Assembly: GCA_030710605.1 (NCBI GenBank)
Contig: CP092873.1
Coordinates: 447,900 to 511,899 of the forward strand
Direction of reading: 5' to 3'
DNA length: 64,000 nucleotides
DNA from: Cordylochernes scorpioides
Lineage: Eukaryota > Arthropoda > Arachnida > Pseudoscorpiones > Chernetidae
Shown piece after piece: positions 1 to 64,000 of this stretch. A program made the translations under genes and the position numbers. Each line of letters opens with the position of its first letter. The stretch's first letter is position 1. The notes under the pieces were generated by a model. It had not been told where the DNA came from. It saw only the letters and a list, made by a program, of their open reading frames with translations, and did not search any database.

Positions 1-1133
1 ACTATGATGATCTATGATGACCTGGAGATTCTTATGTCTGGTGTTCTTGGCTTCATTTCCCAAAACAATTGTATCGAGTCCAATGAGGTCAAATGGTTGG
101 AGGTCGCTGTCCGGTATTTGGTAATGGCCGATTGTCGGTTGGTTTGACTGTTTGCTGAGCTGACAAACTTTACATGAGGAAACATATTATTTTATGGTCC
201 TGAGCATTTGTGGCCACCAGTAATATGTGGAAATCAGCTTCAATGTTTTGTTTTTTCCAGGATGTCCAAAGCCATCATGAAAGTGATGAAGACATTTTGC
301 CCGTAGGGAATCAGGTACAACTGCTTTGGAATTGCCTCGAATTCGTATAGTAACAATGCCACTTTTAATTTGAGGGTTCTTTACAAATCGCAAGTCTGTC
401 TGTTGTTGAGCAATCTTCATCTTATCTTCGGTTATGAATATGCACACTGGATTCATGGAAAGTGCGTCAACATGTGTTGAGTTGCTTGTAGATGGCAAAG
501 AATCTTCATTGAATAGAGAAGTAGCCTCAACATTCTCCAGATTCTAAAATTCCTCAGATGCTGGTTGACATTTCTTCTTTTCTTGATATGATCCAGTTTC
601 TAGTAAGATTTCAGTCATCTTTCTTTGTGTATGTTCTTGTAATATCTTGTCAAGGGTTTGATTTGCTTCTGGTTTCAAATGATTTGCCTGAAATTTACAA
701 TTATATACAAAGATGGTCCTTTAGCAGTCACAACACCATTCTTGATGTCGACATGAAGATTGAACAGAGTTCCCACGTCAAGACCTAGTAGGAGGGGGTA
801 CATGAAGTTTCTGAGGATGTGAAAATCTATCTGATGGGTGATGTGACTGATGGTAAGGTTGACTTTAACACGACCAAAGCTTCTTGTTCTGGAATTAGCC
901 TGATTGATGTAAATGGATGATTATGGTTCCATTTGTAGGTTCAAATTTTTGAATTGGGAATAGGACATTATACTGATGGTTGAACCTGTATCAATGAATG
1001 CTTGTATGGGGGTGGAGTTGACTAATGTGTTGATGTTGATGAACTTGAAGATTGGCCGCTCTATTAGTTTAAATAAATTAACTGTTGGTAAATCAGTTGA
1101 GTTTGAAGATGAAGGGTCGGAAGTAGCATACAA
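1..1133 (-). pseudogene. Ty3/gypsy-like pol relic: protease plus integrase N-terminus, RT missing
   Basis: Read leftward from 1133. The 1133-921 stretch carries an aspartic protease active site (AFIDTGSTISIMS, DTG triad), and 840-735 continues it with LLLGLDVGTLFNL, the typical second half of a retropepsin. A linker then leads directly into 498-187, which encodes the integrase zinc-binding region (HHFHDGFGHPG, then YYWWP). An in-frame TAA at 187-189 interrupts it; beyond the stop the frame continues with CKVC (completing an HHCC finger) and GLD, probably the first catalytic Asp, running off the left edge. No reverse transcriptase or RNase H lies between protease and integrase, so this is an internally deleted, dead copy. 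Protease and integrase assignments rest on motifs; the wider clade is not determined. Confidence 0.75.
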
Positions 1134-1314
1134 TGGTAGTACATTGATAAAATACTATTTTATCTTATTAAGTATTAAGCAAGTTTAGAGCTTGATCATG
1201 TTAGTTTAAATTAGTTAGTAGCAAACCCATATAGAATTGGACATGTTTCAACGAAAAAGGCATGGAACTGATAGAGATAAATTTTGACTGACAGGCACCG
1301 GGTCAAGTCGGATG

Positions 1315-1545
1315 TGAAGTCACCAGTTTTTGAATTTATTATTGGCTCTTTTAATTTTTTTCGCCCCAGTTTGAATTCATTATAGTTCAAGTTTGAATTC
1401 ATTATTGGCTCTCTTATTTATTTAATTTTGGGTTGAATTCATTATAGCTCAGGTTTGAATTCATTATTGGCTTTTTATTTATTTAATTTTAGTTTGAATT
1501 CATTATAGTTCAGATTATTATTCATTATTGGCTCTTTTATTTATT
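1315..1545. repeat. Short tandem repeat with a TTTGAATTCATTAT(A/T) core
   Basis: About three to four imperfect units of roughly 40-80 bp alternate TTTGAATTCATTATAG with TTTGAATTCATTATTGGC, separated by T-rich (TTTATTTAATTTT) spacers. The same array is in the second U block at about 41040-41260. No coding potential. Confidence 0.7.
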
Positions 1546-3492
1546 TATTTTTTTAGAGAGAGAGAGAGAGAAGAGTCACTAAGCATTATTTTTAAACTAG
1601 TAGGTATGCACCTTCCCACAAATCTGCCAAATCTTACATATAAATAGATGTATATATATATATTTATAAACCTTGTGTTCCAGGCACCCTAAGACACCGG
1701 ATATATTTATCAAAATTGGGTGTATTAATCAATAACCATAAGAAACCTCTTTATAATTTGTTTATTCCTATTGTTACTATCCGTGTCACAGTGTGAAATT
1801 AAAAAGCCAGTCTTGCATTCAACTGGCGAATAAATAGAATGCATGGCGCCCTTTGTTTTGATATATATATATTTTTATAGACAGTGCTATTGTTTCCTCT
1901 AATCCAGAGCATTCCCCGACCTCCCTTTTTGACCCCGGAGATTTTGTCCTGCTCCCTCGCAAGCCCAAATCCCGTGGTCTTGGCGGGGAAGGACTGTAGA
2001 GGCCACTCCTGGGGCCTCCACAAAGTTCACCCACAGTACCTAATAGAAAGCTGGTGGACAATGATGAAGCTGCCTCGACAAGAAAGAAGTGGACTTCGAG
2101 CATTCTTCATTGTCAAACCAGCCCATCTCTTCACCTCCTTTTATTCCTAATTTTGTATATAACTTATAATATTATAATAAATTTCCTTTTTTTTCAATAA
2201 GCAGCTATATTGTTTTTAATATTTTCAAATAATATTCGTTAATTATAATAATATTTTGAATAATAATTTTAATTATAATTTTTTATTTTCATTTTTTTTT
2301 TTAATTTGGAATATTATAGAATTTTTTTTTATCACAGAGGGTGACCAGATAAAGATTTATTATTTTTTTTATTTTTTATCATTATGATTTTTTTTTTTGG
2401 TCACCCTGGGAAAAAATGAGTGACAGTCAGTCTTGGAGAGAGATAGGAGAGTCAGGCTCGTGAGAAATTAACCAAAAATGTAGTTCTACAAGATTTTAGT
2501 GGAAGGAATTTTCCAGCCATCCAACTGAAGCACTAAGTTAAGTAACTTTCAATAATATTTTTTAAACAGGTTATATTCATGCATATTCTCCCAATCTATC
2601 CTCATTGCCCGTTTTATTTATTTTTATTTCTTATCTTTGTGTGACCGTTTCAAGAGATAAATAAATATATTGTAGTCTTAATCAAACTTATAGTTGTCTA
2701 TTTTTTTTAACCCCAGTGCGCGCAGGATATATGCAAATTATATTATTTTATATAGCAGGATGTATATTTCGTGAACTCCCTGAGAACGAAAGAGCCTTCA
2801 TGGATTTCGGGACGAAAGCGTCAGAAATCAGCTCATCAGTTGTATGCTTATGTAGAAGAGTTTACAGTACCTGAAAGCTTGAGAGAACATTTAATAAGGT
2901 AAGAAACTCATTCTCGAGGCTGTGTTTTATTGTAATTTAAATAAGGTGACAATGTAATATTTGGAGCATCGAGGGACTTGATATCCTTAAGGTGATTGCT
3001 TTGATGGTCATTGGGATGAGGATCTTCATTTCAAGTTGTGGGTGCTTTTTAAATATCTATCAATGCCTTTTTATTATTAATCAAGGCATCCAATTGTTGG
3101 CATGTCTTAGACACACAGCTGCTGACTCTCAGGTATTTGCTAGATTGGTTTGTTTAACATTTTTTTTGTCAGCAAGACTGTTTGCCGCAGGTACTGGGGT
3201 GGCGGGGAGCACAAGCTTGCAACTCTCACTAGTGAGACTCCTCTACCAGGGGTTCTTTAGCTGCCCCAGTGTTCTGTAGGCAGAGTCTCCACAGTGGTCG
3301 AGCTTTTGGCTCCATAGGAGAAGAAGACTGGAGTAGCTCCCCTCCTACCTTGATGTCGAGGCACATCAAGAGTGAGCAGATCTTTAGCTCTGTCCAGCAT
3401 CACATTCTGCATTCAAGTTTACCCTCCTCCCCCAATGGTGGTACATATATGGAAGATAGAATTCCCTTGCTCATTGTTAACTTGGAGTGATG

Positions 3493-3905
3493 ATGATAAG
3501 GCACACTTTGGATTATAGATTAGAAATACAAGGTAATAAGACCAAACCTAAATAAATTAATAGTGTGTGACAATTGGGTAACAACGCTGTTACCGAAACA
3601 TCACCCACTATTAATTTATCTGGCTTTGGACTTATTACCTTGTAGTTGGAATGATGATATAAAAAACCCTTTTTTTTATAAAGCACAAATTTGCTTCGAA
3701 TTGTCCTCGGTACAGACAGTGAAAGTGTCATTATCAGTGCTAATTATTTTGTTCTAAACACAAGGTAATAAGACCAAATCCAAACAAATAAATAGTGTGT
3801 GACGTTTCGGTAACAGCTTTGTTACCAAAACGTCACACACTATTTATTTATTTGGTCTTATTACCTTGTGTTTATAATCTATATAATCCAAATTGTGCCT
3901 TATCA
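3493..3905. repeat. Hammerhead-related foldback repeats (two, U copy 1)
   Basis: Two adjacent elements share AAGGCACAATTTGGATTATAG-like ends and a core of TAGTGTGTGAC, GGTAACAGCG, GTTACC and GAAACGTCACACAC. The second (3756-3873) is an almost perfect inverted repeat with arms of about 55 nt. The core is half of a minimal Penelope-type hammerhead: stem II GGTAAC/GTTACC followed by GAAAC and a UC. Here the CTGAAGA side is replaced by a mirrored GAAAC side, so no complete ribozyme is expected. Same family at 6462-6870, 11040-11510, 13845-13985, 37073-37500, 43240-43660, 50390-50830 and 53205-53355. Confidence 0.65.
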
Positions 3906-4013
3906 ATTTATTTTGTTCTATTTATTCAAGGACAAATTTCTACAACCACCATATAGAAGATGAAAAAATACATTTTATCTACTAATAATTGTTTTGGCAA
4001 TGTGCTTCTTTAG

Positions 4014-4022
4014 GTATATATG
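4014..4022. other. Empty TATATA target site (reference copy)
   Basis: Copy 1 reads TAGGTATATATGTCAAAC with nothing inserted. The homologous position holds a mariner in copy 2 (7000-8302) and a Sola-like element in copy 3 (43770-47808). This uninterrupted copy fixes the target duplications of both. Confidence 0.9.
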
Positions 4023-4169
4023 TCAAACATCTACAGACCTTACTGCAAGGATAGGAATTAGATGAGCGTACATTCCAGTAAGGTCTGTAGTAGAGATAAT
4101 AAATATAATAAGGGAAAGACATTGGCAAAAATTATTATAAAATTTCGTCGATAGATGGTAATTGAAATT

Positions 4170-4295
4170 GGGAGGGAATCCATGGTGAACCTCCCAGCAC
4201 CAATTTGACAAATACATTCCTGGTTTGGAAACAAAATAGTGGTCTGGTTGATCAAAATGGAGGGAGCGTCCACCACTAATAAGACAATCCCTCCC
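4170..4295. ncRNA. Degenerate relative of the split hammerhead element, inverted pair (W1)
   Basis: Two inverted relics. On the minus strand, 4200-4170 keeps the GCTGGGAGG-TTCACCA-CCTCCC hairpin. On the plus strand, 4238-4295 keeps GTGGTCTGGT-TGATCAAAA, then GGAGGG...CCACCACTAATAA...CCCTCC. These match the 67-nt motif described at 29127-29193, but the core is mutated (CTAATAA for CTGATGA) and the GAAA strand is not intact in either. Activity is unlikely. The downstream AGATGGCGCACTA resembles the AGATGGCGCTCTAG end of the intact family, which supports common origin. Confidence 0.55.
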
Positions 4296-4482
4296 AATAT
4301 ATATTTTCCTTCTGTTTGGTGATAGTACAATTTTCATTTAAAGTAAAAAACAAACATAATTAGCGCTAATAATGAGGACAATTTTTCACAGATAGATGGC
4401 GCACTAAGTTATTTTTAAATAGAGAAGACTCATCAATAGATATCAGGACTTCTTGTTTGGCAGCTGAGGGGAATATACAGCC

Positions 4483-4540
4483 GGCTGGTCACAGGGTGCC
4501 GGCTGGTGTCACAGGGTGCCGGCTGGTGTCACAGGGTCTA
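4483..4540. repeat. Three-unit minisatellite, 20-bp unit
   Basis: Unit GGCTGGTGTCACAGGGTGCC, three copies, in the region 3' of ZNF1 on the minus strand. The same three-unit block lies near ZNF2 (about 8766-8824) and ZNF3 (about 48276-48333), so it predates the duplications. Confidence 0.85.
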
Positions 4541-4565
4541 GAAGAGAGAGGCCAGAGAGATAAAA

Positions 4566-5086
4566 ATTTATAAAACTTTATTTTATAATTGAGCATTGAC
4601 CACTGCCGTGGCTTGACAAAGTTCCTTCCGTCAACACAGTTGAAGGTGTTTTCTCTCAAAGCTCTTGTGAGAGGGTTTCAAATTTTACTTTGGGGAATAT
4701 TTTCCTTTCTTCAAAATATATTTACAGAAATTGTAAAAATTGCACAGCTGATAATTGTTTATAACTTAAAGATAAAAAAGAACAAAGTGTAAACACCAAT
4801 ACAACAAAAAAAATAAAATAACAAATGACTTGGATATTTTGAAATGTTTTGTTATGTGAAACACACAGAATTGGAATGAGTATTTTGCCCAGTTCTAACA
4901 GATCTGCAGGTTGTGGGTGGCTGCGGTTTGGCTGTGGAACTTCTTCCTGTGGTGGTGCAGCTGGGACCTGTTGCCAGTCTTGAAGCTGCAGTCCGAGCAG
5001 CTTTACGGCTTCTCCCCGGTGTGGATGCGGATGTGGGCGGTGAGGGCGGAGGTGTCCCCCGTCCTGTAGCTGCACTGAGGACAGAG
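4566..5086 (-). other. ZNF1 3' tail: read-through finger and polyadenylation signal
   Basis: After the TAA at 5087-5089 the finger frame stays open except for a second TAA (5003-5005), and still encodes finger-like sequence ending at a TAG (4895-4897), so the ancestral protein was longer. An AATAAA hexamer on the minus strand (plus-strand TTTATT at 4577-4582) is a plausible polyadenylation signal; it is conserved in all three copies. Confidence 0.5.
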
Positions 5087-6030
5087 TTACGGCTTCTCCC
5101 CTGTGTGGGTCCGTCTGTGCTGGACCAGGTGAGAGGACACGGCGGACCTGTAGTCGCACTTGTCATAGGTGTAGGGTTTCTCCCCCAAATCCATCCGCTT
5201 GTGTCTGGACAGAGAGGAGGTGTCCCCTGTCCTGTAGTCGCACTTGTCACAGGTGTAGGGTTTCTCCCCCAAATGCATCCGCTTGTGTCTGGACAGAGAG
5301 GAGGTGTCCCCTGTCCTGTAGTCGCAGTAGGGGCAGGCATAGGGTTTCTCCCCCATGTGGATCCGCTTGTGTATGGACAGAGTGGAGGTGTCCCCTGTCT
5401 TGTAGTCACAGTAGGGGCAGGCGTAGGGTTTCTCCCCTGTGTGTATCTGCTTGTGTTTGGACGCGTAGGATTTCTCCCCCACATGCCGCCGCTTGTGTCT
5501 GGACAGAGCGGAGTAGTCCCCTGTCCTGTAGTCGCAGTAGGGGCAGGCGTAGGGTTTCTCCCCCGTGTGGATCCGCTTGTGTCTGGACAGAGCGGAGGTG
5601 TCCCCTGTCCTGTAGTCGCACTTGTCACAGCTGTAAGGTTTCTCCCCCACATGCAGCCGCTTGTGTCTGGACAGAGAGGAGGTGTTCCCTGTCCTGTAGT
5701 CGCAGTAGGGGCAGGCGTAGGGTTTCTCCCCTGTGTGGACCCGCTTGTGTTTGGACAGATCTGAGGAGACGGTAGTCTTGTAGTCGCACTTGTCACAGCT
5801 GTAAGGTTTCTCCCCCACATGCAGCCGCTTGTGTCTGGACAGAGAGGAGGTGTTCCCTGTCCTGTAGTCGCAGTAGGGGCAGGCGTAGGGTTTCTCCCCC
5901 GTGTGGATCCGCTTGTGTTTGGACAGATCTGAGGAGACGGCAATCTTGTAGTCACAGTCAGGGCAGGCAAATGGCTTCTCCCCGTGTGAGTCCGCTTGTG
6001 TCTAGAGTAGTGGGAGCTGGCAGGACTCAC
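5087..6030 (-). pseudogene. C2H2 zinc-finger exon, ZNF1 (frameshifted)
   Basis: The true frame reads repeated CPYCDYRTGDTSALSRHKR-type fingers (C-x2-C-x12-H-x3-H) joined by TGEKPY linkers, typical of DNA-binding poly-zinc-finger nuclear proteins. It starts with half a finger (SHYSRHKRTHTG), as in ZNF2 and ZNF3, but one C is missing from a C run near 5979-5983, shifting the frame before the first full finger. Below that are eight complete fingers, one finger lacking its whole Cys half (about 5445-5486), one with the last His changed to Asp (HKRMD) and one with its first Cys changed to Tyr (YTYDKC). It stops at 5087. No ATG opens the frame: a CAG acceptor-like site just precedes GTGAGTCC at 6030, suggesting an internal exon whose ATG lies in an unidentified upstream exon. 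Likely non-functional. Confidence 0.8.
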
Positions 6031-6997
6031 CTGGACTCATGCCTTCAAATTTTTGTGATCGATTTTTGATATAATTAAAAGCCACATAGAAGTCTTACAT
6101 TTTGTACAATTGTTTAATAAAGCTTACAAAGTAATAAATATCTAGGTGATCATAGTGGTCAGAATTTTTATAAATATTTTCAAAGGAAGAAAATAGAGCA
6201 GCCATTTCTGTGGCATAGTGAGCGGCTGTCTACTGTGATATCAGGAATGTTCGACCTTCCGACCAGAACTCGTGATATTCTTTACGTGTTACACTATATA
6301 TCTAGCCAGGTTTTCCCACATGTAAACTTCTGAAATGCCTCAGACTGCCATATTCAGCCAGAGATCCTCTCTGTGCACCCAACTCAGCTGGATCAAAGGT
6401 CACAGTGGTATTCCAGAAAGTAGCAGACAAAAAAGCCCCCGTCTTTAAAATTTTTCCATAAGTGATAAGGTACAATTTGGATTATAGATTAGAAACACAA
6501 GGTAATAAGTCCAAAAGTTACCTTGTGTTTATAAGTCCAAATCTAAATAAATAAATTGTGTGTGATGTTTCTGTAACAGCGTTGTTACCATCTTCAGACA
6601 AAAGTGCTAAATGAGAAAATATATCCGAACATGTTTTAAATAGTTACTGTTATGGCACAATTTGGATTATAGATTATAAGGAATTTATTTTCTTCAGCTC
6701 ATAGGAAGAATAACTTCTTAGGTCCATTGAAGTCTATAAAAATTATAAGGCACAATTTGGATTATAGATTCAGTACTTTTGTCTGAAGATGATAACAACG
6801 CTGTTACCGAAACGCCACACACTATTTATTTATTTGGTCTTATTACCTTGTGTTTATAATCTATAATCCAAATTGTGCCTTATCAATTTATTTTGTTCTA
6901 TTTATTCAAGGACAAATTTCTACAACCACCATATAGAAGATGAAAAATACATTTTATCTACTAATAATTGTTTTGACAATGTGCTTCTTTAGGTTTA
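6031..6997. repeat. Block D start (copy of 10612-11440) joined to the end of block U
   Basis: From 6031 to about 6790 the sequence matches what follows ZNF2 and ZNF3. Within the foldback repeat at about 6790-6880 it switches to the end of block U (compare 3830-4015). The offset between 3901 and 6881 is 2980 bp, which is the tandem duplication period. No gene is seen. On the minus strand this is the 5' side of ZNF1; no promoter element could be singled out. Confidence 0.75.
6462..6870. repeat. Hammerhead-related foldback repeats, block D copy 1
   Basis: Several AAGGCACAATTTGGATTATAG ends bracket hammerhead-like cores. At 6555-6600 (minus) the order CTGAAGA, GGTAAC, GTTACA, GAAAC is preserved with a weakened stem III. 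At 6780-6825 (plus) CTGAAGA...GTTACCGAAACGCC has the required U16.1 changed to C. Both look like decayed Penelope-type ribozymes. The repeat also contains the recombination junction that created ZNF2. Confidence 0.6.
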
Positions 6998-6999
6998 TA

Positions 7000-8302
7000 C
7001 AAGGTATGTCCCATAAGTTCCTGGACTGGGTCCATAAAATAAAAGGTAAGATTTTTTAAAATTTTTTTTATTAAAACTTTTCAAAGTAATCCCCCCTTAC
7101 TTCAACGCACCAGCGCCATCGTTTCTCCCAATTGTCGAAACAGTTTTTATAAGCCTCTTTTGGAATGCTCTTCAATGCTAACGGCGATTTTTCTATTATG
7201 TCATCCCTGGTGTCAAAATGTCTTCCTTTTAGAACTGCTTTAAGTTTGGGGAACAGGAAAAAGTCATTTGGTGCGATGTCTGGGAAATAGGGTGGTTGAA
7301 GTAGGATTTGTGTCCCGTTTTTCGCCAAAAAGCTAGTCATCAAGTGCGCTGTGTGAGGGCGAGCATTGTCATGGTGTAGGATCCAGCCACCATTAGTCCA
7401 TTTTCTGGCCTTTTTTTTCGAATCGCTTCCCTTAGACGGCGAAGAATGCCCAAATACATATCCTTGATAACTGTTTGGCCTGCAGGAAGATACTCGTGAT
7501 GAAAAATGCCCTTTTTATCCAAAAAAAGCGACCAGCAACACCTTGTTTCTGGATTTCAATAATCTGGATTTTTTGGGTCTAAGCTCACCCTGACATCTCC
7601 ACTCGGCAGATTGATGCTTGGTTTCAGGATCATAGCCATAGACCCATGTCTAGTAGCCTGTGATTATCTTGTCTTTCCATTCCGGATCCGTTCTTGTCAT
7701 TTCCAACATGTCATCACAGGTTGCAAGCCGACACAGTTTTTGCTCATTAGTGAGGAATCTTGGGATGAATTTTGCAGGAGTCTTTTTGATTTGGTTACCA
7801 TCCTTACAATCGTTGTTTTAGAGATGCCTGTGTCTTTCTCTAGCTCCAGCAAAGTGGTTCGAGGATTTTCTTTTATCAAATCGGTGATTTCTTGCACATT
7901 TTCATCAGTCCTTTGAAATTTTTGGGCGTCCTTGACGAAGATCATCTTCAATAGAAATTCTGCTATCTTTAAATCTAGAATGCCATTCGAAAACAATTGT
8001 TCTCTTTGGGGAATGCTTTATTATGCATTTAAAAAGTTTCGGTTGCTGATATTTGAAGTTTCACACAAAATTCTATGCAAATCCTCTGCTTCAATTTTCG
8101 TTCCATCGTAAAATCGCCGCAGCGCTATGTGTAACCTTCAAATAAATTAGAATAACTTTGGGGCGCGTGCACGTACCGCCTCGATATTGGTACCACCGTG
8201 TAGCCAGATATTTTTTCTATAATAAACAGTCAAATTTATTTACATTTTTCATTTATTTATTTTTTTATGGACCCAGTCCGGGAACTTATGGGACATACCT
8301 TG
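7000..8302 (-). mobile_element. mariner-family DNA transposon in block copy 2
   Basis: Terminal inverted repeats CAAGGTATGTCCCATAAG at both ends, extending over about 35 bp with few mismatches (both ends include GGACTGGGTCCATAAA or its near match). TA duplications are at 6998-6999 and 8303-8304. The homologous site in copy 1 (4014-4022) is empty, giving a clean insertion of 1303 bp, the usual mariner length. It is absent from the other two copies, so it came in after ZNF1 and ZNF2 were duplicated. Confidence 0.92.
7071..7996 (-). pseudogene. mariner transposase, frameshifted
   Basis: Fragments in different frames follow the order of a mariner transposase. The N-terminal helix-turn-helix region (LLELEKDTGISKTTIVRM) is at about 7900-7800. 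A central part with HHEYLPAGQTVIKDMYL lies at about 7500-7450. A stretch reading HHDNARPHTAH (second catalytic Asp) spans about 7375-7340. The C-terminal part PYFPDIAPNDFFLFPKLK (third catalytic Asp) is in 7343-7071, ending in a W-C-GDYFEKF tail typical of SETMAR-like mariners. Catalysis would be cut-and-paste at TA. At least two frameshifts separate the fragments, so the copy is dead; whether its termini can still be mobilised in trans is unknown. Confidence 0.85.
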
Positions 8303-8304
8303 TA

Positions 8305-8870
8305 TGTCAAACATCTACAGACCTTACTGCAAGGATAGGAATTAGATGAGCGTACATTCCAGTAAGGTCTGAAGTAGAGATAATAAATATAATAAGGGAA
8401 AGACATTGGCAAAAATTATTATAAAATTTCGTCAATAGATGGCAATTGAAATTGGGAGGAAATCAGTGGTGAACCTCCCAGCACCAATTTGACAAATACA
8501 TTCCTGGTTAGGAAACAAAATAGTGGTCTGGTTGGTCAAAATGGAGGGAGTGTCCACCTCTAATAAGACAATCCCTCCCAATATATATTTTTCCTTCTGT
8601 TTGGTGATAGTACAATTTTCATTTAAAGTAAAAAACAAACATAATTAGCGCTAATAATGAGGACAATTTTTCACAGATAGATGGCGCACTAAGTTATTTT
8701 TAAATAGAGAAGACTCATCAATAGATATCAGGACTTCTTGTTTGGCAGCTGAGGGGAATATACAGCCGGCTGGTCACAGGGTGCCGGCTGGTGTCACAGG
8801 GTGCCGGCTGGTGTCACAGGGTCTAGACGAGAGAGGCCAGAGAGATAAAAATTTATAAAACTTTATTTTA
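8305..8870. repeat. Block W copy 2 with split-hammerhead relic pair (8452-8582)
   Basis: Same sequence as 4021-4566 and 47813-48360. It begins with a 13-bp inverted repeat (ACAGACCTTACTG/CAGTAAGGTCTG-like). Inverted relics of the split-hammerhead motif follow: a minus-strand one at 8481-8452 (keeps TTCACCACTGATT) and a plus-strand one at 8521-8582 (keeps GGTCTGGTTGGTCAAAA and GGAGGG/CCCTCC). The 20-bp minisatellite is at about 8766-8824. No gene is seen. Confidence 0.6.
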
Positions 8871-9373
8871 TAATTGAGCATTGACCACTGCCGTGGCTTG
8901 ACAAAGTTCCTTCCGTCAACACAGTTGAAGGTGTTTTCTCTCAAAGCTCTTGTGAGAGGGTTTCAAATTTTACTTTGGGGAATATTTTCCTTTCTTCAAA
9001 ATATATTTACGGAAATTGTAAAAATTGCACAGCTGATAATTGTTTATAACTTAAAGATAAAAAAGAACAAAATGTAAACACCAATACAACAAAAAAAATA
9101 AAATAACAAATGACTTGAATATTTTGAAAGGTTTTGTTATGTGAAACACACACAGAATTGGAATGAGTATTTTGCCCAGTTCTAACAGATCTGCAGGTTG
9201 TGGGTGGCTGTGGTGTGGCTGTGGAACTTCTTACTGTGGTGGTGCAGCTGGGACCTGTTGCCAGTCTTGAAGCTGCAGTCCGAGCAGCTTTACGGCTTCT
9301 CCCCGGTGTGGATGCGGATGTGGGCGGTGAGGGCGGAGGTGTCCCCCGTCCTGTAGCTGCACTGAGGACAGAG

Positions 9374-10611
9374 TTACGGCTTCTCCCCTGTGTGGGTCCG
9401 TCTGTGCTGGACCAGGTGAGAGGACACGGCAGACCTGTAGTCGCACTTGTCACAGGTGTAGGGTTTCTCCCCCAAATGCAGCCGCTTGTGTCTGGACAGA
9501 GCGGAGGTGTCCCCTGTCCTGTAGTCGCACTTGTCACAGGTGTAGGGTTTCTCCCCCAAATGCATCCGCTTGTGTCTGGACAGAGAGGAGGTGTCCCCTG
9601 TCCTGTAGTCGCAGTAGGGGCAGGCGTAGGGTTTCTCCCCCATGTGGATCCGCTTGTGTATGGACAGAGTGGAGGTGTCCCCTGTCCTGTAGTCGCAGTA
9701 GGGGCAGGCGTAGGGTTTCTCCCCCATGTGGATCCGCTTGTGTATGGACAGAGTGGAGGTGTCCCCTGTCCTGTAGTCGCAGTAGGGGCAGGCGTAGGGT
9801 TTCTCCCCCATGTGGATCCGCTTGTGTATGGACAGAGTGGAGGTGTCCCCTGTCCTGTAGTCGCAGTAGGGGCAGGCGTAGGGTTTCTCCCCCATGTGGA
9901 TCCGCTTGTGTATGGACAGAGTGGAGGTGTCCCCTGTCCTGTAGTCGCAGTAGGGGCAGGCGTAGGGTTTCTCCCCCATGTGGATCCGCTTGTGTATGGA
10001 CAGAGTGGAGGTGTCCCCTGTCCTGTAGTCGCAGTAGGGGCAGGCGTAGGGTTTCTCCCCCATGTGGATCCGCTTGTGTATGGACAGAGTGGAGGTGTCC
10101 CCTGTCCTGTAGTCGCAGTAGGGGCAGGCGTAGGGTTTCTCCCCGTGTGGATCCGCTTGTGTCTGGACAGAGCGGAGGTGTCCCCTGTCCTGTAGTCGCA
10201 CTTGTCACAGCTGTAAGGTTTCTCCCCCACATGCAGCCGCTTGTGTCTGGACAGAGAGGAGGTGTTCCCTGTCCTGTAGTCGCAGTAGGGGCAGGCGTAG
10301 GGTTTCTCCCCCGTGTGGACCCGCTTGTGTTTGGACAGATCTGAGGAGACGGTAGTCTTGTAGTCGCACTTGTCACAGCTGTAAGGTTTCTCCCCCACAT
10401 GCAGCCGCTTGTGTCTGGACAGAGAGGAGGTGTTCCCTGTCCTGTAGTCGCAGTAGGGGCAGGCGTAGGGTTTCTCCCCCGTGTGGATCCGCTTGTGTTT
10501 GGACAGATCTGAGGAGACGGCAGTCTTGTAGTCACAGTCAGGGCAGGCAAATGGCTTCTCCCCCGTGTGAGTCCGCTTGTGTCTAGAGTAGTGGGAGCTG
10601 GCAGGACTCAC
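9374..10611 (-). pseudogene. C2H2 zinc-finger exon, ZNF2 (expanded, one frameshift)
   Basis: Begins like ZNF3 with a half finger and runs through five complete fingers. One C is then missing near 10142 (CTCCCCGTG for CTCCCCCGTG), shifting the frame. The continuing frame encodes nine more complete fingers, six of them identical in protein and DNA (see 9638-10141). It ends at TAA 9374-9376, with one further finger and a last partial one readable beyond stops. About 14 complete fingers in all. Known C2H2 arrays of this kind bind DNA; the target is not predictable here. A single-base deletion separates this from an open frame, so a sequencing or assembly error should be considered. As in the other copies, no ATG precedes the fingers. 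Confidence 0.8.
9638..10141 (-). repeat. Six identical 84-bp zinc-finger repeats
   Basis: The string TATGGACAGAGTGGAGG recurs at 9659, 9743, 9827, 9911, 9995 and 10079, exactly 84 bp apart, and I see no differences between units. Each encodes one finger (CDYRTGDTSTLSIHKRIHM) plus linker. ZNF1 has a single close relative of this finger, so the array expanded after duplication. Confidence 0.95.
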
Positions 10612-11039
10612 CTGGACTCATGCCTTCCAATTTTTGTGATCGATTTTTGATATAATTAAAAGCCACATAGAAGTCTTACATTTTGTACAATTGTTTAATA
10701 AAGCTTACAAAGTAATAAATATCTAGGTGATCATAGTGGTCAGAATTTTTATAAATATTTTCAAAGGAAGAAAATAGAGCAGCCATTTCTGTGGCATAGT
10801 GAGCGGCTGTCTACTGTGATATCAGGAATGTTCGACCTTCCGACCAGAACTCGTGATATTCTTTACGTGTTACACTATATATCTAGCCAGGTTTTCCCAC
10901 ATGTAAACTTCTGAAATGCCTCAGACTGCCATATTCAGCCAGAGATCCTCTCTGTGCACCCAACTCAGCTGGATCAAAGGTCACAGTGGTATTCCAGAAA
11001 GTAGCAGACAAAAAAGCCCCCGTCTTTAAAATTTTTCCA

Positions 11040-11510
11040 TAAGTGATAAGGTACAATTTGGATTATAGATTAGAAACACAAGGTAATAAGTCCAAAAGTT
11101 ACCTTGTGTTTATAAGTCCAAATCTAAATAAATAAATTGTGTGTGATGTTTCTGTAACAGCGTTGTTACCATCTTCAGACAAAAGTGCTAAATGAGAAAA
11201 TATATCCGAACATGTTTTAAATAGTTACTGTTATGGCACAATTTGGATTATAGATTATAAGGAATTATTTTCTTCAGCTCATAGGAAGAATAACTTCTTA
11301 GGTCCATTGAAGTCTATAAAAAATTATAAGGCACAATTTGGATTATAGATTCAGTACTTTTGTCTGAAGATGATAACAACGCTGTTACCGAAACGCCACA
11401 CACTATTTATTTATTTGGTCTTATTACTTTATGTTTAAATAGTTACTGTTATTTTATTCATTTGTATTTAGTCTTATTACCCTGTGTTTGTAATCCAAAT
11501 TGTACCTTTC
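11040..11510. repeat. Hammerhead-related foldback repeats, block D copy 2
   Basis: Same arrangement as 6462-6870: CTGAAGA, GGTAAC, GTTAC and GAAAC segments on the minus strand at about 11140-11190, and on the plus strand at about 11360-11405 with GAAACGCC. After 11410 it diverges from the block-U end seen at 6840, marking the other side of the recombination junction. Confidence 0.55.
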
Positions 11511-12109
11511 TCTCATCAAATAATTTAAAATAAAAACTACAATTCCTACAAGCAAACTTGAACTGGAAGACCTCCAGGAGAGGCCATAGGAATATCTAGG
11601 TTTAATTTAATGGAGGTTGAACCATCACCCTTGGAAACCCCTGCCCTACCTTGTCCTGTGGCTCAGAAGAATGGGCCTCTGGCTGGCTGTTGTCCTGGAC
11701 ACACCTCACATTTATTCTTTTGCCAAAGTTTCAGCAAATGGCCTGAATTCATTGGAAGTTGCCAACATTAGGAACAAAAGTGGTTGATGTAGATGTGTTC
11801 TTAGACAAAACAGCAAATGCTTTTTTAAAAATTATCTATGTAAAATAGTCAAACAGAAAAATGCAAATTAGAAAGAAATGGACAAAATAGAATGCGCTGT
11901 CAAACTTTTCTTAACAAATTAACTGGAATATCTCCACCAATCCTTGGCAGTAAGCTGTCTTGTCTGACATACAAGATAGGCGGCCATTAAAGGTGTTCAC
12001 ATACGTTCCAGATGTCAGGAGCCTCCTTCATCTTGGCCTGGCACACACATTCAGTGTCTCTTTATACAACTTTTGAATTACATCCCTGACTTTACAATTT
12101 AATAAAACT

Positions 12110-12420
12110 CCACCTTTGCCGGTCCCAAGCCCGGATGAAAAAGGAGGATGGGGAGCAGTAACAAGCTCATTAATAAACCTGGGCTCATCTGGCCCGGCTG
12201 ATAGTACCCTGTAAGGGCTCCTAATCCAGGGATACAGGATGAGCAGCGTTTGTACTTCATGTTAGTAGCGGCTGCACATGGCCCCTGTTCTTCATATCAG
12301 AGGTGGCCATTTATTTTAGAGCTAAGTCGGCCTGCCACTGAGTAATGCTCCCAGTCTTAATGACAAAGGCATTCTACTTTACCCAGTCATGATGGTTGTC
12401 AAATAGATAAGAAAGAAGAA
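12110..12420 (+). repeat. Possible LINE 5'-leader relic
   Basis: Contains GGTCCCAAGCCCGGATGAA followed by a GGAGGATGGGG stretch and further GC-richer sequence than its surroundings. I recognise this as a motif that recurs in arthropod non-LTR element leaders, but this is from memory and not verified. The same sequence is at about 51475-51790 in the right arm. No ORF. Confidence 0.3.
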
Positions 12421-12654
12421 GACAATTTAATAAACACAACAGGAATCCAGAGCTAGGTTTCTTTGCTTGTTTTATTTCTTCAGCTTTCAGTTCTAGTTCT
12501 ACTTCCAGTTCTCCTGTTGAAGGACATGTTGGCCAGAAAGCCAGAGAAATCAAAATAGTGAAGAAACTTGAACCCGGATTGCTTGTTGATTTTGTTAAGT
12601 TATAAAATTCTGTTTAGCTCAGGTTACAATAGTCGTCTTCTTCTTTCTTATCTC

Positions 12655-12930
12655 CACTCAATCACACTAAGCTTGAGATTTTTGATGGTGTCTGCCGGGG
12701 AAGAGTAGAGCTCATCAATGGATGAGTCAATACAGTCAATAATATGTCTTGGGGTTGCAGCTTGAAACTTAGTACATAGTGGGAAAACCCTGCAACCATT
12801 CTGAAAGTCTTTGTCCGTAGATGACCAGACTTAAGTCTGGAAATCAGTTGTTCTCCTGGGAGGACAGAACTGGTTACAATAGTTTCATGCCACAACCATG
12901 TTAATTCAACACACAACGATGCAACACTTG
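12655..12930 (-). pseudogene. Non-LTR retrotransposon C-terminal relic
   Basis: Reading leftward, one frame gives SRLKSGHLRTKTF and, after a one-base shift, a second gives FPLCTK and then DCIDSSIDELYSS. The order GHLR, then C..C-like residues, then a DCI helix resembles the region after RNase H in Jockey/R1-type LINE ORF2 proteins. A second copy with the same disruption lies at 52017-52285, so the frameshift predates the 17-kb duplication. Family assignment is tentative. Confidence 0.4.
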
Positions 12931-13844
12931 TGATAGTTCGACCATGTCCAGCCTATGAAATAACTAATTTGGCTGATTTTTTAATGAGTCTTGTTTAATT
13001 ACAAATTATTGATAAAACTACAATACGTTGGCATGCCGGACTCGGAAGTTAGCGTGCTTGCACCATACAAAAGTGTTACAATGCATCACATATCAGTGCC
13101 CAAATTGCACAATTTTTGTTTACTTTCTTGGGAAATTTTCCAATATAGGTTAAATTAGGTTAGTTTAACTACAAGAGAATTGGGCCAAATCCAAATAAAT
13201 TAATAGTGTGATGTTTCAGTAACAGTGACAAAAGTTACTTTGTACAGGTTAACACAAAATGCAATAAACTAGGGCCTAAAGTAATAGTAACTAAACAAAC
13301 AAAAGCGTACACTCAAAAGTACAACAACAACAAAAAAAAAACTTACAATTGGTTAAATAAAATAAAAAAACAGTACTTTATTGCTGCTTAGGTAGGGATC
13401 GGACCAGGTTACACAGGGAATGCGAAGAGATCACCAGACACGGATAAAAATACGAAGAGAACACTATAAGCGTCTCTACACAAAACTTTATACCACACTG
13501 ATCCCACGCATTCCCTTAAACCCCCTTTATATACAAACATGGCCACATTTGTCCAATGAGAAGGCGGGAGAGATTGGTTCACTATCAAACAACTTTTTCC
13601 CACTAAAATCTGAGATAAGATTAAAAATATGCAAATATTGGTCAATATAATTTGACAACAGTGTTGCTACCATCATTAGACAAAAGAATAAATTATTCAT
13701 GTGTCCGTGGTAACAACGCTGTTACCAAAATTCACAGATTTATTTGGTCTTGTAGCTATATTGTGCTTTCTCATAAGTTTGTTTAATTTAAAAAAAAAAA
13801 AGTATGTTACCTTGTGATTCTATAAAAAGGTATAACTAAAATGA

Positions 13845-13985
13845 TTTAATGATAAAGCACAAATTGGATTTTATATACAAGAAATTCAGACCTAATCCTA
13901 ATATTTAGCATTGTTACCGAAACGTCACATTATTAAATTATTTGGATTTGGTCTTATTTTCTTGTATCTATAATGGTTTAATGTC
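13845..13985. repeat. Hammerhead-related foldback repeat
   Basis: A diverged member: AAAGCACAAATTGGATTTTA on the left, then TTGTTACCGAAACGTCACA and TTTGGTCTTATTTTCTTGTA on the right. The homologous copy at 53205-53355 is longer, with a symmetric CATTTCGGTAAC/GTTACCGAAACGTC core. A truncated relative sits at 13190-13240. Confidence 0.5.
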
Positions 13986-14714
13986 AGGTTTAAAAAGTGG
14001 CATGTAAATTATACACAAAAATGTTTTTTTTTTCCATTGCTCAAAATACGAATTTAAAAAAAAAATTCAAAAATAAATAAAAATTTGTTAAAATATATTT
14101 TGCAGATAAAATACTAAATCTTGTTTACATCTGGGGCTACTCAGGAACTTTGTCTCAGATTTGGGCAAAAGAAATTTTGTTCCATTTTGGGAAGGAGTTG
14201 TTAGAGATCCCTAGTACAGGTGGTACAGGCCATGATAATCATGGTGGGTAGAAGTTGGTGCCTGCTTTTCCTGTAATTACACCCCACATCTTCACTCACT
14301 GGTAGGGTTGGACTTTTGCAAGAATCGGGGATCATTGGGTCATTTTACTATTTAGAAAAAAGTACCCAATGCGGATCCCGGGTCGTAGCAGAGAGATACT
14401 CAGCCTGAAGTGTAGAAACACATACAACTCTGGCCATACAAAAATTTCATTAGCTATAAATACTTTTATAAATTTTCAGAAATTTGCATAGTAAACAAGA
14501 ACATAAGGTAATATGGTCAAATCCAAATATTGTACCTAATCATTAACATGAACATTTAGGTATGTAAATGAAGGAGATCAATTTTATGAAACCATAGCTA
14601 GAATATAAGTGCATAAAAAGAGCCTTGTACATTTATTCATGATAGTGTATTTAAACTACCTTCTAGTTTCTATCATTGATTTTTTTGTTGTTCTTAAGAT
14701 TATCTTTAATCTCG

Positions 14715-15024
14715 GACTAGAATTACTTCAACTCTAGATAGAGAAAGTCATAATATCATCATCAAAAACATTCACTGCAGGATATGTGGAAATATGATAT
14801 CTGATGAAATCTCCCACTATATCACAGAATGCCAATATTTAGGTGAAGAAAGAGAAAAAACTCTTAAAAACACCTTCTGGAGATTTAACAACCCACTGCA
14901 GATGCTGAGAACTATTTCAGAAAAGAAAAATATAGCAATAGAACTCTATAATTTCTACAGATCAATTGTAAATAGGTTCATACACAAAAGAGGTAGTGAG
15001 GAAAGTTTTAGAACAGATGTGTAA
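14715..15024 (+). pseudogene. LINE ORF2 C-terminal relic with zinc-binding motif
   Basis: Encodes TRITSTLDRESHN, a CRICGNMISDEISHYITEC segment (C-x2-C...H-x4-C) and a helical tail to a stop at 15022-15024. The same C..C...H....C knuckle occurs in the better preserved LINE at 55304-56347 (CDLCKENMETELSHYIYEC). This motif sits near the C-terminus of several LINE reverse transcriptases. A copy with an extra frameshift is at 54121-54410. No RT domain remains upstream. Confidence 0.6.
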
Positions 15025-15417
15025 ATAAATTTATTTTCAAACAAAGGCTCACGTGCGCATTCCACATGTGAGAAAAAAATTACTGTATTATTTTGTTGTT
15101 GTATGGTGAATCCATACAGGGCAATGGGCCCTAATAAAAGCCTTTTGTTGTTGATTATCTTTAATCCGTAGAACTCCTGGGGTAGTTGGTGAGAACCTGG
15201 GTTGTCTCTCTGTACAATGTCTGGGTAGGTAAAATGGCGTCGTACAATCTCTGATTGGACAGGAATTATGACTAGAGAAATCGCCATGAAGCTGCAATCA
15301 AGGTACTGTTGTTTGGTGTCAGAGGAAAATTTCAAGAATTGTATTGGCTTGGTCCATCATCCCACAAGAAGCCATAAAAAATATTGCTGCTTGTATATGT
15401 GCCAGAGTCACCAAATA

Positions 15418-16693
15418 CAGTAAAACCCCGCTAATACGAACCCTGGATATAACGAACCTTCCCTTATAACGAACCCACGCCGATTCCCAATTCCATTCCA
15501 TTGAAAATACCATCGTTATAACGAACTTTGCAATTTTTAGAATAACGAACTACCCCTATAACGAACCTATTTTCGGTCCCAAAATAATGAAATCTATTTA
15601 AAATACTATGCTTATAACAAACTTAGAATTGTAATTTAAAAAAAAAATTAAAACAACAAAATTTTGAGCATGTTTCAGCTCGAGGATCGCGATTTCAAAA
15701 CAATAAATTTAGCGGCATTGTTTGTTTTGATTTTTGCTGTATGTTGAATAAATTTTAACACATTATACTTTTTATTAAATATAATATATTTGCATCCAAT
15801 AAATTTGAAATATAAAAATGCAAATGGCTTCCAAAATGAAGAAAACAAAGGCATTTTAAAAACAAAGCGTCATTTCTTAAAAAAAAGGCCATTTTCAGAA
15901 CTTTTCAAAGTGAAACAACACAGGCAAAATGTTAAGAAAATATTAAAATAAGAGAATATAAATTTAATATTATAAAAGATAAAATATAAAGCTATTAAAA
16001 ATAGTTACAAAGAGGAATCAACCTCAACTTTTGCCGCGATCGCGATCGTACGTTTTAGGGCTTAAAAAAAAAAAGTCCAAATAAACGGTCCCGTGATGAA
16101 ACAAAAATTATTTTTATGCCATTAACTATGGTGATTTTAAAGTCAGCAATGTTTTGCATGACAGGTTTAAAAAAAAAAACGAAATCTAGACCTAGAAGAA
16201 TATGTGGAAAAATGAAATGGAAGTAAAACCCTAACTTAATTTGAATGGTGCAATTCCTGAAGAATGCTTTGAAGCAACAGGATGTTAGAGCCATTTTTCC
16301 AAGTAAACATTGTATTATATAATGTGATAATGATGTTTTAAAATCATTTTATAACTTTGAATATATATTTAATAAAACTTTGCCTAGGATTTGTCTTGAT
16401 ATTTAAATTAGACATAGAGGTACATGTATGTTAATGATAAGAAGAACCTATCATCTAATGATTTCTATTGTTATTTAGTATTAATGTAAGGAAATTGGTC
16501 AATTAAGGGAATTAAAACAAAGTGACCACTATTAAGAGGTAGTCTCTTCCAGTGTGTATGGCTGTCCTTTAATTATACGGTCTAAAAATTTTGAAAAGTA
16601 AAAAAAATGGCCAAACCGTGGCTATAGTGAACCGTGGCTATAGTGAACCAAAAGCTCTGTCCCATTGGGGTTCACTATAGAGGGGTTTTACTG
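15418..16693. mobile_element. Tigger/pogo-like non-autonomous DNA transposon
   Basis: Ends CAGTAAAACCCC...GGGGTTTTACTG with TA duplications at 15416-15417 and 16694-16695. The homologous site in the right arm (54807-54808) is an empty TA, so the insertion is exactly 1276 bp. Both subterminal regions carry repeated short motifs: TATAACGAACC several times on the left, CTATAGTGAACC on the right. The interior is AT-rich with no transposase-like ORF. The CAGT-A-AACC terminus and TA target fit the pogo/Tigger branch of Tc1/mariner. Confidence 0.82.
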
Positions 16694-18379
16694 TATTGAT
16701 AAAAGCTGTGTATCACAAATTCACATCCTTTTTTTTTAATTTTAATCAATTATTTTTCATATCACCATTATAATAGCTCACCAATTTTCAGAAAATTTAC
16801 ATAAGTACTTCTAGGTGATGCAATTTTATTTGTGGCCAGTGTATATATCATTATTTCAGAAATTTAAATATACATGGCACAAACACAGGGCAATGAAAAA
16901 ATGATGATTTTTCATCTTTTCTCCTCCTTTCAACCAATATTTGTCTTTGGCAGCTGATATTTGATAAACACAGATGCTTAGTCATCATTTTCCTCACTTT
17001 TTCTTTACTTTTTTTTTTTTATAACAAAAGTTCATCATATAATTCCCAAGACCAATATTAAATGCATATCGTGAATAATTTGTTTGCTTGATGACTTTCT
17101 CTGGTCACCTTGTAGCATAATATAGATATGAAATGGGATTTTGTAGGTTTTTGTGCGTTATTTTTACCTTGGTGTGTTAATTAAAAAAAAAAATTGTTAA
17201 AAAAATTAAGTGAATTCGTCAATTTGTAAACCTAAACCCTTTGTAAAAATAATAGGATTTGGTGAATGCATGATAGTTTTTTAAAAAATCGGCTTTAAAA
17301 AAATGTTTTAATTTAAAACCAGGTTTAGTAAGCGCCAAAGTAAGAAATAGCACTTAGTATACCTTTAATTTGTTGTGTCACAAGAAATAAACTAAGAATA
17401 AATTTGGTCAAAATGATTTTTTTTTTGTCTTTGAAAAGTAATATTTATTTTACATGTAAAAATTCTAAAAAAAAAAAATTGGAAGTAGAATATTTCGCTA
17501 TTATCATAAAAAATATAAATTTATATATATATTAGAATGTTATAAAATATTTTCAAATTTTATTTTCAAATGAATATGTTTAGAGGTGAAATAATAGTTT
17601 TCATAATAAACAAATTTATTGCGATAGTTTTCAAAAAATATTTTATAATAATATATCACACAATTTTCTTATATTCAATTAGATGTGTAAGAAAAATTGA
17701 AATATCAACAGTGAATACTTTTCAACAACATCAAAAGTCGTCCTCATTATTGCACAAGGCAGTTGAATTTGGAAGCATATCTTTTATGTCAATTTGATCT
17801 CCAAAGATTTGTAAGAATGAATATAATTTAAATATTTTCCATATACAAATTTAAAAAAATATATATATGATGATAAATACTAGTTTCCTACATATAGGGA
17901 ATTCCAAAAATTAATAAAAAATATTGAATCACGTTCTACGAAAAAAGGTTTCTTTATTTTTCTTCAATAAAATTTAGTGTGAAGAATGTGATTCATTATT
18001 TTAATATGAAAAATATTTTAAAGTTTTTTCTTATGTATATTTTATGAAAAATATATTTCTGTAAAACAATTCTATCAGGTAACCAAATACAGCGTCCTTG
18101 TTGTCCTTTTGTCTTCCTTCAGCGACTTCCTATAAAAATGTAGCTAAGGCCTAATACTAATAAACACTAACTTTGAAATAATTTTCTGAGCCATCGCTGG
18201 ACTTAATAAATCGACACACCACAAGGCCATGCAGTGGCTGATGGGGTAGTCAGTGAGGAGGGTCGTCAGGTCAGTCTATAGACCCTTCTCTTTAATCAAC
18301 TCTTTGGACACCCTCTCCCTCAATGGATGTCAAATTTTCTCATGCATGGCTTGGTGTAGTCCCTCACACACACTTCCTG

Positions 18380-19270
18380 GACAGTGGTGAACTCCTGAAG
18401 CAGGTCTTATCTCTGTAGAGGCCACTCCTGCGGCCTCCACAAAGTCACCCACAGTACCTAATAGAAAGCTGGTGGACAATGATGAAGCTGCCTCGACAAG
18501 AAGAAGGGGACTTCGAGCATACTTCATTGTCAAACCAGCCCATCTCTTCACCTCCTTTTATTACTCCTAATTTTGTATTTAATTTATAATATTATAATAA
18601 ATTTCCTTTTTTTTTTAAATAAATAAGCACCTAATCTGTTTTAATATTTTCAAATAATATTCGTCAATTAAAATAATATTTTGAATAATAACTCTCAATT
18701 ATAATTTTTAATTTTCAAATTTTTTTATTTTTTTATTTGGAATGTTATAATTTTTTTTTACTCTGTTAAAATAATTTTTTGCGCATTTTTCGAGGAAGGC
18801 GATAAGAAAATTAAGATAGGGGGGAAGAGGGGGAATGGGGAGTCAGAGAGCTCCTCAGAAATTTGTGCAAAAATGTAGTTCTACAAGATTTTAGTGGAAG
18901 GAATTTTCCAGCCATCCATCTGAAGCACCAAACTAAGATAATTAACCTTTCATAATATATATATTTTTAAAACAGGTTATATTTATTGTACTACTGTCTT
19001 AATAAAGGCTTTGTGTTTGTTTGTGTGTATATTCGCCCAATTTGTTCTTATTTCCCGTTTTATTTATTTTTTTAATTTTTATCTTTGTGTGACCGTTTCA
19101 AGAGATAAATAAATATAATGTATTCTGATCCGCAACTTTTAGTTATCATTTTTTTTAACACCAGTGCGCGCAGGATATATGCAAATTATATTATTTTATA
19201 TAGCAGAATGTATATTTCGTGAACTCCCTGAGAACGAAAGAGCCTTCAAGCTTCTGAAGCGTCTGAAATC
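18380..19270. repeat. Third, partial copy of block U
   Basis: From about 18411 (GTAGAGGCCACTCCTG) to 19270 it follows 1994-2840, including CCTCCACAAAG, the CACCTCCTTTTAT stretch and GTGCGCGCAGGATATATG, with more divergence than U copies 1 and 3 show between them. A LINE 3' end (TGTCTTAATAAAGGCTTTGT) is inserted at about 18985-19025. Its position just right of block D suggests the array was once head-to-tail U-ZNF-D-U. The ORF here is not recognised. Confidence 0.65.
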
Positions 19271-19605
19271 AGCTCATCAATGACGCCTTCAACGTGGGCT
19301 GACCAATTCCAAATTAGGCCACGAAAATTTCATGGTAAAATAACACCCTACTACTTAAAATGTGTAACTTGTAAAATCCTGTCTGATGCACAAACTAATA
19401 GATAATGTGTGCTAGTTGGAGGCTACGGAAAATTCAGGAATGGAAAAGACCACGAGGCAGCCAACCACGTGGCGAAACGGATCTGTCATTCTTGAGGTAA
19501 GATTTGGTACATTTATGAAGGTGCTTTTTTTTTTTGTTTAGTGATTTATGATAGATTATTAAAATGTTAGATTAACGAGCTATTTTAAACTAAGCCAAAC
19601 AATAT

Positions 19606-19855
19606 TGTAGCGTAGAAATCAAGCCTTGAAATATCCTAAGATGTAAAATTTTTATTGATGACGTCACAGCGACGAGTCGACAATTATTAACAGGTCAGCC
19701 AAAAAACTATCTACAGCTAGGGAATCTTAAGCAAGCAAGCAAAGAAATATTTTAAAGATGATTTCACAAATACAGAGTAATATATATTTTTATAATCTGT
19801 TGAATATTTTCATTGAATAATATTAAATTAAATAATAAAATATTTCTTCGCCACA
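19606..19855 (-). repeat. 3' LTR of the gag-only element
   Basis: 250 bp, differs from the 5' LTR by only a handful of changes (for example near 19646-19650 and 19680), so insertion is comparatively recent. Contains AT-rich sequence that could hold a poly(A) signal. Confidence 0.85.
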
Positions 19856-20111
19856 TAGCCTCCTCCTATAAAGAGCATCGACCCGATGCTCAGCAGGAGA
19901 CTTACGTCGTCAGTCTCAATAACTACATAGTACTAGGGCCAGGAATATTTTCAGGTGACTGTGGTGGATGTCTTCTTTCAGTTGAGATATCTTCTTCGTG
20001 AGGGCTTGGCAGGTCTATATTTACGTCAATGTAGTTTTTTCTTATTTATACTGTGGTCGGCAAGTTAGGATTTCCTAACTTTGCGGCCTCACCTCCAATA
20101 TGGTCTATCAT

Positions 20112-21276
20112 CTAATTTTCATGGCGGGGCGACCAGCTAGATCTTCTAGCAGGTGAAAAATTTGGTCTGTTTCGACCGGTATATGGGGTAGGGCTTCGGT
20201 AGCGACTGAAATTTTTCCTCGATGATTCATCGTTGGGTTCCTGAGATTCGGTTTGAGAGTTGTAGAATTCCATTGCGTCTTGCTTTCTTCGGAAATATTC
20301 ATTTCTCCTCTCCTCATTGTGTCTCTTCCTGTCGCGGCAATAGCGGACGACGTGACCTGGGCGTCCGCAGTAGAAACAGATTGGCTTTCCCTCAGTTGTC
20401 CGCCATTCATTGGTGTCACATCTTCTTCCTTGCTTTCGGTAATGAGGTTCAGGATGCGGTCGTATCGTTTGGGCCTCGTATCTAGTATTTGATTCCGGCC
20501 TTGATGCTTGAGGGGGACTTATTGTAGGTTTTGGTCTAGGTGCCAAGGTCTTTACAATCTCTTCCCTCACTAAATCTTCAATGACAGCGATTTTAGGCTC
20601 CTCATGAGGAGAGTCCAATGCTTGCTGTATCTCTTCACGAAAAATTTTTCGGATCAGCGATGACAGATCTTCTCCGTCATCCTGGTCAAAGAGAGAGGCT
20701 ACATTTGGTAGGCGCTCGTACTTGGTTGGGGTAACTCGCCTACAACGGAGCGCTTCGACACGGCGACATTCTGTAATGAATTGCTCGGTGCTCTGTACAT
20801 CCCTCGGTAGGAGTGCTTGATAAAGCTCCTCAGCTATCCCCTTCATGAGGTGGGAGATTTTATCTTCCTCGCTCATTTGAAGATCAGCCTCTTTGCACAA
20901 GCACAAGACATCCTGGATGTAAAATTCGGTACTTTCGCCTTTTAATTGTGCCCGCGTTTTAAGTTTCTTCTCCGCTTGCAATTTTGAATTTTCTTTTTTT
21001 CCGAACACATTCTCTAATTGAGATGTGAATTCCTTCCAAGTCTGGATGCTTTCTTCGTTGTTCTCAAACCATTTGAGAGCAGTTCCAGACAGATAAAAAT
21101 AAACTTTAGTAAGACAAAGGGTTTCATCCCAATGGTTGTACTTTGCCACACGTGCATTACCCTTTCAACCATTTTTGGAGATCTTCTCCATCCTCCCCGG
21201 AGAAAATGGAAGGGTTCCTTGGCAAATGTTGAACAACGTAGTTGCTTACCTGAATACCTTCCTTCTTTACATTCAT
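20112..21276 (-). pseudogene. gag of the short LTR retrotransposon (one frameshift)
   Basis: An ATG at 21276-21274 opens a frame containing VVQHLPRNPSIFSGEDGED and LQKWLKG. A one-base shift near 21165 moves to the main 345-codon frame (NARVAKYNHWDET...). This frame shows a capsid-like helical region (LSGTALKWFENN, WKEFTSQLENVF) and a CCHC knuckle CFYCGRPGHVVRYC (C-x2-C-x4-H-x4-C), then an Arg/Ser-rich tail. The knuckle plus flanking WRTTEGKPI is typical of gypsy-class Gag proteins of arthropods, particularly arachnids (recalled, not searched). Gag would package element RNA; with the frameshift this copy probably makes none. Confidence 0.8.
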
Positions 21277-21352
21277 AGAAGTTTCTTCTGGTTCAACAGA
21301 ATCAATTTTTCTTTTATTTCTTAATGGGTATCAGTCTAGTCTCTCCACCAGT

Positions 21353-21603
21353 TGTAGCGTAGAAATCAAGCCTTGAAATATCCTAAGATGTAAAAGTATT
21401 TATTGATGACGTCACAGCGACGAGTCAACAATTATTAACAGGTCAGCCAAAAAACTATCTACAGCTAGGGAATCTTAAGCAAGCAAGCAAAGAAATATTT
21501 TAAAGATGATTTCACAAATACAGAGTAATATATATTTTTATAATCTGTTGAATATTTTCATTGAATAATATTAAATTAAATAATAAAATATTTCTTCGCC
21601 ACA
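21353..21603 (-). repeat. 5' LTR of the gag-only element
   Basis: 251 bp; see the 3' LTR. Begins next to the primer-binding-like site on its internal side and is followed by the right-hand ATAT duplication at 21604-21607. Confidence 0.85.
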
Positions 21604-21789
21604 ATATGCTAGAAGGCCGCAATTGTCTACTTACATTTTTAGTTTTAATAGGTATTATTTTGTTTATTATTTATTTCTTAAATGAAATTAAGCATATATT
21701 GACATACATATAATCATAATCGAGTAGAATAATATTTGTCTATGTAAAAAAAACATATATATGTTTAATTAAAAAGGCATATTTTAGAT

Positions 21790-21862
21790 CAAAATATCAT
21801 TTATTTTCCAATATTTCAGTTGGCTGAACGCCAACCTTTATCAAGGTATTATGAATATTTTG
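21790..21862 (-). ncRNA. Hammerhead-like ribozyme relic with long stem I (Penelope type)
   Basis: On the minus strand: CAAAATAT...CC (stem I), TTGATAA, an A, stem II GGTTGGC-GTTCA-GCCAACT, GAAA, then a two-base-pair stem III (ATAT), U, and GG...ATATTTTG closing stem I. This is the layout of minimal type I hammerheads in Penelope-like elements. C3 and G8 of the core appear changed (TTGATAA for CTGANGA), so activity is doubtful. It sits beside the LTR-like array that leads to the Penelope-like ORF. Confidence 0.5.
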
Positions 21863-22179
21863 AAAATTTACAGAAACGCCAATTTTATATTTAAAATTAT
21901 TTGTACTATGTGAAAAAGATTTCGTGTGAAAATAAACAAAAATAACAAAATATATAAAAAGGAAGTGGTAAACTACAATTTTTTTACTGAAAACACAGAG
22001 CGCACACAAATAAATATAAATATAAAATTGTGAAATTTGAATTAAAACATAAGTGAAAATTGAACAAATCCATATGAACGTCGTTTTAACCTATTGTGTA
22101 ACATTTTAACCACCATTCTAAATCTAGTATTACCCATACTCATAAAAAGGACCATAATTGAAAACACTGCATCATTTTG

Positions 22180-25100
22180 TAGATTAGTTTTTAAGTTCAA
22201 TTGTTGTATCCAATGTTGAATATTAGACAATGTCCTAAACTTGTTAAAAAGAAATTTTTCTTTTATAAAATTTCGCCACGGCTACTGCTTAAACACTAAT
22301 CTAAACAAGTTTCAACCTTATTATTACATAGTACCAAAATGTTTGTTTGTTTGATTGTTTTGGTGAAATAAATAAAAAAATGCAAATATTAAATTTAAAA
22401 TATATAGAAAATTTATTACGATTAAAATACTGCATGTAATAAAAATATTGGAGATAGATATTATATGCAAGGCGGGTTTCCTTTCTTATTATTAAAAACA
22501 TTTCTTCAATATCATATATTGTCGAAATAATAAAAAAATTGAAAATTTCTATTCACTATATGTACCATATAGTGATCTTTACCAATTGTAAATTTGTTTT
22601 TAAAGTTTAATGGTTGTATCCAATGTTGAATATTAGACAATGTCCTAAACTTATTAAAAATAAATTTTCCTTTTATAAAATTTCGCCACGGTTACTGCTT
22701 AAACACTAATCTAAACAAGTTTCAACCTTATTATTACATAGTACCAAAATGTTTGTTTGTTTGATTGTTTTGGTGAAATAAATTTAAAAATGCAAATATT
22801 AAATTTAAAATATATAGGAAATTTATTACGATTAAAATACTGCATGTAATAAAAATATTGGAGATAGATATTATATGCAAGGCGGGTTTCCTTTCTTATT
22901 ATTAAAGACATTTCTTCAATATCCTATATTGTCGAAATAATAAAAAAAATTGAAAATTTCTATTCACTATATGTACCATATAGTGATCTTTACCACAAAA
23001 AAAAATAATTTCTACCTATTAAGAACTATGCATATATCTTCTGACATATAAACGAGCCCATTTTTGGGCCCATACATAAAGAATTAAAAAAATAAAAACT
23101 TAACCTACCATTGTCTCTCTATACGCATCGTCAGGACCTCCCATCTGTTCGCCTCTTCTCGTTACTAACCAAATTTTCTTTGAAAAAAAGAGGTTGCGCT
23201 CTCCCAAAAAAAAATGTATTATCATCTTACAGAGTAAGAAGAAAGTTCATTTAATTTCGCAGATATATTCAAAGAATAAAAAAAAGTAAAATATTATTCC
23301 TTTCCTTTTTTTCTTATTAAAAGAAAATTTGAATTAATAATAAAACAATAAAATATAATAGGTTTAATCCTTAAAAATTTTCTTTAGTAAAAATTTCTAA
23401 AAAAAAAATTATTTTTTTTTCATATTGTTATCAAAAAAAATATACCTAATTTATCTGAATTATATATATAATTAATTTTATTCTTTTTGAATAAAAATTA
23501 AATTTTGAATTTTTCGAACTGGTATTTTTTTATATTGCTATCAAAATATATACCTAATTTATCTAAACTATGTATATAATTAATTTTATTCTTTTTGAAT
23601 AAAATTAAATGTAGAAATTTTCGAAATGGTAATAAGACTATGGATCCCTCTTCTTGCATATAAAGGAAGGAACAATTTATATACATTTGTACATGTGCTC
23701 TTTGTACATTCTTCGTCTCGGCCTTTTTGCAGCGAGCTTTGGGATGCATGCCCAGAGCTAATCCCATTTCTTCATCTCTTAATCGACCTCGTCATTGTCC
23801 TTCTGTGGAGGGTTGGTCGGTATGGACAGGGCCAGTGTCATCTCCGAGTGGGTATCTTCCCCGGCTTTGGGTCTTCTTCTGCATCTGTATGCATCGGGCT
23901 TCTAGCTACTCAATCAGGGCCGATGTCATCTTCCTATAGCACATCTTGGAATGCGCGTCCAGGGCTGTGTCTTCCCCTGGCAGATCTTGGGATTCACGTC
24001 CGGGGCTGTGTCTTCCCCTGGCAGATCTTGGGATTCACGTCCAGGGCTGTGTCTTCCCCTGGCTTGGCCTTTGAACCACCGTCGGCCATTGCTGTGAGAC
24101 TTCCATCTGGACACCAAAACACTTTCGGCGAGACACTGCGTGTATATACATATGATGTAAAAGAATGTTTACATCTTGTTGGGTCTGCCAATTGTAGATT
24201 AGTTTTTGAGTTCAATTGTTGTATCCAATGTTGAATATTAGACAATGTCCTAAACTTGTTAAAAAGAAATTTTTCTTTTATAAAATTTCGCCACGGCTAC
24301 TGCTTAAACACTAATCTAAACAAGTTTCAACCTTATTATTACATAGTACCAAAATGTTTGTTTGTTTGATTGTTTTGGTGAAATAAATAAAAAAATGCAA
24401 ATATTAAATTTAAAATATATAGAAAATTTATTACGATTAAAATACTGCATGTAATAAAAATATTGTAGATAGATATTATATGCAAGGCGGGTTTCCTTTC
24501 TTATTATTAAAAACATTTCTTCAATATCCTATATTGTCGAAATAATAAAAAAATTGAAAATTTCTATTCACTATATGTACCATATAGTGATCTTTACCAA
24601 TTGTAAATTTGTTTTTAAAGTTTAATGGTTGTATCCAATGTTGAATATTAGACAATGTCTTAAACTTATTAAAAATAAATTTTCCTTTTATAAAATTTCG
24701 CCACGGTTACTGCTTAAACACTAATCTAAACAAGTTTCAACCTTATTATTACATAGTACCAAAATGTTTGTTTGTTTGATTGTTTTGGTGAAATAAATTT
24801 AAAAATGCAAATATTAAATTTAAAATATATAGGAAATTTATTACGATTAAAATACTGCATGTAATAAAAATATTGGAGATAGATATTATATGCAAGGCGG
24901 GTTTCCTTTCTTATTATTAAAGACATTTCTTCAATATCCTATATTGTCGAAATAATAAAAAAATTGAAAATTTCTATTCACTATATGTACCATATAGTGA
25001 TCTTTACCACAAAAAAAAATAATTTCTACCTATTAAGAACTATGCATATATCTTCTGACATATAAACGAGCCCATTTTTGGGCCCATACATAAAGAATTA

Positions 25101-27830
25101 AAAAAATAAAAACTTAACCTACCATTGTCTCTCTATACGCATCGTCAGGACCTCCCATCTGTTCGCCTCTTCTCGTTACTAACCAAATTTTCTTTGAAAA
25201 AAAGAGGTTGCGCTCTCCCAAAAAAAAATGTATTATCATCTTACAGAGTAAGAGAAAGTTCATTTAATTTCGCAGATATATTCAAAGAATAAAAAAAAGT
25301 AAAATATTATTCCTTTCCTTTTTTTCTTATTAAAAGAAAATTTGAATTAATAATAAAACAATAAAATATAATAGGTTTAATCCTTAAAAATTTTCTTTAG
25401 TAAAAATTTCTAAAAAAAAATTATTTTTTTTCATATTGTTATCAAAAAAAATATACCTAATTTATCTGAATTATATATATAATTAATTTTATTCTTTTTG
25501 AATAAAAATTAAATTTTGAATTTTTCGAACTGGTATTTTTTTATATTGCTATCAAAATATATACCTAATTTATCTAAACTATGTATATAATTAATTTTAT
25601 TCTTTTTGAATAAAATTAAATGTAGAAATTTTCGAAATGGTAATAAGACTATGGATCCCTCTTCTTGCATATAAAGGAAGGAACAATTTATATACATTTG
25701 TACATGTGCTCTTTGTACATTCTTCGTCTCGGCCTTTTTGCAGCGAGCTTTGGGATGCATGCCCAGAGCTAATCCCATTTCTTCATCTCTTAATCGACCT
25801 CGTCATTGTCCTTCTGTGGAGGGTTGGTCGGTATGGACAGGGCCAGTGTCATCTCCGACTGGGTATCTTCCCCGGCTTTGGGTCTTCTTCTGCATCTATA
25901 TGCATCGGGCTTCTAGCTACTCAATCAGGGCCGATGTCATCTTCCTATAGCACATCTTGGAATGCGCGTCCAGGGCTGTGTCTTCCCCTGGCAGATCTTG
26001 GGATTCACGTCCGGGGCTGTGTCTTCCCCTGGCAGATCTTGGGATTCACGTCCAGGGCTGTGTCTTCCCCTGGCTTGGCCTTTGAACCACCGTCGGCCAT
26101 TGCTGTGAGACTTCCATCTGGACACCAAACACTTTCGGCGAGACACTGCGTGTATATACATATGATGTAAAAGAATGTTTACATCTTTGTTGGGTCTGCC
26201 AATTGTAGATTAGTTTTTAAGTTCAATTGTTGTATCCAATGTTGAATATTAGACAATGTCCTAAACTTGTTAAAAAGAAATTTTTCTTTTATAAAATTTC
26301 GCCGCGGCTACTGCTTAAACACTAATCTAAACAAGTTTCAACCTTATTATTACATAGTACCAAAATGTTTGTTTGTTTGATTGTTTTGGTGAAATAAATA
26401 AAAAAATGCAAATATTAAATTTAAAATATATAGGAAATTTATTACGATTAAAATACTGCATGTAATAAAAATATTGGAGATAGATATTATATGCAAGGCG
26501 AATTTCCTTTCTTATTATTAAAGACATTTCTTCAATATCCTATATTGTCGAAATAATAAAAAAATTGAAAATTTCTATTCACTATATGTACCATATAGTG
26601 ATCTTTACCACAAAAAAAATTAATTTCTACCTATTAAGAACTATGCATAAATCTTCTGACATATAAACGAGCCCATTTTTGGGCCCATACATGAAGAATT
26701 AAAAAAAAAAACTTAACCTACCATTGTCTCTCTATACGCACCGTCAGGACCTCCCATCTGTTCGCCTCTTCTCGTTACTAACCAAATTTTCTTAAAAAAA
26801 AAAGAGGTTGCGCTCTCCCAAAAAAAATTCATCATCATCTTACAGAGTAAGAAGAAAGTTCATTTAATTTCGCAGATATATTCAAAGAATAAAAAAATGT
26901 AAAATATTATTCCTTTCCTTTTTTTTATTAAAAGAAAATTTGAATTAATAATAAAACAATAAAATATAATAGGTTTAATCCTTAAAAATTTTCTTTAGTA
27001 AAAATTTCAAAAAAAAATTAATTTTTTTATATTGTTATCAAAAAAAATATACCTAATTTATCTGAATTATATATATATTTAATTTTATTCTTTTTGAATA
27101 AAAATAAAATTTAGAATTTTCGAACTGGTATTTTTTTATATTGCTATCAAAATATATACCTAATTTATCTAAACTATGTATATAATTAATTTTATTATTT
27201 TTGAATAAAATTAAATGTAAAAATTTTCGAACTGGTAATAAGACTATGGATCCCTCTTCTTGCATATAAAGGAAGGAACAATTTATATACATTTGTACAT
27301 GTGCTCTTTGTACATTCTTCGTCTCGGCCTTTTTGCATCGAGCTTTGGGATGCATGCCCAGAGCTAATCCCATTTCTTCATCTCTTAATCGACCTCGTCA
27401 TTGTCCTTCTGTGGAGGGTTGGTCGGTATGGACAGGGCCAGTGTCATCTCCGACTGGGTATCTTCCCCGGCTTTGGGTCTTCTTCTGCATCTGTATGCAT
27501 CGGGCTTCTAGCTACTCAATCAGGGCCGATGTCATCTTCCTATAGCAGATCTTGGAATACGCGTCCAGGGCTGTGTCTTCCCCTGGCAGATCTTGGGATT
27601 CACGTCCGGGGCTGTGTCTTCCCCTGGCAGATCTTGGGATTCACGTCCAGGGCTGTGTCTTCCCCTGGCTTGGCCTTTGAACCACCATCGGCCATTGCTG
27701 TGGGACTTCCATCTGGACACCAAACACTTTCGGCGAGACACTGCGTGTATATACATATGATGTAAAAGAATGTTTACATCTTTGTTGGGTCTGTTTGGTG
27801 GAAAATCTGACCCAACAATTTTTGTAATAT
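22180..27830 (-). repeat. Nested tandem array of LTR-like sequence
   Basis: Three large units begin near 22180, 24190 and 26200; the first two have a period of about 2011-2015 bp and are almost identical. In units 1 and 2 a sub-unit of 410 bp (with ATGCAAGGCGGGTTTCC) is itself doubled (22221-22630 and 22631-23040; 24236 and 24646), while unit 3 has one. The rest of each unit carries a 39-40-bp minisatellite (GGCTGTGTCTTCCCCTGGCA) and a minus-strand TATATAAA. Between units the minus strand reads GACCCAACA. No coding function is evident; the recurring ORFs are repeats of the same non-protein sequence. TGTTGGGTC ends suggest LTRs, but a Penelope pLTR array is an alternative. Confidence 0.6.
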
Positions 27831-27849
27831 ATTTTTAAAATCATATATT

Positions 27850-28949
27850 GTCAACACCTGCATTTCCTTTTTTTTTAACAAGGTACACCAGTTTAGAGTA
27901 GATGTTAGCTAATGCTGATGAAACAGGATTCCCCATTGGTAAACCTTTTTCTTGTTTGAAATATCTGTCTTTATATCCAAAATAATCTACATGGACAAAA
28001 TTGATAAAATAATTGCAGACGCAGCACAACTACAAGTAATAATCTGGAAACGCTATATTGATGATATACTATGCATCACAAAGGTTGATCTTTCCACCAT
28101 TCTGAATTTTTTGAATAACCTCAAACCCTTTCTAAAATTCACCTTTGAAATAGAAGAAAATAACTCCCTACCATTTCTAGACATACAATTAACCAGAAAC
28201 CAAGATAGAATTGAAACTCGAATATACCGAAAACCAACCCATACTGGAAGCTATCTGAACTTCAATTCATTTGGTCCCATCCACCATAAAATTTCCGTGG
28301 TAAAAACTCTTTCAAAAAGACTAACCACACACTTTTCAACAAACGATAACGACACAAAAAAGAAAGAACCAATATATTTCAAGAACTACTTAGCAATAAT
28401 TACCCTAAACCGTTTATCAAAAAGCATTTCTACAGACCGAGAATATCACCCACAAACAATAGACAAACTTCATCCCAAAACATTTTTTGCTCCCTACCAT
28501 ACAGCTATGGCTGTGAAAGAATAGCTAGAAAACTAAAATACTACAATATCACAACAAGATTCCAATCTACCTCGAATCTTAACAACATCCTCCGCCATCC
28601 TGATACAAAAAAGGTCACTGAACCAAACAATAGAACCAATGTCATATACAAAATACCATGCAAGTCTTGCCAAGCCGTCTACATAGGAGAAACCGGTAAA
28701 CCATTAATAGAAAGAATCAACCAGCACAAATCAGCCCTAAAACACCATAACCCGACCTCCTTATTAGTAGATCATGCTCTCATCAATGGCCACATTCCAG
28801 ACTTTGAACAAACATCAATAATACACCAAGATATAAAAGAAAAGCACAGCAGGCTATTCTTGGAGAGTTGGAGTTCTTTGGAAGACAGAAATAGCATAAA
28901 CCGAAAGATCGATATACCGGACTTGTACACACAATTTAGATGCTCTTAG
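27850..28949 (+). pseudogene. Penelope-like element: reverse transcriptase plus GIY-YIG endonuclease
   Basis: Plus-strand frame from about 28016 encodes the RT catalytic block WKRYIDDILC, then NSLPFLDIQL and YRKPTHTGSYLNF, hallmarks of Penelope-like RTs. A frameshift near 28480-28500 leads to CERIARKLKYYN and a GIY-YIG nuclease: NVIYKIPCKSC-AVYIGET, Arg in LIERINQHK, and the later Glu in FLESW; stop at 28949. These elements reverse transcribe RNA primed at nicks, the GIY-YIG domain cutting the target. The preceding RT motif (KQEKGLPMGNP) is on the opposite strand at about 28010-27880, so part of the RT is inverted. The element is 5'-truncated and dead. Confidence 0.88.
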
Positions 28950-29126
28950 AATAGGAACCTCTATGTATATATGAACTTCAGTGAAATGTCTTCATTCATA
29001 ATGCAATAGCCGAATATTTATTTTGTATATATAGATATTTACTTTTCACTCTATTTATTCATTTATTTTAATTAGTTACGATGTACTAATTGCTAAATGT
29101 ACTAAATGTACAAAAATGCAATATAA
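28950..29126 (+). other. 3' untranslated region of the Penelope-like element
   Basis: AT-rich, no ORF. Contains GTTACGATGTACTA at about 29078, the same string that forms the outer end of the small element at 29895. It leads straight into the split-hammerhead motif R1. Confidence 0.5.
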
Positions 29127-29193
29127 CAGCGGTATGGTAGATCAAACTGGCGAAACCGCTGGGAGGGTTCACCACTGATGAGCCAGGCCCTCC
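29127..29193 (+). ncRNA. Split/permuted hammerhead motif, copy R1
   Basis: Order on the plus strand: stem III 3' strand CAGCGGT (29127-29133), A17 (29134), stem I 5' strand TGGT, linker of 8 nt, stem II 3' strand CTGGC (29147-29151), GAA, stem III 5' strand ACCGCTG (29155-29161), GGAGGG, TTC, stem I 3' strand ACCA (29171-29174), CTGATGA (29175-29181), stem II 5' strand GCCAG, G, CCCTCC. All conserved hammerhead core positions are present: CUGAUGA, G10.1-C11.1, GAA, A15.1-U16.1 and H17=A. All three stems pair perfectly (4, 5 and 7 bp). Only the strand order differs from canonical. Predicted cleavage is after 29134. Lies about 180 bp past the Penelope-like stop codon. Confidence 0.6.
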
Positions 29194-29319
29194 CTTTAAT
29201 TTTTCCATCGCAGTAAGGACAGTAGAAATTGTTTTATTTTAAAAAGAATATTACGCCTCTAAAATAGTTTTATAATTTTAATTAGTATTGTACGATATTT
29301 ATCTGTATACATTACATTT

Positions 29320-29462
29320 TCATTTAGACGATTTTCGCCCGGGGAGATTGTGAGACGCCCGTGTCTCAAGTGTAATGCGCGGCTTGCCGCGAGAGGGGAT
29401 GAGATCCTTGAAAAAGATGGCCGTTTAGCCCATTGAAATATCGGAAATAAAAGATTATTTAT
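29320..29462 (+). repeat. Possible solo LTR fragment
   Basis: A purine stretch GGGGAGAT immediately precedes TGTGAGACGCCCGTGTCTCA, which starts with TG and forms a small hairpin (TGAGAC/GTCTCA). A GC-rich stretch and an AATAAA-like sequence (about 29446) follow. This resembles PPT plus 3' LTR start, but no partner LTR was found. Confidence 0.3.
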
Positions 29463-29881
29463 TGAATCCAAGATGTGCCCTTTATGAATATATATACTAT
29501 ATAGTAGAACTTACTTATGGTTATCCAATATGGTATCCATTCATAAACAAAAAGTCTAAGGACAAACTAAATTCTCTTCAATATAAAATACTAAAACATT
29601 GTATACAGCCCTACAGTACAACATCATCAGACTGTACACACATACTTGCACAAGTCCCCAAACTTACTGATTATATTGAATCTAACATGCTGAAAACCGA
29701 AATAAATTACAACCGATTTGACTCTTCAAGTAGGAATATAATTTCTAATTATATAAGGGAAAAATTGCAGAAATACTATGAGAAGACTAATACCATTTTC
29801 AAGTCCTTCTTCACTGACTCCCAAATACCCAAATATGTCAAGCCAAATTTTTACAGTGTCCAATTTTTTACTGGACACGGT

Positions 29882-29894
29882 AACTTTAGATCAT
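29882..29894. repeat. 13-bp target-site duplication, left copy
   Basis: AACTTTAGATCAT here and again at 31084-31096, bracketing the small-element insertion inside the LINE. Confidence 0.92.
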
Positions 29895-30010
29895 GTTACG
29901 ATGTACTAGAGCGCCATCTGTTATCAAATTATAAAACTATTTTAGAGGCGTAATATTCTTTTTAAAATAAAACAATTTCTACTGTCCTTACTGCGATGGA
30001 AAAATTAAAG

Positions 30011-30078
30011 GGAGGGCCTGGCTCATCAGTGGTGAACCCTCCCAGCGGTTTCGCCAGTTTAATCTACCATTACCGCTG
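30011..30078 (-). ncRNA. Split hammerhead motif, copy R2
   Basis: As R1 with linker AGATTAAA, but it has one extra A between stem III and stem I (CAGCGGTAATGGT), so H17 is followed by an unpaired base. All other core positions are kept. Confidence 0.55.
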
Positions 30079-30381
30079 TTATATTGCATTTTTGGAACTT
30101 CCTTTTATAGGTGACTGTTGTAAGACTCTTGGAATGGGTATTTTAGAAGAACTATGGACATAAGCTTTTAGGACAGCAGAATTGAATATAATTTATAATA
30201 TATAATATGCTTCGAGCAATCGTTCTTCCGCAAAAATCAAATTGTGTCTTTTATTAGAACAATAATGTTACGATGTACTAGAGCGCCATCTGTTATCAAA
30301 TTATAAAACTATTTTAGAGGCGTAATATTCTTTTTAAATAAAACAATTTCTACTGTCCTTACTGCGATGGAAAAATTAAAG

Positions 30382-30448
30382 GGAGGGCCTGGCTCATCAG
30401 TGGTGAACCCTCCCAGCGGTTTCGCCAGTTTAATCTACCATACCGCTG
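30382..30448 (-). ncRNA. Split hammerhead motif, copy R3
   Basis: All core nucleotides and stems as in R1; linker AGATTAAA. Predicted cleavage between A and T in CAGCGGTA/TGGT. Confidence 0.58.
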
Positions 30449-30565
30449 TTATATTGCATTTTTGGAACTTCCTTTTATAGGTGACTGTTGTAAGACTCTT
30501 GGAATGGGTATTTTAGAAGAACTATGGACATAAGCTTTTAGGACAGCAGAAAAATTGCAATATAA

Positions 30566-30632
30566 CAGCGGTATGGTAGATTAAACTGGCGAAACCGCTG
30601 GGAGGGTTCACCACTGATGAGCCAGGCCCTCC
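30566..30632 (+). ncRNA. Split hammerhead motif, copy R4
   Basis: Identical to R3 over the motif. It starts 16 bp after the head-to-head junction of the inverted element. Confidence 0.58.
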
Positions 30633-30936
30633 CTTTAATTTTTCCATCGCAGTAAGGACAGTAGAAATTGTTTTATTTTAAAAAGAATATTACGCCTCTA
30701 AAATAGTTTTATAATTTGATAACAGATGGCGCTCTAGTACATCGTAACATTATTGTTCTAATAAAAGACACAATTTGATTTTTGCGGAAGAGCGATTGCT
30801 CGAAGCATATTATATATTTATAATTATATTCAATTCTGCTGTCCTAAAAGCTTATGTCCATAGTTCTTCTAAAATACCCATTCCAAGAGTCTTACAACAG
30901 TCACCTATAAAAGGAAGTTCCAAAAATGCAATATAA

Positions 30937-31003
30937 CAGCGGTATGGTAGATTAAACTGGCGAAACCGCTGGGAGGGTTCACCACTGATGAGCCAGGCCC
31001 TCC
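30937..31003 (+). ncRNA. Split hammerhead motif, copy R5
   Basis: Identical to R4; 371 bp downstream of it, so one monomer length separates the two predicted cleavage sites. Confidence 0.58.
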
Positions 31004-31565
31004 CTTTAATTTTTCCATCGCAGTAAGGACAGTAGAAATTGTTTTATTTTAAAAAGAATATTACGCCTCTAAAATAGTTTTATAACTTTAGATCATATTT
31101 GTACAAAGTCAGAAAGACGGATTCGCCTAAATGCTCATGTGGTGCAGAAGAAGAAAATCCTGTACATATTCTAACGGACTGTCGACTTGTAGAGGACTTG
31201 AGAGTCAAAAATCAAATAAATATAAATTGTCTAAATCAAATAGTTAATAATAGATATATGTATATAAATTTTAATAGATTTTGTAGAATGTTTTTTAGTA
31301 ATAGATAGTCTGGGCTGTAATAACTGGTATATAGTTATATGCTGCAAATAGCTCTAAATTTCTGTTCTTATCTGCGATGTTCACTAATATCCATTATAGG
31401 GTAATTAAATCGTTAACTAACTGACAAATATGTTAATAATTTCTATTATAATAACTAAAATCATATTAATAATTACTGTAAATAAGCTCCCAAACTTGTG
31501 TATGCATGCAAATATCTAAGACGGATATCGCGTGCTTTGTAAATTATAATAAATAAATAAATATA

Positions 31566-32372
31566 GTAGAATTATTGCCAAAAAAAAATAATTTACCTAT
31601 TAAAAACTATTACTATTCACTTATAAACGAACCTCTTTAGGCTCACACATTAAAATTTTATACATTTAGACTTACCAATGTCTTTCTCTACATACCATCC
31701 CCAGATTCGTCTTGTCAGCCCCATCGTTTTCTCATCACTCCCAAAAAGTCCACCGCCAAAAATTTTCAAACCTGGCGTCTCCAAATTTTTATCATCTTTT
31801 TGCAGAGTAAAAAAAAATAATTTCGCAGAATTCATTTAAAAAATAAACTAAAATATTATTCCTTTTAGTAAATGAAAATTTAAATTAATAATAAAAATAA
31901 TATTATGTTTCAGATCGATTTCTTGTGAATTTAACTTAGTATATTCTTCTTAAAAAAATGTATATTGTTACCAAAAAACTAATTTATCTAGAATTATAAA
32001 TATATAATTATTTTATTCTCTGAAATAGAATTTTCGAGATGGTAATAAATTTTTCTGGACCTTTTATCTTGCATATAAAGGAAGAGGTAATATACATATA
32101 TACATATGTACATTTTTGTATTTTCTCCACCTGGATCTTCCTGCAGCGGGCTTTGGGATACACGCCCAGAGCTAATTCCAGTTCTTCATCCTTTAACTCT
32201 CCTCGTCGTTGTCCTTCTGTGGAGGGTTGGTCAGTATGGACAGGGCCAGTGTCATCTTCTCGTCCTTTCCTCGGTGTGGATTCTCCACCTGGACAACAAA
32301 CGCTTTGGCGAGACACTGTGCATATATGATGTAAAATGTTTACATCATTGTTGGGTCTGTTTTGTGAAAATA
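31566..32372 (-). repeat. LTR-like sequence, minus orientation, diverged relative of the 22-28 kb array
   Basis: On the minus strand it starts at TGTTGGGCC, directly after a purine tract (GGCAGGGGAGGAAT), the arrangement of PPT and 3' LTR. It shares CTGGACAGGG-like and TATAAAGGAAG segments with the array but lacks its minisatellite. Ends near a GGCAATAATTC sequence at about 31570. Confidence 0.55.
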
Positions 32373-32561
32373 TGGCCCAACAATTCCTCCCCTGCCAGAG
32401 TGAAAAAATGTGTTTTATTCTACTTCAGATCTGCTCATGATCTATGATAAATATGATTTAGAGAGAAAATACATTTTTTTACGATACCAGTATGTGCTAT
32501 CACTGACACTCAGGCAGAGGGGAAACAGACAAACGGGCCAGGGTACCTAGAACAGGTTATC

Positions 32562-32661
32562 NNNNNNNNNNNNNNNNNNNNNNNNNNNNNNNNNNNNNNN
32601 NNNNNNNNNNNNNNNNNNNNNNNNNNNNNNNNNNNNNNNNNNNNNNNNNNNNNNNNNNNNN
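32562..32661. other. Assembly gap, 100 N
   Basis: Exactly 100 N, a conventional placeholder of unknown true length. Sequence on the two sides is unrelated, so contiguity across it is not proven. Confidence 0.99.
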
Positions 32662-33065
32662 TAAGAGATAGGATGAAAGAGAGTTGAATGACGTTAAGAG
32701 ATATGATGAAAGAGGATAGAAAAGAAGAAAAAGGGTGTTAAAAGGAGATGTAAAGTGTTGAAAGATTTGATAGATGTTGAAAGAAAGAAAAAGAGGTGAG
32801 AAGTGTAGGAAAGCGTAAGAAAGTGATAAAAGAGAGTTGAAAGATGTTGAAAGAAAGGTGATAAAAAGGAGCAGAATGATGTTGAAAGGAAGGATGGTAT
32901 AAAGGTGTTATAGGATGTCGAAAATCGACAGAGAGAAAGTGTTGAAAGATGCGGAAAGATGTTGAAAGGGAAAGAATTGAGGAAAGTTGATAAAGGGTTT
33001 GTAAATAGAAGATGAAGGTTGATAGAAAGAAGGTGGGAAGATGATAGGAGAAGGGTGCGCTCAAT
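32662..33065. repeat. Purine-rich degenerate repeat next to the gap
   Basis: The plus strand is almost free of C, built from variants of GATGTTGAAAGAAAG and GTTGATAAAAG at roughly 15-40-bp spacing. The minus-strand ORFs (Ser/Phe/Leu-rich) come only from this composition and are not genes. Confidence 0.75.
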
Positions 33066-33404
33066 GTTTAAAGAGTAGTTGTTGACTGTACTATTGCCTC
33101 GATAGAACAATTTTGACTCTTCATCAAGTAGTGTTATTAGATAATTTGTTTTAGCCTAGAGGCCAATAGTTGTAAATAGTACAAAAACATGCACTTAGAG
33201 TTTGTATGGGCTGTTTTACCTAAATTTCATTAACTATATGCACTAAGTTATATGAATAAGTCCAGTAATTAATTATTATGTTGGGTTATAATGAATAACA
33301 AATATGTATTCTCCTTTTTGAGAATCCAGAATTCTCCCTTGTAAAGAGTTTTCAGTTTTCCTTTTATTCTTAAGCTACAATTTTATTTTTAGTGTCATAA
33401 TGCC

Positions 33405-34440
33405 ATTGTAAAGAGTTTTCAGGATTTTTTTTCTTTTTGGCTACTACTTTGTTTTAGTGTTGGTAAATGATTTTAAAGAGTAACTCAGTTTTTTTTTCAA
33501 ACAACACTTTGTTTTTAGTGTTAGGATGTGATTTAAAGAGTTTTCAGTTTTCTTTTTAATTTTAAGCTACAATTTTTGTTTTTTAGTGTTATAATGCCAT
33601 TATAGAGTTTTTTTTTAAGTGTCATTTTTAAAGAGTTTTCACAACCTTGTTTTAGTGTTAGTATATCATTGTAAAGAGTTGTCACAACCTTGTTTTAGTG
33701 TTAGTACATCATTTTAAAGAGTTTTCACAACCTTGGCTTTAGTGTTAGTATGTCATTTTAAAGAGTTTTCACAACCTTGTTTTAGTGTTAGTATGTCATT
33801 TTAAAGAGTTTTCACAACCTTGCTTTAGTACTAGTATGTCATTTTAAAGAGTTGTCACAATCTTGTTTAGTGTTAGTACATCATTTTAAAGAGTTTTCAC
33901 AACCTTGCTTTAGTGTTAGTATGTCATTTTAAAGAGTTTTCACAGCCTTGCTTTAGTGTTAGTATGTTATTTAAAAGAGTTTTCACAACCTAGCTTTAGT
34001 GCTAGTATGTCATTTTAAAGAGTTTTCACAACCTTGTTTTAGTGTTAGTATGTCATTTTAAAGAGTTTTCACAACCTTGTTTTAGTGTTAATACATCATT
34101 GTAAAGAGTTTTCACAACCTTGTTTTATTGTTAGTATGTCATTGTAAAGAGTTGTCACAACCTTGTTTTAGTGTTATATGTCATTTTAAAGAGTTTTCAC
34201 AACCTTGTTTTAGTGGTAGGATGTCATAGCAAAGAGTTTTTACAACCTTGTTAGGATGTGATTTAAAGAGTTTTCAGTTTTCTTTTATTTTTAAGCTACA
34301 ATTTTTGTTTTTAGTGTTATAATGCCATTATAAAGAGTTTTCAATTTTTGAATATCATTGTAAGGAGCTTTCAGTTCTTGAATGTCATTGTAAAGGGGTT
34401 TTCAGTTTTTTTTTTTTTGGCTACATTGAGCTTTAATGTT
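33405..34440. repeat. 43-bp minisatellite
   Basis: Unit of about 43 bp: TTTTAAAGAGTTTTCACAAC, CTTGTTTTAGTG, TTAGTATGTCA. About 14-15 well-matched units lie between 33620 and 34240, with more diverged units (TTTTCAG in place of TTTTCACAACC) on both sides. Non-coding. Confidence 0.9.
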
Positions 34441-37072
34441 AGAAAGTGAATTTAAGAGTTTTCAGTTTTTTTTCTTTGTGTTTATTAAAGCTACAATTCT
34501 GTATTAATAGCACAATGTGGTTTAAGATTGAAGTAAGTTCAACAGTTTATTTTATTTTATTTTTTTTTAAGGTTCTGAACTTTGGTTCAACTTTAAATAT
34601 AGATAAAGGAACTTAGACGCACTAGATAACTGCTGTGCTTATAACCAATTCTCTATGGACAAACTTGGAATATGCGTTGGGTAAAACTTGACTCCCTGTA
34701 ATCCCTTAGGTCCAGGAGGCAGTCCAAGGAGAATTTCTAATGAGAGTGTGTAGGGCAGTTGTGGTCTAAGAGTTGATATGTTAGGATAACAAGTGATCTC
34801 TGTTGTTAAACTCCAAAGCAGGTTGGGTATTGAAAGCCCTATGATTCCAAAGGGGGGGTTTAGCTGAATAGCAGGGAAGGAAAGACACCAATATCCTTGA
34901 ATAGGAAGTAAGGTTGGCAAACACTTGTAGATCTATCATATATGGCAATGAGGTAAATGCTCGAAGTTCAATTCGCTCCAATTTTAAGTGCTAGTTTTGA
35001 TGATTCGTTTTGTTTAGACACCAAGTGTCAAGATAAGAAGAAGAATTTCAAACTGTTAGACGCACAATTTTAATGATAGGTTAGATTTCAGCATTTGATT
35101 GTTGATTGTCAACAATCAAATGCTGAAATCTAACCTATCATTAAAATTATTAATTTGTTTAAGTATAAATATTATTTATTTAAGTACAGATAATTTATAT
35201 ATAGAGTTTGTATGAGGCATTTTTTTTTATTTGAGTAAACTAGGGCTTTAGTCCCCAATTTGTTTTAATTTGATAATTTTATTTGATTTCACATTGTCCT
35301 GAAAGTCTTGTTATTATTAGGGTCTATCGATGATGATAATTATAGTACTTTGGCTTGTGTAGCAGCTTTTAACTTTAGTTTATATGCAAACCGTGAATGT
35401 TGGGGGGGGAGGGTGTATGAATGGATTGGTTTAATGAATGTGTAGAAGGTTAAAAACAATTATACTATTAGACCAAAGGTACATTAGAATAGTGTTAGGG
35501 AATTAATAGGTTCGATTTTCTTTTAATTTTGATTTCTTTATTTGTTAGGATCGGTAGCTTCACAGGACTTACAACTCTATCGATAGGAAGATATCCGCTC
35601 CCTTTTGTTAGGCCTCCTTTTAAAGGAGTATAAGTATAATTTTTTATTTGTGTAATATCAATTACTTTATTCCATTATACCAACTTGAATTCTAAGGGTC
35701 GTAGATAATGATCATGTCTCGATTCTCAGGCTGGAAGATTGTGGGAGGTTATGATCAGACCAAAAAGCCTACAATTCTTTTCCTCAAGAGAGGGAACAGA
35801 GAGGTATCAGGTGAACTTTGTGCTAGGTGGGGGATTTAGTTGCCGATGTCGCAAGCTAAGTGCATAGCGACAGACCTCGGATAACCGATCTGACATCGTA
35901 GTTTACGACGCTTTAAGCGTGGCTGAGATGAGGGTGATTCAGACGGGAGGTTGGGAAGGATCGGCACATTGGATGCTCTTCTATATATTGCGCAGCTTGG
36001 AACCAATCCTCTATGGACAAACTTGGAACATGTGGTGGGTAAAGTGAATTCCCTATAACTCCTTGTTTCTAAGTCAAAGTCTAAAGGGGGTTTCTAATGA
36101 GAGTTAACAATTGAGCATGTAAGAAACAAGTTATGATTAGACGAGGCGATTCAGTCTACAGATTTTAGGTACCAATTAGCAAAGTGACAGATGGGCTGTC
36201 CAGATTCTTTGCGTTTTATATCGCCCCAGGCTAGCAAAAGTTAAACACCTAATTAAAGACTATGGTCTACCATACGTTTAGTTGGAACGAATTCAAGTCT
36301 AAATACCAATTAGTAAGTAGAATTTTTTTTTCTCACGAGGATAACTCGTTCTATGTTAAGATAAAGTTTAAATTAGTAGGACAACAAAAACGAACTTCAG
36401 AGTAGATTGCCAGAACAGGCCAGTATTCCAGACTTGAAGAAGGAAGAAATTTTAAGGGAAGATTGAGTATCAATCTGCTTCTTTTTGGGTGGGAAGTAGC
36501 CCAGAACAGTAAGTTTAATTTTTTCTTAGGACAAAGGGTCAAATTACAGAGAGATATTAAGAACTCAAGTGTGAGAAGATATATCGTAAGGTAGAAGTTA
36601 GACCTAGGTTGTTAGTCATCAACATTTATCCCCTTCGAGGTTAACTTATGTATTTTATTAAAGTGAATTTTTACTGGCTAAAAAAAATATAAGTACACAT
36701 TCTATAGATAAGCTAAACAATGTATAATGGAGGTTGACAACAGTGTCCAACTAAAGACAAAGAGAAGTAAGGTTGTCACCCCAGAAAGGGTAATTATGGA
36801 AGTAATCTGGTTTAAAGAATTGCTGGCTACTAAGATTTCCTTTCCTATATATTTTTTTTATCTTTGTTAAGAAAGGCGGGGAACACGTCAGACAAACACT
36901 CCCAGTGACAAGTTGGTAAGAACAAACTTTTAAGTAATACATGTAAATTTTGAAATACTCGCAAAATGCCCACGATCCTCAGTGCATATTTATTCCTTTA
37001 TTATTATTATCTATTCAGTAATACCATTTACCATGTATCATTTTTTATTATATTCATGTATATTTATATATA
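34441..37072. other. Gene-free stretch with unclassified repeats and a perfect palindrome
   Basis: No ORF above about 90 codons and none recognisable. A motif CTCTATGGACAAACTTGGAA occurs twice (about 34649 and 36010). The segment 35205-35640 has a diverged second copy at about 39895-40310. Composition is less AT-rich at 35700-36000. I cannot assign a function. Confidence 0.6.
35066..35148. repeat. Perfect 40-bp inverted repeat, 3-nt spacer
   Basis: Left arm 35066-35105, right arm 35109-35148, spacer TTG. All 40 positions pair. Would extrude a cruciform or form a long RNA hairpin. Confidence 0.97.
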
Positions 37073-37500
37073 TAAGGCACAATTTGGATTATAGACGTAA
37101 GATATCGGGACCAAATCCAAATAAATGATGTGTGACATTTTGGTAGCAGCGTTGTTACCATCTTCAGGCAAATGCACTAAATAAATTTAACTACAGCGTA
37201 TATATATATTTTTGTTTGTTTATCATAGTATATCTTCCATATCAACGTTATTTCCTTCCTATATATCACATTCTTCCAAATTTTGGCATATTTATTAACC
37301 AGAGGTAGTATTTACTCATTTAATATACCATCCACCATGTATATTTCCTTTCTAATTATATTCATGTATATTTATATATAGATAAGGCACAATTTGAGCT
37401 ATAGACTATAAAAACAAGATAACGAGGCCGATTCCAAAATAAATAATTAGTGTGTGACATTTCGATAACAGCGTTGTTACCATCTTCAGACAAATGTACT
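37073..37500 (-). ncRNA. Two Penelope-type minimal hammerheads in foldback repeats
   Basis: Each is preceded on its left by AAGGCACAATTTGGATTATA or a close variant. The second (37451-37492, minus strand) keeps a full minimal core: TGT, CTGAAGA (37489-37483), a bulged T, stem II GGTAAC/GTTATC, GAA, a two-base-pair stem III (ATGT), C17 and ACA closing stem I. The first (about 37127-37180) has the conserved G12 replaced by A. Short stem III hammerheads of this kind are known from Penelope-like elements and are thought to act as dimers. Confidence 0.6.
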
Positions 37501-38109
37501 GAATGAAGAATTTAATCACAGCTTATATATTCATTTGTTTATCATTGTATATCCTATATATATCAAGTCATTTCCTTTCTAAGTATAGTATATATTCATT
37601 TAAATTTTTTTATGTATCATTGTATATCTTATATATCTACGTTATTCCTTTTCTGCATATATCTTATTCATTCAATTTTGATATATATATTCATTCCCCT
37701 CATTCCTGTTTACCCTATTATTATTGTTATTTGATCGTATATGTCTATTTAATTTTGCTTTATATAACCTTGTATAATCTTTTTTTTTTCATTACCACAT
37801 GTACCTCATCACTTGTAACAAATAAAGGATTTTTTTAGATATATTTTAGGAATTGGATATATCTACATTTACACCCACAATTCCTTGGCGCCCATATAAA
37901 TATGTTTATCTGGAATGGTCTAAAGGTCTGTTTGTACAGAATCTGGGTATAGACCACTTCCCCATTTCCACCTATAAGGACTGCAGCAGGGAATGTGTGG
38001 ATTCACCTCACAACTAGACCAAATCCTTCGGCATACAGACAACGAAAGATGGGCTTAGTATTTTGCCCACTAAATGGTAGGATAAGATTTCCTTTCAATA
38101 TTACTATGA

Positions 38110-38560
38110 GTTAACCTGTTCTAGGTACCATGGCCCGTTTGTTCCCCCTTTGCCTGAGTGTCAGTGATTGCACATACTGGTATCGTAAAAAAAAATGCAT
38201 TTCTTCCAAAATCATATTTATCATAGAGCATGAACAGATCTGAATTGGAATAAACGCATTTTTTTCACTCTGGCAGGGGAGGAATTGTTGGGCCAGATTT
38301 TCACAAAAAATAGACCCAACAATGATGTAAACATTTACATCATATATGCGCAGTGTCATGTTTGTTGTCCAGAAAGGTGGAGAATTCCCCAACGAGGAAA
38401 CTCAATGATGCTTTAAAGGCCAAAGCCGGGGAAGACACCCAGTTGGAGATGACACTGGCCCTGTCCAAGTATCCGAAGCCCGCTGCAGAAAGGCCCAGAG
38501 GAGGGTGTACAAACTATATATATGTGCATATGTAATTATTGCCAATCACCCTTTTATATG
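38110..38560 (+). repeat. LTR-like sequence, plus orientation, with internal flank
   Basis: Inverted relative of 32330-32560. About 160 bp of internal sequence (38110-38270) is followed by a purine tract GGCAGGGGAGGAAT and a TGTTGGG start (about 38288). The LTR part continues through GATGTAAACATTTACATC, a small palindrome. The two elements point away from each other across the 32.4-38.1 kb interval. Confidence 0.55.
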
Positions 38561-40848
38561 CAAAATGAAACGTCCAAAATTATATTACCATTTCGAGAAA
38601 TTTATAAATTTATTCTTTATTCTAAAATGAATAAAGCCTATTACATACATATTCAGATAAATTGGATATATTTCTTTACTTTAAATCTTCTTAAAGAAGA
38701 AATTACTATATAAATTTCTCAAGGGGTAAACATGTTAGATTTTATTATTTTATTACTAATTCAAATTTTCTTTTAATAAGAAAAATAATTTACCCTTTAT
38801 TATTTATTTTATTCTAAAATGAATAAAGTGTCAATTACAAACATATCCAGATAAATTGTGTATATTTCCTTATTTTAAAATTTTCTTAAAGAAGAAATTA
38901 CTATATAAATTTCTCAAGGGGTAAACATGTTAGATTTTATTATTTTATTATTAATTCAAATTTTTCTTTTAATAAGAAAAAGAATAATATTTTACTTTTA
39001 TTAATTTTTAAATATACTCTTAAATATACTTTTAATTTTAGCAATTAGGTGTAACCCATTTGGCACAAATATTCAAGTTTAGGATATTTTTTTGTTTTAT
39101 TAAGATTAGATATAATTAGAATAAGATATTATTTGATCAAGAAGCGACTGGAGAACCAGGCGCTCTTGAGTGGTCATTAAGTGGTAACTTTCCAGTTATG
39201 AACAATGACTTAGTACTTCAGTATGGTGCATACTTTACAGCAGGCTTGGTGGCGCAAGCAGCTAAATAAATGTACGAGTATAGATGGGCGACATCGAGTT
39301 TACTCCAGAGCCACACAATTCCAGAAAAAGATGTACTGCCGAGGTCGGAGTAGTGTTTGGCGGCGGGCTGTTTGTGTTCTTAGTGACGTCCAAGGTTGGG
39401 TATATGGCGCTCAATAATCCCTTGAATTGAAGCTAAGTAGACATAGACAATCAGAAGCCAGGTAGTTGAGAGAGTGGTGCAGCAGAGTGTAGGTTTCCAC
39501 ATTAGTACAGATATCTGTTGGGTATATTGACGCCCTATAATTCCATATTCTAGAACTATGTATGTTACCTACAGTCAAAAAGTAGGATGAAGTTGTTGCA
39601 CTGGTGGTGTAGAGTGGTTGCTATGACTGGAGCGTGTTTGAGGAGGGATGGCCGGTCAATAGGATCTTATCAGTAGAGGAAGCGTTTCCAATTGTCTGTG
39701 GCCTTCATGAGTTGAATGTCCTATTCTTTGTCGCTCTAATTAGTAAATTGTCCTATTAAACTATCTTTGCAGTAGTACTAGGTGTTGAGGCAAAGACAAT
39801 TTAGGGACTTTGATATTTACAATTCTTTTAAGGTTGATAGGTTAGCTTACAGTTGAGACTGATATCAGTCATTGAATATAAATAGTTAGTTAAGAGATTG
39901 TATGAGGCATAGGTTAATTATATCAAGGGCATTGTTCCCAAGTTTTGTTTTAGAGTTTGATTTCTCGATTGTCCTGCAAGTTTTGTTATAGATAGAATTC
40001 TATGATGATGATTAGAGTGCTTTGGCGTCTATAGCAATTTTTAACTCTAGTCTGTATGCACACCGCGAATGATAGGGGGGAGGGCGTATGAAAGGATTGG
40101 TGTAATGAATGTATAAAAAGTTAAAAAACTATTATTTTGTTTTTTTAGACCAAACTACGTATTTAGAATAGTTTTAGGGAATTTTAATAGGATTGAATTT
40201 TATTTTTGATTTCAAATTTGTTAGGGTTATAAGCCTCTCAGGACAATGCAATTCTCAAATTAGAAAATAGTCGCTCCTTTAGTTAGGCTTCCTTCGGGAA
40301 TGAGTTTTTTTTTAAGCCTTTGATATGTGTGAGACTTTGGTGGACTTAGCAGGTTTTCACTGGCGCACCAGATGGCTAAATACAATTCAATTAAATCAAT
40401 GTAGGGTTTGGTAACTGGGTGGTATCTGGTTTCAAACCCCAGTAGGGGAAGTATGCGCTATGGGTATGCTTCCTTCCATACGGATAACGTTAGTGGTAAA
40501 AGGCTGAGTTAGGGTGGGTTTTGCAAGTCGGGGACTTGATTGGTTCTACACACTGACCCATTTGTTGGGTCTGATACCATTAAGAGGGACACGCGAGGTT
40601 TTGTAGTGTCTTCAGACGACTGACACGAGGACTCTTCAGCGAGGGTATCAATAAGTCCAGAATAGGCCAGTTAATCACGTCACGGGCTTTGTGCTGGACG
40701 TGAGGTCTTTGGCATTTCGGGCTTTGTGCTGAATGTCGTATTTACTCATACACTGGCTATGAACCATGATGAGTTGGATGATGTGTTCATCCTGGAGAAC
40801 CAACCCAGCCCAGTCAGCCTTTATAAAGGACTCCCTACCAGACGTACT
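38561..40848. other. Gene-free stretch
   Basis: Two tandem AT-rich units of about 190 bp (38640-38830 and 38830-39000) share AAGAAATTACTATATAAATTTCTCAAG. The diverged second copy of 35205-35640 occupies about 39895-40310. The short ORF at 39223-39417 is not recognised and has no repeat or neighbour support. Confidence 0.55.
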
Positions 40849-43769
40849 ATGGTAGTACATTGATAAAATACTATTTTATTTTATTAGGTATTAAGCAAGT
40901 TTAGAGCTTGATCATGTTAGTTTAAATTAGTTAGTAGCAAACCCATATAGAATTGGACATGTTTCAACGAAAAAGGCATGGAACTGATAGAGATAAATTT
41001 TGACTGACAGGCACCGAGTCAAGTCGGATGTGAAGTCACCAGTTTTTGAATTTATTATTGGCTCTTTTAATTTTTTTTTCACCCCAGTTTGAATTCATTA
41101 TAGTTCAGGTTTGAATTCATTATTGGCTCTCTTATTTATTTAATTTTGGGTTGAATTCATTATAGCTCAAGTTTGAATTCATTATTGGCTTTTTATTTAT
41201 TTAATTTTAGTTTGAATTCATTATAGTTCAGATTATTATTCATTATTGGCTCTTTTATTATTTTTTTTTTAGAGAGAGAAGAGTCACTAAGCATTATTTT
41301 TAAACTAGTAGGTATGCACCTTCCCACAAATCTGCCAAATCTTACATATAAATAGATGTATATATATATATTTATAACCCTTGTGTTCCAGGCACCCTAA
41401 GACACCGGATATATTTATCACAATTGGGTGTATTAATCAATAACCATAAGAAACCTCTTTATAATTTGTTTATTCCTATTGTTACTATCCGTGTCACAGT
41501 GTGAAATTAAAAAGCCAGTCTTGCATTCAACTGGCGAATAAATAGAATGCATGGCGCCCTTTGTTTTGATATATATTTATTTTTATAGACAGTGCTATTG
41601 TTTCCTCTAATCCAGAGCATTCCCCGACCTCCCTTTTTGACCCCGGAGATTTTGTCCTCTTCCCTCGCAAGCCCAAATCCCGTGGTCATGGCGGGGAAGG
41701 ACTGTAGAGGCCACTCCTGGGGCCTCCACAAAGTTCACCAACAGTACCTAATAGAAAGCTGGTGGACAATGATGAAGCTGCCTCGAAAAGAAAGAAGGGG
41801 ACTTCGAGCGTTCTTCATTGTCAAACCAGCCCATCTCTTCACCTCCTTTTATTCCTAATTTTGTATATAACTTATAATATTATAATAAATTTCCTTTTTT
41901 TTCAATAAGCAGCTATATTGTTTTTAATATTTTCAAATAATATTCGTTAATTATAATAATATTTTGAATAATAATTTTAATTTTAATTTTTTATTTTCAA
42001 TTTTTTTTTTTTTTTAATTTGGAATATTATAGAATTTTTATTTTTTTTTATCACCGAGGGTGACCAGATAAAGATTTATTATTATTTTTATTTTTTGTTA
42101 TGATGATTTTTTTTTTGGTCACCCTGGGAAAAAATGAGTGACAGTCAGTCTTGGAGAGAGATAGGAGAGTCAGGCTCGTGAGAAATTAACCAAAAATGTA
42201 GTTCTACAAGATTTTAAAAGGAAGGAATTTTCCAGCCATCCAACTGAAGCACTAAGTTAAGTAACTTTCAATAATATTTTTTAAACAGGTTTTATTCATG
42301 CATATTCTCCCAATCTATCCTCATTGCCTGTTTTATTTATTTTTATTTCTTATCTTTGTGTGACCGTTTAAAGAGATAAATAAATATATTGTAGTCTTAA
42401 TCAAACTTATAGTTGTCTATTTTTTTTTTTTAACCCCAGTGCGCGCAGGATATATGCAAATTATATTATTTTATATAGCAGGATGTATATTTCGTGAACT
42501 CCCTGAGAACGAAAGAGCCTTCATGGATTTCGGGACGAAAGCTTCAGAAATCAGCTCATCAGTTGTATGCTTATGTAGAAGAGTTTACAGTACCTGAAAG
42601 CTTGAGAGAACATTTAATAAGGTAAGAAACTCATCCTCGAGGCTGTGTTTTATTGTAATTTAAATAAGGTGACAATGTAATATTTGGAGCATCGAGGGAC
42701 TTGATATCCTTAAGGAGATTGCTTTGATGGTCATTGGGATGAGGATCTTCATTTCAAGTTGTGGGTGTTTTTTAAATATCTATCAATGCCTTTTTATTAT
42801 TAATCAAGGTATCCAATTGTTGGCATGTCTTAGACACACAGCTGCTGACTCTCCTGTGCTACAGTTTACATTGTCAAGGTTTTACACAGAGGCTTCCTTA
42901 CTTATTTTCTAGATTGGTTTGTTTAACATTTTTTTTTTGTCAGTAAGACTGATTGTCGCAGGTACTGGGGTGGCGGGGAGCACAAGCTTGCAACTCTCAC
43001 TAGTGAGACTCCTCTACCAGGGGTTCTTTAGCTGCCCCAGTGTTCTGTAGGCAGAGTCTCCACAGTGGTCGAGCTTTTGACTCCATAGGAGAAGAAGGCT
43101 AGAGTAGCTCCCCCATACCTTGATGTCGAGGCGTATCAGGAGCAAGCAGAACTTTAGCTCTGTCCAGCATCACATTCTGCATTCAAGTTTACCCTCCTCC
43201 CCCAATGGTGCTACATATAGCCCATTGTTAACTTGGAGTGATGATGATAAGGCACAATTTGGATTATAGATTAGAACTAAAAGGTAATAAGACCAAATCT
43301 AAATAAATTAATAGTGTGTGACAAAATTGGGTAACAACGCTGTTACCGAAACATCACCCACTATTAATTTATCTGGCTTTGGTCTTATTACCTTGTAGTT
43401 GGAATGATGATATAAAAAATTCCTTTTTTTATAAAGGACAAATTTGCTTCAAATTGTCCTCGGTACAGACAGTGAAATTTTCATCATTATCAGCACTAAT
43501 TATTTTGTTCTAAACACAAGGTAATAAGACCAAATCCAAATAAATAAATAGTGTGTGACGTTTCGGTAACAGCGTTGTTACCAAAACATCACACACTATT
43601 TATTTGGTCTTATTACCTTGTGTTTATAATCTATAATCCAAATTGTGCCTTATCAATTTATTTTATTCTATTTATTCAAGGATAAATTTCTACAACCACC
43701 ATATAGAAGATGAAAAAATACATTTTATCTACTAATAATTGTTTTGGCAATGTGCTTCTTTAGGTATAT
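40849..43769. repeat. Segmental duplication block U, copy 3 (right arm)
   Basis: Direct repeat of 1133-4017 with small indels (for example an extra insertion near 42850-42910 and a deletion near 43200). It ends at the TATATA target, here interrupted by the Sola-like element. Includes foldback hammerhead-related repeats at 43240-43660. Confidence 0.85.
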
Positions 43770-46700
43770 CGTCCCTACAACTGCAAACTATCGAATGTGA
43801 AAAATTCAATTTTTCAGATTCGACGCAATGATATTGCATTGGGCACGACACATTTATGGCAAATCGTCGAATCTCTAGCTTCATTAGGAACGCTGGAAAA
43901 ACCTTTGACGATGTATTGAATGTGAAGGATTTTTTACATTGGACATTGTCAAAGTATCGAACAAGTACATTCGCTCGTTTGCCTTGAATATTATGACACT
44001 TGAACAATTTCAAAGTATCCAATATGTCATATTAGTTAGTTTGGTTTTGCAAATGTCACAAGTGTTTTTAATTTTTGCATTGCAAAATGGTCGAATGTGT
44101 CATATTAAAAGTGTTTATAATAATAAAATTATAATATTATTCAATATTATTGATACAGTTGGGCCGACAGAATCGAACAAACCTTCTCTGGTTCTAAGAA
44201 AATGTGGACTGAAGACACGTGCCAGCGTTCCAAAAATTGTTAATTACACTTGGATTCCGTGAAACCTTTTACGGCTTCCAACTTTTCCTAAATCTCCCCT
44301 CTTTCTGTTGGAAAAAGTAACGTCGCACATCGGCTGTTCCCATAGCAACGGCCGCTTCCTGCCAGACATCACGTGACCTGGCACCACGCCACGCCGGCTG
44401 TACCTGTAATATAGGCTTCAGTGATTTGCCTTTGTTCTTTGCCCTAACGCTTGCTTTGTTTGACTCTCTTTGTTACTTGTCATCTTAATATATATAATTG
44501 ATAATTAAACAATCTTTTCTGAGATCCCCAGCCTCTGATTTTCTTACAATTTCTTTAGGGGCCCTTTCCGTTTATTATTCAGTTTGTAACCTGAAGCTTT
44601 ACCAGGATGTTTCTAAGCGAGAAGTATTTTTAAAAAAAATTAAAAGACGACGCATTAGGGACGGCCGCGTCCTCTGTGCAGAGTGATTCCTCTTCCCACA
44701 AAAACAAAAATGGTAAGTAGGCATAATTATATTCTTATTTTTATTGTGGTACCAACCGTACCGAACTTTCTTTTGTTGGGACTTTATTTACGATTGTTCA
44801 TCTTTTTCAGATGCAGATAAAATTCAACACTCTATCAACATTGTTCGCCTTCCTGGTGATAATGGGAACAACCAAAGCAACCTCTTGCAAGGTAAACATA
44901 ATTTTGCTTTGAATTTACGAATATTGATTTCGATTTCTATTTATACTCGAGTAATAAATATGATTTCCTTATCTTATAGATTTGTTCTTAAGTTCTGCTG
45001 ACGATTCTGATTTGGATCCGACATTTTCCCCCCGAACAGACAACTAGTTGTGAATCTAATGAGGAATTATATTTTTCAGGAGGTAATTTTTTTTTTTAAT
45101 TTATCGCAAAATTTCTGGTACCTTCATACTTCATAAATTAACTTCGTTTTGGAATTATCCTTAGCTGTTGACTTACTATGACTTACAATAATTTTTTACC
45201 TGTTAAGTACTTTTATTGTCCTGAATATTGATATTTTTTTTTCTTACAGGTGGCAACGAATATTGTGACACGCGCAAACGAAAGAAAGAGCTTGTCAAAA
45301 AAATCAGTCCAAAAACTTCGAAGAGTTCATTTGAAACGGAATCAAACTGTGATGACGAGACTGGAAATCAACAAGCTGTTCCTAGTGGCCCCAGTGGGGA
45401 AACAACGGATCATAGACCGATTGTAAGTAGTACCTCTAATACTCATGATTCGCCTAAAAAGAGACGTAAATTAAATATAGCTGGTTTGAAAAGAAATATT
45501 AATAGAGCCCTTAGGCTAAAAGGGAAATCTTATCAGACAATAAGTGGTAAAGTTGTTTCGGGCAAAATTTTGAAACCATCCCCGTGTATAAATAACAGCA
45601 AACACAAGTGCTACGATAAAATACCGGAAAACATACGACAAATAATATTTTCAAATTTCCATTCTTTGGATTCCCTTCAAAAACAACGCGAGTTCTTCAT
45701 TCGTCACATTACCCAAGAAAACCCTAAAAGAAAGGTTGTCGCCGGAACATCAAGGAAAGGAGTAACGAAAAAATATACACTCTCAGGTGACAACCAAACC
45801 CACCGCGTGTGCAGACAGTTCTTTCTTGACACTCTTGGGATCAGTGAGGGCTTAATAAAGGGGGCATTTCGGAAATTATCTCCAACAGGAATTTTAGAGC
45901 CTGATAGAAGAGGTGGAAAAAGATTAAAAAAGGAATTGGGGGCTGACGGTCAGCTTGTAGATGATGAGTCAATAAAAAAGCACATCAGTTCATTTCCTGC
46001 GTTAGAGTCTCACTATTGTCGGAAAAAAAGTGACTTTAAATACTTGGATTCAAATTTAACTATTAAAGCAATGTATGAATTGTATAAGGAAGATTGTAAA
46101 TCTAATGGGAAGAAAGAAAAGACCTATGAAACTTATCGGAAAACGTTCAAAAAGTACAAATTAAAATTTCACAAGCCAAAAAAAGATTTGTGTAAAGTTT
46201 GTGTGACTTTTGTAGGATGCTCAGAGACTGAAAAAATTTAAACCGCGATGACTATGAAAACCACCAAAAAAGGAAAGAAGCAGCACGAATAAAGAGAAAT
46301 GATGATAAACAGTCAGCGTTGGAAGATAAAAAAATATTAGCGTTCAATTTTGACTTACAATCTGTTTTATCAACCCCCAAAGGAGCAGCAGGGCCTTTTT
46401 TTTATGTTAGAAAACTTGCAATTTATAATCTAACAATTTATAATTTAGGGGACTCGAGTGTACGTTGTTTTATTTGGGATGAAACCGAGGGAAAAAGGAG
46501 GAGTATAGAAATAGCAAAATGTATCTATAAGTACATTATGTCATATCCCAACATCGAACATGTTAAAATGATGTCAGACAACTGTGGAGGACAGCAGAAA
46601 AACTTTTCATTTTTCTGCTAAGTGCCAATATGCAGTCAATACTCACCCAAATTTAAAAATTATAAACCATGTTTATTTTGAGCCAGGCCATTCTCACATG

Positions 46701-47808
46701 GAGTGTGACTCCATTCACTCAAAAATAGAAATTAAATAAAAAAATTCCCCTGTGTACACACTTGAAGGTTGGGCACAAATAATTAGATTGGCACGCAGCA
46801 AACCCAGTCCATTTGAAATTACAGAACTAGTCCATGACGACTTTTTGAATTTCAACACAAGAGAGACTAAATTTGAGGCGATTAAAGAAAAGGGAAAGCA
46901 AAACTATAAAATAAATGAAAAGGGAACACAAATTAAATTTACCGACGCAGTATGGTATCAATACCGTAAAGAAGAAAACAAAAACATTTTTATGAAGACA
47001 GAGATCGATGGAGATTACTTAACACTTATTTCGAAACAAAGAAAGGGAAAACAGAGCACAACCCCAGTTACTCCGTACAAAGAGAGACTCCCGATTTCGG
47101 ATGTAAAAAAAAAAGACATTTTATCATTATGCGCCCAAAATTTAATTCCAAGGTCATACCATGAATATTACCACAATTTGCCCACATCTAGTGACTGCAG
47201 AGATTGCCTTCCAGAGCCAAACGCCAGTGAAGACGAAGATTAAAAACCTATAATTTTTATAACTATAAAAATATTTTGAAAATAAACTTTTTTTTAAATT
47301 GTCATTATTTTAATAACATAACATAATAATTATAATTATGAATCATGAGTACAAAAGGTTTACTACACAATATTTAGTTTTTATTAATTTAATACAATTG
47401 TTGTTTCACTTTACCTTTATATTTTCTTTGTATTGTTTTACGAATAAATTTTTTTGCCCACTAAACATTTTAGTGTTAATTATTTTCCTATGACGAATGT
47501 GAAAGTGTCAAAATTATTTCAAAACAAACTGTCGAAAGTGCCACATTCGCTAGATTGAATCAGCGAACCATGATAAATCAATGATTAGCACTCACTTGCA
47601 ATGTAACGAATATGTATTATTGGAACTTAAAAACTAGCAAACTGATAAATGTTAATATCATCTGAAAGAAGACAAAAAATAGATTAAAAATATATAAAAA
47701 ATTTGCCCATTGGAAAATGGGCTGATTTTGGGTTCACAACTATTGGAGTTTTATCTTCTCCTGAAAAGTACCGATTTTCAGATTCGATAATTTGCAGTTG
47801 TAGGGACG
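43770..47808 (+). mobile_element. Sola-like DNA transposon, 4.04 kb
   Basis: Inverted termini CGTCCCTACAACTGCAAA at both ends, similarity extending over about 34 bp (next TATCGAAT). ATAT duplications lie at 43766-43769 and 47809-47812, proven by the empty homologous site at 4014-4022. It carries one plus-strand, intron-containing transposase-like gene. The 4-bp target duplication and protein style led me to the Sola superfamily; the superfamily name is an inference, the transposon boundaries are not. Confidence 0.85.
44710..47243 (+). pseudogene. Intron-containing transposase-like gene of the Sola-like element
   Basis: Likely exons: one ending at 44712 (ATG/GTAAGT), 44811-44891, 44980-45082 and 45250-47243, each with GT donor and AG acceptor in plausible context. 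Read in that order the frame shows SDNCGGQQKN (a D-N-C-G-G block), FFYVRKLAIYNLT, FIWDETEGKR, FEPGHSHMECDSIHSKIE and IIRLARSKPSPFE, which I recognise from a common arthropod family annotated as an uncharacterised DUF7869-type domain. Damage: six Cs where five keep frame at 45028-45033; a missing A near 46233-46239; a shift near 46610; an in-frame TAA near 46736. A basic, phosphosite-like N-terminal region (KKRRKLN) could be a nuclear localisation signal. Dead copy; catalytic residues are not assigned with certainty. Confidence 0.7.
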
Positions 47809-47812
47809 ATAT

Positions 47813-48845
47813 ATGTCAAACATCTACAGACCTTACTGCAAGGATAGGAATTAGATGAGCGTCCATTCCAGTAAGGTCTGTAGTAGAGATAATAAATATA
47901 ATAAGGGAAAGACATTGGCAAAAATTATTATAAAATTTCGTCAATAGATGGCAATTGAAATTGGGAGGGAATCAGTGGTGAACCTCCCAGCACCAATTTG
48001 ACAAATACATTCCTGGTTAGGAAACAAAATAGTAGTCTGGTTGGTCAAAATGGAGGGAGTGTCCACCTCTAATAAGACAATCCCTCCCAATATATATTTT
48101 TCCTTCTGTTTGGTGATAGTAGATTTTTCATTTAAAGTAAAAATTAAACATAATTAGAGATAATAAAGAGGACAATTTTTCAAAGATAGATGGCGCACTA
48201 AGTTATTTTTAAATAGAGAAGACTCATCAATAGATATCAGGACTTCTTGTTTGGCAGCTGAGGGGAATATACAGCCAGCTGGTCACAGGGTGCCGGCTGG
48301 TGTCACAGGGTGCCGGCTGGTGTCACAGGGTCTAGAAGAGAGAGGCCAGAGAGATAAAAATTTATAAAACTTTATTTTATAATTGAGCATTGACCACTGC
48401 CGTGGCTTGGCAAAGTTCCTTCCGTCAACACAGTTGAAGGTGTTTTCTCTCAAAGCTCTTGTGAGAGGTTTCAAGTTTTACTTTGGGGAATATTTTCCTA
48501 TCTTCAAAATATATTTACAAAAATTGTACAAATTGCACACATGATAATTGTTTATAACTTAAAGATAAAAAAGAACAAAATGTGAACACCAAAACAACAA
48601 AAAAAAAGAAAATAACAAATGACTTGAATATTTTGAAATGTTTTGTTATGTGAAACACACACAGAATTGTAAAACGATATTGTATTTTAAACACACAGAA
48701 TTAGAATGAGTATTTTGCCCAGTTGAATGTAACAGTTCTAACAGATCTGCAGGTTGTGGGTGGCTGCGGGGTGGCTGTGGAACTTCTTCCTGTGGTGGTG
48801 CAGCTGGGACCTGTTGCCAGTCTTGAAGCTGCAGTCCGAGCAGCT
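47813..48845. repeat. Block W copy 3 and ZNF3 3' region
   Basis: Matches 4021-5002. Split-hammerhead relics at 47990-47962 (minus) and 48029-48089 (plus), minisatellite at about 48276-48333, and an AATAAA on the minus strand (plus-strand TTTATT at 48371-48376). After the ZNF3 stop at 48846 the same frame still reads a finger-like CSDCSFKTGNRSQLHHHRK to a TAG at 48738-48740. Confidence 0.6.
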
Positions 48846-49958
48846 TTACGGCTTCTCCCCGGTGTGGATGCGGATGTGGGCGGTGAGGGCGGAGGTGTCC
48901 CCCGTCCTGTAGCTGCACTGAGGACAGAGGTACAGCTTCTCCCCTGTGTGGGTCCGCCTGTGGGTGACCAGGTGAGAGGACACGGCAGACCTGTAGTCGC
49001 ACTTGTCACAGGTGTAGGGTTTCTCCCCCGTGTGGATCCGCTTGTGTCTGGACAGAGCGGAGGTGTCCCCTGTCCTGTAGTCGCACTTGTCACAGCTGTA
49101 GGGTTTCTCCCCCACATGCAGCCGCTTGTGTCTGGACAGAGAGTAGGTGTTCCCTGTCCTGAAGTCGCAGTAAGGGCAGGCGTAGGGTTTCTCCCCCGTG
49201 TGGATCCGCTTGTGTTTGGACAGAGCGGAGGAGACAGCAGTCTTGTAGTCACAGTCAGGGCAGGCAAATGGCTTCTCTCCTGTGTGGGTCCGCCTGTGGG
49301 TGACCAGGTTAGAGGACACGGCAGACCTGTAGTCGCACTTGTCACAGGTGTAGGGCTTCTCCCCCACATGCAGCCGCTTGTGGGTGACCAGAGAGGAGGG
49401 GTACCCTGTCCTGTAGTCACAGTAGGGGCAGGCGTAGGGCATCTCCCCCGTGTGGATCCGCTTGTGTCTGGACAGAGCGGAGGTGTCCCCTGTCTTGTAG
49501 TCGCAGTAGGGGCAGGCGTAGGGTTTCTCCCCTGTGTGTATCCGCTTGTGTTTGGACGTGTAGGGTTTCTCCCCCACATGCAGCCGCTTGTGTCTGGACA
49601 GAGCGGAGGTGTCCCCTGTCGTGTAGTCGCAGTAGGGGCAGGCGTAGGGTTTCTCCCCCGTGTGGATCCGCTTGTGTCTGGACAGAGCGGAGGCGTCCCC
49701 TGTCCTGTAGTCGCACTTGTCACAGCTGTAAGGTTTCTCCCCCACATGCAGCCGCTTGTGTCTGGACAGAGAGGAGGTTTTCCCTGTCCTGTAGTCGCAG
49801 TAGGGGCAGGTGTAGGGTTTCTCCCCCGTGTGGATCCGCTTGTGTTTGGACAGATCTGAGGAGACGGCAGTCTTGTAGTCACAGTCAGGGCAGGCAAATT
49901 GCTTCTCCCCTGTGTGAGTCCGCTTGTGTCTAGAGTAGTGGGAGCTGGCAGGACTCAC
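48846..49958 (-). CDS. C2H2 poly-zinc-finger protein exon, ZNF3 (open)
   Basis: A 370-codon open frame: half finger (SHYSRHKRTHTG), then 12 complete C-x2-C-x12-H-x3-H fingers with TGEKPY/VGEKPY linkers and one finger lacking its Cys half (YTSKHKRIHTG, about 49530-49570). Strong TGEKP linkers imply sequence-specific DNA or RNA binding in the nucleus. No effector domain (KRAB, BTB, ZAD) is visible in this exon. The frame opens with GTG after a CAG acceptor-like site (49959 side) and an in-frame TGA lies just upstream, so this is likely an exon spliced to an unidentified ATG exon. It ends at GEKP-TAA, where the ancestral finger array evidently went on. Least damaged of the three copies and the only candidate for a working gene here. 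Confidence 0.7.
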   Translation of the reverse strand: MSPASSHYSRHKRTHTGEKQFACPDCDYKTAVSSDLSKHKRIHTGEKPYTCPYCDYRTGKTSSLSRHKRLHVGEKPYSCDKCDYRTGDASALSRHKRIHTGEKPYACPYCDYTTGDTSALSRHKRLHVGEKPYTSKHKRIHTGEKPYACPYCDYKTGDTSALSRHKRIHTGEMPYACPYCDYRTGYPSSLVTHKRLHVGEKPYTCDKCDYRSAVSSNLVTHRRTHTGEKPFACPDCDYKTAVSSALSKHKRIHTGEKPYACPYCDFRTGNTYSLSRHKRLHVGEKPYSCDKCDYRTGDTSALSRHKRIHTGEKPYTCDKCDYRSAVSSHLVTHRRTHTGEKLYLCPQCSYRTGDTSALTAHIRIHTGEKP

Positions 49959-50389
49959 CTGGAATCATGCCTTCCAATTTTTGTGATCGATTTTTGATAT
50001 AATTAAAAGCCACATAGAAGTCTTACATTTTGTACAATTGTTTAATAAAGCTTACAAAGTAATAAATATCTAGGTGATCATAGTGGTCAGAATTTTTATA
50101 AATATTTTCAAAGGAAGAAAATAGAGCAGCCATTTCTGTGGCATAGTGAGCGGCGGTCTACTGTGATATCAGGAATGTTCGACCTTCCGACCAGAACTCG
50201 TGATATTCTTTACGTGTTACACTATATATCTAGCCAGGTTTTCCCACATGTAAACTTCTGAAATGCCTCAGACTGCCATATTCAGCCAGAGATTCTCTCT
50301 GTGCACCCAACTCTGCTGGATCAAAGGTCACAGTGGTATTCCAGAAAGTAGCAGACAAAAAAGCCCCCGTCTTTAAAATTTTTCCATAA

Positions 50390-50830
50390 GTGATAAGGTA
50401 CCATTTGGATTATAGATTAGAAACACAAGGTAATAAGTCCAAAAGTTACCTTGTGTTTATAAGTCCAAATCTAAATAAATTGTGTGTGATGTTTCTGTAA
50501 CAGCGTTGTTACCATCTTCAGACAAAAGTGCTAAATGAGAAAATATATCCGACCATGTTTTAAATAGTTACTGTTATGGCACAATTTGGATTATAGATTA
50601 TAAGGAATTTATTTTTCTTCAGCTCATAGGAAGAATAACTTCTTAGGTCCATTGAAGTCTATAAAAATTATAAGGCACAATTTGGATTATAGATTCAGTA
50701 CTTTTGTCTGAAGATGGTAACAACGCTGTTACCGAAACACCACACACTATTTATTTATTTGGTCTTATTACTTTATGTTTAAATAGTTACTGTTATTTTA
50801 TTCATTTGTATTTAGTCTTATTACCCTGTG
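50390..50830. repeat. Hammerhead-related foldback repeats, block D copy 3
   Basis: As 11040-11510. At 50705-50745 (plus) the order CTGAAGA, GGTAAC, GTTACC, GAAAC is intact but the following ACC replaces GUC, so U16.1 is lost. Confidence 0.55.
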
Positions 50831-52016
50831 TTTGTAATCCAAATTGTACCTTTCTCTCATCAAATAATTTAAAATAAAAACTACAATTCCTACAAGCAAA
50901 CTTGAACTGGAAGACCTCCAGGAGAGGCCATAGGAATATCTAGGTTTAATTTAATGGAGGTTGAACCATCACCTGTGGAAACCCCGGCCCTACCTTGTCC
51001 TGTGGCTCAGAAGAATGGGCCTCTGGCTGGCTGTTGTCCTGGACACACCTCACATTTATTCTTCTGCCAACGTTTCAGCAAATGGCCTGAATTCATTGGA
51101 AGTTGCCAACATTAGGAACAAAATAAAACAAAAGTGGTTGATGTAGATGTTTTCTTAGACAAAACAGCAAATGCTTTTTTAAAAATTATCTATGTAAAAT
51201 AGTCAAACACAAAAATGCAAATTAGAAAGAAATGGACTAAATAGAATGCGCTGTCAAACTTTTCTTAACAAATTAACTGGAATATCTCCACCAATCCTTG
51301 GCAGTAAGCTGTCTTGTCTGACATACAAGATAGGCGGCCATTAAAGGTGTTTACATACGTTCCAGATGTCAGGAGCCTCCTTCATCTTGGCCTGGCACAC
51401 ACATTCAGTGTCTCTTTATACAACTCTTGACTTAGATCCCTGACTTTACAATTTAATAAAACTCCACCTTTGCCGGTCCCAAGCCCGGATGAAAAAGGAG
51501 GAGGGGAAGCAGTAACAAGCTCATTAAAAAACCTGGGCTCAGCTGGCCCGGCTGATAGTACCCTGTAAGGGCTCCTAATCCAGGGATACAGGATGAGCAG
51601 CGTTTGTACTTCATGTTAAGAGCGGCTGCACATGGCGTCTGTTCTTCATATCAGAGGTGGCCATTTATTTTGGAGCTAAGTCGGCCTGCCACTGAGTAAT
51701 GCTCCCAGTCTTAATGACAAAGGCATTCTACTTTACCCAGTCATGATGGTTGTCAAATAGATAAGAAAGAAGAAGACAATTTAATAAACACAACAAGGAA
51801 TCCAGAGCTAGGTTTCTTTGCTATTTTAATTTCTTCAGCTTTCAGTTCTAGTTCTACTTCCAGTTCTCCTGTTGAAGGACATGTTGGCCAGAAAGCCAGA
51901 GAAATCAAAATAGTGAAGAAACTTGAACCCGGATTGCTTGTTGATTTTGTTAAATTATAAAATTCTGTTTAGCTCCGGTTACAATAGTCTTCTTCTTCTT
52001 TCTTATCTCCACTCAA

Positions 52017-52285
52017 TCACACTAAGCTTGTTAAGCTTGAGATTTTTGATGGTGTCTGCCGGGGAAGAGTAGAGCTCATCAATGGATGAGTCAATACAGT
52101 CAATAATATGTCTTGGCGTTGCAGGTTGAAACTTAGTACATAGTGGGAAAACCCTGCAACCATTCTGAAAGTCTTTGTCCGTAGATGACCAGACTTAAGT
52201 CTGGAAATCAGTTGTTCTCCTGGGAGGACAGAACTGGTTACAATAGTTTCATGCCACAACCATGTTAATTCAACACACAACGATG
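52017..52285 (-). pseudogene. LINE C-terminal relic, second copy
   Basis: Homologue of 12655-12930 with the same frame break; carries an extra 9-bp repeat (AAGCTTGTT) near 52025. Same tentative assignment. Confidence 0.35.
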
Positions 52286-53204
52286 CGACACTTGTGATAG
52301 TTCGACCATGTCCAGCCTATGAAATAACTAATTTGGCTGATTTTTTAATGAGTCTTGTTTAATTACAAATTATTGATAAAACTACAATACGTTGGCATGC
52401 AGGACTCTGAAGTTAGCGTGCTTGCACCATACAAAAGTGTTACAATGCATCACATATCAGTGCCCAAATTGCACAATTTTTGTTTACTTTCTTGGGAAAT
52501 TTTCCAATATAGGTTAAATTAGGTTAGTTTAACTACAAGAGAATTGGGCCAAATCCAAATAAATTAATAGTGTGATGTTTCAGTAACAGTGACTAAAGTT
52601 ACTTTGTACAGGTTAACACAAAATGCAATAAACTAGGGCCTAAAGTAATAGTAACTAAACAAACAAAAGCGTACACTCAAAAGTACAAAAAAAAAAAAAA
52701 ACTTACAATTGGTTAAACAAAATAAAAAAAACAGTACTTATCTTTATTGCTGCTTAGGTAGGGATCGGACCGGGGTTACACAGGGAATGCGAAGAGATCA
52801 CCAGACACTGATAAAAATACGAAGAGAACACTATAAGCCTCTCTACACAAAACTTTATACCACACTAGTCCCAAGCATTCCCTTTAACCCCCTTTATATA
52901 CAAACATGGCCACATTCGTCCAATGAGAAGGCGGGAGAGATTGGTTCACTATCAAACAACTTTTTCCCACTAAAATCTGAGATAAGATTAAAAAAATGCA
53001 AATATTTGTCAATATAATTTGACAACAGTTTTGTTACCATCATCAGACAAAAGAATAAATTATTCATGTGTGAGTGCATGGTAATGTTACCAAAGTGTCA
53101 CATTTGGTCTTGTAGCTATATTGTGGTGCTTTCTCATAAGTTAGTTTAATTAAAAAAAAAAAGTATGTTACCTTGTGATTCAATAAAAGGTATAACTAAA
53201 ATGA

Positions 53205-53355
53205 TTTAATGATAAAGCACAAATTGGACTTTAGATACAAGAAATTCAGACCTAATCCAAATATTTAATAGTGTGCGTCATTTCGGTAACAGCATTGTTA
53301 CCGAAACGTCACACTATTAAATTATTTGGATTTGGTCTTATTTTCTTGTATCTAT
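53205..53355. repeat. Hammerhead-related foldback repeat with symmetric core
   Basis: Reads TAGTGTGCGTCATTTCGGTAAC, a short loop, then GTTACCGAAACGTCACACTA: two GAAAC half-cores facing each other with no CTGAAGA strand. Better preserved than its left-arm partner at 13845-13985, which lost the left half. Confidence 0.6.
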
Positions 53356-54120
53356 AATGATTTAATGTCAGGTTTAAAAAGTGGCATGTAAATTATACAC
53401 AAAAATGTTTTTTTTTTCCATTGCTCAAAATATGAATTAAAAAAAAAAAAATTTCAAAAATAAATAAAAATTTCTTAAAATATATTTTGCAGATAAAAAA
53501 AATACTAAATCTTGTTTACATCTGGGGCTAATCAGGAACTTTGTCTCAGATTTGGGCAAAAGAAATTTTGTTCCATTTTGGGAAAGTTGTTAGAGATCCC
53601 TAATACAGGTGGTACAGGCCATGATAATCATGGTGGGTAGAAGTTGGTGCCTGCTTTTCCTGTAATTACACCCCACATCTTCACTCACTGGTAGGGTTGG
53701 ACTTTTGCAAGAATCGGGGATCATTGGGTCATTTTACTATTTAGAAAAAAGTACCCAATGCGGATCCCGGGTCGTAGCAGAGAGATACTCAGCCTGAAGT
53801 GTAGAAACACATACAACTCTGGCCATACAAAAATTTCATTAGCTATAAATACTTTTGTAAATTTTCAGAAATTTGCATAGTTAACAAGAACATAAGGTAA
53901 TATGGTCAAATCCAAATATTGTCCCTAATCATTAACATGAACATTTAGGTATGTAAATGAAGGAGATCAATTTTATGAAACCATAGCTAGAATATAAGTG
54001 CATAAAAAGAGCCTTGTACATTTATTCATGATAGTGTATTTAAACTACCTTCTAGTTTCTATCATTGATTTTTTTGTTGTTCTTAAGATTATCTTTAATC
54101 TCGGACTAGAATTACTTCAA

Positions 54121-54410
54121 CTCTAGATAGAGAAAGTCCTAATCTCATCATCAAAAACATTCACTGTAGGATATGTGGAAATATGATATCTGATGAAATC
54201 TCCCACTATATCACAGAATGCCAATATTTAGGTGAAGAAAGAGAAAAAACTCTTAAAAACACCTTCTGGAGATTTAGCAACCCACTGCAGATGCTGAGAA
54301 CTATTTCAGAAAAAGAAAAATATAGCAAAAGAACTCTATAATTTCTACAGATCAATTGTAAATAGATTCATACACAAAAGAGGTAGTGAGGAAAGTTTTA
54401 GAACAGATGT
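54121..54410 (+). pseudogene. LINE ORF2 C-terminal relic, second copy
   Basis: Homologue of 14715-15024 with CRICGNMISDEISHYITEC retained and an extra A in the AAAAAGAAAAA stretch near 54310 that shifts the frame. Confidence 0.5.
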
Positions 54411-55225
54411 GTAAATAAATTTCTTTTCAAACAAAGGCTCACGTGCACATTCCCCATGTGAGAAAAAATTACTGTATTATTTTGTTGTTGTATGGCGAAT
54501 CCATACAGGGCAATGGGCCCTAATAAAAGCCTTTTGTTGTTGATTATCTTTAATCTGTAGAACTCCTGGGTAGTTGGTGAGAACCTGGGTTGTCTCTCTG
54601 TACAATGTCTGGGTAGGTAAAATGGCATCGTACAATCTCTGATTGGACAGGCATTATGACTAGAGAAATTGCCATGAAGCTGCAATCAAGGTACTGTTGT
54701 TTGGTGTCAGAGAGAAATTTCAAGAATTGTATTGGCTTGGTCCATCATCCCACAAGAAGCCATAAAAAAATATTGCTGCTTGTATATGTGCCAGAGAGTC
54801 ACCAAATATTGATAAAAGCTGTGTATCACAAATTCACATCCTTTTTTTGAAATTTTAATCAATTATTTTTCATATCACCATTATAATAGCTCACCAATTT
54901 TCAGAAAATTTACATAAGTATTTCTAGGTGATGCAACTTTATTTGTGGCCAGTGTATATATCATTATTTCAGAAAGTTAATTACATGCCACAAACACAGG
55001 GCAATGAAAAAATTATGATTTTTCATCTTTTCTCCAAGCTTCCTTTCAACCAATATTTGTCTTTGGCAGCTGATATTTGATAAACACAGATGCCTAGTCA
55101 TCATTTTCCTTAATTTTTCTTTACATTTTTTTTTTTAATTAACAAAAAGTTCATCATATAATTCGTAAGACCAATATTAAATGCATATCGTGAATAATTT
55201 GTTTGCTCGATGACTCTTTCTTTGG

Positions 55226-56605
55226 AATCAGAGTAAATCAAAGGTTATGGTGTTTAGAAATGGAGGTCGAAAGGCCCGATCGGATGTTTGATTCTGGGGA
55301 CAATTGCCTCTCACTATAACATCTAAATACACGTATCTGGGTTACCAGCTGACAGCGTCAAACTCAACTCAACAGGCGGCAAAGCATTTTAAAAACAAGG
55401 CGCTAAATGCTATTAATGCGGTCTGGGCAATATCGACTAAAACAAGAATCAATTCTATCAGATCCTCACTCAAGCTTCTAGACTCAATGGCTCTGTCAAC
55501 CTTGCTATACGCAGCTCCAATTTGGGAAAACAACCAAAAAAACTTGGTTGACAGGGTACAAGACAATTTCTTACGCAGACTTCTAAATTTACCCAGATAT
55601 ACTCCTGGTTTTATTCTACGTATGGAGTGCGGAAGAATGTCACTGGGAGTTACGGTGCTGAAACTTACACTCGGGTTCTGGCTTAGAATTCTAAAAATGA
55701 ACAGCAGCCGACTCCCCCATATATGCTTAGCTCAACTATATGAGATATCAAGAAATAGAAATATATATATTGGACTTGCGGAAAGTTTGGCCAACATACT
55801 CAACTCAACAGGATTTTCTTGGTTAATTAACTGCAACGATGCAAGGATTATCTGGCAAGAAATACCTTTAATAACTAAAATTGCAATAGAACAATCAATT
55901 CAAAGTGACCAGGCAAAAATAGAGAATTCTAAATTCTACCCTCACTATAAGTATTTACACAGTTCATTCCGAATTGAAAACTATTTACTTAGCAACTTTC
56001 CATTCCCAGTAAAACGCTATATCGCACAACAGAGAATACTATATTCGTTTTTCAAGGAAAACCATACAAACATTTTCAAAGAGGGTGATAAGATTTGTGA
56101 TCTCTGCAAAGAAAATATGGAAACTGAACTATCTCATTATATCTATGAATGCCAAGATATTAGTGACGAGAGAAGGACATTCTTTTCAATGGTAGACACC
56201 AGCCAACTTAGGTCAATCCAAATGATGTTAACCAGTGCCCAAACAAGCATACTAGTTGCTCAGGCCCTATATAATTTTTACAAGGCAGTAGGTGTAAAGA
56301 GGGAGAAAAGAGAACTTGGAAGCTATTGTTCTTACACCTCAGAATGATGACGAAACATCGAGGGGTCGACCTTTCATATTGGATCTTACTTTTCCTTATT
56401 ACTAATAATTGTATATAGTTGCGGAACTACTGGTTTTCTGTGCTGCTCTTTTCCTGATATTGCACCTTGTACAGAGAATCTGTATAAGACTAATGTCTTA
56501 ATAAAGGCTTTGTGTGTGTGTGGGGGTTTATTTGATATAGTGATTTATTTAATTTATGATTTAGAGCAAATTAGTAATGATTGGATTTTTATAATGTGTG
56601 TGTGT
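55226..56605 (+). mobile_element. 5'-truncated LINE insertion in the right arm
   Basis: Flanked by GACTCTTTCTTTGG at 55212-55225 and 56606-56619 (14 bp). The left arm has a single, shorter version of this site near 17095. Ends in a TTAATAAAGGCTTTGTGTG tail with TG repeats, also found as a short fragment at 18985-19025. Confidence 0.82.
55304..56347 (+). pseudogene. LINE ORF2 C-terminal half (open but truncated)
   Basis: 347 codons open. Begins past the RT catalytic centre: YLGYQLTASN, then LSTLLYAAPIWENN, the thumb and connection region of LINE RTs; NFLRRLLNLPRYTPGF; and a C-terminal CDLCKENMETELSHYIYEC knuckle near residue 265. No endonuclease, palm YxDD or RNase H part is present, so it cannot retrotranspose. 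The frame has no stops, suggesting a young insertion, in line with its absence from the left arm. Confidence 0.8.
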
Positions 56606-56631
56606 GACTCTTTCTTTGGACAACTTGTAGC

Positions 56632-56763
56632 ATAATTTCTTGAAAAAAGATACTTCGGCCAGTATAAATATTTTTATTACCTCGACGTTTTGACAAAAAG
56701 CTTTTGTCCTCGTCAGGAGCAAACAAAAATTAAAACATATAGCAAGGCGTTAAAATTATTCTA
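56632..56763 (-). mobile_element. Short insertion bearing a Penelope-type hammerhead relic
   Basis: About 131 bp bracketed by TTGTAGCATAAT (12 bp) and absent from the left arm (17110-17125). On the minus strand 56719-56681 reads CTC, CTGACGA, G, stem II GACAAA/TTTGTC, AAA, a two-base-pair stem III (ACGT), C, GAG: a minimal hammerhead in which the essential G12 is A. Likely a solo terminal piece of a Penelope-like element. Confidence 0.6.
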
Positions 56764-57353
56764 AGTATTGTAGCATAATATAGATATGAAATATGAAATT
56801 TTGTGGGTTTTGTGCGTTATTTTTACCTTGTATGTTAATTAAAAAAAAAAAAAAAGTGTTAAAAAACCTAAGTGAATTCCTCAATTTGTAAACCTAAACC
56901 CTTTGCAAAAATAATAGGATTTGGTGATTGAGCATGATAGTTTTTTAAAAATCGGCTTTAAAAACATGTTTTAATTTAAAACCCGGTTTATAGTAAGCGT
57001 CAAAGTAAGAAATAGCACTTAGTATACCTTTAATTTGTTGTGCCACAAGAAATAAGCTAAGAATAAAGTTGGTCAAAAATTATTTTTTTAAAGTTTTTTT
57101 TTTGTCTTTGAAAATTAATATTTAATTTACATGTAAAAATTCTCAAAAAATGTTTTTTTGAAGTAGAATATTTCGCTATATTATCATAAAAAATATAAAT
57201 TTATATATATATATTAGAATGTTATAAAATATTTTTCAATTTTTATTTTTAAATGAATATGTTTGGAGGTGAAATAATAGATTTCATAATAAACAAATTT
57301 ATTGCGATCGTTTTTTAAAAATATATATTTTTTTATAATAATACTAGCGGACA

Positions 57354-58040
57354 TACCCGGCTTCGCCCCGAGTTCTACCCGAGTAAAAGTTTGTCTAACG
57401 AATCTCTCGATAAAGTGAACATTTTTTTCCGGTCCCTTGAAAAAAATACTCGATAAGTTGAATAAAATCAATATTAATTGGTTCCCTCGGTAATTGGAAG
57501 TTAAAGGAATAGTATCTTGCCTTGGAATTGTATCATTATTCTTGTATGGATGTACCCGGCTTCGCCCGGGTGTAGTAAAGGTTTGTTTAACAAATCTCTC
57601 GATAAAGTGAACATTTTTTCCCGGTCCCTTGAAAAATACTCGATAAGTTGAATAAAATCAATATTAATTGGTTCCCTCGGTAATTAGAAGTTAAAGGAAT
57701 AGTATCTTGCCTTGGAATTGTATCATTATTCTTGTCTCAAATAAATTGCCGTGTCATCCTGAAATTTGTCTTTCCTAATTTTCTACATTACGAAATCGTC
57801 GTATCATCATGATAATATTTAGAGCAGATTGTTGAATTATAACAGATAAATTAGAATATTTATCTTGATTATTTCTAGGCGAAAAGTTATTTCAAAAATT
57901 TTATTTGCTAGAAACCTTCCCAGTACTATACTAAATAACTTCCCAAAGTTTCATGGCGTTCCAATGAGTGGTTTGGTCAGGCATAAAGGACAAACAAACA
58001 GACACACACACACATACATTCATTTATATATATATATATA
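57354..58040 (+). mobile_element. RTE-like LINE/SINE fragment
   Basis: Starts CTAGCGGACATACCCGGCTT and ends with a CACACACA stretch and (TA)n, absent from the left arm. The CTAGC...ACCCGGC start and TA-rich tail resemble RTE-class elements (recalled, not searched). Contains an internal direct duplication of about 190 bp (CTCTCGATAAAGTGAAC at about 57403 and 57598). No ORF of interest. Confidence 0.5.
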
Positions 58041-58662
58041 TCACACAATTTTCTTATATTCAATTAGATGTGTAAGAAAAAGTGAAATATCAACAGGGAA
58101 TACTTTTCAACAACACCAAAAGTCGTCCTCATTATTGCACAAGGCTGTTGAATTTGGAAGCATATCGTTTATGTCAACTAGATCTCCAAAGATTTGTAAG
58201 AATGAATATAATTTAAATATTTTCCATACACAAATTCGCAAAAAAAAGGATGATGATAAATAGTAGTTTCCTACTGTAGGGAATTGCAAAAATTAATTAA
58301 AATATTGAATCACGTTCTACGAAAAAAGTTTTTTTTATTTTTCTTCAATAAAATTTAGTGTGAAAACGTGATTCATTATTTTGATATGAAAAATATTTTA
58401 AAGTTTTTTCTTATGATGATTTTTTTTTTATAATATATGTGACATTAACTTGTCTTCGTAGTTAGTTTAAATAAAAAAAACAATGGTTGCCTGTAAAGTC
58501 GGTTTTACGGGCGAAGATTTTACGTGACAACGGTAGAATATTTATTGAATATAATTAAATTGCACAATAGGAACAAGGAATTGAATGAAAATAAGAATTG
58601 CACAAATTTTAACTATAGAAATATATTTTGTTTACTAAAACATTGTACATGTAAACTTAAAC

Positions 58663-59215
58663 TTAACTAATTCCTATTTGAGTGATTTTGTTGAGGATAG
58701 GACGATGATAGGAGAAATATGAAATGAAAGGAAGTGTTTCTGCTGTAATGTGTCTTGCGAAAGTCAAGTCGATAGTTGTTCCTTTTAACGTAGTTGACTT
58801 AGAAACGTTTGATACGCAATCAAGATTATACGTATTTTTCATGAAATTAAGAAACGAGTTGTCAGGCTTTACGTTTTTGTTAAAATCACCACACAGAAGA
58901 ATCGGTATACTAGAATCAACTTGCACGAACGGTGGCACGTACTGGCTGTTGTGAATGTACGGACCGAGTCCTTGCCATAGTAACATTCCAATATCCTGCA
59001 TACTAGCTCCTGGATGAATATATACAGCACCGAGTTTAAACTTGAAGCTAGTATTAGCGGCGAAGCAAGTAACTTCAGTCATGCACATGTCACCCTTGGT
59101 TTTAATGACACGAGTTACGTCTGTAATCGCAACTTGGAACACTTCCGCTGTAGATGTCGATGATAATTTACGATAGATCGCCACTCCACCAGCCGCGTTG
59201 GTATTTGAAAATCAA
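58663..59215 (-). pseudogene. Apurinic-like endonuclease domain, Helentron type (partial)
   Basis: Encodes an EEP-family nuclease part: LCGDFNKNV (GDFN metal and catalytic motif), TTIDLTFAR (DLxF motif) and SYFSYHRPIL (S-x-H-x-P like end with the catalytic His). EEP domains of this exact style follow the helicase of Helentron rolling-circle elements; LINE endonucleases are an alternative. Upstream, only AAGG codons precede the first residues before similarity stops at about 59215, so Rep and helicase parts are missing. Flanking TTTTACGTGACAACG (about 58520) and its inverted form CGTTGTCACGTC (about 59955) may be element ends. Confidence 0.6.
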
Positions 59216-59960
59216 AACACTTATTCAGATCGAAGGTTCAAATTTTTGCTAAATAAATTTGAAATTAAATAAAATTTGTAATTGTAAATGATGAAGTTGA
59301 AAATTAAAACATTTACTTAAATTAGATGTTAAAATTCTTGCTCAACACAGTTTAAATAAAGTTTTCTTATATCTGCCACTTTTTCTTAATATTTGTAATT
59401 TTAAAGAATCAATTCGAAAATCAAAACATTTATTCAGATCGAAGGTTCAAATTTTTGCTAAATAAATTTGAAACTATTTAAAATTTGTAAAATAATAATT
59501 AATTAATTAATTAATTTTAAACTAATAATTTACTTAACACTATCAACATTTATCAATAGTATGACATAACCTATAAACTCAGTTTCTCAACTTTTGTGTC
59601 AATCTAACAATTAATCAATCAATCATAGTTTACGATAATGAAATATCAGTGTACAATTATTTACCTTTATTGTTGTAGTTGTTGTAAATGACGAATCTAA
59701 GCACTCCACATTTTCACTACAGACACAGCTGACGATACTTTAACCACAAGTGTGAACTTGTATTATGACGCTTTCTTGTTTTTCCAACGCCAAGAACGTT
59801 CGAGAAAGACAAAGACAGAGACAAGCATGCGCCGATTCAATGCGCCTAATTCTCTAGCGCTGCGCGCGCAGCACTCTCGTTCGGTGACTCATCGTAACGT
59901 TACCGGGCGTTACACTTTTTCATAAGTGACTCCCAGCCGCAACCTAATTTAAGACGTTGT
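59216..59960. other. Non-coding remainder of the Helentron-like region
   Basis: AT-rich with a repeated stretch (TTATTCAGATCGAAGGTTC at 59221 and again at 59430), then a GC-rich end with a strong hairpin (GCGCTGCGCGCGCAGC, 59858-59873) and GTAACGTTACCGGGCGTTAC. The hairpin near one end is in keeping with a rolling-circle transposon terminus, but not proof. Confidence 0.4.
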
Positions 59961-59974
59961 CACGTCAAAACTAA

Positions 59975-60118
59975 CAACAACATTAAGCAGACTAAACTTA
60001 ATATATTTATTGTATTACAAACTAAACAACGTATATGGAAGAGTTATTCCTTTTGTTTATATGCTCCAACTTTGCTACTGATTATTATTGACTTTAATAT
60101 TACTTTTATATTTACATC
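59975..60118 (-). repeat. Start of the 3' LTR of the right-end gypsy element
   Basis: On the minus strand a purine tract (AAAAAAAAAGGGAGA) is followed at 60118 by TGTAAATAT and an AT-rich stretch with a TATA-like sequence and AATAAA. Similarity to an LTR is lost where Helentron-like sequence begins, so the LTR is cut short. Confidence 0.5.
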
Positions 60119-60131
60119 TCCCTTTTTTTTT

Positions 60132-60764
60132 TCAAAGGTTCAGCCGGGAGACTGGCTTGATGAGGCGTCCAGACTTTGTTCTTAAAGGGTGATGGTCAGT
60201 GGCCGGTAAAGTCTGTGATGGCTCCATGGGCTCCGTTGATGGGTGGGGTCCCTTGTCAGTCTTGTCCAGGAGATTCGGCACAGGTGGGGGTGATGCGTGC
60301 TCACTTTCAAGTGGAGGAGGACCATTGTTCTCCATTTCCTTATGATAGTCCATGGATGAAGTTTGAGACTCTGGCTCACCATGAGAAGGTCTCAAGAAGG
60401 CTTGATTACGACGCAATATCCTATCTTGAGATCTCACTGCATATGACCTAGGACTTAACTGCTTGACTACAGTAGCAGGAGTCCAAACTCTTTCACGCTC
60501 TTTCAAGAACACTGGTTGATTTTCAGAGAGTTGCTGATGTGATGTAGAATGCATATCACCATAAGATTTTTGTCTTGCGCGAGTGGGGGGTTTCTAAGAA
60601 TTTCACTAGTTTTCTCCAGTACAGATGGTTCCAAAAGATCTTCTTTAATTGGCAACTCGGTTCTGGTTCGGCGACTGTAAAGTCGTTGCACAGGTGAACC
60701 TAATCCTTCTCTTGGGGTGTTTCGATAGTTCAACAGTGCCATTTGGATGTCTTCTTTTCCTCTT
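60132..60764 (-). pseudogene. gypsy integrase C-terminal region
   Basis: Two overlapping frames: 60898-60503 supplies the end of the integrase core region (NYRNTPREGLGSPVQRLY, a typical post-core segment), and 60554-60132 the C-terminal tail (VWTPATVVKQLSPRSYAV, LRRNQAFLRP, then a proline-rich stretch and stop). The tail matches the usual GPY/F-like end of this clade. A frameshift separates them. Confidence 0.8.
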
Positions 60765-61291
60765 TCACATTTTTGCTGTTTGAACTGCCCTTTCTGCCAA
60801 CCCATTGGACCTAGGGTGTAGAGGGCTAGAGGTTTGGTGGGTAAATGACCATTCCTGTGAAAATTGCTTGAATTCTCTTGAACAATAGTTGGTACCATTG
60901 TCAGTTTCTAGCACCTTTGGTATCCCATGTTGGGCAAACCATTCCTTTAAATATACTATTGTTTCTTTAGAATGTAATGATTGAAGTTCTTTAAAATCAA
61001 TATATCCTGAATAACTATCAGTTACCAGTAAATAATTGTGGTCATTATACATAAAAACATCCGATGCTACAATCTGCCATGGAAATTTGGGTATTTCCTT
61101 GTTAATGATTGTTGGTTTTTGATTACTCCTGGAATTGGAAATGCAAATCATACACTTTTCTCCTTGGTTGATTATATCTTTTGTTAATCCAGGCCAATAA
61201 ATTGATTCCTTGACTCTTTGAAGAGTGCCGTTGATGCCAATATGTCCGATGTGCAGACTCTTTAAAACCTTGACTCTAAGAGATTTAGGGA
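60765..61291 (-). pseudogene. gypsy integrase zinc finger and catalytic core
   Basis: After a frameshift at about 61292 the frame reads an HHCC finger (LHIGHIG, then CMIC) and the DDE core: VASDVF (first Asp), LETDNGTNY (second Asp), NGLAERAVQ (Glu). Integrase would insert element cDNA with a short target duplication. All three catalytic residues are present, but the protein cannot be made as one chain with the RT. Confidence 0.85.
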
Positions 61292-63670
61292 TTATATTAT
61301 GCGTAGTCCTTTGAATATTAAGCCTTCATGCAAAGAGATTTCTTCTCTGAAGGGCCAATATAATCTGCATTCAATTGGAACTCCAGACTTGTGTTCCGGC
61401 CATCCATTTATTAGAAGTGACTTTAGTTGCGATAGTTCTGGATCAGTTTCTGTTGCCGTCACCAGTTCATTATTTGTTAGGCTTTGTGGCATAGAAATAC
61501 ATAGAAGAATTTCTAGATGTTCGTTTTCAAATTTTTCTTCTTCAACACAATACCTGCTTAGTAAATCAGCTATAAACATATCTTTACCTCTAACATATTT
61601 TACCTTTAGATCATAGGGCTGTAGCTCTAATAATATTCTCTGCAAACGGAGTGGCGATTTGCTCAAGCATTTCTTAAAAATCGTTTCGAGAGGCTTATGG
61701 TCAGTTTCTACCAAGATAGGTCTACCAAAAATGTATTCATGAAACTTTCGGCATCCAAATTTTATTGCTAAGGCCTCTTTCTCAATCTGGGGATAGTTGC
61801 GCTGGTAGTCAATTAGTGTTGCTGAAGCAAAGGCAATAGGACGGTTGTCCTGCATAAGTACAGCTCCAACCGCATGCGAACTAGCATCAACTGACATTGT
61901 CAGTGCCGCATTTGGATTAAAAAATTTCAAAGCAGGTGCCTTCTTTAATGCAATTTTAATTTCTTCTAGATCATTATCAAGGGAAGGGTCCCAGCTCCAA
62001 ACAACATTTTTCTTAAGGAGCATCCTCATGTTGCTGGTCTTTTCCGATGCATTAGGTATGAAACTCTGCAAGTATTGTATCATACCAAGTAAGCGCTGAA
62101 GCTCCTTGCGATTTCTAGGACTCTGGATATCATTTATTGCTTTGACCTTTCCGGGGTCTATTTGTATTCCTGCTTTTGATATCAAATGTCCCAAAAATTT
62201 AACTTGTTCTCTTTCGAAGACACATTTTTCTTTGTTTAATTTGATTCCAGTTGATTTAAGCAAAGAAAGAACCTCATAAGTTCTCTTTCTCAATGTATCC
62301 AGGTCAGGTGCATGGATCAGGATATCATCCATTGAGTTTTCTACTCCCTTTATGTCACTTAGTAAATCAGTCATAATTTGTTGCATTATTTCTGGGGCAG
62401 TTTTAATACCAAAAGGTACCCGTAAGAATGAGTATCTTCCCCATGGTGTTGAAAAAGTTAAGTATGGTTGTGTTTCTTCATCAACTGGGAGTTGCCAAAA
62501 GATTTTCTTTAAATCCAGTTTGGTGAAGTATTTGGACTTGTGCAAGGTGACTGCAATGTCCTCCAGTCGTTTGAGAGGAAACTCTCTTCGTAACAAAATC
62601 TTGTTTAAGTCTGAAGGATCAAGACATATCCTTATCTTTCCGTCCTTGCGAACTATCACCATATGACTGGAGATGGGAGTGGGGTGATTCACTTTTTTGA
62701 TTATGCCCAATGCTTCCATTTCATCAAGTTCCTTCTTGACATTATCTTTAATTGCAAAAGGTATCTTGCGAGCAGGTTTAATGGGCAAATTTTTTGGAAT
62801 TTCTGAAAAGTCAGCTTTATATTTATAGTTCCTTATAAGCCCTATACCTTTAAACAATTCTTCAAATTCCATTTCTGGACAGACTTCATCAACCCTGTAG
62901 ATCAAGCCTAACTGTGAGCAGGCATCTCTTCCCAGAATCGGAGTGATTCCTTTTTCTGATATTATAAATCTGAGAACTACTGCCTTACTTTTTATTGTGC
63001 AAGTAACATTTGTCTCGCCCATTACCCTTATAGATTCACCAGAGTAAGTTAATAACTTCCTTACTCTACTTGAATTAATTTTTAGTTTAAGTTTTTTAGA
63101 GAGTGTCAAAGGTATGACATTGCACTGAGCTCCAGTGTCCAATTTAAAATCAACTGTTTGATTTCCTTTGAACGTTACTCTTTCCAACCACTCTTGTCCA
63201 TTTCGGGTCTTTATTTCATTTATTGAGAGAGAAAATTCATCCGATTCCACCTCAGTATCTTCTACAAGGTTTACCACTCTTTCTCTTTTGGCAGTTTTGC
63301 ATAATTTTGAAAAATGGTTAGCCTTTTTGCATTTATGGCATACTTTACCATATGCTGGGCATTTGTTTATTTCATGTTTAGCTCCACAACGTGTACAATT
63401 ATTTATAAGTTTCTTAAAGCTTGTGGTATCTCTAGGATTAAAGGCTTTCTGTGAGAAATCTCTACTAATTTTTCTTTCGATTGTGGAAATGGATGGCTCA
63501 TTTTCGTTCCTATCTTTAATTTCTCTTAGTTGTGTATTAGCATTTTCCGCAGCTACACATATTTGAATTGCTTTAGTTATGTTCAGATCTGGATCAGAAA
63601 GTAATTTTTCTCGAACATCATTATTTTGTATACCAACAACTATTCTATCCTTTATTAGTTCATCCTCCAT
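61292..63670 (-). pseudogene. gypsy gag end, protease, reverse transcriptase and RNase H
   Basis: 792 codons uninterrupted from an ATG at 63670. Two CCHC-like knuckles (C92-C104, C111-C124), protease active site DTG at 178-180 (FKLDTGAQC), RT with first catalytic Asp at 386 (FTKLDL), FLRVPFGIKTAP and MDD at 447-449 (NSMDDILIHAP), RNase H Asp 595 (SVDASSHA), EKEALAI and Asp 657 (TDHKPL). The MDD form and HAP ending are usual for K02A2.6-like elements. The FWQ helix is altered (LDLKKIFWQ for the common LDASSGFWQ type). Cytoplasmic reverse transcription and RNase H digestion would be its roles. It is fused in frame to gag except for one TGA. Confidence 0.9.
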
Positions 63671-64000
63671 TTGATCAAATTTTCATTTTTTTGCTTGTAA
63701 TTTAACTTTAGTTAGGAATTCTTTAAAAGGCTCATTACACTGCTTTATATCATTAAACTGATACCTTTCTACAGTATAATTTAATTTAGGGGTAAAGTAT
63801 TCATTAAACTTACCCTTGAGTTCTTGTAACTTATTTTCTTCACCTTCATTCAACTTGAACGTTTTATAAATTTTCTGGGCCAATTGTCCAATCGAAGCCA
63901 TAAAGATCGCTAATTGGACTTCTTGTGGTTTCTTTTCTAATTGTACAGCTTTTTCGTACCATATAAATGCTTCTATCCACTCGTCCCATGCTTCTTTTGA
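63671..64000 (-). pseudogene. gypsy gag, C-terminal part, running off the window
   Basis: Open from the right edge (WDEWIEAFIWYEKA, then ASIGQLAQKIYKTF) to LQAKK, then a TGA at about 63676-63678, in the same frame as the downstream knuckle and pol ORF. A single nonsense codon therefore separates gag from pol; most relatives have a Cys here (from memory). Confidence 0.75.

Follow-up and report, generated by a model that had tools for sequence, protein, structure and literature searches.

A stretch of 64,000 nucleotides from the genome of Cordylochernes scorpioides (hereafter the window, in its full length) holds the three conserved strands of a hammerhead ribozyme in a non-canonical order, and this raises the question of which ribozyme it might represent and what carries it in an animal genome. 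The first-pass annotation of this DNA had pointed to arthropods as the place to look, and the host is in fact a pseudoscorpion.

A hammerhead core in the S-G-C order

Direct inspection of the first copy (29127-29194) revealed every hammerhead core base and all the stems in the block order S-G-C, with each strand named in the annotation found at its position. The S strand consists of CAGCGGT (29127-29133), the H17 base A (29134), and TGGT (29135-29138), the G strand of CTGGC (29147-29151), GAAA (29152-29155), and ACCGCTG (29155-29161), and the C strand of ACCA (29171-29174), CTGATGA (29175-29181), and GCCAG (29182-29186). Here, the core bases CUGANGA and GAAA, the A15.1-U16.1 pair, and H17 (A or C across subfamilies) are all present, and the cut foreseen after 29134 agrees with the H17 position. 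Moreover, stems I and II are joined on their far sides by a further helix, stem IV, in which GGAGGG (29162-29167) faces CCCTCC (29188-29193), and which is 7 bp long when 29161 pairs with 29194 rather than with 29127. Because the 29127-29161 pair is not formed in 32 of the 69 scorable distinct copies, we assigned 29161 to stem IV, which gives a probable length of 6 bp for stem III and of 7 bp for stem IV, with zero bases between them. The lengths of 7, 5, and 4 bp originally counted for the stems hold for stems I and II, but not for stem III, whose outermost pair is often absent.

The annotation had taken the topology to be new, yet Eckert et al. (2023; PMC10085705) had already named the S-G-C order type SGC, with 583 predicted sequences, and, judged by its sequence, the window motif is a type-SGC hammerhead of this known topology. 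The extra stem IV, also noticed at the outset, corresponds to the stem I-II interaction of that paper. Five copies of the motif, four of them intact, are found in two insertions within the 64-kb window:

29127-29194, plus strand: type-SGC motif, copy 1 (descriptor, shuffles, and copy comparison)
29127/29128-29133 with 29155-29160/29161, plus strand: stem III of copy 1
Between 29134 and 29135, plus strand: predicted cut of copy 1, after H17 at 29134
29135-29138 with 29171-29174, plus strand: stem I of copy 1
29147-29151 with 29182-29186, plus strand: stem II of copy 1
29161/29162-29167 with 29188-29193/29194, plus strand: stem IV of copy 1
30010-30078, minus strand: type-SGC motif, copy 2, carrying an additional A at the cleavage site
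30381-30448, minus strand: type-SGC motif, copy 3, intact (descriptor)
30566-30633, plus strand: type-SGC motif, copy 4, intact (descriptor)
30937-31004, plus strand: type-SGC motif, copy 5, intact (descriptor)

The extra A of copy 2 (30010-30078, minus strand) sits precisely where cleavage and ligation are predicted, and might be either a scar from copying over a ligated junction or an ordinary slip.

Our descriptor, applied to the 64-kb window for each of the six possible orders of the hammerhead blocks, returned four full S-G-C motifs with 16 Watson-Crick pairs each (29127, 30566, and 30937 on the plus strand and 30389-30448 on the minus strand), and for the other five orders nothing with 12 or more pairs. 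No S-G-C core of at least 10 pairs appeared on either strand in 100 dinucleotide shuffles, and two canonical cores of 12 pairs arose in the same shuffles. Under looser limits, a single S-G-C core of 17 pairs turned up in 2000 shuffles (the remainder had at most 14), and as the 2.6-Gb genome amounts to about 40,000 such windows, the core alone would be expected by chance occasionally. That the hammerhead likeness is accidental is nevertheless extremely improbable, since stem IV lies in the expected place, the core and stem IV together reach 23 pairs against a best of 19 in 2800 shuffles, and the combination of core, stem IV, repeats, and compensatory changes is not expected by chance, a repeat family being, besides, a typical hammerhead carrier. 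Hairpins III and IV both appear in the nested minimum-energy fold (z of -2.7 and -2.8), and the entire unit, folded as a circle, is unremarkable (z of -0.8). An Rfam scan of the window gave no family reaching its gathering score, and one match near the motif, at E 3.7, was dismissed as chance.

In its S-G-C order, complete core bases, stems I-III, and far-side I-II helix, the window motif is like the type-SGC hammerheads of PMC10085705, and it shares with a few of them the 0-nt junction between stem III and the I-II helix, an arrangement that Eckert et al. call not obviously compatible with the crystal structure. It departs from the HRIMA-1 consensus of that paper in two respects, for which reason we filed it under type SGC and not under HRIMA-1: stems I and II are linked by 8 nt (7 nt in subfamily C), where HRIMA-1 typically has 3, and stem I counts 4 bp, where the consensus has 5 bp of fixed sequence. 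According to the same source, five type-SGC examples cleave in vitro as expected and one without the cleavage site does not, while disrupting and restoring mutations indicate that stems I, II, and III and the I-II helix all matter. In the full texts searched, the later work listed on type SGC besides this paper amounted to two structure comparisons.

The first-pass annotation had favored pairing between two copies, with hairpin III of one motif engaging hairpin IV of another, either as a dimer or between units. We regard this as possible but rather doubtful. Stems III and IV abut without a spacer, with outer ends that lie far apart in one folded motif (PMC10085705), the units stand in tandem and the arms are inverted, and some amphibian type I retrozymes function as dimers (PMC7229834). 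However, the type-SGC constructs of PMC10085705, for which the sections concerned report no concentration test, carry one motif and cleave during transcription, and a dimer is therefore not required.

The repeat unit and its insertions

Each motif belongs to a longer repeat, of which the window contains one whole unit:

30094-30464, minus strand: one whole repeat unit, 371 nt, 34.8% G+C

Units follow one another head-to-tail at a spacing of 367-371 nt, which bears out the tandem setting suspected from the start. A long array of subfamily C at C1:8844963-8851985 runs through 14 motifs of one orientation, spaced at 367-368 nt except for a single step of 1489, and ends with two reversed motifs 368 nt apart. 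The genome, with its 2,619,359,433 bases spread over 24 contigs, was searched with a pattern that captures the G-C half of the motif (CGAAAC, 12-40 bases of any kind, and CTGANGAG) and so counts half-motifs and not whole ones. This pattern matched 90,678 times (45,524 times forward and 45,154 times in reverse), and its reversed control 778 times (373 and 405). Nearly all of the 100 half-motif places listed show family sequence, and at least two (C1:1234966 and C1:1648434) differ widely. A further 40 best matches were examined in their surroundings, which made up 35 regions; chosen as best matches, these represent young copies, and at least one full motif is found in 32 of them.

Metazoan retrozymes are tandem elements of 170-400 nt with low G+C and duplications of more than 4 bp, for which Penelope-like elements are the suspected helpers (Cervera and de la Pena, 2020; PMC7229834). 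Like these non-LTR retrozymes, the family described here consists of non-autonomous tandem units of low G+C (371 nt, 34.8%) with one hammerhead each and target-site duplications (12-17 bp), in a genome that also holds Penelope-like elements. Unlike them, it has regular head-to-head arms, and it carries a type-SGC hammerhead in place of type I, for which reason we term it retrozyme-like. No report of such a pseudoscorpion repeat family was found in the full texts searched, a scope that leaves preprints and most subscription papers outside.

The two insertions and their target sites are as follows, with no strand assigned unless given:

29065-29076: target-site duplication of insertion 1, left, ATTTTAATTAGT (12 bp)
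29077-29274: insertion 1, a short inverted end piece, filler, and part of one unit with copy 1
29275-29286: target-site duplication of insertion 1, right (12 bp)
29429-29880, plus strand: interrupted retrotransposon reading frame, left part
29881-29894: target-site duplication of insertion 2, left, TAACTTTAGATCAT (14 bp)
29895-31082: insertion 2, two head-to-head arms of partial and whole units, with copies 2-5
31083-31096: target-site duplication of insertion 2, right (14 bp)
31097-31248, plus strand: interrupted retrotransposon reading frame, right part

The reading frame broken by insertion 2, which we take to be that of a non-LTR-type retrotransposon, runs uninterrupted at the same point in a paralogue from this species (P0068), and the right flank encodes its continuation. 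By their coordinates, the arms of insertion 2 measure 1.4 and 1.8 units, and, as these exceed one unit, the template would have been uncut or circular. Its outer ends lie 35 nt apart in unit coordinates. In the 35 best-match regions, 17 of the 44 unit clusters of at least 150 bp are head-to-head, and in 15 of these 17, one end falls at u159-177 and the opposite end at u193-216, with the remaining two ending at u371 and u167 or u268. Duplications of 12-17 bp flank 10 of the 15 clusters. For the other five, the best matches are only 7-9 bp, a length that chance produces as well: of 600 randomly chosen pairs of sites from these regions, not one reached 12 bp (best 10).

A G+C-rich and possibly structured piece without an Rfam match (29330-29400) lies between insertion 1 and the interrupted frame. 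Elsewhere, the window holds a perfect inverted repeat with 40-bp arms and a 3-nt loop (35066-35148), a tandem array with a period of mostly 43 bp (33342-34407), direct repeats that lie some 1.6-2.0 kb from one another and contain 41-bp sub-repeats (23415-27780), and a run of 100 N that is an assembly gap or masked (32562-32661). Arrays with an 84-bp period, presumably resembling zinc-finger coding repeats, occupy 5110-5983, 9434-10582, and 48853-49931, and a 20-bp repeat recurs close to each of them (at 4480, 8765, and 48282). On the minus strand, 61292-63670 is a frame of 792 residues; its domains, namely aspartyl protease, reverse transcriptase, and RNase H, would mark it as an LTR-retrotransposon polyprotein.

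Variation among the copies

For an alignment of motifs, the 35 regions provided 68 rows (33 distinct), to which were added 40 chromosome 1 copies, hand-picked from the 100 listed half-motif matches to take in divergent ones, so that broken pairs are over-sampled in the resulting 108 rows (71 distinct). Many of the divergent copies show broken pairs or altered core bases. Both partners are changed in 18 of the 71 distinct rows for the stem II pair 20-59, in 4 for the stem I pair 9-46, in six rows for the stem IV pair 35-66, and in one to three rows for several other pairs. In stem III, the inner six pairs are mostly formed, with some G-U changes and with double changes in single rows only. As for the covariation of stems I-III that the annotation had called for, the subfamilies differ in both partners of pairs in stems I and II, whereas the support for stem III is thin; the double changes of stems I and II appear to reflect few independent events. 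Subfamily C differs from subfamily A on both sides of stems I, II, and IV; its position 17 is C, its stem I is reduced to 3 bp, and its I-II linker is 7 nt long.

A gapless test was made with 38 copies, namely 37 of the 38 printed gapless ones and the window copy, leaving out L419 (the most divergent) and the gapped rows. In this set, 92.9% of the cells pair, and the double-change cells number 13 against 4.4 in shuffles (0 of 500 had as many). The covariation score stands at 0.098, compared with 0.079 for the shuffles (0 of 500 scored as high) and no more than 0.065 for slid versions. Ten of these 13 cells trace to one pair and may be one event; the doubly changed pairs number four, which 77 of 500 shuffles reached and two slid versions surpassed (5-6); and the pair types are not above those of the shuffles. 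Counted genome-wide within a single fixed sequence context, the outer pair of stem IV occurs as G/C 39,949 times, as A/T 11,941 times, and as A/C 1,332 times, these being the cells tabulated, with reversed controls at 0. Among the matches listed, A/T accompanies both ACTA with GCCAA and ACCA with GCCAG, and these two sequence backgrounds suggest that it arose more than once.

Such variation bears on the view that the family carries a once active ribozyme merely by descent, with copying continuing and cleavage no longer of consequence. The many divergent copies with broken pairs or core bases would fit this, as would the copying of templates exceeding one unit, and in the case of one Penelope-like element, mutating the ribozyme did not prevent insertion in vitro (Frangieh et al., 2024; PMC11167929). 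We consider it unlikely all the same, as 32 of the 35 window-like regions keep a full motif, although picked as best matches, and the compensated A/T exceeds the broken A/C ninefold at one stem IV pair in two backgrounds. The type-SGC ribozyme of the repeat family is, on our reading, probably functional.

Penelope-like elements and the spread of the family

Adjoining insertion 1, and outside the ribozyme element, is a second mobile sequence:

27943-28949, plus strand: Penelope-like fragment in two overlapping open pieces, with a GIY-YIG domain in the second

We take this fragment to be Penelope-like, in part from domain matches. Its second piece matches LAZ67_20002390 of Cordylochernes scorpioides in 191 of 197 residues, the GIY-YIG match in the window piece scores slightly below the Pfam cut-off, and its relatives list both GIY-YIG and reverse-transcriptase domains. 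Insertion 1 lies about 130 bp past the fragment's stop, and its own 12-bp duplication rules out copy 1 as a terminal repeat of this neighbor. The genome is rich in a Penelope family whose open frames run to about 800 codons (124 matches reported; 52,887 at a first look). Compared with the unit, 30 loci of one such family gave 21 without a match and nine with matches at scattered places, which we read as inserted pieces, and across these 30 loci the ends of the unit showed no sequence kinship with the local Penelope family.

Canonical type I cores were found by regular expression in 5 of 32 Penelope-derived loci and four times in the 35 repeat regions (L388, L392, L394, L404, L423, L437, L439, L445, and L446); they sit at scattered places and are read as belonging to other repeat families of the same genome. 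A canonical core in the Penelope locus L444 was discarded, as the first pair of its stem II is not formed. Applied to 379 loci, the descriptor returned 195 type II, eight CGS, five GCS, four SCG, and seven weak S-G-C matches, the last with 11-13 pairs each and never more than 3 pairs in stem IV. A genome contig scan gave three loci, none with the motif by descriptor.

Penelope-like elements such as PAc of Anolis (PMC11167929) resemble the present family in their tandem or partial copies, their A+T-rich targets, and an offset of 30-40 bp, and also in possessing a hammerhead, which in their case lies in the terminal region. The optional 30-40 bp tail of such elements is described there as the distance between two reverse-transcription starts, and a preference for A+T-rich targets is reported as well. 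The same kind of offset is seen here in the 35 nt of insertion 2 and in 15 of the 17 head-to-head clusters. Unlike those elements, the unit is, as far as seen, without a reverse transcriptase or GIY-YIG nuclease; moreover, their hammerhead is canonical, and no kinship with the local Penelope family was found.

The setting also differs from that of the published type-SGC hammerheads. Almost all permuted motifs of PMC10085705 are exclusive to metatranscriptomes (type CSG comes from metagenomes), the paper describes none in the genomes of known organisms except for one type-GCS candidate, and its type-SGC ribozymes are found next to hairpin ribozymes, whereas the present motif resides in the genomic DNA of a named animal. 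Such company in metatranscriptomes might suggest that the repeats are the DNA form of a viroid-like circular RNA agent captured by a host reverse transcriptase. This is improbable, as tens of thousands of copies, several subfamilies, and uniform insertion argue for a long genomic life, and the descriptor found no ribozyme of 12 or more pairs on the opposite strand of the unit. Searching viral contigs with the Penelope protein yielded no relative, and among the viral contig scans for relatives, some of which covered a part of the contigs, one found nothing.

Taken on its sequence, the ribozyme family is real, being a known type in a new host, in a genomic setting, and at very high copy number. 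Our preferred explanation, to which we give a probability of roughly 80%, is that Cordylochernes scorpioides harbors a non-autonomous, retrozyme-like family of about 371 nt with one type-SGC hammerhead per unit, moved by Penelope-like machinery. With less assurance, but still on balance, we favor that the permuted hammerhead processes this abundant mobile family, which would spread by way of ribozyme-cut circular RNAs copied by a Penelope-like reverse transcriptase. Under such a scheme, the repeats would be transcribed as multi-unit RNA, in which hairpins III and IV form in each motif and their loops pair as stems I and II. Each motif would then cut after GUA or GUC, and a host ligase would close the unit-length RNAs into circles. 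These circles, or concatemers, may be copied by a Penelope-like reverse transcriptase with a GIY-YIG nuclease, starting from two nearby sites, with one primed per DNA strand, and the head-to-head product would be sealed at A+T-rich sites with a duplication of 12-17 bp. Against this explanation stand the short stem I (4 bp, and 3 in subfamily C) and the meeting of stems III and IV without a spacer. The limits of the gapless covariation test, the arms exceeding one unit, the in vitro insertion of ribozyme mutants, the lack of kinship between the unit ends and the local Penelope family, the short duplications of five clusters, and the ordinary fold of the circular unit count against it as well.

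Should the explanation hold, this would be the first named host and the first genomic DNA home of a type-SGC ribozyme, as well as the first retrozyme-like family to use neither type I nor type III. Type-SGC hammerheads have been known as RNA sequences without a named host, and the approximately 90,000 half-motif matches now give them a named animal. The family offers a large natural set of variants with compensating changes, and a likely role for the ribozyme in processing the repeat RNA. It further suggests that retrozyme-like elements are not bound to the canonical hammerhead types, and its regular head-to-head arms, with their offset of about 35 nt, amount to a large natural record of possible Penelope-like integration.
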